Shown here in pieces: positions 1 through 40,792 of a stretch of DNA of 40,792 nucleotides. Origin of the DNA: an uncultured Ectothiorhodospiraceae bacterium. GTDB lineage: Bacteria; Pseudomonadota; Gammaproteobacteria; Nitrococcales; Halorhodospiraceae. How positions within the stretch are numbered: the stretch's first letter is position 1; every line of letters begins with the position of its first letter. The stretch spans positions 1 to 40,792 of the forward strand of contig CAJXLI010000006.1 in assembly GCA_913055575.1 (NCBI GenBank), in the 5' to 3' direction. Position numbers and translations under genes: made by a program. The notes under the pieces are model-generated. The model had not been told where the DNA came from, ran no database searches, and saw nothing but the letters and a program-made list of their open reading frames with translations.

Positions 1-1545
1 GACGTAGTCGTCCACCGTGACCCGCTTGTGCACGTTGGCGTGGGCGCCGTAGGCGTTGGCGTTGCCCTTGATGATGCGGTCGCGCAGCTCATCCACCGAG
101 GCCGGGAGCTCCACCTGGTAGCCGGCGTCGCGCAGCTCCACCAGGGTATTGTAGAGCGAGGCGAACACCGACAGGTAGGCGGCCGAGCCGAGGGCCCCCG
201 CTTCCGGCGGGAAGCTGAAGATCACGATGCTGAGCCGGCGCTCGCTGCGCTCGCTGCGCCGCAGCTGCACCAGCCGGTCCACCCGCGCGGCCAGCGTGGC
301 GGCCCGCTCGTGGTGGGCCTCCATGCGGCAGACCCCGTCGGCTCCGGGCACTGCGGCGCGGCCGGCGAAGACCATCGGCCCGGTGGCGCCATCGAGCTCG
401 GGGATGGCCACCATCATGGTCGTCTCTACCGGCGTCAGGCCGCGGTCCGAGGCCTCCCACTGTTCCAGGGACTGGAACTCCAGGGCCTGGGCGTTGAGAT
501 ACGGCACGTCCAGCTGGCGGAGCAGCTTCTCGGCAGCGCCAGCCTTGTTGTAGGCCGGTCCGCCGACGAGGGAGAAGCTGGTCAGGGAGATCACCGCATC
601 CACGGCGGCGCGGCCGTCCTGCATGAAGAACCGCTGCACGGCGGGCCGGTTGTCGAGCCCGCTAGCGAACGCCGGGATGACCCGGTAGCCGCGGCTCTCC
701 AGCACCTCGATCACCCCGTCGTAGTGGGCCGAGTCGCCGGCGAGCACGTAGGAGCGCATCAGCAGGAGCCCGACCGTCCCCCTCGCCTCGCCGGCGGCAG
801 GCGCCGGCAGCTGCCGCGGATCGCTGCCGATACGCCGCTCCATGCGGGGGTGGTAGATGCCAACATCGGGGTACTCGACCGGATCCTGGACTGCCAGCGT
901 CCCGCGGATCCCGCTGCGCGGGCCGTCGGCGTAGCGGTTGACCAGGAACCGCACCATGTTCTCGACATTCTCGTCCGAGCTGGACAGGAAGTACTGCCAG
1001 GTCAAGAAATAGGCACGCACGTCCTGGGCCGTACCGGGGATAAAGCGCAGGATCCGGGGGATGCGGCGCAGCATTGCGGCCTGCTTCTCCCCCGAGCTGC
1101 TGTCGTCGTCCTCGTCCTGATCCGCCTTGCCCTTCTTGCCGCGCAACTTCTTGAGCAGCGACATCGGCCCCTTGGTGGCGCCGTCCATGGTGAACTTGCC
1201 CATACGGGTAAGCTTCATCACCTCGCTAGCGGACATGATGGCCAGCAAGGCATCGCAGTCGTCGCGCCGAGCCTTGAGGTCCTCGAGGACCGGCTCGATG
1301 TGCTCCTCCATGAAGAGCATCGTGGCGACGATGATATCCGCCTCCGCGATCCGCGCCCGGGCCCGCTCCAGCGCCGCCTGGTTGTTATTCCAGTCCGAGG
1401 CGGCGTGGTAGGACAGCTCGAGGCCGGGTATATCCAGCTGCAGCGCCGGTCGCGCACGCTCCACGGCGCCCGCCATGTGATTGTCCAGCGTGATGATGGC
1501 GACGCGCACCGGCGTCGGGTCAGCGACTGAAGTGGGCTTTGGCAT
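1..1545 (-). CDS. bchH: Magnesium chelatase subunit H (N-terminal part, runs off window)
   Basis: BchH is the large porphyrin-binding subunit of Mg-chelatase; with BchI and BchD it inserts Mg2+ into protoporphyrin IX, the first committed step to bacteriochlorophyll. This reading is not in the ORF track because it has no stop inside the window: 515 open codons run from an ATG at 1545 to base 1. It begins [20 protein letters not shown] and contains family-typical stretches such as [24 protein letters not shown] and [18 protein letters not shown]. The full protein should be about 1,250 residues, so well over half is missing at the left edge. The start lies inside the end of bchB (26-base overlap, different frame), which suggests translational coupling. 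It is the last visible gene of a bchFNBH operon. The assignment is secure; the exact start is slightly less so. Confidence 0.95.
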
Positions 1546-3091
1546 CGTAGATCGTCTCCACTGTTATGGTCGCAATGCCTCGATCGGCGGCGAAGCGCTC
1601 GGTGTTGCGCCGGGCCTTGCCTCGCACGAAGAACGGGATCTTCTTGAGCTCGGCCTCGGCCTCCGGCGTCCAGCGTAGCTCGGCGTCATCCTCCGCCTCG
1701 GCAGCGACGGTCGCCGTATCGGCATCTTCCCCGGAACCCCCCGCCTCCGCCGGCGCGCCGGCCGAGTCAACGTGCGAGGGGACCTCGGCCGAGAACTCGA
1801 AGTCCTCCTTGAACATCCCGAGGAGGTGCTCCTCGAGCCCCATCATCAACGGATGGACCCAGGTATCGAAGATGACGTTGGCCCCCTCCAGCCCCATGTT
1901 CGGGGCGTAGCGGGCCGGGAAATCCTGCACATGGGCCGGCGCGGAGATCACGGCGCAGGGCACCCCCAGCCGCTTGGCGATGTGCCGCTCCATCTGCGTC
2001 CCGAGGACCAGCTCCGGCGCCGCCTCGGAGACGGCCTGCTCGACCTCCAGGTAGTCATCGGTGATCAGCGGATCGAGGCCGTACGCCTTGGCCGCCTGGC
2101 GGACCTCCCGCGCCTGCTCGCGGGCGTAGGTCCCCAGCCCGACCACCCGGAAGCCGAGCTCCTCGCTGGCGATGCGCGCTGCGGCCACGGCGTGGGTGGC
2201 ATCGCCGAAGATGAATACGCGCTTGCCGGTCAGGTAGTTGGAGTCCACGGAGCGGCTGTACCACGCCATGCGGGCCGAGGCCTGCGCCACGGCGGCGCTA
2301 GGATCCAGGCCCAGGGCCTCGCCGACCTCGCGCAGGAAGTCGCGGATACCGCCCAGCCCCAGGGGGACAGTGGTGGCCATCGGCTGCCTGAGCCGACGCT
2401 GCAGCCACTCGCAGGTGGTCCGGGCCACCTCGGGGTAGAGGCAGATATTGAGATCGGCCTCGGGGATGCGGCGCAGGTCGTCCGAGCTGGCCCCGAGGGG
2501 CGCCACGACGTTGACCTCGACACCGAGGAGATCGAGCAGCTTGGTGACCTCCTGGACATCGTCCCGGCACCGGAACCCCAGGGAGGTCGGCCCCAGGATA
2601 TTGGCCCGCGGGGCCTCCCCGGCAGGCCGCTCCTCGGCCCGATCCCCCCGGTCATCCACCATGGCGCGGACCAGCTGATAGAAGGCCTCGCTGGCGCCGT
2701 AGTCCTCCTTGCGGGCGTAGGCCGACAGCTCCAGGCCGATCACCGGCACCGGCAGATCCATGCCCCGCGCCAGATCCGCCGGCTGATCCTGGAGCAGCTC
2801 CGCTGTGCAGGAGTCTCCCACCAGCAGGGCCTGCGGCTGGTAGCGCTCGTAGGCGGCCGCGACGGTCTCGCGCACCAGCTCGGCCGTGTCGCGGCTCAGG
2901 TGCCGGGCGTTGAAGGTAGTGTAGGTGACGGGGGGACGCGCCGGGCGGCGCTCGATCATGGTGAACAGCAGATCGGCGTAGGTATCGCCCTGCGGGGCGT
3001 GGAGGACGCAGTGCACCCCCGTCATCGAGGCCGCCACGCGCAGGGCGCCGACATGGGGGGGACCTTCGTAGCTCCAGAGTGTCAGCTGCAT
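1520..3091 (-). CDS. bchB: Light-independent protochlorophyllide reductase subunit B
   Basis: BchB pairs with BchN to form the NB catalytic component of dark-operative protochlorophyllide reductase, which reduces ring D of protochlorophyllide with electrons from the BchL ATPase. The 523-residue length is normal. The start [18 protein letters not shown] is characteristic, and Asp36 (in PQGD) sits where Rhodobacter BchB uses an unusual aspartate ligand for the NB [4Fe-4S] cluster. The C-terminal domain ([20 protein letters not shown]) is the separate small domain typical of BchB. An acidic, Ala/Glu-rich linker around residues 435-470 precedes it and may reflect halophilic adaptation. Its ATG lies 2 bases after the bchN stop, and its end overlaps the bchH start. 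The enzyme is oxygen-sensitive, fitting an anaerobic phototroph. Confidence 0.97.
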
Positions 3092-3093
3092 CC

Positions 3094-4865
<1,772 letters not shown>

Positions 4866-4924
4866 AGGGCGCTGACGCTCCTTTGCGCTTATCCCAGCGA
4901 TCAGGAAGGTGGAACTCAGAATTG

Positions 4925-4953
4925 AATCTAAAGCCGCCCTCGGGGCGTGTCAA
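4925..4953 (-). promoter_or_regulatory. Sigma70-like promoter for bchFNBH
   Basis: Read on the minus strand, TTGACA (4953-4948) is followed after exactly 17 bases by TAGATT (4930-4925). A start near 4918 would give a leader of about 50 bases before the bchF ATG. The consensus -35 with ideal spacing is seen directly; activity is inferred. Confidence 0.6.
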
Positions 4954-4981
4954 GCTACCTGGACGTAACGCCTAATTGACA
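4948..4981. promoter_or_regulatory. Two PpsR/CrtJ-like operators between divergent promoters
   Basis: Purple bacterial PpsR/CrtJ proteins bind TGT-N12-ACA, usually in pairs. Two one-mismatch copies lie here: TGTCAAGCTACCTGGACG (4948-4965) and CGTAACGCCTAATTGACA (4964-4981). The second also fits the fuller TGTAA-N8-TTACA form fairly well. They abut, and each overlaps the -35 box of one of the divergent promoters. Function is inferred from position and from the adjacent ppsR-like gene. Confidence 0.45.
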
Positions 4982-5005
4982 CAGGCTTTCAGATGTACGT
5001 ACAGG
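4976..5005 (+). promoter_or_regulatory. Possible promoter for the ppsR-like gene
   Basis: TTGACA at 4976-4981 is followed 18 bases later by TACAGG (5000-5005), a weak -10. The predicted leader would be about 165 bases. The whole 310-base gap 4866-5175 otherwise shows no gene; it also holds the self-complementary TGTACGTACA at 4994-5003, overlapping this -10. Confidence 0.35.
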
Positions 5006-5175
5006 CATCAGTCCCGTAAACGGACACGTCGTCGCAACCATGCATGTTTTTCTTGAATCGCGCAGCCAAAATCTAGGGAAATAACTGGCCCATACCTATT
5101 CCCGATGAAATTCGTCTACATTCAACGCCCCCAAGCCGGAAAGGCCTAGAGACGACGCCCTGAGGACAGCCGTTT

Positions 5176-5808
5176 TTGCAACCGATGAGCGCGCCAAGGC
5201 AGACACTGGATGGCCTGTCGGCGGAGACCGTAGGCGAGCTTCTCGCGGCGGCCGTCGACATCACCCTCGTGCTCGATCACGAGGGCGTCATCCGTGATCT
5301 AGCGCTGAGCAGCGAGGACCCGGCGCTGCAGGCGTCAACGGACTGGATCGGCAAGCGCTGGGTTGACGTGGCCACTGCCCCGGGGCGGGAAGCGATCGCT
5401 AGCCTGCTGAGCGGCCATGAGACAGCCGCAGGGGGGCTCACGGTCTGCCACCGGGAGGCTACCGGGAGTCCGGTGCCCGTTCGCTACCGGGTCGTGCGGC
5501 TCGACAACGGCTATCGAGCCGCCCTCGGCCGGGATCTGCGCCCTAGCACCGAGCCGCACCGGCAGCTGCGGGAGCATGAGCGGCTCCGCTCCATCGAGCA
5601 GACCACCGCCCTGGTGGGCCAGGTACCGCTGCGCGATCTCGTCCGTGAGGCCACGGACCTGATCGAGCGCATGTGCATAGAGACCGCGCTACACGCCACC
5701 CACAACAATCGGGCCTCCGCGGCCGAGCTGCTCGGGCTCAGCCGCCAGAGCCTCTACTCCAAGCTGCGCCGCCACGGGCTGATGGCCTCCCACCACGACG
5801 CCGAGTGA
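5176..5808 (+). CDS. Short PpsR/CrtJ-like photosynthesis repressor
   Basis: This is a transcription regulator of the PpsR/CrtJ type, which represses bch, crt and puc genes. The 210 residues contain only one PAS-like N-domain (about 15-122; ITLVLDHEGVIRDLAL, ending in GRDLRPS), a short charged linker (125-145), the signature VGQVPLRDLVREATDLIE, and a Fis-type helix-turn-helix (NNRASAAELLGLSRQSLYSK, about 177-196). Known PpsR proteins are about 460-480 residues with two further PAS domains; both appear to be absent. Two cysteines remain, Cys91 and Cys167; the latter immediately precedes the HTH, near where I recall a redox-active cysteine in CrtJ. The first codon is TTG with GAGG ten bases upstream; an ATG at 5185 is the alternative. 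Divergence from bchF and the operator-like sites suggest it controls bchFNBH and itself. Confidence 0.85.
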   Translation: MQPMSAPRQTLDGLSAETVGELLAAAVDITLVLDHEGVIRDLALSSEDPALQASTDWIGKRWVDVATAPGREAIASLLSGHETAAGGLTVCHREATGSPVPVRYRVVRLDNGYRAALGRDLRPSTEPHRQLREHERLRSIEQTTALVGQVPLRDLVREATDLIERMCIETALHATHNNRASAAELLGLSRQSLYSKLRRHGLMASHHDAE

Positions 5809-5876
5809 CGCACTTGACCCGCTACGCGGGCACCCCTAGCTTGGCCACGCCACCGCACGGGAGGACTACACCACCC

Positions 5877-7169
5877 ATGGAGACACCGGCAAACGCTTCC
5901 CAGGTCCAGCCGCAAAGCCCCGCTGAAGGGATGCAGACCCCGCCCGTCGCAGCAGCTGCATGGCGGGAGCTGTGCACCGATTGCGGGCTCTCCCGGACCA
6001 CGGATCCGGGACGCTGCGGCCGCGCCTGCCAATTCCTGCGCCCGGACTATCCCGCCATGGAGCGCCGCGTCCACGGCCGCGCCCGGGACCCGGGACAGCA
6101 CCCGGACGAGCTCCACTTCGGGGTACACCGGCGCATGCTGCAGGCCGCCCTCCGCCATCCGCGGCCGGGAGCGCAGTGGACCGGCATCACCACCCGCCTC
6201 GGCGAGCGCCTCCTGGAGACCGGCACCGTGGACGCCATCTTGACCGTGACCGGCGCCCCGGATGACAGCTGGCACCCCCAGCCCGCGCTGGTCACCGAGC
6301 CAGCGCTGATGGCCGAGTGCCGCGGCATGCGCATGGGATACGCCCCCCTGCTCGCCCTGCTCGAGACGGCACGAGCACGCGGCTACCGGCGTCTGGGCGT
6401 CATCGCCCTGCCCTGCCAGGTCTATCCGCTGCGGGTGCTCGAGCACGAGCTGGGCCTGGAGCGGCTGGAGATCATCGGCACCCCGTGCGCGGACAATACC
6501 ACCACCGAGCGCTTCCACGAGTTCCTGGGCCTGCTCACGGCAGAGCCAGGACAGGTCAACTACCTGGAGTTCCGGGCCGACTACTACGTGGAGCTGCACT
6601 TCCAGGGGGGCGGCAAGGAGGAGATGCCCTTCCTGCAGCTACCGATCTCCCAGCTGCCTAGCGATTTCTGGCCGCTGACCTGCCGGACCTGCGTGGACTA
6701 CACCAACGCCCTCGCCGATCTGACCGTCGGCTATATGGCCGGCCGCGGCGAGCAGTGGCTCATCGTGCGCAACCAGCGCGGCGAGCGGCTGCTCGAGCTG
6801 CTCGGCGACGAGCTCCGCTGCCGCGAGCCGCGCAGCGGGGGCAAGCGTCGCGGTCCCGTCCAGGGATTCATCAACAATACCGAGCGCGCGGCTGGCGGGA
6901 TGCCCACCCGCGGCATGCCCAACTGGTTGCGCCCCATCGTCGGCCGGCTCATGCCGTACGTCGGCCCGCGAGGCCTGGAGCTGGCCCGCGCGCGGCTGGA
7001 GATGAAGGCCGCCGAGACCCTCATCCACCTGCACCAGGTGGCGCCGCGCCGGGTGAAATCCATGGTGCCCGACCACGTCTGGCAGCTGGTGGCAGGCTAC
7101 CAGATCAGCGGGATTACGGAGGTTCACGAGGAGAACAGGGGGCAGGACGGCAGCGGCCCGGCGGCCTGA
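5877..7169 (+). CDS. bciB: Ferredoxin-type 8-vinyl chlorophyllide reductase (BciB / FrhB family)
   Basis: The protein belongs to the coenzyme-F420 dehydrogenase beta-subunit (FrhB) family; within a bacteriochlorophyll cluster this is BciB, which reduces the C8 vinyl of divinyl chlorophyllide using reduced ferredoxin and FAD. The 430 residues carry an N-terminal cysteine set (Cys33, Cys36, Cys47, Cys51 in LCTDCGLS and GRCGRACQF) and a later CRTC pair (Cys269/Cys272), consistent with two iron-sulfur clusters, plus the family stretch GVIALPCQVYPLR. The track ORF starts 68 codons too early; the ATG at 5877 is preceded by GGGAGGA and begins METPANASQV. It follows the ppsR-like gene by 68 bases and may share its transcript. 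The FrhB family assignment is certain; the substrate is inferred from context and known BciB proteins. Confidence 0.85.
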   Translation: METPANASQVQPQSPAEGMQTPPVAAAAWRELCTDCGLSRTTDPGRCGRACQFLRPDYPAMERRVHGRARDPGQHPDELHFGVHRRMLQAALRHPRPGAQWTGITTRLGERLLETGTVDAILTVTGAPDDSWHPQPALVTEPALMAECRGMRMGYAPLLALLETARARGYRRLGVIALPCQVYPLRVLEHELGLERLEIIGTPCADNTTTERFHEFLGLLTAEPGQVNYLEFRADYYVELHFQGGGKEEMPFLQLPISQLPSDFWPLTCRTCVDYTNALADLTVGYMAGRGEQWLIVRNQRGERLLELLGDELRCREPRSGGKRRGPVQGFINNTERAAGGMPTRGMPNWLRPIVGRLMPYVGPRGLELARARLEMKAAETLIHLHQVAPRRVKSMVPDHVWQLVAGYQISGITEVHEENRGQDGSGPAA

Positions 7170-7179
7170 GCCGCCGGGC
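7156..7179. terminator. Perfect GC hairpin over the bciB stop codon
   Basis: GCCCGGCGGC (7156-7165) and GCCGCCGGGC (7170-7179) form a perfect 10-bp stem whose 4-base loop contains the TGA stop of bciB. No T-tract follows on either strand. It separates the rightward bciB from the convergent membrane protein gene and may end or stabilise both messages. Confidence 0.45.
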
Positions 7180-7226
7180 GCCCGGTGTGCACCGCTCCGG
7201 GCACGTACCGGGACTGCGGGGCGGTA

Positions 7227-7679
7227 TCAGGCCGGCTCGACGAGCAGGAGATAGCGCAGCGCGTCGGCATATTCGCGGGGCGTGGCTCGCTCGCCGTTCC
7301 TCTCGCGCTCCAGGGCAGTATCCACCTGCGTGCGCGCCACCAGGGAGAGCTCGCGCATACCGGCGGCGCCCACGGTATCCACGTATTGGGTCACGAACTG
7401 CTGCGACTGCAGCCGCTCCACCTCGCCGCTGATCGCCCGGGTCCAGAGCACCCGGCGCACCCCAACCAGCACGAAGATGGCCGCCGGCAGGGCGATCGCG
7501 ACGATCAAGATCGCCAGGGTGCCCTCGGCGCCGGGGAGCAGGTCCCGCTGGATGCCGATCAGGTAGGCGATAACCCCGCCGACGGCGGCCGCCGGGAAGC
7601 TGATCCCGGAGGCCTGCCACGTCGTCCGGGTGAGCTGCTTGAGCAGGTGCGCCCGCTCCTCGTGGATCCAGTTTGTCAT
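7227..7679 (-). CDS. Small two-span membrane protein, unknown function
   Basis: I do not recognise a family. The 150-residue product starts MTNWIHEERAHLLKQLTRTT and has two clear membrane segments, about residues 25-43 (ISFPAAAVGGVIAYLIGI) and 54-74 (LAILIVAIALPAAIFVLVGV), followed by a soluble, charged C-terminal half. The track ORF is longer, but the ATG at 7679 has AAGGAG seven bases upstream and is the better start. It follows trpB2 by 64 bases on the same strand and could be cotranscribed with it. The short N-terminus, two spans and roughly 75-residue cytoplasmic tail resemble small inner-membrane helper proteins, but nothing in the sequence names a partner. Confidence 0.75.
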   Translation of the reverse strand: MTNWIHEERAHLLKQLTRTTWQASGISFPAAAVGGVIAYLIGIQRDLLPGAEGTLAILIVAIALPAAIFVLVGVRRVLWTRAISGEVERLQSQQFVTQYVDTVGAAGMRELSLVARTQVDTALERERNGERATPREYADALRYLLLVEPA

Positions 7680-7743
7680 GCCGAGCTCCTTACCTCCTTC
7701 ACTGGTCTGCCGATGCCTCTGCCAGGGGCCGGAACCGCACCCG

Positions 7744-9111
7744 TCAGCCCTCCACCGAGGGCAGCCCCGACAATGCCATGGCGGCTTCCACCTCACTGCC
7801 GGCCAGGTCGCTGAGGTTCCCGGCGAGGTAGTCGGTGTAGGCCTGCATGTCGAAGTTCCCGTGGCCGCACAGATTGAAGAGGATCGCCTTGGACGTCCCT
7901 TGCTCGCGGCACGCCAGCGCCTCGTCGATCGCCCCCTTGACGGCGTGGTTGGCCTCCGGGGCGGGGATAATCCCCTCGGCCTGGGCGAACTGCAGCCCCG
8001 CGGCAAAGCACTCGAGCTGCTTGTAGGCCCGGGCCTTGAGGTAGCCGAGATCCTTCAGGTGGCTGATCTGCGGCGCCATGCCGTGGTAGCGCAAGCCACC
8101 CGCATGGAATCCCGGCGGCACGAAACCGGCGCCAAGGGTGTGCATCTTGGTCAACGGCGTCAACTGCGCGGAATCGCCGTAGTCGTAGGCAAAGCGCCCC
8201 TGGGTCAGGGTCGGGCAGGCCAGCGGCTCCACGGCGATGGTCTCGACGTCGCGACCGCCGCGCATGGCCTCACCGAGGAAGGGGAAGACGATGCCGGCGA
8301 AGTTGCTACCGCCGCCGGCACAGGCGACGATCGTATCCGGGTAGTCATCGGCCAGCGCCAGCTGCTCCATGGCCTCGAGCCCCGTGACCGTCTGGTGCAG
8401 CAGGACGTGATTGAGGACACTGCCCAGGGCGTAGTGGGTGTCCCCCCGCTGCGCCGCCTCCTCGACCGCCTCGCCGATGGCGATACCGAGGCTGCCGGTG
8501 CTCTCGGGATTCTCGGCCAGCACGGCACGACCAAAGGCGGTACGCTCGCTGGGGCTGGCGACGCACCCCGCTCCGAAGCTCTCCATGAAGGCCCGCCGAT
8601 ACGGCTTCTGCCGGTAGCTGACGCCGACCATATAGACCTCGATATCGAGGTCGAACATGGCGCCGGCCAGCGCTAGCGACGACCCCCATTGGCCGGCCCC
8701 CGTCTCGGTCGTGATCCGGCGCACCCCCTCGGCGTAGTTGTAGAACGCCTGCGGGATGGCGGTATTCGGCTTGTGGCTCCCTACGGGGCTGACGCCCTCG
8801 TACTTGTAGTAGATGCGCGCCGGGGTATCGAGCGCCGCCTCCAGGCGGCGCGCCCGGTACAGCGGTGACGGGCGCCACTGCCGGTAGACATCGCGTACCG
8901 GCTCCGGGATCTCGATCGACCGCTCCGTACTCAGCTCCTGCTCGATGACCCCCTGCGGGAAGAGCGGCGCCAGATCCGTCGGCGAGAGCGGCTCCTTGGT
9001 GACCGGATGGCGCGCTGGCGCTAGCGGGACCGGCAGATCGGCGTTAATGTTGTACCAGGAGCGCGGGATGCGCGCCTCGTCGAGGACGAACTTCACCGTC
9101 TCGCTGCTCAT
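7744..9111 (-). CDS. trpB: Tryptophan synthase beta chain, TrpB2 type
   Basis: This PLP enzyme condenses indole with serine to form tryptophan. It is the TrpB2 form: 455 residues (classical TrpB1 is about 400), with an N-terminal extension ([20 protein letters not shown]) typical of TrpB2. The Schiff-base lysine lies in GSHKPNTA (about residue 113), the PLP phosphate loop is GGGSNF, and NLCGHGNFD is near the C-terminus. No trpA or other trp genes are adjacent. TrpB2 proteins often work without TrpA, as indole-salvage or serine-using enzymes, so the gene may supplement a trp operon elsewhere. The start ATG at 9111 follows a weak GAGC-rich leader. Confidence 0.93.
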
Positions 9112-9307
9112 CGATAAGCTCCCAGCTAGCGTGGCCCGAAACGCAGCTCATGGTAGCCCTGGGCAGCTCGCGGGGAAAGCTGGACAGCTGCGACATAGCG
9201 CCTCTCGGGCACGCCACGGCAAGGCCTGCACGGTACAGGTGGATGAATCCCTGAGCCCATTCAACCATTCTAGGGGCGTGTAACCCCCCAATGACGGAAC
9301 CCCCATC

Positions 9308-10816
9308 ATGGATAGTGATACCCCTGCGCAAGACGCCTCTGCCCCCGCCCCCCTCTACGCCGTATTCGGCGCCAGCGGCTACATCGGCTCCCACCTCGTC
9401 CCCGAGCTACTAGGCGCTGGCTGCCGCGTGCGCGCCATCGCCCGCAACCGCGAGGTCCTGGCCGCCCGCAACTGGGAGGGGGCGGAGCTTGTGGCTGCCG
9501 ACGCCTTCAAGCCCGACACCCTGGCCGAGGCCCTGGCGGGGGCCGATATCGCCTACTACCTCGTCCACTCGATGGGCGCCGGTAAGGACTTCGGGGAGCT
9601 GGATATCAAGGCCGCCCGCAACTTCGCCCACGCCGCCGCCGAGGCCGGCGTGCAGCGGATCGTCTACCTGGGCGGCCTCGTCCCCGAGTCAGCGAGCTCG
9701 GCGCACATCATCTCCCGGCGACAGACCGGGGATACCCTGCGCGAGGGCCGCGTCCCGGTGACCGAGCTGCGCGCCGGGATCATCGTCGGCCCCGGCTCCG
9801 CCGCCTTCGAGGTCATGCGTGACCTGGTCCTGCACCTGCCCGTCATGGTCACGCCACGCTGGGTCTTCGCCAGATCGCCCCCCATCGCCCTGCAGGACCT
9901 GCTCGAGTATCTGCGGCGGGCACCGCAGACCCCGGAGACCGCCGGTCGCATCCTCGATGTCGCCGGCCCGGAGCACCTGACCTATGCACAGATGATGCGC
10001 ATCCTCGCCGAGGAGGCCGGACGGCGCCCGCCGCGCATCATCTCGGTACCGCTGCTCTCGCCCAAGCTCTCCTCGTACTGGCTCCGCCTGATCACCGCCG
10101 TGCCGACCCCCATCGCACGCGCCCTCATCGAGGGCCTGCGGGAGGACTATACCGCCGACGACAGCGAGATCCGCGAGCTGGTCCCGCAGCAGCTGCTGGA
10201 CTTCCGCAGCGCCGTCCAGGCCGTCTTCCGCGCCGAGCAAGAGAACGCCGTGGCCGCCCGCTGGACAGAGGGGGCCTTCATGTTCCGGGACTACCGGGTC
10301 GACTACAGCTACTACGCCAAGAAGGCCTCCGGCTCGGCAACCACCAGCGCCTCGCCGGCGGCGGTGTGGTCCGTCGTCACCGCTATCGGCGGCAAGAACC
10401 GCTACTACTACGCGAACACGCTGTGGAAGCTCCGCGAGACCCTCGACTGGATGGTCGGGGGACCCGGACGCAACTACGGGCGCCGCCACCCTACGGAGCT
10501 GCGCCTCGGCGACATGATCGATTCCTGGCGCGTCATCGGGCTCGAGCCGGAGCGGCGCCTGACCCTGTGGTTCGGGATGCGTGCACCTGGCTCGGGCGTG
10601 CTGGAGATCGAGCTCACGCCGCTGCGTGAGGGCGGCACCCAGATCACCGTGTCCAACCACTGGCACCCGGCCGGGGTCTGGGGCCTGCTCTACTGGTACG
10701 CCCTCTACCCGGCTCACTCGCTCCTGTTCTCCGGGCTGGCACGCTCCATCGGCACGCGTGCCGAGGCGCTATCGGCGGCCTCCGGGGCGCAATCGACGGC
10801 GCCCGATGCGGACTGA
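9308..10816 (+). CDS. NAD(P)-binding epimerase-like protein with C-terminal DUF2867 domain
   Basis: The N-terminal half (residues 15-290) is an atypical SDR/NmrA-like Rossmann domain with the nucleotide motif VFGASGYIGSHL (about 19-30) and an intact strand/helix pattern. The C-terminal third (about 330-485; DYRVDYSYYAKKASGSATTS and later NHWHPAGVWGLLYWY) matches the DUF2867 domain, which often follows such a Rossmann domain. Substrate and reaction are unknown. The last 103 bases overlap the end of the convergent exporter gene on the other strand. The ATG at 9308 has no strong ribosome site (AACCCCCATC). The domain architecture is clear; the function is not. Confidence 0.85.
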   Translation: MDSDTPAQDASAPAPLYAVFGASGYIGSHLVPELLGAGCRVRAIARNREVLAARNWEGAELVAADAFKPDTLAEALAGADIAYYLVHSMGAGKDFGELDIKAARNFAHAAAEAGVQRIVYLGGLVPESASSAHIISRRQTGDTLREGRVPVTELRAGIIVGPGSAAFEVMRDLVLHLPVMVTPRWVFARSPPIALQDLLEYLRRAPQTPETAGRILDVAGPEHLTYAQMMRILAEEAGRRPPRIISVPLLSPKLSSYWLRLITAVPTPIARALIEGLREDYTADDSEIRELVPQQLLDFRSAVQAVFRAEQENAVAARWTEGAFMFRDYRVDYSYYAKKASGSATTSASPAAVWSVVTAIGGKNRYYYANTLWKLRETLDWMVGGPGRNYGRRHPTELRLGDMIDSWRVIGLEPERRLTLWFGMRAPGSGVLEIELTPLREGGTQITVSNHWHPAGVWGLLYWYALYPAHSLLFSGLARSIGTRAEALSAASGAQSTAPDAD

Positions 10817-11679
10817 GCCTCGCCCATCTGCGCCAGGACGGCGCCGGCGACTACGGCTGTAGCGGCAACCAGCAGGGCGGGATCGGGCTCGGTGAAACCA
10901 GTCAAGATCAGCAGCACCGCCGCGATCACCGGGACCATATAGGTAAGCACCCCGATCAGGCCGGCCGGCCCCTTGCGCAGCGCTACGCCCCAGGTCATGA
11001 AGGCGATGCCGTAGGGGCCGGCCCCGATCAGGACCGGTGCCAGCCAGCCCGCGTCCAGCGGTGCGCTGAGCTCGCCGGCGAGCACCAGGCGCAGGGCCAG
11101 GGTCACGCCCGCGGCCTGTGCGAACATCCGCGCATAGCCTCGGAACGGGATCGCCCCGCACTGCCGCAGGTAGACGGAGAAGGCGGCCCAGGCGCAGCCG
11201 CTGATCAGCCCGAAGGTATACGCTACGAGCGGCGTCTCCACACCGCCGGGGGCCTCGTCGAGTACCAGCGGGACCACACCGGCGAAGGCAACGCCCATCC
11301 CCAGAAGCACTCGCAAGGGGACCCCACGCCCCGCAAGCGCGCTAGCCACGACGACGAAGACGACCGGCCAGAGATAGGTTACCAGCGTCACACGTGCCGG
11401 CTCGCCCCAGCCTAGCGCGGCGAAATAGAAATAGAGCGCAGCGGCCAAGGCACCGACACCGCCTAGCCAATAGCGCAGGTCGGCTACCGGCCTCCCGCCT
11501 TGAGGCTCACCCACGATGAGGGCAGATAGCCAGGCCACGATCGCAGCGGTGGCCAGCGCCACCACCGAGGTCACCAGGGCTGGCAGATCCGTGAGCTGGC
11601 GCAGAAGGGGGAGGCTGCCCCACAAAGAGACCGAGAAAAGACCGGCCAAAACGCCCGAAAGTAGCGAACGGTTCAGCAC
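10714..11679 (-). CDS. EamA/DMT-family exporter (YddG-like)
   Basis: This 321-residue protein has about ten hydrophobic segments arranged as two EamA repeats, as expected for drug/metabolite transporter-superfamily exporters of amino acids or metabolites. Features include an N-terminal SVSLWGSLPLLRQ segment and LVTYLWPVVFVVVAS near the end of repeat one. The start is a GTG at 11679, supported by AAAGGAGGTG just upstream. The C-terminal about 40 residues are polar and extend across the end of the convergent gene. It is divergent from a LysR regulator, the common arrangement for a regulator-exporter pair, so induction by the exported compound is a reasonable inference; the substrate cannot be read. 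Confidence 0.88.
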   Translation of the reverse strand: MLNRSLLSGVLAGLFSVSLWGSLPLLRQLTDLPALVTSVVALATAAIVAWLSALIVGEPQGGRPVADLRYWLGGVGALAAALYFYFAALGWGEPARVTLVTYLWPVVFVVVASALAGRGVPLRVLLGMGVAFAGVVPLVLDEAPGGVETPLVAYTFGLISGCAWAAFSVYLRQCGAIPFRGYARMFAQAAGVTLALRLVLAGELSAPLDAGWLAPVLIGAGPYGIAFMTWGVALRKGPAGLIGVLTYMVPVIAAVLLILTGFTEPDPALLVAATAVVAGAVLAQMGEAQSASGAVDCAPEAADSASARVPMERASPENRSE

Positions 11680-11794
11680 CGGACCACCTCCTTTAAGCCT
11701 TTATTGAATAAAAAGATACGGTACAATCTAGGGCCTTTCTCTCGATCTTTTAAACGAATCTTTATAATAAGCTCATCGTGTTTCTCGATCGCCT
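11680..11794. promoter_or_regulatory. AT-rich divergent control region between exporter and LysR gene
   Basis: This stretch is conspicuously AT-rich in a GC-rich window. A perfect TATAAT (11763-11768) would serve the lysR-type gene with a leader of about 20 bases, though its -35 is poor. TACAAT (11722-11727) is a second -10-like box. LysR proteins usually bind such regions. Confidence 0.5.
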
Positions 11795-12664
11795 ATGCCT
11801 GACCGCCCTCTCGATCTGAGCCTGCTGCAGACCTTCGTCACCGTCGTCGAGACCGGCGGCTTCACCAGCGCCAGCGAGACGCTGCACCTGGCCCAGTCCA
11901 CGGTCAGTGCGCACATCACGCGCCTCGAGGAGATGGCGGGGTACCGCCTGCTGCACCGCGATCAGCGACGCCCCACCACCACGCCCAAAGGCGAGCGCCT
12001 GCTTGCGCACGCCCGCCGGATGCTCCAGCAGAACGCCCTGGCCTGGCAGGAGCTACGGGAGGAACGGCTAGGGGGGCGAGTCCGCCTGGGCATCCCGGAC
12101 GACTACATCATCTTCCTCCCGGATAGCCTCCGCGAGTTCGAGGCCCGCTACCCGGCCGTCGAGCTGGAGGTAACCTGCGCCCTGAGCGTGGACCTGGTCG
12201 AGCTGGTTCAGTCGGGGCGCCTGGATCTAGCCGTCGTCACCCGGCAACCGAAGAGCCCCGGCGGTGAGGTGCTGCGCCGAGAGCGGCTGGTCTGGGTGGC
12301 GGCCGCCGACCACGCCACGGAGGAGCGCACCCCCGTGCCCCTTGCCCTGTCCCGACAGGGGATCTGCACCTTCCGAGAGCAGGCCGTCGCAGCCCTGTCA
12401 GCGGCCGATCTCACCTGGCGGATCGCCTATACGAGCGCCAGCCTGGCCGGGCTAAGCGCCGCAGTCCGGGCCGGTCTCGCCGTCACGGTGCTGACGCCCT
12501 CCATGCTAGACGCAGACTTGCGCCCCCTCGGCCGCGAGAGCGGGCTGCCAGAGCTGCCGAGCATCGAGATCGCTCTGCACCGCAGCCCTGGCCGGCCCAG
12601 CGAGCCGGCACGGCAGTTATTCAGCACCCTGCAGGCGCAGCTCAGCAATATCGGCGCTAGCTAG
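11795..12664 (+). CDS. LysR-family transcriptional regulator
   Basis: The 289-residue protein has an N-terminal winged helix-turn-helix (LSLLQTFVTVVETGGFTSAS, about residues 6-25, followed by LHLAQSTVSAHITRLEEMAG) and a C-terminal ligand-binding domain starting near residue 90 (GRVRLGIPDDYIIFLP). The family binds small effectors and controls the neighbouring divergent gene, here an EamA exporter. Effector unknown. The ATG at 11795 has no good ribosome site but fits the family's N-terminal length. A hairpin terminator follows the stop. Confidence 0.93.
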   Translation: MPDRPLDLSLLQTFVTVVETGGFTSASETLHLAQSTVSAHITRLEEMAGYRLLHRDQRRPTTTPKGERLLAHARRMLQQNALAWQELREERLGGRVRLGIPDDYIIFLPDSLREFEARYPAVELEVTCALSVDLVELVQSGRLDLAVVTRQPKSPGGEVLRRERLVWVAAADHATEERTPVPLALSRQGICTFREQAVAALSAADLTWRIAYTSASLAGLSAAVRAGLAVTVLTPSMLDADLRPLGRESGLPELPSIEIALHRSPGRPSEPARQLFSTLQAQLSNIGAS

Positions 12665-12676
12665 CCTTGCCGCCGT

Positions 12677-12706
12677 AGGGAGGCCCCCAGCTTTCGCCTC
12701 CCTGTT
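12677..12706 (+). terminator. Terminator after the LysR gene
   Basis: AGGGAGGC (12677-12684) pairs perfectly with GCCTCCCT (12696-12703) around an 11-base loop, followed by GTTT. The T-run is short, so efficiency may be modest. Confidence 0.6.
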
Positions 12707-12843
12707 TACAGGCGGCGGCTGTCCCCGGCTCGCGGCATCGGCGCTCAGGCGGGCCTTATAACGGGATACAGAAAAATAGGCGTAAAGCGCTTGCAGGCGC
12801 GGGCACCGCCAAGTAGTTTAATGGCGCGCCGCTAGCGGATCGC

Positions 12844-12884
12844 TCCGCACGGGGCGCGGGGCCACGACCCCGCACCGGTGCGGA
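12844..12884 (+). other. Two-tier hairpin in the leader of the next membrane protein gene
   Basis: An outer stem TCCGCAC/GTGCGGA (12844-12850 with 12878-12884) encloses an inner stem GCGGGG/CCCCGC (12856-12861 with 12868-12873). It ends just before the purine-rich ribosome site AAAGGAAAGGA. Nearby are the palindrome CCGCTAGCGG (12829-12838) and a weak TTGCAG-N17-TAGTTT promoter (12791-12819). Confidence 0.5.
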
Positions 12885-12903
12885 CAAAGGAAAGGATTGG
12901 CTT

Positions 12904-13464
12904 ATGCAACGCAATGCAGCGATTATTGAGCAGCTCCGCGTCTATACCAACCGCCAGATCCCGCTGCTCTGGGGTAGCGTCCTGGCGGCCTTCGTCGCAA
13001 CCCACCTGGTAGCCGCCTACCTGATCGAGCAGCTCTGGGGCGAGCACTACGCCGTCAATCCCTGGGTTGGCGTAGCTGCCGCCCTAGTCGGGCTCGCCTT
13101 CCTCCTGTACGAGAAGGTGGGCCATCGGCTCCAGGCTGCCGAGTTCGAGCTCAAGCGCACGGCGATGGGCTTCTGGGACTACGAGCGCGGCTATCAGCAC
13201 TGCGACAGCATCCGCCGCGCCGCCGACGTCGGATTCCTCGGAGCGGTCCTGATCTACGCCGCCTTCCTCCTCGGACAGATGGCGGCGGCCGCTGACTGCA
13301 AGGACTGCAGGGTATGGGTCGACCTTGCCCCGGGCGCGCAGCTGCAGCTCCTGGCCACGCCGCAGCAAGGCAGCCTGCTCATCGCTGGAGCAGCGCTCAT
13401 CATCGGCGCGCTGGCCTGGATCCATCGCGTCAAGACCCAGATCCGCAGCGATCTAGGCGCCTGA
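12904..13464 (+). CDS. Four-span membrane protein, unknown function
   Basis: I do not recognise this 186-residue protein. Four hydrophobic stretches are visible at about residues 18-42 (PLLWGSVLAAFVATHLVAAY), 50-68, 100-124 and 156-175. Between spans two and three lies a conserved-looking charged loop (KRTAMGFWDYERGYQHCDSIRR), and after span three a CKDC motif. That pair could be a disulfide if the loop is periplasmic. AAAGGAAAGGA precedes the ATG, and a folded leader lies upstream. It stands alone between the LysR gene and the convergent ABC-F gene. Codon use is like its neighbours, so there is no sign of recent transfer. Confidence 0.8.
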   Translation: MQRNAAIIEQLRVYTNRQIPLLWGSVLAAFVATHLVAAYLIEQLWGEHYAVNPWVGVAAALVGLAFLLYEKVGHRLQAAEFELKRTAMGFWDYERGYQHCDSIRRAADVGFLGAVLIYAAFLLGQMAAAADCKDCRVWVDLAPGAQLQLLATPQQGSLLIAGAALIIGALAWIHRVKTQIRSDLGA

Positions 13465-13518
13465 CATCACCGAGCCTCCGTCCCGCGCCGGGCCCCGGCG
13501 AGACCTACTAGTCCGCCC

Positions 13519-15432
13519 CTATTGCCCGGCGGAGCGGGACGCCGCCTCCACCGCTTCCTCGGCCTCCACCCATGCGGCCTCCAGCGACTCCCGCTGGCGT
13601 TGCAGCTGACCCTGGCGCTGGAGCAACTCGTGCAAGGTCTCGCGCTGAGCCTCGCTGTAGAGCTCCGGATCCGCCAGGCGCTCCTCCAGCGCCCGGTGCT
13701 CGGCCTCCAGTGCCTCGAGCTGCTCCAGCAGCTGCGCGGCGCGCTCACGGAGCGGCTTGAGCGCCGCCCGCTGCTCGGCCTGCCGGCGGCGCTCGGCCTT
13801 GCGCTCATCGGCGCTACGCTCCGGCGCCCCGGCCTCCGCTGACCGGCCTCGAGCCTCCTCTCGCCGCCGCTCGGCGAGCCAGGCGTGGTAGTCATCCAGG
13901 TCGCCATCGAAATCCCGCACGGCGCCATCGGCAACCAGCCAGTAGCGCTCCGCAGTGGCCGCGAGCAGGTGCCGATCGTGGGAGACCACCACAACCGCCC
14001 CGGCAAAGCCCTGTAGCGCCTGTGTGAGCGCGTGGCGCATCTCCAGGTCCAGGTGGTTAGTGGGCTCGTCGAGCAGCAGCAGGTTGGGCCTTTGCCAGGC
14101 CAGCAGGGCCAGCACCAGGCGTGCCTTCTCACCGCCGGACAGCGGTGCCACGGGCTCGGTAGCCTTGTCGCCGCTGATCGCGAAGCCGCCCAGGAAATCG
14201 CGCAGGCGCTGCGGTGGGGCCTCCGGCGCGAGGCGCTGCAGATGGATCAGGGGGCTGGCCGTATCGTCGAGCTGCTCAAGCTGGTGCTGCGCGAAGTATC
14301 CGACCCGCAGGCCCGGTGCCCGGTGGCTCTGCCCAGCAAGCGGGGCCTGCTCCCCCGCCAAGGCCCGTACGAGCGTTGACTTGCCGGCGCCATTGGGACC
14401 GAGTAGCCCGATCCGGTCCGCCTGGGCCAGGCTGCGGGTCACGTCGCTGAGCACCGCTTGGCCGCCGTAGCCGAGGCTCACCCCCTCCAGGGTCAACAGT
14501 GGGTTGGCTACCGGCGGGGAGTCGGCGAACTCGAAGGTGAACGGCGAGTCCGCATAGGCCGGCGCGACCTGCTCCATCCGCTCCAGGGCCTTGATGCGGC
14601 TCTGTACGGCCCGGGCCTTGCTCGCGTTGGCCCGGAAGCGGTCGACAAACCGCTGAATGCGGGCGATCTCGCGCTGCTGCTTCTCGTAAAGGGCCTGCTG
14701 CCGGGCCATACGCTCGGCACGCTGGCGCTCGAAGGCGGTATAGCCGCCGCTGTAGAGGGTCAGCTGCCGGTGCTCGATGTGGAGCACCTCGTCCACGACC
14801 CGGTCGAGGAGGTCCCGGTCGTGGGAGATGATCAGCAGGGTCCCCGCGTAGGCGCGCAGCCACTGCTCCAACCACACCACCGCCTCCAGATCCAGGTGGT
14901 TGGTAGGCTCGTCGAGCAGCAGCAGGTCCGAGGGGCACATCAGTGCCCGCGCCAGGCTAAGCCGCACCCGCCAGCCGCCGGAGAAGGCCGAGACCGGCCG
15001 CTCGCCATCCCCGGCCTCGAAGCCGAGCCCGTGGAGGAGCTCGCCAGCCCGCGCCCGGGCGCTATAGCCCTCCGCCGCCTCGAAGCGGGCGTGGGCGTTC
15101 GCGATGCGGTGGCCATCACCGCTCGCCTCGGCCGCCGCCACCTCCTGCTCGGCGGCCCGCAGCGCCCGGTCACCGTCGAGGACGTAGTCCAGGGCAGAGG
15201 CCTCCCCGGCCGGGGCCTCCTGGGCCATCCAGGCGATCTCCCAGTCAGCAGGGACGTAGGCCTCGCCGTGATCGGTGGCCAATGTCCCGCGCAGCAGCGC
15301 CAGCAGACTGCTCTTCCCGGATCCGTTGGCCCCGATCAAGCCGATCTTGTTGCCCGGCTGGATGGTCGCGCTAGCCCCCTCGAGCAGGGGCTCTGCGCCG
15401 CGGCGCAGGGTGATATTCCGGAGGTCGATCAT
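13519..15432 (-). CDS. yheS: ABC-F family ATPase, YheS-like
   Basis: ABC-F proteins are soluble twin-ATPase proteins that act on the ribosome rather than as transporters. The 637 residues hold two nucleotide-binding domains: Walker A GANGSGKSS (about 34-42) with signature FSGGWRVRLSLARAL, and Walker A GPNGAGKST with signature LSGGEKARLVL. Both contain LLLLDEPTNHLDLE Walker B/D-loop runs. Between them lies the P-site tRNA interaction motif region (about 235-300; RIQRFVDRFRANASKARAVQ), and the C-terminus is a long coiled-coil arm (about 530-635). The length equals that of E. coli YheS. The ATG at 15432 lacks a strong ribosome site. Confidence 0.93.
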   Translation of the reverse strand: MIDLRNITLRRGAEPLLEGASATIQPGNKIGLIGANGSGKSSLLALLRGTLATDHGEAYVPADWEIAWMAQEAPAGEASALDYVLDGDRALRAAEQEVAAAEASGDGHRIANAHARFEAAEGYSARARAGELLHGLGFEAGDGERPVSAFSGGWRVRLSLARALMCPSDLLLLDEPTNHLDLEAVVWLEQWLRAYAGTLLIISHDRDLLDRVVDEVLHIEHRQLTLYSGGYTAFERQRAERMARQQALYEKQQREIARIQRFVDRFRANASKARAVQSRIKALERMEQVAPAYADSPFTFEFADSPPVANPLLTLEGVSLGYGGQAVLSDVTRSLAQADRIGLLGPNGAGKSTLVRALAGEQAPLAGQSHRAPGLRVGYFAQHQLEQLDDTASPLIHLQRLAPEAPPQRLRDFLGGFAISGDKATEPVAPLSGGEKARLVLALLAWQRPNLLLLDEPTNHLDLEMRHALTQALQGFAGAVVVVSHDRHLLAATAERYWLVADGAVRDFDGDLDDYHAWLAERRREEARGRSAEAGAPERSADERKAERRRQAEQRAALKPLRERAAQLLEQLEALEAEHRALEERLADPELYSEAQRETLHELLQRQGQLQRQRESLEAAWVEAEEAVEAASRSAGQ

Positions 15433-15753
15433 GGCCGCACATCCTAACAGGGCACCGGCTGTCTAGCCGGACCGCCCGGCGGAATGCGCAGGGCGGTGAA
15501 TAGCCATCAAGTAGCGATTCGTGAAGGCATCAGCGACCAACCGCGGCATCATCGCGCACCCCGTGTGGCACGACGTCCCCGGGAATTGACCGCTCCCCAA
15601 ACTTCTTGATTATCTATTCCTGCAACACGGAGATGGTGCCTGCGACACGAAGATGGTACCTGCGCCATCTTCCCGCCTGGCCTAGATGGACGGGTGGCTC
15701 GGGGCTCACACCTTCACGCGGAGGCACACGCCTTCAACAAAAGGAGTAGCACT
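15433..15753. other. 320-base gap upstream of pucBA
   Basis: No gene is visible. A possible puc promoter begins at TTGACC (15586-15591), with AT-rich TTGATTATCTATTCC (15606-15620) about where a -10 should be, but no box matches well. A tandem 20-base repeat follows. I find no TGT-N12-ACA PpsR site. The ribosome site AAAAGGAG lies 8 bases before the pucB ATG. Confidence 0.5.
15621..15660 (+). repeat. Tandem 20-base repeat, two copies, in the puc upstream region
   Basis: TGCAACACGGAGATGGTGCC (15621-15640) is followed directly by TGCGACACGAAGATGGTACC (15641-15660), 17 of 20 identical. The second copy also forms a hairpin AGATGG/CCATCT (15651-15656 with 15665-15670). It lies just downstream of the best promoter candidate. 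Confidence 0.75.
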
Positions 15754-15933
15754 ATGAGAGATCGTAACGAGATGGTGGATTTCGACGATCCGGATCGGGT
15801 TTGGCCGTCCGGCCTGACGCTGCCGGAGGCGGAGGAGCTGCACCAGTACGTGCTGGATGGTGCGCGCATCTTCTTCGGCATCGCCGTAGTCGCGCACGTC
15901 CTGGCTTTTGTCTATTCGCCGTGGCTCGGTTAA
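15754..15933 (+). CDS. pucB: Light-harvesting complex beta polypeptide (LH2 type)
   Basis: This is a 59-residue antenna beta subunit with one transmembrane helix. The sequence [20 protein letters not shown] is typical of the family. His30 and His48 lie 18 residues apart, the spacing of the B800-side and B850-ligand histidines of LH2 beta chains; the helix ends in the usual aromatic/PWL region (VYSPWLG). The track ORF starts 20 codons early; the ATG at 15754 follows AAAAGGAG. The N-terminal tail is acidic (MVDFDDPDR). It is followed 14 bases later by the alpha chain, so they form a pucBA operon. LH1 versus LH2 is decided mainly by the alpha chain. Confidence 0.93.
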
Positions 15934-15947
15934 GGGAGGGCTGAATC

Positions 15948-16163
15948 ATGTATAACGCTCGTATTTGGCTCGTTGTTCGGCCCAGTGTCGGCCTGCCGCT
16001 GCTGCTGGGGACCGTGCTGGTGCTCTCGCTGCTGGTCCACTCTGCGATCCTGACGAACACCGACTGGTTACCCAGCTTCTTCCAGGGCAGCAACGCCGCT
16101 GCCGAGGCCCCGGCCGAGGTTGCTGCGAACGAGGCTGTGCAGCCGAGCGCGTCAATCCTGTAA
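15948..16163 (+). CDS. pucA: Light-harvesting complex alpha polypeptide (LH2/LH3 type)
   Basis: The 71-residue alpha chain aligns without gaps to Rhodopseudomonas acidophila LH2 alpha: Ile6-Trp7, Pro12, Gly15, Pro17, Gly21, His31 (bacteriochlorophyll ligand), Trp40, Pro42, Gln46. This favours LH2 over LH1. Positions 44-45, Tyr-Trp in B850 LH2 and Phe-Leu in blue-shifted B820 (LH3), are Phe-Phe here (DWLPSFFQG), so the hydrogen bonds to the C3 acetyl groups would be lost. An Ala/Glu-rich tail (about 48-66) extends past the usual end. GGGAGG precedes the ATG and a strong terminator follows. The residue reading is direct; spectral consequences are inferred. Confidence 0.93.
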   Translation: MYNARIWLVVRPSVGLPLLLGTVLVLSLLVHSAILTNTDWLPSFFQGSNAAAEAPAEVAANEAVQPSASIL

Positions 16164-16203
16164 CTCCGCTTCCGGAATACAGGCCATTGACGGCTTGCAC
16201 TGG

Positions 16204-16233
16204 GGGCGGGATCCACGAGATCCCGCCCTTTTT
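16204..16233 (+). terminator. Strong intrinsic terminator after pucBA
   Basis: GGGCGGGATC (16204-16213) pairs perfectly with GATCCCGCCC (16219-16228) around a 5-base loop and is followed by TTTTT. This is a textbook rho-independent terminator, ending 20 bases before the deformylase start codon. Confidence 0.95.
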
Positions 16234-16253
16234 CATTGGAGAGGAGCACCGGT

Positions 16254-16757
16254 ATGGCGAGGCTGGATATCCTCGAGTACCCCGATCCCCGTCTGCGCCT
16301 GCAGTCCGGGCCTGTCGAGGCCTTCGATGACGCGCTCCATCAATTCGTCGAGGACCTCTTCGAGACCATGTACGCCTTCTCGAGCCTCGGGCTGTCCGCT
16401 CCGCAAGCCGACGTGCAGCAGAACATTATCGCCTGCGACGCCTCCGGCACCGGGCATGCCCGGCGCGTGTTCATCAACCCCGAGATCACCGCCAGCAGCA
16501 CCCCCGGGTACGTACAGGAGACGTGCCTCTCGGTACCCGGCCGCAAAGGCCTCGTCAAGCGGCCCACCCGGCTCAGCGTACGCGCCCAGGACACCTCGGG
16601 GCAGCCGTTCACCGCCCACCTTCAAGGCCTAGAGGCCGTCTGCCTCCGCCACGAGATCGACCACCTGTACGGGATCCTGTTCATCGATCGCCTCTGGCTG
16701 CTGCGGCGCCTCGGTATCCGCGCGCGCACCTACCTGCAGCAGCGCCAAGCCGCCTAG
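16254..16757 (+). CDS. def: Peptide deformylase paralogue with altered motifs
   Basis: Peptide deformylase removes the N-formyl group of nascent proteins. This 167-residue protein aligns along the whole length of E. coli Def. The metal ligands and catalytic glutamate are intact: Cys in ETCLS, and HEIDH. The glutamine of motif 1 (LGLSAPQ) is also kept. Two motif glycines differ: the first G of GIGLAATQ is Ser (SLGLSAPQ), and EGCLS is ETCLS. Such changes suggest a secondary paralogue with changed specificity, though it should still bind metal. GAGAGGAG precedes the ATG at 16254, 18 bases inside the track ORF. It sits right behind the puc terminator, so expression must come from read-through or a promoter within the terminator region. 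No fmt is adjacent. Confidence 0.88.
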   Translation: MARLDILEYPDPRLRLQSGPVEAFDDALHQFVEDLFETMYAFSSLGLSAPQADVQQNIIACDASGTGHARRVFINPEITASSTPGYVQETCLSVPGRKGLVKRPTRLSVRAQDTSGQPFTAHLQGLEAVCLRHEIDHLYGILFIDRLWLLRRLGIRARTYLQQRQAA

Positions 16758-16905
16758 GCTCGATGCCGGGGACAAGGGGACGACGTGGTACCTCATGTTG
16801 CGGGTACCCACCCCACCCTGCCCTCGGGGCTAACACCTCCGCATCAAGGTGCGAGAGCCGCCAGACAGCCAGCGGCTCCACGCCCTCTGCTACTCTGCTA
16901 CCCGC

Positions 16906-17148
16906 TCAGGAGGAAGCGGTCAGCCAGCTGTAGATCTCGTCCTTGAGCTGGATGCGCCGCTTCTTCAGCTCCTCGAGGCTCTCATCCGTCACGGGGCCAC
17001 CCTCCTGCTCGAGGCGCTCGACCTGCTCGTTGACCTCGTCGTACTGCTCCATGAGCTTGCGGAAATGCGCATGCTCCATCTTCAGCTCGTGGATCCGCTC
17101 CCGGTATTCCGGAAAATCGTGAGCGAGACCGTGGTGCTCTCCTAACAT
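16906..17148 (-). CDS. YdcH/DUF465-family small protein
   Basis: The 80-residue protein starts MLGEHHGLAHDFPEYRERIH, typical of the YdcH (DUF465) family: small, highly charged, helical proteins of unknown function. The segment from about residue 15 to 75 is likely a helical hairpin or coiled coil (KLMEQYDEVNEQVERLEQEG, then LEELKKRRIQLKDEIYSWL). The track ORF starts too early; the ATG at 17148 is preceded by GAGGAGAG. It lies 40 bases downstream of the acidic protein gene and may share its transcript. Confidence 0.85.
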   Translation of the reverse strand: MLGEHHGLAHDFPEYRERIHELKMEHAHFRKLMEQYDEVNEQVERLEQEGGPVTDESLEELKKRRIQLKDEIYSWLTASS

Positions 17149-17188
17149 TGAGCTCTCCTCTATCGATGAGGTAACCGGAATGACGTAG

Positions 17189-17569
17189 TCAGTTGCCCTG
17201 CGCGCTGTCGTCCTGCGCGCTTTCGTCCGGCAGATGCTGCTCGAGCTCGGCAAGCATCTCCCGGTCGGGATCGCCTGGGTCTTGGCGCTTGGCGTCGAGG
17301 CTTGCCTGCAAGGCCTCCTGGCTCGGGACCACAGCCAGCAGCTCCTGGCTCAGCTCCTGGATCAGCGCCGAGGTCCAGGCCGCCAGATCGGCGTGAGGCG
17401 GCTGCTCCAGCTGCTGCTCAGCGCGCTGCATGGGCCCCTCCAGGCCGCCGCCATGGGCCTCGACAAGCTTCATGAAGTGCCACATCAACGTGCGCTCGGA
17501 GTCCGCCGGGCGCTGGGCGCGGAGCTCATCGATATAGGCCTGGAGGGTCTGCTCCAGCGCTTCGCTCAT
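17189..17569 (-). CDS. Acidic hypothetical protein
   Basis: No family recognised. The 126 residues are Gln/Glu/Ala-rich and predicted mostly helical, with no membrane span or signal peptide. The tail is strongly acidic (ELEQHLPDESAQDDSAQGN), as in halophile proteins. GGGAGAG lies just upstream of the ATG at 17569. It precedes the YdcH-like gene on the same strand and follows the tRNA transcription unit, whose terminator lies 137 bases upstream. Codon use is GC-rich at third positions, supporting a real gene. Confidence 0.7.
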   Translation of the reverse strand: MSEALEQTLQAYIDELRAQRPADSERTLMWHFMKLVEAHGGGLEGPMQRAEQQLEQPPHADLAAWTSALIQELSQELLAVVPSQEALQASLDAKRQDPGDPDREMLAELEQHLPDESAQDDSAQGN

Positions 17570-17705
17570 AGCTCACTCTCCCTTAGGCGCAGCGCGCCCT
17601 ATCCTCGCCTCCGCCCGGAAGCCCGGGCAAGTACGGCTGCCTCGCCCCAGCCCTGCCACCGCCTCTTCTGCGGCCTTCGCGGGGCAACAGTGGCAGGGCC
17701 GACAC

Positions 17706-17737
17706 AAAAATAGCCCGCCGGCAATCGGACGGGCTAT
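17706..17737 (-). terminator. Terminator of the tRNA unit
   Basis: On the minus strand, CGATAGCCCG pairs with CGGGCTAT (8-bp core, 17730-17737 with 17710-17717) and is followed by TTTTTG. It lies 9 bases beyond the tRNA-Arg CCA end. Confidence 0.85.
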
Positions 17738-17745
17738 CGTTGATC

Positions 17746-17822
17746 TGGTGCGCCGGGGAGGATTCGAACCCCCAACCTTCTGATCCGTAGTCAGATGCTC
17801 TATCCAGTTGAGCTACCGGCGC
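17746..17822 (-). tRNA. tRNA-Arg (ACG)
   Basis: A full cloverleaf reads on the minus strand: acceptor GCGCCGG/CCGGCGC, D arm with AGCTCAACTGGATAGAGC, anticodon stem-loop TCTGA-CTACGGA-TCAGA with anticodon ACG (read as ICG for CGN codons), T arm GGTTCGAATCC, and an encoded CCA end. The orientation and neighbours match the csrA-serV-argV order of gammaproteobacteria. Confidence 0.97.
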
Positions 17823-17870
17823 TTAATTTGCGTTATCCTACTAAGATATCGGAGCTTTTTCAAGCCTGCC

Positions 17871-17960
17871 TGGCGGAGAGAGAGGGATTCGAACCCTCGA
17901 AGGGCTTTCGCCCTTACTCCCTTAGCAGGGGAGCGCCTTCAGCCACTCGGCCATCTCTCC
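17871..17960 (-). tRNA. tRNA-Ser (GCT)
   Basis: A class II tRNA with a long variable arm (AAGGGCGAAAGCCCTT) reads on the minus strand: acceptor GGAGAGA/TCTCTCC, anticodon loop CTGCTAA with anticodon GCT (AGC/AGU codons), T loop GGTTCGAATCC, discriminator G and encoded CCA. It lies between csrA and tRNA-Arg. Confidence 0.97.
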
Positions 17961-18001
17961 TAAAAGGGTATGGTAAAGGGGATTACCCTATACGTAAACC
18001 C

Positions 18002-18223
18002 TCACCCCTTATACGAACCGGTATCGGGCTCCGAGGCCCCATCCGGGAGGTCCTCATCTTGCTCATGGCGAATCCGCTCGTAGATCTCCTCCCGGTGTAC
18101 CGAGACATTGCGCGGGGCATTGACCCCGATGCGCACCTGGTTGCCCTTGACCCCGAGCACAGTCACACTAATGTCGTCACCGACCATTAGTGTCTCGCCC
18201 ACTCTCCTCGTGAGTATCAGCAT
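18002..18223 (-). CDS. csrA: Carbon storage regulator CsrA
   Basis: CsrA is a dimeric RNA-binding protein that controls translation and stability of mRNAs by binding GGA motifs. The start [20 protein letters not shown] is diagnostic, and the RNA-contact residues Leu4 and Arg44 are present. At 73 residues it is about 12 longer than E. coli CsrA, with an acidic tail ([14 protein letters not shown]), perhaps a halophile feature. AAGGAG lies upstream of the ATG. It follows lysC by 120 bases and precedes the tRNAs, as in related bacteria. Confidence 0.97.
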
Positions 18224-18343
18224 CGAACCTGACTCCTTGTACCTATATGACCGCCACCAGCTTCTCTCGAAAAGGCATCCGCGAGCGCGGAGCCCAACCC
18301 AGGAGCCACATGCTGCCCGGATACCGTACCCGGATCACCGGCT

Positions 18344-19597
18344 TTAGCTCTCGGAGGCCTCTTCCTCAAGCTCCGGAACAGGCTGGACATCCAGCTCGAA
18401 CGCCTTGTGCAAGGCACGCACACCCAGCTCCAGGTACTTCTCCTCGAGGACGACGGAGATCTTGATCTCTGAGGTAGAGATCATCTGGATGTTGATCCCC
18501 TCATCAGACAGCGACCGGAACATCGTGTTCGCCACCCCGGCATGGGAGCGCATCCCGACGCCGACCAGGGAGACCTTGGCGATCTTGTCATCTCCGAAGA
18601 CCTGCCGGGCGCCCAGCTTCTCGGCGTTTTCCCGGACCAGATCCAAGGTCGCCTGGTAGTCGCGCTTGTGGACCGTAAATGTAAAGTCCGTCAGCCCCTG
18701 CTGGCTGATATTCTGGATGATCATGTCCACTTCGATATTGGCCTCGGACACCGCCCCGAGGATCTTGGCCGCGATGCCCGGCGTATCCGGTACGCCGATA
18801 ATGGAGACCTTCGCCTCGTCCCGATTGAACGCGATGCCGGAGATCAGCGGCTTTTCCATTCCCTCTTCCTCGTAGGTAATCAATGTGCCGGGGCCTGCCT
18901 CGAAGCTGGACAGCACACGCAGGGGCACCCCGTACTTGCCAGCGAACTCCACGGCCCGGATCTGCAGGACCTTGGAGCCCAGGCTGGACAGCTCCAGCAT
19001 CTCGTCGGCCGTGATCCGGTCCAGCCGCCTGGCCTCGGGCACGACGCGGGGATCCGTGGTGTAGACCCCATCCACGTCCGTGTAGATCTGGCATTCATCC
19101 GCTTCCAGGGCGGCAGCCAGCGCCACCGCCGTGGTATCGGACCCGCCCCGGCCCAGGGTGGTAATTGCCCCGTCCTCGTCGACGCCCTGGAAGCCTGCGA
19201 CGACGACGACCCGGCCCTGGTGGAGATCCTCGCGCAGCGGCTCGGCGTCGATATCGAGGATGCGCGCCCGGCTGAAGGCGCTATCCGTCAGGATACGGAC
19301 CTGGGCGCCGGTATAGCAGCACGCCGGGCAGTCGATCTGCTGCAGGGCCATGGTCAGCAGGGCGATGGTTACCTGCTCACCGGTCGAGAGCAGGACATCG
19401 ACCTCGCGCCCCGGCGGGTTGGGATGGAGGGCCTCAGCCAGCTCGAGCAGGCGGTTCGTCTCCCCGCTCATGGCGGAGACGACGACGACCACGTCGTCGC
19501 CTGCCTCACGGCTCGCCTTGACCGTCTGCGCCACCTCTTGGATGCGCTCCGATGTACCGACGGAGGTGCCGCCGAACTTCTTGACTACCAGCCCCAT
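18344..19597 (-). CDS. lysC: Aspartate kinase
   Basis: Aspartokinase phosphorylates aspartate, the first step to lysine, threonine and methionine. The 417-residue single-function enzyme has the catalytic domain at about 1-245 (VVKKFGGTSVG at the start; GRGGSDTTAVALAAAL around 145-160) and two ACT regulatory domains at about 265-405 (SIIGVPDTPGIAAKILGAVS and VGVGMRSHAGVANTMF), so feedback control by lysine and/or threonine is likely. AAGGATCG precedes the ATG. It sits between alaS and csrA, a position common in gammaproteobacteria other than enterics. Confidence 0.96.
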   Translation of the reverse strand: MGLVVKKFGGTSVGTSERIQEVAQTVKASREAGDDVVVVVSAMSGETNRLLELAEALHPNPPGREVDVLLSTGEQVTIALLTMALQQIDCPACCYTGAQVRILTDSAFSRARILDIDAEPLREDLHQGRVVVVAGFQGVDEDGAITTLGRGGSDTTAVALAAALEADECQIYTDVDGVYTTDPRVVPEARRLDRITADEMLELSSLGSKVLQIRAVEFAGKYGVPLRVLSSFEAGPGTLITYEEEGMEKPLISGIAFNRDEAKVSIIGVPDTPGIAAKILGAVSEANIEVDMIIQNISQQGLTDFTFTVHKRDYQATLDLVRENAEKLGARQVFGDDKIAKVSLVGVGMRSHAGVANTMFRSLSDEGINIQMISTSEIKISVVLEEKYLELGVRALHKAFELDVQPVPELEEEASES

Positions 19598-19661
19598 GGG
19601 CGATCCTTCGTTACCGGGCGAGCCCCTTTTTGATAAATTCTAGCATAAAGAGGAGGCGCCA

Positions 19662-22265
<2,604 letters not shown>

Positions 22266-22274
22266 ACGGGCCCT

Positions 22275-22742
22275 CTACTCGTCTTCGTCTGCTGCGGCCG
22301 CAGCCGCACGCGCTTGCTCTGCCGTGAAGCCGCGCCGCTGCAGGAACTGCATTTGCCGGGCCGCCTCGTGCCGGTCCGCCGGGACGGCCTCGCCATAGCG
22401 CTGTCGCCTCACCGCACGCGCCTGATCCCGCCAGTCGACATCTGCCGCGGCCAGGGCCTCGTCGGCGAGCGTCCGCGGCACACCACGCTGATGCATCTCC
22501 TGGGCGATGCGTACCGGCCCCTGGCCTCGCTGGGTCCGGCTATGCACGAAGGCCTCGGCGAAGCGGGCCTCGTCGAGCACGCCCTCCTCGGCGAGCGCTG
22601 CGAGCGCCGCCTCGACCTCCTCGAGGTCGTGCCCGCGCCGGGTCAGCTTCTCCTGCAGCTCGCGCTGCGTATGCTCACGGCGGGCCAGGAGCCGCAGGGC
22701 CGCCGCGCGGACGGCATCGGCTGCCGGCGCCGCATCGCTCAT
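22275..22742 (-). CDS. recX: RecA regulator RecX
   Basis: RecX binds RecA filaments and limits their activity. The 155-residue protein shows the triple three-helix RecX repeats: [20 protein letters not shown] (about 16-35), [20 protein letters not shown] (about 57-76) and a third repeat up to the C-terminus ([14 protein letters not shown]). The start overlaps the recA stop by 4 bases, the usual tight coupling, and alaS follows 9 bases later. Confidence 0.94.
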
Positions 22743-23797
22743 GGGGCCTGCCCGCTATCCCCGCTGCCGTCCGCGTCGCCCTCGCCCTCGGCCTCGCCAG
22801 CGGAGGCGCCCAGGACCTGCTCCCGGAGGCGGCTCTCGATCTCGGCGGCGATCTCCGGATTGTTGCGCAAGTACTGACGAGCGTTGTCCTTGCCCTGGCC
22901 GATGCGCTCGCCGTTGTAGCTGTACCAGGCGCCGGACTTCTCGATGAGGCTTTGGGAGACGCCCATATCGATGATCTCGCCCTCGCGCGAGATGCCCTCG
23001 CCGTAGAGGATCTCGAAATCCGCCTGCTTGAACGGCGGGGCCATCTTGTTCTTGACCACCTTGACCCGGGTCTCGTTGCCGAGCACCTCGTCGCCCTTCT
23101 TGATCGAGCCGGTCCGGCGGATATCCAGGCGCACCGAGGAGTAGAACTTGAGGGCGTTACCGCCAGAGGTCGTCTCCGGGCTACCGAACATCACCCCGAT
23201 CTTCATGCGGATCTGGTTGATGAAGACCACCAGGGTGTTCGAGCGCTGGATACTGCCGGAGAGCTTGCGCAGCGCCTGGGACATGAGCCGCGCCTGCAGG
23301 CCCACGTGGGAGTCGCCCATCTCGCCCTCGATCTCGGCCTTGGGCGTGAGCGCGGCCACGGAGTCGACCACGAGCACGTCCAGCCCGGCGGAGCGGACCA
23401 GCATGTCGGTAATCTCGAGCGCCTGCTCGCCGGTGTCGGGCTGCGAGACCAGCAGGTCGTCGATGTCCACGCCCACCGCCTCGGCGTAGTCCGGATCGAG
23501 GGCGTGCTCGGCGTCGACAAAGGCAGCGGTGCCGCCGGCCTTCTGCGCCTCGGCGATGATATGCAGGGTCAGGGTCGTCTTCCCGGACGACTCCGGCCCG
23601 TAGATCTCGACCACGCGGCCGCGGGGCAGCCCGCCGATCCCGAGCGCCACGTCCAGGGCCAGTGATCCCGTGGAGATGCTCTTGACGTCGCCGCGCACCG
23701 CGCGGGCGTCGCCCATGCGCATCACCGCGCCCTTGCCGAACTGCTTCTCGATCTGCCCTAGAGCAGCGCCCAGCGCCTTCTTGCGATCCTCGTCCAT
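22739..23797 (-). CDS. recA: Recombinase RecA
   Basis: RecA forms filaments on single-stranded DNA, drives strand exchange and activates SOS autoproteolysis. The 352 residues include Walker [10 protein letters not shown], the stretch [20 protein letters not shown], and an acidic C-terminal tail ([16 protein letters not shown]). The track ORF begins at a GTG at 23809, but the ATG at 23797 (MDEDRKKAL) has GGAG six bases upstream and fits other RecA proteins. The 134 bases upstream contain no CTGT-N8-ACAG LexA box. Confidence 0.98.
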
Positions 23798-23943
23798 TTC
23801 CGGCTCCACCTCGTCGCGTGACTGCCCCGTTGACGGGCTCCGGCGCCTGCGGCTCCGGCCCGCTTCCCTGCTGCCGGCCCATTAAGGCGGCGCGATTATT
23901 CCACAATGCCACCAGGCTTTCTACCCGGCATTTGCGCGGCATT

Positions 23944-24510
23944 CTAACAGTCCCCCAGGGTCAGCGTATCCGGGCTATCCGGGGCGCGCGCCGCGCCTAG
24001 CGGCCAGCGGCCGAGAACCCGGTAGTCAGGCCCCGCGGCGCCTCGCTGTGAGGCCACCAGGGTGAGCTCACCGATCCGCCAGTGCAGCGGTACCGGCGGC
24101 GTCCGGAAAGCCGGCGGCGCGGCCTTGCGGAACAGGGTGACGTGCGGGCGCAGCGGCTTGTCGTCGAAGGCCTGCCCCAGGCGACGGAGCCGCTGGCGCA
24201 GCTCGCGGTGGAGGGCTACCAGCGGCTCCGGGGCCGCCTGGGTGCCGACCCAGACCACACCGGCACGGGCGAAGAAGCCGATGTGGTCTAGATCCAGGCG
24301 GGCCGGCGCTACCGCCGCCGCGGCCCGAGCGCCGGCGGCAGCCACCCGCTCCGGATCGCCGTCGCCGACAAAGAGGACGGTCAGGTGGAGGCGTTCCCGG
24401 GGTACGGGGCGGCCTGCTTCACCCAGATCGCGCTGCAGGTCCGCCAGCGCCGCCTTCACCCCCGAGGGCGGCCAAAGGGCGAAGAACAGCCGCACGCCAG
24501 CCCCGCTCAT
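23944..24510 (-). CDS. thpR: RNA 2',3'-cyclic phosphodiesterase (2'-5' RNA ligase family)
   Basis: ThpR/LigT hydrolyses 2',3'-cyclic phosphate RNA ends and shows 2'-5' ligase activity. The 188-residue protein has both HxTx catalytic motifs of the 2H superfamily: HLTV (in [12 protein letters not shown], about residue 43) and HVTL (in [10 protein letters not shown], about 127). The N-terminal RLFFALWPP is typical. The track ORF is far too long; the start ATG at 24510 overlaps the pncC stop by 4 bases. Gene order pncC-thpR-recA is recurrent in this group. Confidence 0.92.
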
Positions 24511-25007
24511 ACCTGCCCCCGGCAACGCTGCAGCAGGCCGTCGAGGGCCGCTGCGACGCTCGCCCGGCGCACCGCGTCGCGATCCCCCGAGAAGCAGAAG
24601 CGCTCCGCGTCGACACCCTCCGGAGCGCCCCAGCCGATCCAGACCGTACCCACAGGCTTCTCCGGGCTGCCACCTTCGGGTCCGGCGACCCCCGTGATAG
24701 CCACGCCGTGGGTTACCGGCGCCTGGCCCAGCAATCCCCCGGCCAGGGCCTCGGCCACCGCCTCGCTGACGGCGCCCGCCTCCTGGATGACCGCCCCTCG
24801 AACACCGAGCAGCTCCTGCTTGGCGGCGTTGCTGTAGACCACCAGCCCGCGCTCGAACCACGCCGAGGCGCCGCCGCCGTCGGTGACGACCTTGGCCAGC
24901 AGCCCGCCCGTGCACGATTCTGCCACCGCCAGGCTCAATCCCCGGGCCAGGAAGGCCTCACCGACAGCGCGGGCCTGCTCTTGAAGCGTCCTGTCGTCGT
25001 GTATCAT
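24507..25007 (-). CDS. pncC: Nicotinamide-nucleotide amidase (CinA C-terminal domain)
   Basis: PncC deamidates NMN to nicotinate mononucleotide for NAD recycling. The 166-residue single-domain protein has the family motifs VAESCTGGLL (about 28-37), YSNAAKQELLGV, AVSEAVAEALAGG and ITGVAGPEGGSPEKPVGTVW. It is the short form without the CinA N-terminal domain. GGGGGA precedes the ATG. It is divergent from mutS across 38 bases and upstream of thpR and recA. Confidence 0.95.
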   Translation of the reverse strand: MIHDDRTLQEQARAVGEAFLARGLSLAVAESCTGGLLAKVVTDGGGASAWFERGLVVYSNAAKQELLGVRGAVIQEAGAVSEAVAEALAGGLLGQAPVTHGVAITGVAGPEGGSPEKPVGTVWIGWGAPEGVDAERFCFSGDRDAVRRASVAAALDGLLQRCRGQV

Positions 25008-25045
25008 AGCGTCCCCCTTTCCCAGTGCGGCACCGGGTCGATCCT

Positions 25046-27661
25046 ATGGCAGAGTCGAGCGAGGCCGAGCCACCCAACCTCGAGAGCGCGGCCGGGCATA
25101 CGCCGATGATGCGCCAGTTCCTGCGCATCAAGGCCGAGTACCCGACGACCCTGCTCTTCTACCGGATGGGTGATTTCTACGAGCTATTCTATGAGGATGC
25201 CGAGCGCGCCGCGAAACTGCTCGATATCACCCTGACCACCCGCGGCGAGTCCGCCGGCGCGCCTATCCCCATGGCCGGCGTCCCGGTCCAGTCCGTGGAG
25301 AGCTACCTCGCCCGGCTCGTGCGCCTCGGCGAGTCCATCGCCATCTGTGAGCAGATCGGCGACCCCAACACCGCCAAGGGGCCCGTGGAGCGCCAGGTGG
25401 TCCGGGTGGTAACGCCGGGGACGCTCACCGAGGACGCCCTGCTCGATGAGCGCAGCACCAACCTGCTCGCTGCCGTGGCACCGGGGAGCAAGGGGCACTT
25501 CGGGCTGGCCACGCTGGAGCTCTCCTCGGGGCGCTTCACCGTGCTGGAAGCCCCCGATGCCGAAGGCCTCGATGCCGAGATCGAGCGCCTGCGCCCGGCG
25601 GAGCTCATCCTCCCCGACGACGACGCCACCCCGGCCCCGGCGGGTGGCTGCGTCACCCGGCGCCGCCCGCCGTGGCACTTCGAGCGCGAGCCGGCCCGGC
25701 GGCTGCTGCTGCGCCAGCTCGGCACCCACGACCTCTCCGGCTTCGGCGCCGAGGGCCTGGAGGCGCCCATCGCGGCCGCCGGGGCCCTGCTGCAGTACAT
25801 CAGCGAGACCCAGCGGGCCACCCTCCCCCACGTCTGCTCGCTCGCCGTCGAGTCCCGCGACGAGGCGATCACCATCGATGCCGCCAGCCGCCGCAACCTG
25901 GAGATCGAGCGCAACCTCTCCGGCGGCACGGAGCACACGCTAGCGGCGGTGATCGACAGCAGCGTCACCGCCATGGGCGGCCGGCTGCTGCGCCGCTGGC
26001 TGCAGCGCCCGTTGCGCGACCAGGACACCATCGCCGCCCGGCACGCCGCCGTGGCCGCCCTGGCCGAGGGGAGCTTCGCCGAGCTACGCGCCAGCCTCGA
26101 CGGCTGCGCCGACATCGAGCGCATCCTCGCCCGCGTAGCCCTGGGCAGCGCCCGGCCGCGGGATCTCATCGGGCTGCACGACGCCTTGGAGCGCCTGCCG
26201 CAGCTACAGCTCCAGCTGCGCCAGCTCAACAGCCACCGCCTGCAGGCGCTCACTCGTGAGCTCGATGAGCACCCGCAGACCGCGGATCTGCTGCGCCGGG
26301 CAATCACCGACACGCCGCCAGCGACGGTCCGGGATGGCGGGGTCATCGCGGACGGCTACGACGCGGAGCTCGACGAGCTGCGCTCGATGTCGCGTAACGC
26401 CGACGACTACCTCGCCTCCCTTGAGGCCGAGGAGCGCGCGGCCACCGGCATCCCTACACTCAAGGTCGGCTTCAACCGCGTGCACGGCTACTACATCGAG
26501 GTCACCCGCAGCCAGAGCGACCAGGTCCCGGAGCGCTACATCCGGCGCCAGACCCTCAAGTCCTCGGAGCGATTCATCACGCCGGAGCTCAAGCGCTTCG
26601 AGGAGCAGGTCCTGTCCGCCCGCGAGCGCGCCCTCGCCCGCGAGAAGGCCCTCTACGAGCAGCTCGTCGAGCAGCTGGCCGAGGATCTATCGCCGCTGCA
26701 GACGAGCGCCGCCGCCCTGGCCGAGCTCGACGCCCTGGCCGCCTTCGCCGAGCGGGCCCGCACCCTGGACTACGTCCAGCCTCAGCTCTGCGAAACGCCC
26801 GGGGTGCGCATCGAGGGCGGCCGCCACCCGGTCGTCGAGCAGGCCCTGGACGCCCCCTTCGTCCCCAACGACGTGCGCCTGGACAGCCGCCGGCGGATGC
26901 TGCTGATCACCGGGCCCAACATGGGCGGCAAGTCCACCTACATGCGGCAGACGGCGCTCGCCGCCCTGCTCGCCTACGCCGGCTCCTTCGTCCCGGCGCA
27001 GCGGGCGTCCCTCGGCCCCATCGACCGGATCTTCACACGCATCGGCGCCGCGGACGACCTCGCCTCGGGACGCTCCACCTTCATGGTGGAGATGACCGAG
27101 ACCGCGAATATCCTCCATAACGCCACCGCCGAGAGCCTGGTGCTCATGGACGAGATCGGCCGCGGGACGAGCACCTTCGACGGCCTGGCCCTCGCCTGGG
27201 CTACCGCCGAGCGCCTGGCCACGCATATCCGCGCCTTCACCCTGTTCGCCACCCACTACTTCGAGATGACGGCGCTGGAGCAGCGCCACACCGGCGTGGT
27301 GAACGTCCACCTCGAGGCGGCCGAGCACGGCGAGCGTATCGTCTTCCTCCACGCCGTGCGCGACGGCCCGGCGAACCAGAGCTACGGCCTGCAGGTGGCG
27401 GCGCTCGCCGGGGTGCCTCGGGAAGTCCTGCAGGCGGCGCGGGCGAAGCTGCGCAGCCTCGAGTCCGGCGAGGGCGCCGATAGCGGCTCGGCGCAGCTGC
27501 CGCTGTTCGGCCCTGAGCCGGCAACCGAGCCGCCGGCGCCGGCGCCCGAGCCGGAGCCCGACCCCGTCCGCGAGGCGGTGGCGGCGCTCGATCCCGATGG
27601 GCTGACCCCGCGAGAGGCCCTGGAGGCCCTCTATCGGCTCAAGGAGCAATGCAAGGAGTAG
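25046..27661 (+). CDS. mutS: DNA mismatch repair protein MutS
   Basis: MutS recognises mismatches and starts repair with MutL. The protein (871 residues from the ATG) has the mismatch-binding FYE motif in [10 protein letters not shown], connector, lever and clamp domains, and a C-terminal ATPase with Walker [10 protein letters not shown] and [21 protein letters not shown] Pro/Glu-rich linker ([17 protein letters not shown]) precedes the C-terminal dimerisation segment. The track starts at a GTG at 25025; the ATG at 25046 (MAESSEAEP) is preferred although neither has a good ribosome site. It is divergent from pncC. Confidence 0.97.
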
Positions 27662-27770
27662 GTAGGAGCACCGGGGATAACCCGTTAGAATACCTGCGAC
27701 GCGGATCGGCCTCTGCGGAGCGCCGACCCTGGCAGGTGCAAGGACCTGAAACGGCAACGGAGCCAGTCAC

Positions 27771-28094
27771 ATGACCTACGTCGTCACCGAGAACTGCATC
27801 AAGTGCAAGTACACCGACTGCGTGGAGGTCTGCCCCGTAGACTGCTTCCATGAGGGGCCGAACTTCCTGGTGATCGATCCGGATGAATGCATCGACTGCA
27901 GCCTTTGCGAGCCGGAGTGCCCGGCCGAGGCGATCTACTCCGAGGACGATCTACCGCCCTCCATGGAGCACTACATCGAGCTCAACGCGGAGCTCGCCAA
28001 GGAGTGGCCGGTCATCACGGAGAAGAAGGACCCGCCGCCGGACGCCGAGGAGTGGGATGGCGTCCAGGACAAGTACCAGTACCTGGAGCGCTGA
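27771..28094 (+). CDS. fdxA: Seven-iron ferredoxin FdxA
   Basis: FdxA is a small electron carrier with one [3Fe-4S] and one [4Fe-4S] cluster. The 107-residue protein shows [18 protein letters not shown] near the N-terminus and [16 protein letters not shown] around residues 40-55, the paired cluster motifs of this family, followed by an acidic C-terminal half. It follows mutS by 109 bases, as in many gammaproteobacteria. A ferredoxin could feed reductases such as BciB, but no direct link is visible. Confidence 0.96.
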
Positions 28095-28106
28095 CCACCC
28101 CCGCGC

Positions 28107-29069
28107 TCAGCCGCGCGGGTGGTGCTCGGCGTGGAGCCGCTGCAGCCGGTGCCGGGCTACGTGGGTGTAGATCTGGGTGGTGGACAGGTCGGCGTGCCCG
28201 AGTAGCATCTGCACAGCGCGCAGGTCCGCCCCGTGGTTGAGCAGGTGGGTGGCGAAGGAGTGGCGCAGGGTATGCGGTGAGATCGACGGGTCGATCCCGG
28301 CCTCTACCGCATAGCGCTTGACCCGGTGCCAAAAGGCCTGCCGGGTCAGCCCCTCGCCGCGCCGGGTGACGAACAGCGCCTCCCCCCTCCGGCTGCCGAG
28401 CAACGCCGGCCGGCCGTCCTGCAGATAGCGCGCCACCCAGTCCAGGGCCTCCTCCCCGAGCGGGACCAGGCGCTCGCGTCCGCCCTTGCCCACCACCCGC
28501 ACCAGCCCTTGCCGGGTGCTCACCCCATCCATGGTCAGCCCCACGAGCTCCGAGACCCGCAGCCCCGTCGCGTAGAGCACCTCCAGCAGGCAGCGGTCGC
28601 GCAGCCCCAGCGGATCGCCGGTATCCGGCGCCTCCAGCAGCGCCTCGACCTGGCGCTCCGTGAGCGCCCCGGGCAGGGCTTGCCCCAGCCTCGGTGCCTC
28701 CACCTCAGCGGTCGGATCGTCGCCGCGGACCCCTTCCTGGACCCGACGGCGGTAGAAGCGCCGCAGGCTGGTCACCAGCCGCGCCGTCGTCCGAGGGCGG
28801 GCGCCGGCCGCCACACGCTCGGAGAGGTAGCCGAGAACGGCCTCACGCCCGGCGGTGTGCAAGTCCTCGCCGCGGCTCGCCAGGTAGGCGGCGAAACCCT
28901 CGAGATCGGACCGGTAGGCTGCCAGGGTAGCCTCGGCAAGGCCCTGCTCGGACCAGAGCGCATCCAGGAAGGTCTCGATGCGCCGGGCGTCGGCCTCTGC
29001 CGGGGCCGGCCGTGTCCGGGGCCGCCCCCGGCGCTCGGCGGCAGCCGAGCTGGCGCGCCGCGGCGCCAT
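28107..29069 (-). CDS. xerD: Tyrosine recombinase XerD
   Basis: XerD, with XerC, resolves chromosome dimers at dif. The 320-residue protein has an N-terminal core-binding domain (about 25-115) and a catalytic domain with the RKHRHY set: Arg in ATGLRVSELVGL, Lys in VVGKGGRERLVPL, HTLRHSFATHLL, and LLGHADLSTTQIYTHV with the nucleophile Tyr. The LHAEHHPRG end is typical of XerD. It starts 2 bases after the slipin gene, so the two are probably cotranscribed. An Arg/Ala-rich N-terminal extension of about 25 residues is unusual. Confidence 0.94.
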   Translation of the reverse strand: MAPRRASSAAAERRGRPRTRPAPAEADARRIETFLDALWSEQGLAEATLAAYRSDLEGFAAYLASRGEDLHTAGREAVLGYLSERVAAGARPRTTARLVTSLRRFYRRRVQEGVRGDDPTAEVEAPRLGQALPGALTERQVEALLEAPDTGDPLGLRDRCLLEVLYATGLRVSELVGLTMDGVSTRQGLVRVVGKGGRERLVPLGEEALDWVARYLQDGRPALLGSRRGEALFVTRRGEGLTRQAFWHRVKRYAVEAGIDPSISPHTLRHSFATHLLNHGADLRAVQMLLGHADLSTTQIYTHVARHRLQRLHAEHHPRG

Positions 29070-29071
29070 CG

Positions 29072-29890
29072 TCAGCGCCCATCCCCACCGCCCGGGCCGT
29101 CGCCGCCGCCGGCCGGGGCCGCGCCACCTGCCGGAGCGCCCTGTCCCTCGGTATAGCCGAAGGCCCGCAGCAGCTCCAGCGGCAGCGGGAAGACCAGGGA
29201 GGAGCTCTCGTTCTCGTTCGCCACGGTAACCAGGGTCTGCAGGTAGCGCAGCTGCAGCGAGGCCGGGCTCTGGCCGAGGATCTCCGCGGCGTCGCGGAGC
29301 TGCTCGGCGGCCTGCATCTCGCCCTCGGCGTGGATCACCTTGGCCCGCCGCGCCCGCTCGGCCTCCGCCTGCTGGGCGATGGCACGGATCATCGAGTCGT
29401 CGATGTCCACGTGCTTGATCTCCACGTTGGCAACCTTGACGCCCCAGTGGTCCGTCTGCTGGTCCAGGATCTCCTGGATGTGGGCGTTGAGCTTGTCGCG
29501 CTCGGCGAGCATCTCGTCGAGCTCGTGCTGGCCGAGCACCGAGCGCAGGGTGGTCTGGGCCAGCTGGCTGACCGCCGAGTAGAAGTCCTCGACGTTAATG
29601 ATGGCCTGCTGCGGATCGATCACCCGGAAGTACAGCACGGCGTTGACGCCCACCGAGACGTTGTCCCGGGAGATCACATCCTGGCTCGGCACGTCCATCA
29701 CCACCGTGCGCAGGTCTACGCGGACCATCTGCTGGATGATGGGGATGATCAGGATCAGCCCCGGCCCCTTCACGCTCCAGAAGCGGCCGAGCTGGAAGAC
29801 GACGCCGCGCTCGTACTCGCGCAGGATACGGATCGAGGCGACGACAATCGCGAGCAGCACCGCGAGCACGATGATCAGGACGGTAACCAT
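29072..29890 (-). CDS. Slipin (stomatin-like SPFH protein)
   Basis: SPFH/band-7 proteins assemble into membrane microdomain scaffolds and often partner with NfeD proteases. The 272-residue protein has one N-terminal membrane segment ([19 protein letters not shown]), then the SPFH domain ([20 protein letters not shown], about 28-47; [17 protein letters not shown]) and a helical region ([20 protein letters not shown]), ending in a Gly/Ala-rich tail. The track ORF begins upstream; the ATG at 29890 is preceded by GGGGGAGGG. No nfeD gene is adjacent here; instead xerD follows directly. Confidence 0.92.
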
Positions 29891-30048
29891 GGCGACCCTC
29901 CCCCTTTGGCTGCACGCCCGGCAGGGCGATGCCCGGCGGCCGCAACGCTGCGCTGCCCCACCTACCTGCACGGACTCTAGCCCAAGCATAGCCCCGGCTA
30001 CGGCGAGTGCGCCACCAAGGCACCGCCACACCGGAGGGGACGAGGCCG

Positions 30049-30054
30049 TATAAT
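30049..30054 (+). promoter_or_regulatory. Perfect -10 box immediately before rlmM
   Basis: TATAAT is followed after six bases by the rlmM ATG, which would place the transcription start at or within a base or two of the start codon. There is no clear -35. GGAGGGGA at 30032-30039 is too far upstream to serve as a ribosome site for this ATG. Confidence 0.4.
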
Positions 30055-30060
30055 GGGCCC

Positions 30061-31080
30061 ATGGAGCTCAAGGGCTGGATCCTGCACTGCCGCGCTGGCT
30101 ACGAGGAGACCCTCGCCGCCGAGGTGATCGCCGCCGGCAAGCGCCGAGGCGTGCACGGCTACTGCCGGGCGCGCCCGCACAGCGCCTACGTGGTCTTCGA
30201 GGCCCCGGCCGGGGACGCCCCCCTGCCGCCGCCGCTCGTCTTTGCGCGGGCCAGCGCCGGCCTTGTCGCGGAGCTCACCGGCCTGCCCGAGGGCGGGCGC
30301 GCCGAGGCCATCGCCGAGGCCCTGCCCGCCGGGCTCGGCGCCGCCGAGCCCTGGCTGGAGCACCCCGACAGCGAGGCCGGCCGCCCCTTGGCGCGTTTCT
30401 GCCGGCGCTTCGCCAAGCCAGCGCGGCACGCCCTGGAGGCGGGCGGCGTTGCCACCGGCGATCCCCGGCAGCGCCTGCGGCTGCTCTTCCCCGACTCCCG
30501 GCACTGCCTCGCCGGCGTCGGGCCGCCCGGCCAGTGGCCCGCCGGCATCCCGCGGCTGCGCATGCCGCGCAGCGCCCCGAGCCGATCGGTACTCAAGCTC
30601 GAGGAGGCGATCCACCGCTTGATCCCGGAGCCGGAGCGGCCCTACCCCGGGGAGCACGCCGTGGACCTGGGCGCCGCACCGGGCGGCTGGAGCTGGCTGA
30701 TGCGCGAGCGCGGTGCCACGGTCACCGCCGTGGACAATGGCCCCCTGGCCGCTCCACTGGCCGACGATCCCGGCATCGACCACCGGTGTGCCGATGCCTT
30801 CCGCTACCGCCCCCGCGGCGAGGTCGACTGGCTGCTCTGCGACGTGGTCGATCGTCCCCAGGGGATCACCCGGCTGATGACCCAGTGGCTGCGCGCCGGA
30901 CGCGCCCGGGCAGCGGTCTTCAACCTCAAGCTGCCCATGCGCCACCCCCTGGATACGGTCCGCCGGGCCCTGGACGCCCTCGCCGACGCCGGCGCCGAGA
31001 CCCACGCGGCGCAGCTCTACCACGACCGCGAGGAGGTCACGGTCTACGCTCGCCGCGCGGACTCGCGCGGCGGCGGCTGA
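30061..31080 (+). CDS. rlmM: 23S rRNA 2'-O-ribose methyltransferase RlmM
   Basis: RlmM methylates C2498 of 23S rRNA using SAM. The 339-residue protein has an N-terminal THUMP-like domain ([13 protein letters not shown]) and a Rossmann methyltransferase domain with [20 protein letters not shown] (about 201-220), VDWLLCDVV, and [16 protein letters not shown], matching the K-D-K-E arrangement of this family. The ATG at 30061 ([15 protein letters not shown]) fits the family; a GTG 18 codons upstream has no homology support. Transcripts from the TATAAT box six bases upstream would be leaderless. Confidence 0.92.
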
Positions 31081-31154
31081 CATACTATGATAGGCATGCT
31101 TTACACCTTCCCCGGTCCTGCTGGCGCAGGCGGGGGCGAGCGCACCGGATACCT

Positions 31155-31571
31155 ATGGATCTCAACGAGCTAAAGGAAACCTTCGAGTTCATCGATGACT
31201 GGGAGGAACGCTACCGCATCCTCATCGATCTCGGCCGGCAATTGCCGGAATTCCCCGAGGCGGAGCGTACCGAGGCGAATCGCGTCGACGGCTGCACGAG
31301 CAACGTCTGGCTGGTCTGCCGGCGCGACGAGAGCGATCCCCAGCGGCTCATCTTCCTCGCCGACAGCGACGCCTTTATCGTCAAGGGCCTGATTGCGCTG
31401 GTCCTCATGGCCTACTCCGGCGCCACGCCCGAGGAGATCCAGGATACCGACATCCGGGACCTGTTCCGGCAGCTCGGGCTGGAGCGCAACCTCAGCCCCA
31501 ATCGACGCGACGGCTTCTACGCCATGGTCGACCGCATCCATGAGCTCGCGGCTGAGGCCCGCACAGCCTGA
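31155..31571 (+). CDS. sufE: SufE-family Fe-S assembly protein
   Basis: SufE accepts sulfane sulfur from the SufS desulfurase and passes it to the Fe-S scaffold. The 138-residue protein has the active-site cysteine in RVDGCTSNVWL (about residue 51) and the family stretch IVKGLIALVLMAYSGATPEE. The ATG at 31155 begins MDLNELKETFEFIDDWEERY. The much longer track ORF is a false extension. No sufS or other suf genes are adjacent. It follows rlmM by 74 bases. Confidence 0.93.
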   Translation: MDLNELKETFEFIDDWEERYRILIDLGRQLPEFPEAERTEANRVDGCTSNVWLVCRRDESDPQRLIFLADSDAFIVKGLIALVLMAYSGATPEEIQDTDIRDLFRQLGLERNLSPNRRDGFYAMVDRIHELAAEARTA

Positions 31572-31624
31572 ACACTACTCCGCTCACCGGACCCGCCGAG
31601 AACCAAGCAGCCACGACCCGAAGG

Positions 31625-31798
31625 ATGGACCGAGAGCCACTGCCCAAACAGACCGACCTGGGAGAGCAGCTCCAGGAGCTCAGCCTCGAGGAGCTGCACG
31701 AGCTCCAGCAAGCGATCGACCGCGAGCTCGAGACCCGCTCTTTTGCCGACAGCCTCGAGGCGCAGATGCGGCTCTTCATGCGCCGCCGCGGCCAATAG
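31625..31798 (+). CDS. 57-residue charged helical protein, unknown
   Basis: This reading is too short for the ORF track. It starts MDREPLPKQTDLGEQLQELS and continues as a Leu/Glu/Gln-rich helix (LEELHELQQAIDRELETRSF), ending MRLFMRRRGQ. Third codon positions are almost all G or C, as in neighbouring genes, and heptad-like leucines suggest a coiled coil. AAGG abuts the ATG, a poor ribosome site. It lies between sufE and the hydrolase gene and may be cotranscribed with both. The family is not recognised. Confidence 0.6.
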   Translation: MDREPLPKQTDLGEQLQELSLEELHELQQAIDRELETRSFADSLEAQMRLFMRRRGQ

Positions 31799-31825
31799 CC
31801 TGCCAGGCTGCACGTACCGAGGACC

Positions 31826-32848
31826 TTGCATACCCTGGCCCGATCGCTGCTGCCCCTTGCCCTGCTCCCCCTCAGCTGGGGCCCGGCCAGCGCACCCGCC
31901 GACCAGCCATCCGCGGGGCAGGCGCCGAGCTGGGAGGCGGGGCACATCCGGACCGCCGACGGCTACCGCCTGCCCTACCGGCGCTGGGGGCCCGAGGCGG
32001 GCGATGCGGACGGCCCCGAGGCCGTGGTGCTCGCCCTGCACGGGCTCAATGACTACAGCGAGGGCATGGCCTACGCGGCCCGCTACCTGGCCGAGCACGA
32101 GATCGCCACTTACGCCTACGACCAGCGCGGCTGGGGCGCCAACGAGGACGCAGGCCTCTGGCCGGGGGTAGAGCCCCTCCTCGACGACGCCGCCGCGGTG
32201 CTCAACCTGCTCGCCGAGCGCTACCCCAGAACGCCCCTCTACCTGATGGGGCACAGCATGGGCGGGGCCGTGTCCATGGTGCTGCTGACGGAGCGGGATC
32301 CGGTCCCCGTCTCCGGCGTGGTCCTCGTAGCTCCCGCCGTATGGGGGCGCGAGGCCATGCCCTGGTACCAGCGCGGCCTCCTGTGGCTCGCCCCGCGCCT
32401 GCTGCCCGGCCTGGAGCTGAGCAGTGAGGTGACGGGCGTGCAGCCCACCGACGATCCCGACATCCGGGCGATGATGCGCGAGGACCCGCTCATCCGGCGC
32501 AAGGTCCGCGCCGATACCCTGGCCGGCGTCACCGACCTGATGGACCGCGCCCTGGCGGCCAGTCCCGAGCTCACCGAGCGCGCCCTGATCCTCTACGGTG
32601 AGCAGGACGAGGTCATCCCCCCCGGGCCGACCTGCCTCATGCTACGCCGCCTGCCCGAGCGCCCGCCGAGGCAGCAACGCTTTGCCCTCTACCCCGAGGG
32701 GTACCACATGCTCACCCGCGACCTGCAGCGCGAGCGGGTGCACGCGGACCTGGCTGCCTGGCTCCTCGATACCGGGAGCGCTCTACCCTCCGGCATGGAA
32801 GTGGGCCGTAGCGAGGCGATCCACCGCGTCTGCCCCGATCGCCACTGA
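31826..32848 (+). CDS. Exported alpha/beta hydrolase (monoacylglycerol lipase-like)
   Basis: The 340-residue protein has a hydrophobic N-terminal signal (LARSLLPLALLPLSWGPASA, cleavage likely near residue 24) and an alpha/beta-hydrolase fold of the serine aminopeptidase S33/monoacylglycerol lipase type. The triad is visible: Ser in GHSMGGA (about residue 145), Asp in YGEQDEVI and His in EGYHML. VLALHGLNDYSEG gives the oxyanion-hole HG motif. The start codon is TTG with GAGGACC just upstream. A lipid ester substrate is likely but not shown by sequence. A hairpin follows the stop. Confidence 0.88.
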   Translation: MHTLARSLLPLALLPLSWGPASAPADQPSAGQAPSWEAGHIRTADGYRLPYRRWGPEAGDADGPEAVVLALHGLNDYSEGMAYAARYLAEHEIATYAYDQRGWGANEDAGLWPGVEPLLDDAAAVLNLLAERYPRTPLYLMGHSMGGAVSMVLLTERDPVPVSGVVLVAPAVWGREAMPWYQRGLLWLAPRLLPGLELSSEVTGVQPTDDPDIRAMMREDPLIRRKVRADTLAGVTDLMDRALAASPELTERALILYGEQDEVIPPGPTCLMLRRLPERPPRQQRFALYPEGYHMLTRDLQRERVHADLAAWLLDTGSALPSGMEVGRSEAIHRVCPDRH

Positions 32849-32850
32849 CC

Positions 32851-32869
32851 CGATCAGCGCTGCTGATCG
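32851..32869. terminator. Hairpin after the hydrolase gene
   Basis: CGATCAGC and GCTGATCG form a perfect 8-bp stem with a 3-base loop starting 2 bases after the stop codon. Only TT follows, so it may stabilise the message end more than terminate. Confidence 0.5.
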
Positions 32870-32901
32870 TTCCAGCATCATGATGCATCTACGACTCACC
32901 T

Positions 32902-32929
32902 TTGAATACGACGGTAATTGGGGTACATT
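32902..32929 (+). promoter_or_regulatory. Sigma70-like promoter for sqr
   Basis: TTGAAT (32902-32907), 16 bases, then TACATT (32924-32929), within a locally AT-rich stretch. The leader would be about 60 bases and ends in the strong ribosome site AGGAGGAG before the sqr ATG. Confidence 0.5.
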
Positions 32930-32998
32930 GAGCGGCCCTTAAAATATCAACACCTAAGCATAGATAGCGGCAGCGAGATCTAGCAGGAGGAGATCGTC

Positions 32999-34381
32999 AT
33001 GACCCAGCGCAACACCCCGTCCCCCCGAGAGCCCGATCTCGGACAGGGCATTGAGCACTGCTCTCGGCGGGAGTTCCTCAAGCTCGCCGGCCTCGGCTCC
33101 GGCGCCCTCGCCGCAGGCGGCGCAGGGACCGGGGCCCTGCTCCACAGCGAGCCCGCCCGGGCGATAGCCACCAACGCGCGCATCGTCATCGTCGGCGCCG
33201 GCGCCGCCGGGCTCGGCTGCGCCAACCGCCTCAGCGATCGCCTCGAGGGCGCCGAGATCACCGTCGTCGACCGCCGCGAGCCCCACTACTACCAGCCCGC
33301 GCTGCCGCTAGTCGGCACCGGCGTGTGGTCGCCCTCCAAGGCGAAGGATCGCAACGCGCGCTACATGCCCTCGGACGTGCGCTGGGTCAAGTCGATGGTT
33401 GCGGAGTACGACCCCGACAACAACCGGGTCGTCACCGACGAGGGCGAGACCCTCGACTACGACTACCTGATCGTGGCGACGGGCCTGGAGCTGCGCTTCG
33501 ACCAGATCGAGGGGATGAGCCCCGAGCTCATCGGCTCCCACGGCATCGCCTGCGTCTACGACACCCCCGAGCACGGCGAGCGCTCGGCGCGCGCGGTGCA
33601 GGCCTTCACCCGGGAGGGGGGCAAGGGGCTGTTCATCCGGCCGCCGGGGGATATCAAGTGCGCCGGCGCGCCGCTGAAAGTCGCCATGATCACCGAGTAC
33701 CTGCTGCGCCAGAACGGGACCCGCGAGCAGAGCGAGCTCCACTACTACCCGCCGGACAGCAGCATGTTCACCCAGCCCGACCTCGACACCTTCCTCAAGG
33801 CGTACTTCCCCGAGCAGCGGGGCATCGACATCCACTACCACCACCGCGTCAAGGGCGTCGATGCCGAGGCGCAGCGGGTGACCTTCGAGTCGGACGAGCA
33901 CGGCGAGTACACCGAGTCCTACGACCTGCTCCACATCCCGCCGCCGATGAGCGCCCCGCAGCCGGTGCGCGAGAGCGCCCTGGCCTGGGCGGAGGGCGAG
34001 ACCGATGCGGGATGGCTCGAGGTGGACCCGTACAGCCTGCGCCACCGGCGCTACCCGAACGTCTTCGGTGCCGGCGACGTCTGCGGCGTGCCCATCAGCA
34101 AGACCTCGGCGAGCGCCAAGTCCATGATCCCCGTGGTCGTCGACAACCTCGTCGACGCCATCGCCGAGCGGGAGCCGAGTGCGGCGTACAGCGGCTACAC
34201 CTCCTGCCCGCTGATCACCGAGGTCGGCGAGGCGATGCTCGTCGAGTTCAACTACGAGCTCGAGATGGTGCCCTCCTTCCCCTTCATCGACCCGCTGAAG
34301 CCGCAGTGGGCGGCCTGGGTGATGGAGAGGTGGCTCCTGCACCCGACCTACAACGCCATGCTGCGCGGCCGTATCTCCTGA
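32999..34381 (+). CDS. sqr: Sulfide:quinone oxidoreductase, Tat-exported
   Basis: SQR oxidises sulfide to polysulfide/sulfur at the periplasmic membrane face and passes electrons to quinone, feeding photosynthesis. The 460-residue protein has a twin-arginine signal SRREFLK (residues 22-28) and hydrophobic stretch, then FAD motif VIVGAGAAGLG (about 63-73). Redox cysteines are visible at Cys221 (KCAGAP) and Cys362 (GDVCGVPISKTSAS), the two positions used in human SQOR-like enzymes; Cys185 (GIACVYD) is a further candidate. GYTSCPLITE near residue 400 is also SQR-typical. Flavocytochrome c sulfide dehydrogenase is the alternative, but KCAGAP and CxxPxSKT favour SQR. AGGAGGAG precedes the ATG; a small membrane protein gene follows by 27 bases. 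Confidence 0.9.
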   Translation: MTQRNTPSPREPDLGQGIEHCSRREFLKLAGLGSGALAAGGAGTGALLHSEPARAIATNARIVIVGAGAAGLGCANRLSDRLEGAEITVVDRREPHYYQPALPLVGTGVWSPSKAKDRNARYMPSDVRWVKSMVAEYDPDNNRVVTDEGETLDYDYLIVATGLELRFDQIEGMSPELIGSHGIACVYDTPEHGERSARAVQAFTREGGKGLFIRPPGDIKCAGAPLKVAMITEYLLRQNGTREQSELHYYPPDSSMFTQPDLDTFLKAYFPEQRGIDIHYHHRVKGVDAEAQRVTFESDEHGEYTESYDLLHIPPPMSAPQPVRESALAWAEGETDAGWLEVDPYSLRHRRYPNVFGAGDVCGVPISKTSASAKSMIPVVVDNLVDAIAEREPSAAYSGYTSCPLITEVGEAMLVEFNYELEMVPSFPFIDPLKPQWAAWVMERWLLHPTYNAMLRGRIS

Positions 34382-34408
34382 ATCCACGCCGCCTGAGGGA
34401 GGCTAGTC

Positions 34409-34813
34409 ATGCTGGGTATTATCCCGTACACCCCGCTCGAGGTCCTCGTCGTCATCATCGAGTTCCTCCGCCCCGTACTCGGCGCTATCGCCGCGGTCGC
34501 CGTGATCGATGGGGTGCTCCTCGGCCTGAGCGCCGCCAAGATCGGCAGCAGCTTCCGCGGCCTCGGCCGCGCCCTCGGCAGCGCCCTCGGCGTCGGGGCG
34601 GTCGTCTTCGCCGTCGCGCTCGCCCTGCTGCCCGCTGCCTCGGGGGGCTCCTGGGGCTCCATCGGGGGGACCGTCGACCTCTTCGCCGTCACCGGCGGCG
34701 CCCTGGGCCTGGGCGCCGGCGCGGCTGCCGCCGTCTTCCCGCCCCTGCAGTTCCTGCTCGGCATGAATACCGGCGGGCAACGGGGCCGTGACGAGCAGTA
34801 CCGCCGGGCCTGA
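34409..34813 (+). CDS. Three-span membrane protein downstream of sqr
   Basis: The 134-residue product has three hydrophobic segments, about residues 10-40 (LVVIIEFLRPVLGAIAAVAV), 58-78 (LGSALGVGAVVFAVALALLP) and 90-115 (LFAVTGGALGLGAGAAAAVF), with many small residues that allow tight helix packing. It has no cofactor-binding motif. GAGGGAGG lies just upstream of the ATG, and only 27 bases separate it from sqr, so the two are almost surely cotranscribed. It may anchor the exported SQR or help quinone access; that is inference. I recall conserved uncharacterised families of this kind beside sulfide oxidation genes but cannot name one with confidence. Confidence 0.82.
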   Translation: MLGIIPYTPLEVLVVIIEFLRPVLGAIAAVAVIDGVLLGLSAAKIGSSFRGLGRALGSALGVGAVVFAVALALLPAASGGSWGSIGGTVDLFAVTGGALGLGAGAAAAVFPPLQFLLGMNTGGQRGRDEQYRRA

Positions 34814-34892
34814 GCGGTAGCCCCGCGCTCGCCACGTTGTGGGCGGCCGCCCCGCAGGGCGGCCGCTCCGAGGGCCGAGCGGAGGCAGCGGC

Positions 34893-35336
34893 TCAGTACA
34901 GGAAGTCGGGGAGGTGCTTGCGGACCTGATCCGGCCGCTCCAGGCGGCAGAGGTCCTTGTCGACCTCGTGGGTGATCGCGGCCTTGAGACCACTACCCAT
35001 GCGGTGGCGGAGCTGCCCCAGGAAATGCGGCGCGGCAGCGACGACCAGATGGTCGAAGCGCCCCTGCTGCCGGGCCTGCTCCAGCCACTGCGCCAGCTCC
35101 CGGGCGAAACGCTCCGCCTCGACCTCCTTGTGATCCGTCGAGGGATCCATGGCGTGGCGCTCATCCCCGGCGCCGCCTCCCCGTCCCGGCTCGTCGGTAA
35201 CGAGCTCGTGGGCCGGCAGGCGCAGCTCCGGGTTGACCCAGGTCTCGCGCTCCTGCATAGGCTCGCCCGAGCGCCTCTCGCTCTCAAAGATCCGCGCACG
35301 TGCCGCGTCGGCTGCTACGACCCAAGTCGTCGCCAT
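34893..35336 (-). CDS. Host-attachment-family protein
   Basis: The 147-residue protein matches the Pfam Host_attach family, named for a plant-attachment gene but widespread in free-living bacteria and thought to resemble release-factor-like domains. Typical features are TTWVVAADAARARIFESERR at the N-terminus and HLVVAAAPHFLGQLRHRM in the middle, with a C-terminal KDLCRLERPDQVRKHLP. No signal or membrane span is present. The ATG at 35336 has a perfect AAAGGAGGT site; the track start eight codons earlier is unlikely. The biological role is unknown; the family name should not be taken literally. Confidence 0.85.
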   Translation of the reverse strand: MATTWVVAADAARARIFESERRSGEPMQERETWVNPELRLPAHELVTDEPGRGGGAGDERHAMDPSTDHKEVEAERFARELAQWLEQARQQGRFDHLVVAAAPHFLGQLRHRMGSGLKAAITHEVDKDLCRLERPDQVRKHLPDFLY

Positions 35337-35510
35337 GTCGCCACCTCCTTTGCTCTGCAACCCTTCATCCGGAGGCCGGATCGGGCCGCGCCCCCGGGAT
35401 GGGACATAAGGGCAGCCACCTACATTGCCAAGGCCCTACGCGCTCCCGGTGCATCCTCCCGATGAGGTTAGTAGACTGCACACGTCCCTGTTCCGCCAAG
35501 GAGATCCACC

Positions 35511-36407
35511 ATGCCTGAGCTCGGCGCCCACGTCTCGGCAGCCGGTGGCCCGCAGAACGCCCCCGAGCGCGGACGCGAGATCGGCTGCGACTGCATCCAG
35601 CTCTTTACGCGCAACCAGCGCAGCTGGCAGGTCAAGCCGATCTCCGACGAGGAGGCCACCGCCTTCCGCCAGGCCCGGCCGGCCCAAGGTATCGGCTCGG
35701 TGATGAGCCACGCCTCGTACCTCATCAACCTAGCCGCCACCGATGCGGACAAGCACGCCAAGGCCCAGGCGGGGCTGGAGGCGGAGCTCGAGCGCTGCCA
35801 CAAGCTCGGTATCGAGCTGCTCAACTTCCACCCTGGATCCCACACCGGCGCCGGCATGGCCAAGGGGATCGCCACCATCGCCGAGACCCTCAACGCCATC
35901 TGCCGCAACCACCCGGAGAAAGACGACGTCACCCTGGTCCTGGAGAACGTCGCCGGGCAGGGGACCAGCGTCGGCGCCGACTTCCGCGACCTGGCCGCCA
36001 TCCTCGAGCGCCTGGAGGCGCCGGAGCGCTTCGGCGTCTGCGTCGACACCGCCCACGCCTTCGCCGCCGGCTACGCGCTGCACACCGCCGAGGGGTGGGA
36101 CGCCATGTGGCAGGCCTTCGACGAGGCCCTCGGCCTGGAGCAGCTCGTGGGCCTGCACCTGAACGACTCCCGGCCGGGGTGCGGCAGCCGCAAGGACCGC
36201 CACGCGCTACTCGGGCGCGGCGCCATCGGCCCCGACGCCTTCCAGCGTGCGGTGACCGACCCCCGGACGCGGGCAGTGCCGCAGTTCCTCGAGACCCCGG
36301 CAGGCCCGGCCGGCTGGGCCGAGGAGATCCGCTGGCTGCGCGCCTGCACGCAGGGAACGGCACCTCCACCCCTGCCGGAGATCGAGGACAGCGGCGCTCA
36401 AAGCTAA
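35511..36407 (+). CDS. nfo: Endonuclease IV
   Basis: Nfo is an AP endonuclease of base-excision repair that cuts 5' of abasic sites. The 298-residue TIM-barrel protein has its zinc-ligand motifs in order: GAHVSAAGG, MSHASYLINLA, LLNFHPGSHTGAG, VLENVAGQGTSVGADF, CVDTAHAFAAGY, LHLNDSRPGCGSRKDRH and FLETP. AAGGAG precedes the ATG. It is the first gene of a rightward run with the FAD oxidoreductase 19 bases downstream. The C-terminus is slightly extended and acidic. Confidence 0.95.
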   Translation: MPELGAHVSAAGGPQNAPERGREIGCDCIQLFTRNQRSWQVKPISDEEATAFRQARPAQGIGSVMSHASYLINLAATDADKHAKAQAGLEAELERCHKLGIELLNFHPGSHTGAGMAKGIATIAETLNAICRNHPEKDDVTLVLENVAGQGTSVGADFRDLAAILERLEAPERFGVCVDTAHAFAAGYALHTAEGWDAMWQAFDEALGLEQLVGLHLNDSRPGCGSRKDRHALLGRGAIGPDAFQRAVTDPRTRAVPQFLETPAGPAGWAEEIRWLRACTQGTAPPPLPEIEDSGAQS

Positions 36408-36426
36408 CCGACTCGAGGGACCTCCC

Positions 36427-37488
36427 ATGCCCCAACTCCCCTTCCTGATCGTCGGCCAGGGCCTGGCGGGCAGCCTGGTCGCCCTGAGCCTGCTCCAGCG
36501 CGGCGCGGCCGTGACCGTCGTCGATGACGGCGCCGCCGACGCGCCCTCGCGGGTCACCCCCGGCCTGGCGACCCCCATTGCCGGGCCGCGCCTGACCTTC
36601 CCGCCCAGCGGGGCCGACAGCACCAACGGCTCCTGGCGCCGCTACCGCGAGCTGGAGCACCAGCTCGGCCGTCCGCTGCTGACCGCCCACCAGATCCTGC
36701 ACGCAGCCGGCAGCCGCGAGGAGCTGGCCCAATTCCAGAAGCGCAAGCGCGACCCGATCTTCGCCCGCTGGCTCGGGGACCAATTCTCCGCCGGTGCCCA
36801 CGACGGCCTCCTCGCCGACCCGTGGGGTGGGTTCGAGATCCAGGGCGGCCAGGTCAACGTGCCAGCGCTGCTGGAGACGGCTGCCGACATGCTGCGCGAG
36901 CGCGGGGCGCTACGGCAGGGACGTGTAGAGCCGACGGGGCTGGCGATCGAGGATGGGCGCGTCACCTGGCAGGGCGAGCGCTACCGGGAGGTCGTCTTCT
37001 GCGACGGCCCTGCCGGTGCCGCTAACCCGTGGCTCACCGGCGTGGGGCTGCAGTGCGTGCCCGGCGAGGTGCTCACAGTGCGGCCGGCAGTCCCCGTGCC
37101 GCGGCACATCTACCACGGCCGCGCCGGCTACCTGGCACCCCAGCCCGGCCAGCACGGGCTCTTCCGCCTCGGCGCTACCTACGGCACGCCGAACACCGCG
37201 GCCCAGGCAACGGAAGCCGGCCGCGAGGGGCTACTCAGCCAGCTGCCGAGGCTGCTCTCCCGCCCTCCACGGATGGCGGTGGTGGACCACCTCGCCGGCA
37301 CCCGTCCCGCCACCCCGCAGCGCTGCCCGGTCCTCGGCCGCATCCCCGGCAGGCCGGCCGCAGTGCTCAACGGCATGGGCGCCCGCGCCATGCTCCAGGC
37401 CCCCTACCTGGCGGAATGCCTTGCCGCTCACCTCGTCGAGGACGCCCCCCTGCCCGACGGCGTCCTGGCACCGGCCGAGCCGGCATGA
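36427..37488 (+). CDS. FAD-dependent oxidoreductase (DAO family)
   Basis: The 353-residue protein starts with a dinucleotide motif (FLIVGQGLAGSLVALSLLQRGA) and has the DAO-family layout, with YLAPQPGQHGLFRLGATYGT and a C-terminal VLNGMGARAMLQAPYLAECL that resembles the flavin-contact end of glycine oxidase-type enzymes. No signal peptide is present; the substrate is unknown, a secondary or N-methyl amine being typical. Its stop overlaps the methyltransferase start as ATGA, and the two proteins may act on the same pathway or simply share a transcript with nfo. Confidence 0.85.
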   Translation: MPQLPFLIVGQGLAGSLVALSLLQRGAAVTVVDDGAADAPSRVTPGLATPIAGPRLTFPPSGADSTNGSWRRYRELEHQLGRPLLTAHQILHAAGSREELAQFQKRKRDPIFARWLGDQFSAGAHDGLLADPWGGFEIQGGQVNVPALLETAADMLRERGALRQGRVEPTGLAIEDGRVTWQGERYREVVFCDGPAGAANPWLTGVGLQCVPGEVLTVRPAVPVPRHIYHGRAGYLAPQPGQHGLFRLGATYGTPNTAAQATEAGREGLLSQLPRLLSRPPRMAVVDHLAGTRPATPQRCPVLGRIPGRPAAVLNGMGARAMLQAPYLAECLAAHLVEDAPLPDGVLAPAEPA

Positions 37489-38095
37489 CAGAGCCGCTGA
37501 CCCGCCTCGCCCACCGCCTCGTCCGGCCCGCCCTGGGCGCCCGGGGACGGGCCTTGGACGCCACCGCCGGTAACGGCCACGACACCGTCTTCCTAGCCGA
37601 GGAGTCGGGCACTGCGGGCACCGTGCTCGCCATGGACATCCAGCAGGCCGCGCTGACGAGCACGCGGCAGCGGCTTCGCGGGGCAGGGCTCGAGGCGCGA
37701 GCGGCACTGGTGCAGGCCGACCACCGCCGGCTGGGGCGCTTGACGCCGCCAGCCTGGCGCGGCAGCGTCGATGCCGTCATGTTCAACCTCGGCTATCTCC
37801 CCGGCAGCGACCGCTCCGTGATCACGACGCCCGAGCGGACCCGGCCGGCGCTGGACGCTGCCCGCGAGCTGCTCCGCCCCGGCGGGATGCTCAGCGTGCT
37901 CGTCTACCGCGGCCACCCGGGCGGCGAGGAAGAGGCCCAGGCCGTCGCCGCCTGGATGGCTCGCGCCGCGCAGGGAGGCGCCGAGTGGCAAGAGCGGGTG
38001 GCGGCCAGCGAGCGTGGCCCCGTCCTCCACACGCTGCGCCACCCGGCGGCTACCTGCGCGACCGCGGCTACAGAGGCTCAACAGGAGGGAGCGCA

Positions 38096-38108
<13 letters not shown>
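37485..38108 (+). CDS. SAM-dependent methyltransferase (YtqB / rRNA_methylase family)
   Basis: The 207-residue protein has SAM-binding motif ALDATAGNGHDTVFLAE (about 24-40), VLAMDIQQAAL (motif II) and the family-diagnostic MFNLGYLPGSDRSVIT. These define the putative rRNA methylase (YtqB-like) family; later work on related proteins points to small-molecule or tRNA wobble-base methylation, so the target is uncertain. The track ORF begins far upstream; the ATG at 37485 overlaps the preceding stop by 4 bases, and the end overlaps the next gene by 13 bases. Confidence 0.88.
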
Positions 38109-38767
<659 letters not shown>

Positions 38768-38827
38768 GCGCCGCGGGGGCGGGCCGGCACACGGCAGGGC
38801 GCATACCGGGTGGGATATCCGCCGGGC

Positions 38828-39148
38828 TCAGGAGCCGAGCGGCTCGATGGCCTCCAGCCTGCCCTGGAGGGCGAGGCTGGCCCGGTCCAGCTCGTACTGG
38901 TTCTGCAGGTGGAGCCACAGCTCCGGCGTCGTGCCGAGGTACCGTCCCAGGCGCAGGGCCGTATCCGCCGAGATCTCGCGCTTACCGAGCACAAGCTCGT
39001 GGATCCGCCGCGGCGGCACCCCGATCGACCTCGCCAGCCCGTGCTGGGTGAGCCCCATCGGCTCCAGGAACTGCTCGAGCAGGACCTCGCCTGGATGGAT
39101 CGGGGTACCGGCCGATGTCCGACGCCGCTTGCTCATGGCAGTGAGCAT
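38828..39148 (-). CDS. HigA/VapI-type antidote-like HTH protein
   Basis: The 106-residue protein has an XRE-type helix-turn-helix with the HigA-family signature HPGEVLLEQFLEPMGLTQHG and LGTTPELWLHLQNQYELD. HigA proteins neutralise HigB RNases and repress their own operon. The ATG at 39148 has GGAG seven bases upstream; ATG 39136 (MSKRRR) is an alternative start. No HigB-like ORF lies in the about 130 bases upstream or downstream, so it may be an orphan regulator or antitoxin. Confidence 0.85.
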   Translation of the reverse strand: MLTAMSKRRRTSAGTPIHPGEVLLEQFLEPMGLTQHGLARSIGVPPRRIHELVLGKREISADTALRLGRYLGTTPELWLHLQNQYELDRASLALQGRLEAIEPLGS

Positions 39149-39227
39149 AACGCAGCTCCGTGTAGGCGCCAACGCTCGCTCCCGAGGGACGTTACGCTCG
39201 GCCTGTCGGGGGCGCCCACACAAGAAT

Positions 39228-39258
39228 GCCCCGGAGGGCGGGCCCCGGGGCTATTTTT
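39228..39258. terminator. Intrinsic terminator between the HigA-type gene and metF
   Basis: GCCCCGG (39228-39234) pairs with CCGGGGC (39245-39251) around a GC-rich loop. On the plus strand TATTTTTG follows; on the minus strand ATTCTT follows, so it could end metF transcripts as well, less strongly. Confidence 0.75.
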
Positions 39259-39283
39259 GTCGTTGTCGAGCCTCCCGACGCCG

Positions 39284-40195
39284 TCAATAGATCGGGATCT
39301 CAATCTCCTCCGGCTTGCGCTCCTCCCCGCCGGTCTCCTTGGACAGGCCGAGGTTGTGCCAGATGCGCTCGACCACCGGTGCCTTGTTCAGGGCGTAGAA
39401 GTGGATGCCCGGCGCCCCGTTATCGAGCAGGTTCTGGCATAGCTGCGTGATCACATCGATGCCGTACTCCATGCGCGAGCGCGGATCGTGCTCCCAGGCC
39501 TCCATGCGCTTGGCCAGCCAGCGCGGGATGTCCGCCTTGCAGCCCTCCGCGAAGCGGGCCTGCTGCTCGTAGTTCATCAGCGGCATGATCCCCGGGACGA
39601 TGGGGATATCTACGCCGCGCTTCTCACAGTCCTCGACGAAGCGGTAGTAGCACTCCTCGTTATAGAAGAACTGCGTGATCGCCGAGTCGGCGCCAGACTT
39701 GGCCTTGCGCACGAAGTTCTCGATGTCCGTGATGGCGTCCGGGGCCTCCGGATGGAATTCCGGATAGGCGCCCACCTCGATGTAGAAGTGGTCGCCGGTA
39801 ACCTCGCGGATGAGCTCGACGAGCTCATTGGCGTAGCTCAGCTCCCCCTGCCCCGCGGAGCCGGACCCGGAAGGGAGGTCGCCGCGCAACGCGACGATGT
39901 ACTTCACGCCCTCCTCCCGGTAGTTGAGGATCATCTCCTTGAGCTGCTCCCGGCTCGCATCAACGCAGGAGAGGTGGGGGGCGGCCTCCGCGCTGCTATT
40001 GCGCTGGATATCGACCACCGTCTCGTAGGTCCGCGACTGCGTCGAGCCGCCGGCGCCGAAGGTCACCGAGAAGTACGCCGGGTTCAGCCGCTCCAGGCGC
40101 TCCCGGGTGGCTTTCAGGCTCTCGGCCCCCTCGTCGGTCTTCGGCGGGAAGAACTCGAAGCTGAATACGCGGGGGTGTCTCTTCTGGATCTCCAT
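39284..40195 (-). CDS. metF: Methylenetetrahydrofolate reductase
   Basis: MetF reduces 5,10-methylene-THF to 5-methyl-THF, the methyl donor for methionine synthesis. The 303-residue TIM-barrel flavoprotein shows VFSFEFFPPKTDEG (about 10-23), YFSVTFGAGGSTQSRTYETV, the folate-binding YIVALRGDLPSG, and FIEVGAYPEFHPEA-like run (HFYIEVGAYPEFHPEAPDAI). It is downstream of ahcY on the same strand, forming a methionine/SAM-recycling pair separated by a 160-base spacer with a long hairpin. Confidence 0.97.
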   Translation of the reverse strand: MEIQKRHPRVFSFEFFPPKTDEGAESLKATRERLERLNPAYFSVTFGAGGSTQSRTYETVVDIQRNSSAEAAPHLSCVDASREQLKEMILNYREEGVKYIVALRGDLPSGSGSAGQGELSYANELVELIREVTGDHFYIEVGAYPEFHPEAPDAITDIENFVRKAKSGADSAITQFFYNEECYYRFVEDCEKRGVDIPIVPGIMPLMNYEQQARFAEGCKADIPRWLAKRMEAWEHDPRSRMEYGIDVITQLCQNLLDNGAPGIHFYALNKAPVVERIWHNLGLSKETGGEERKPEEIEIPIY

Positions 40196-40224
40196 TGAAC
40201 CCCTCCGATCTGCTCGAAGCGTTC

Positions 40225-40279
40225 AGTGCTCAGCGTTCAACGTTCAGGGGGCTGCCCTGACCGCTGAACGCTGAGCGCT
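40225..40279. repeat. 25-bp inverted repeat between ahcY and metF
   Basis: Left arm 40225-40249 (AGTGCTCAGCGTTCAACG...) and right arm 40255-40279 (CCCTGACCGCTGAACGCTGA...) pair across a 5-base loop: 22 Watson-Crick pairs, one G-U and two mismatches. GCGCTCA is then repeated at 40275-40281 and 40284-40290. No T-run follows. Confidence 0.85.
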
Positions 40280-40357
40280 CAAAGCGCTCAACCTGCACCC
40301 CGCGGGCTGCGCGGGGCAGCCCCGGGTGCGTTCTCGGCCGAGCCGTGTCGTATCGCC

Positions 40358-40792
<435 letters not shown>

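Follow-up and report, generated by a model that had tools for sequence, protein, structure and literature searches.

The window analysed here, a stretch of 40,792 nucleotides, carries on its minus strand the genes bchB (1520..3091), bchN (3094..4374) and bchF (4371..4865), all of them assigned by profile matches. The last one encodes a 2-vinyl bacteriochlorophyllide hydratase and is the presumed target of the regulatory gene described below. This gene, here named mini-ppsR, occupies positions 5176..5808 of the plus strand, and the next gene downstream (5877..7169, plus strand) codes for a bciB-type reductase of the FrhB/FdhB family, assigned by context as an 8-vinyl reductase. A light-harvesting alpha/beta pair (PF00556) is located at 15826-16070 and is separate from the puf pair found on contig C18 of the same genome. 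An Rfam search gave no match at 4300-6000.

The mini-ppsR gene starts with a TTG codon, with an alternative ATG three codons in, and encodes a protein of 210 amino acids. Its N-terminal PAS domain (residues 22-121, 5239..5538) is homologous to the N-domain of PpsR (PDB 4hh2, 4hh3, 4l9g), and its HTH_8/Fis-type DNA-binding domain (residues 146-203, 5611..5784) was recognized by Pfam and by alignment. Between both domains, all encoded on the plus strand, a short linker (residues 122-145, 5539..5610) stands in place of the Q-linker, PAS1 and PAS2. The Pfam analysis revealed HTH_8 (5e-13) and a single PAS_4 (1e-5), and the PpsR-CrtJ model TIGR02040 gave just two matching stretches, at model positions 1-114 and 368-442. 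At 167.8 bits, the summed score is below the curated cut-off of this full-length equivalog model (275.4) because about 250 middle model positions are absent. When the protein was aligned to five full-length PpsRs, the gap comprised most of the Q-linker together with PAS1 and PAS2 as a single block, and these three elements were absent from all seven short proteins aligned; no room or fragment for them is left near mini-ppsR.

The closest solved chains by profile were those of Rhodobacter sphaeroides PpsR 4hh2 and 4hh3, matched in the N-domain only (residues 10-137, E 2e-14), so the PAS domain retained is the N-domain of PpsR and not PAS1 or PAS2. The AlphaFold2 model, built from a seven-row alignment (mean pLDDT 70), consists of a PAS fold, a low-confidence helix for the linker and the HTH, and the best PDB matches of this predicted structure were again PpsR chains. 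An earlier note, made from the sequence alone, had described a 210-residue fusion of the PpsR N-domain to the PpsR HTH, and this description was confirmed by TIGR02040, Pfam, the alignment and the 4hh2/4hh3 match. From its sequence, mini-PpsR is a PpsR by descent and not by the full-length definition, since PAS1, PAS2 and the Q-linker were looked for and are absent.

Distribution, ancestry and lost partners

Short PpsR proteins were found in seven of the nine genomes of the genus, presumably Halorhodospira, always in the same place (bchB-bchN-bchF / mini-ppsR / bciB) and with 46-81% identity between the window protein and the others. An assembly error or a chance fusion in a metagenome bin is practically negligible as an explanation and was rejected: the window belongs to an assembly of 2.0 Mb in 155 contigs that is 84% complete, but the same protein with the same neighbours recurs in six other genomes, one of them a complete chromosome in a single contig (2,678,452 bp). 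The earlier note had pointed to full-length homologues in close relatives as the sign of such an error, and the opposite was found, all seven proteins being short. A full-length PpsR was not found in any of the nine genomes of the genus; in the genome of the window, where a second, full-length copy is absent, the other TIGR02040 matches were generic PAS proteins.

Outside the genus, about 800 genomes were sampled (54 of the order, 369 of the class and 399 of the phylum), and every PpsR in them was full length, with an open frame of ~470 residues or more. Full-length proteins are likewise encoded by the ppsR genes examined on plasmids of Thiodictyon and Novosphingobium. Short PpsRs were thus not present among the PpsR-bearing class, order and phylum genomes or the plasmid matches examined, and phage and viral collections gave no match. 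One complete genome of the same order (G038) carries a full-length PpsR at locus L011 (G038:C1:816799-818121), and neither bchF nor a light-harvesting protein was found in it, making this a case of PpsR in the absence of its customary photosynthesis genes.

The Halorhodospira gene has been named ppsR previously (PMC8877833), and a text search of that paper revealed no mention of a truncation or of PAS domains. The short architecture was not found described in the literature search, and mini-PpsR is a known kind of regulator whose short variant appears to be new.

Two genomes of the genus, G001 and G008, the latter a single contig of 2,834,560 bp, lack PpsR. Since ppsR has been reported absent from Hlr. 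halochloris and Hlr. abdelmalekii, both genomes probably belong to the bacteriochlorophyll-b species (cf. PMC8877833). A joint deletion of mini-ppsR and bciB was considered for these genomes and rejected, because bciB is present elsewhere in both (contig C23 of G001 and position 808221 of G008). The gene located upstream of bchF in them (bchF being at L092 in G001 and L093 in G008) seems to be a homologue of the end part of the open reading frame 7227-8006 on the minus strand of the window.

In a tree built on the shared columns, the seven short proteins formed one clade (UFBoot 100) nested among full-length PpsRs, near those of the Ectothiorhodospira-like genomes G027 and G043. This position points to a single internal deletion event, and together with the one-block gap in the alignment it upholds the internal deletion in a PpsR ancestor that had been proposed beforehand. 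Among the pairs of short proteins listed, pairwise dN/dS was 0.01-0.17 for the HTH and about 0.2-0.67 for the PAS domain. Purifying selection therefore acts on both domains. It is strong on the DNA-binding HTH and weaker on the PAS sensor half, which evolves faster.

The deletion is accompanied by changes in the neighbourhood. In G027 and G043 two aerR genes flank ppsR, bciB comes next and bchF lies at the opposite end of the group; in the genomes with mini-ppsR neither aerR gene is left, and bchF is adjacent to mini-ppsR and this in turn to bciB. The two aerR/ppaA genes of the Ectothiorhodospira-like genomes are diverged from each other (L009, 354-1328 and 3159-4121; L127). No AerR/PpaA match and no BLUF protein, those of the AppA type included, was found in the nine genomes of the genus, and ppaA has been reported absent from Halorhodospiraceae (PMC8877833). 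The loss of the known inputs that the earlier note had anticipated was thus borne out both in the protein, by the absence of PAS1 and PAS2, and in its partners.

Concerning redox input, the pair Cys91/Cys167 had been suggested as the sensor. Cys167 (codon 5674..5676, plus strand) is invariant in all the short proteins and aligns with the HTH cysteine of the full-length PpsRs aligned, equivalent to Cys424/Cys420 of PpsR/CrtJ. Cys91 is shared by just two proteins, that of the window and its nearest relative, and it was rejected as a redox partner because it is not conserved across the clade; the proposed pair did not survive. The Cys424 of R. sphaeroides PpsR has been reported to form disulfides or to be oxidatively modified (PMC3949515). 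Both Cys251, the proposed intramolecular partner of the HTH cysteine, and the haem-linked His275 lie in PAS1/PAS2 and are hence absent from mini-PpsR, of which Cys167 is the one conserved candidate for redox control.

Candidate operators at the bch promoters

The binding motif of PpsR is TGTc-N10-gACA (PMC3949515). Between bchF and mini-ppsR, a first candidate operator (4948..4965, TGTCAAGCTACCTGGACG) reads CGTC-N10-GACA from the bchF side and overlaps the -35 element of the bchF promoter predicted from sequence and conservation on the minus strand (4925..4953), which consists of TTGACA (4948-4953), a 17-bp spacer and the -10 hexamer TAGATT (4925-4930). A second candidate operator (4964..4981, CGTAACGCCTAATTGACA), a weaker palindrome, overlaps the first by 2 bp and also covers the presumed -35 hexamer TTGACA of mini-ppsR (4976..4981, plus strand). 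The resulting 34-bp overlapping double palindrome occupies the same position in the genomes with mini-ppsR, in G027 and G043, with full-length PpsR, and in Thiodictyon; the second palindrome is degenerate in G002 and G003. In the stretch from the double operator to mini-ppsR there is a further block of 8 bp (TCGTCGCA, 5029-5036) that is invariant in 7/7 genomes; it is similar to one half of a RegA/PrrA-type site, and may be the site of another regulator or part of a promoter.

The CGTC-N10-GACA palindrome lies exactly over the bchF -35 hexamer TTGACA in all seven genomes. In this 18-mer 15 of 18 columns were invariant, as against roughly one column in four across the intergenic region (Fisher P 5e-7), in a test which, as for the bchC site, is rough and ignores shared ancestry. 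At bchC, an identical palindrome (AGTCAAGTTAGGCTGACA) covers the -10 element in 7/7 genomes, and the upstream columns are far less conserved (6/29 invariant, six rows compared). The palindromes at bchF and bchC are near-consensus, with one arm position off TGTc-N10-gACA. In the PpsR-less genomes G001 and G008 the bchF promoter keeps the -35 TTGACA and a -10 TAGACT and has lost the other palindrome arm, and the bchC promoter keeps TTGACA and TTAGGCT and has lost both arms of the -10 palindrome. As G001 and G008 are one related pair, these losses may represent a single evolutionary event.

Candidate sites of the form [TC]GTC-N10-GACG were found over the bchG -35 element (L132:2733, L137:5251, L141:16222, L143:12488 and L170), and half of the site at bchF and bchG is at the same time the -35 hexamer. 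Conservation at bchG is mixed: since the PpsR-less G001 keeps TGTCACGGCAGCTTGACG there, dependence of this site on PpsR cannot be claimed, and it may belong to another factor. No site was seen by eye at the crtE promoter in two genomes. By number the motif was not enriched: the window has 2 copies for 2.36 expected, and 41 matches above threshold in the photosynthesis loci compare with 32-57 after shuffling. Since motif counting is not above chance, the case for operators is based on position, conservation and loss. The apparent conservation of PpsR targets in the genomes with mini-ppsR, as judged from the candidate sites at bchF and bchC, is a new observation.

The arrangement of the sites also differs. 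Binding of R. capsulatus CrtJ at bchC is cooperative and involves two palindromes 8 bp apart (PMC6199135); tandem palindromes with exactly this spacing are present at bchC and bchG of G027 and G043, one over the -35 and the other over the -10 element. In the genomes with mini-ppsR, bchC has a good -10 site and a -35 site whose far arm is lost, and at bchG the -35 site remains and the -10 site has disappeared. PAS2 and the Q-linker provide the contacts of the PpsR tetramer (PMC3949515). Paired sites and these tetramer-forming parts were lost together, as a switch to non-cooperative dimer binding would predict, but this is a correlation across one clade. It can tentatively be suggested that a minimal, antirepressor-free PpsR arose in which the loss of the oligomerisation domains and the rewriting of promoters from tandem cooperative to single palindromes went together across the genus.

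Mode of action and comparison with known systems

Mini-PpsR is probably a dimeric, non-cooperative repressor of bch genes that works without antirepressors and in which Cys167 would be the sole conserved candidate redox residue; its dimeric state, DNA binding, repressor activity and redox sensing are what we infer from the architecture and the candidate sites. In the ancestor of the bacteriochlorophyll-a Halorhodospira, the Q-linker, PAS1 and PAS2 would have gone in one internal deletion, and the two aerR genes beside ppsR would have disappeared as well; the remainder would be a PAS domain for dimerisation attached to the DNA-binding domain of PpsR. The dimer would bind the palindromes over the bchF -35 element, together with its own promoter, and over the bchC -10 element, repressing the bch promoters and itself by blocking RNA polymerase. 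As the tetramer parts are missing, cooperative binding to spaced tandem sites would not be expected, and without AerR or AppA none of their light signals would be received. Repression is favoured by the position of the candidate operators on -35 and -10 elements. Poor DNA binding by mini-PpsR is also possible, since in R. sphaeroides PpsR DNA binding is tied to oligomerisation (PMC3949515) and PAS1/PAS2 are absent here.

With the known input domains and partners gone and a double operator overlapping the presumed mini-ppsR promoter, the protein could instead bind DNA constitutively and independently of redox, its level set only by autoregulation and buffering bch expression. This is unlikely, as Cys167 is invariant and purifying selection continues to act on the PAS domain. 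Slightly less probable is a role as activator or dual regulator of bch genes in phototrophic conditions, no longer as repressor. Halorhodospira are anaerobic phototrophs without the aerobic cyclase AcsF (PMC8877833), so that aerobic repression would be less useful, and CrtJ with long AerR can activate (PMC6199135); however, that activity needs AerR, absent here, and a protein bound at the candidate sites would sit on -35 and -10 elements, which normally blocks the polymerase. It is very improbable that mini-PpsR is a dominant-negative or vestigial remnant heading to loss, with the PpsR-less relatives as end point: the gene is indeed missing from two genomes of the genus and the N-domain changes fast, but there is no full-length PpsR to poison, the HTH remains under the constraint given above and the candidate sites are kept over deep divergence.

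PpsR/CrtJ is a central repressor of purple-bacterial photosynthesis, and arguments on the roles of its three PAS domains have relied on deletion constructs. The short proteins are a natural deletion of two of these domains that became fixed in a genus, and its relatives have either a full-length PpsR (Ectothiorhodospira-like) or none (the two sister genomes). They offer a direct test of what PAS1 and PAS2 are required for (DNA binding, cooperativity or signal input only) and of whether the HTH cysteine alone can sense redox; mini-PpsR may also serve as a useful small protein for structure work. A whole group of salt-loving purple bacteria would have a bacteriochlorophyll-gene repressor minus the usual light and oxygen input parts, apparently still paired with the old DNA switches.

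Among other proteins, those with Fis and NtrC-type C-terminal HTHs share the HTH_8 fold, lack the PpsR N-domain and gave weaker matches. The PpsR-type proteins of Bradyrhizobium (L040-L044) have the same HTH, with IERMCIETAL, but are full length (494 aa). Mini-PpsR resembles PpsR of R. sphaeroides and CrtJ of R. capsulatus in its N-domain and HTH, homologous end to end, in the HTH cysteine, in the location of its gene beside bchF and in the candidate TGTc-N10-gACA-type operators at bchF and bchC. Unlike them, it is devoid of the Q-linker, PAS1, PAS2, Cys251 and His275, it has no AppA or AerR as partner, and its genomes have single, not tandem, bchC sites. The PpsRs of G027 and G043 share with it a nearby tree branch, the bchF double operator and the bchF-ppsR-bciB neighbourhood, and differ in being full length (470 aa), in the two flanking aerR genes and in the 8 bp spaced tandem palindromes at bchC and bchG.
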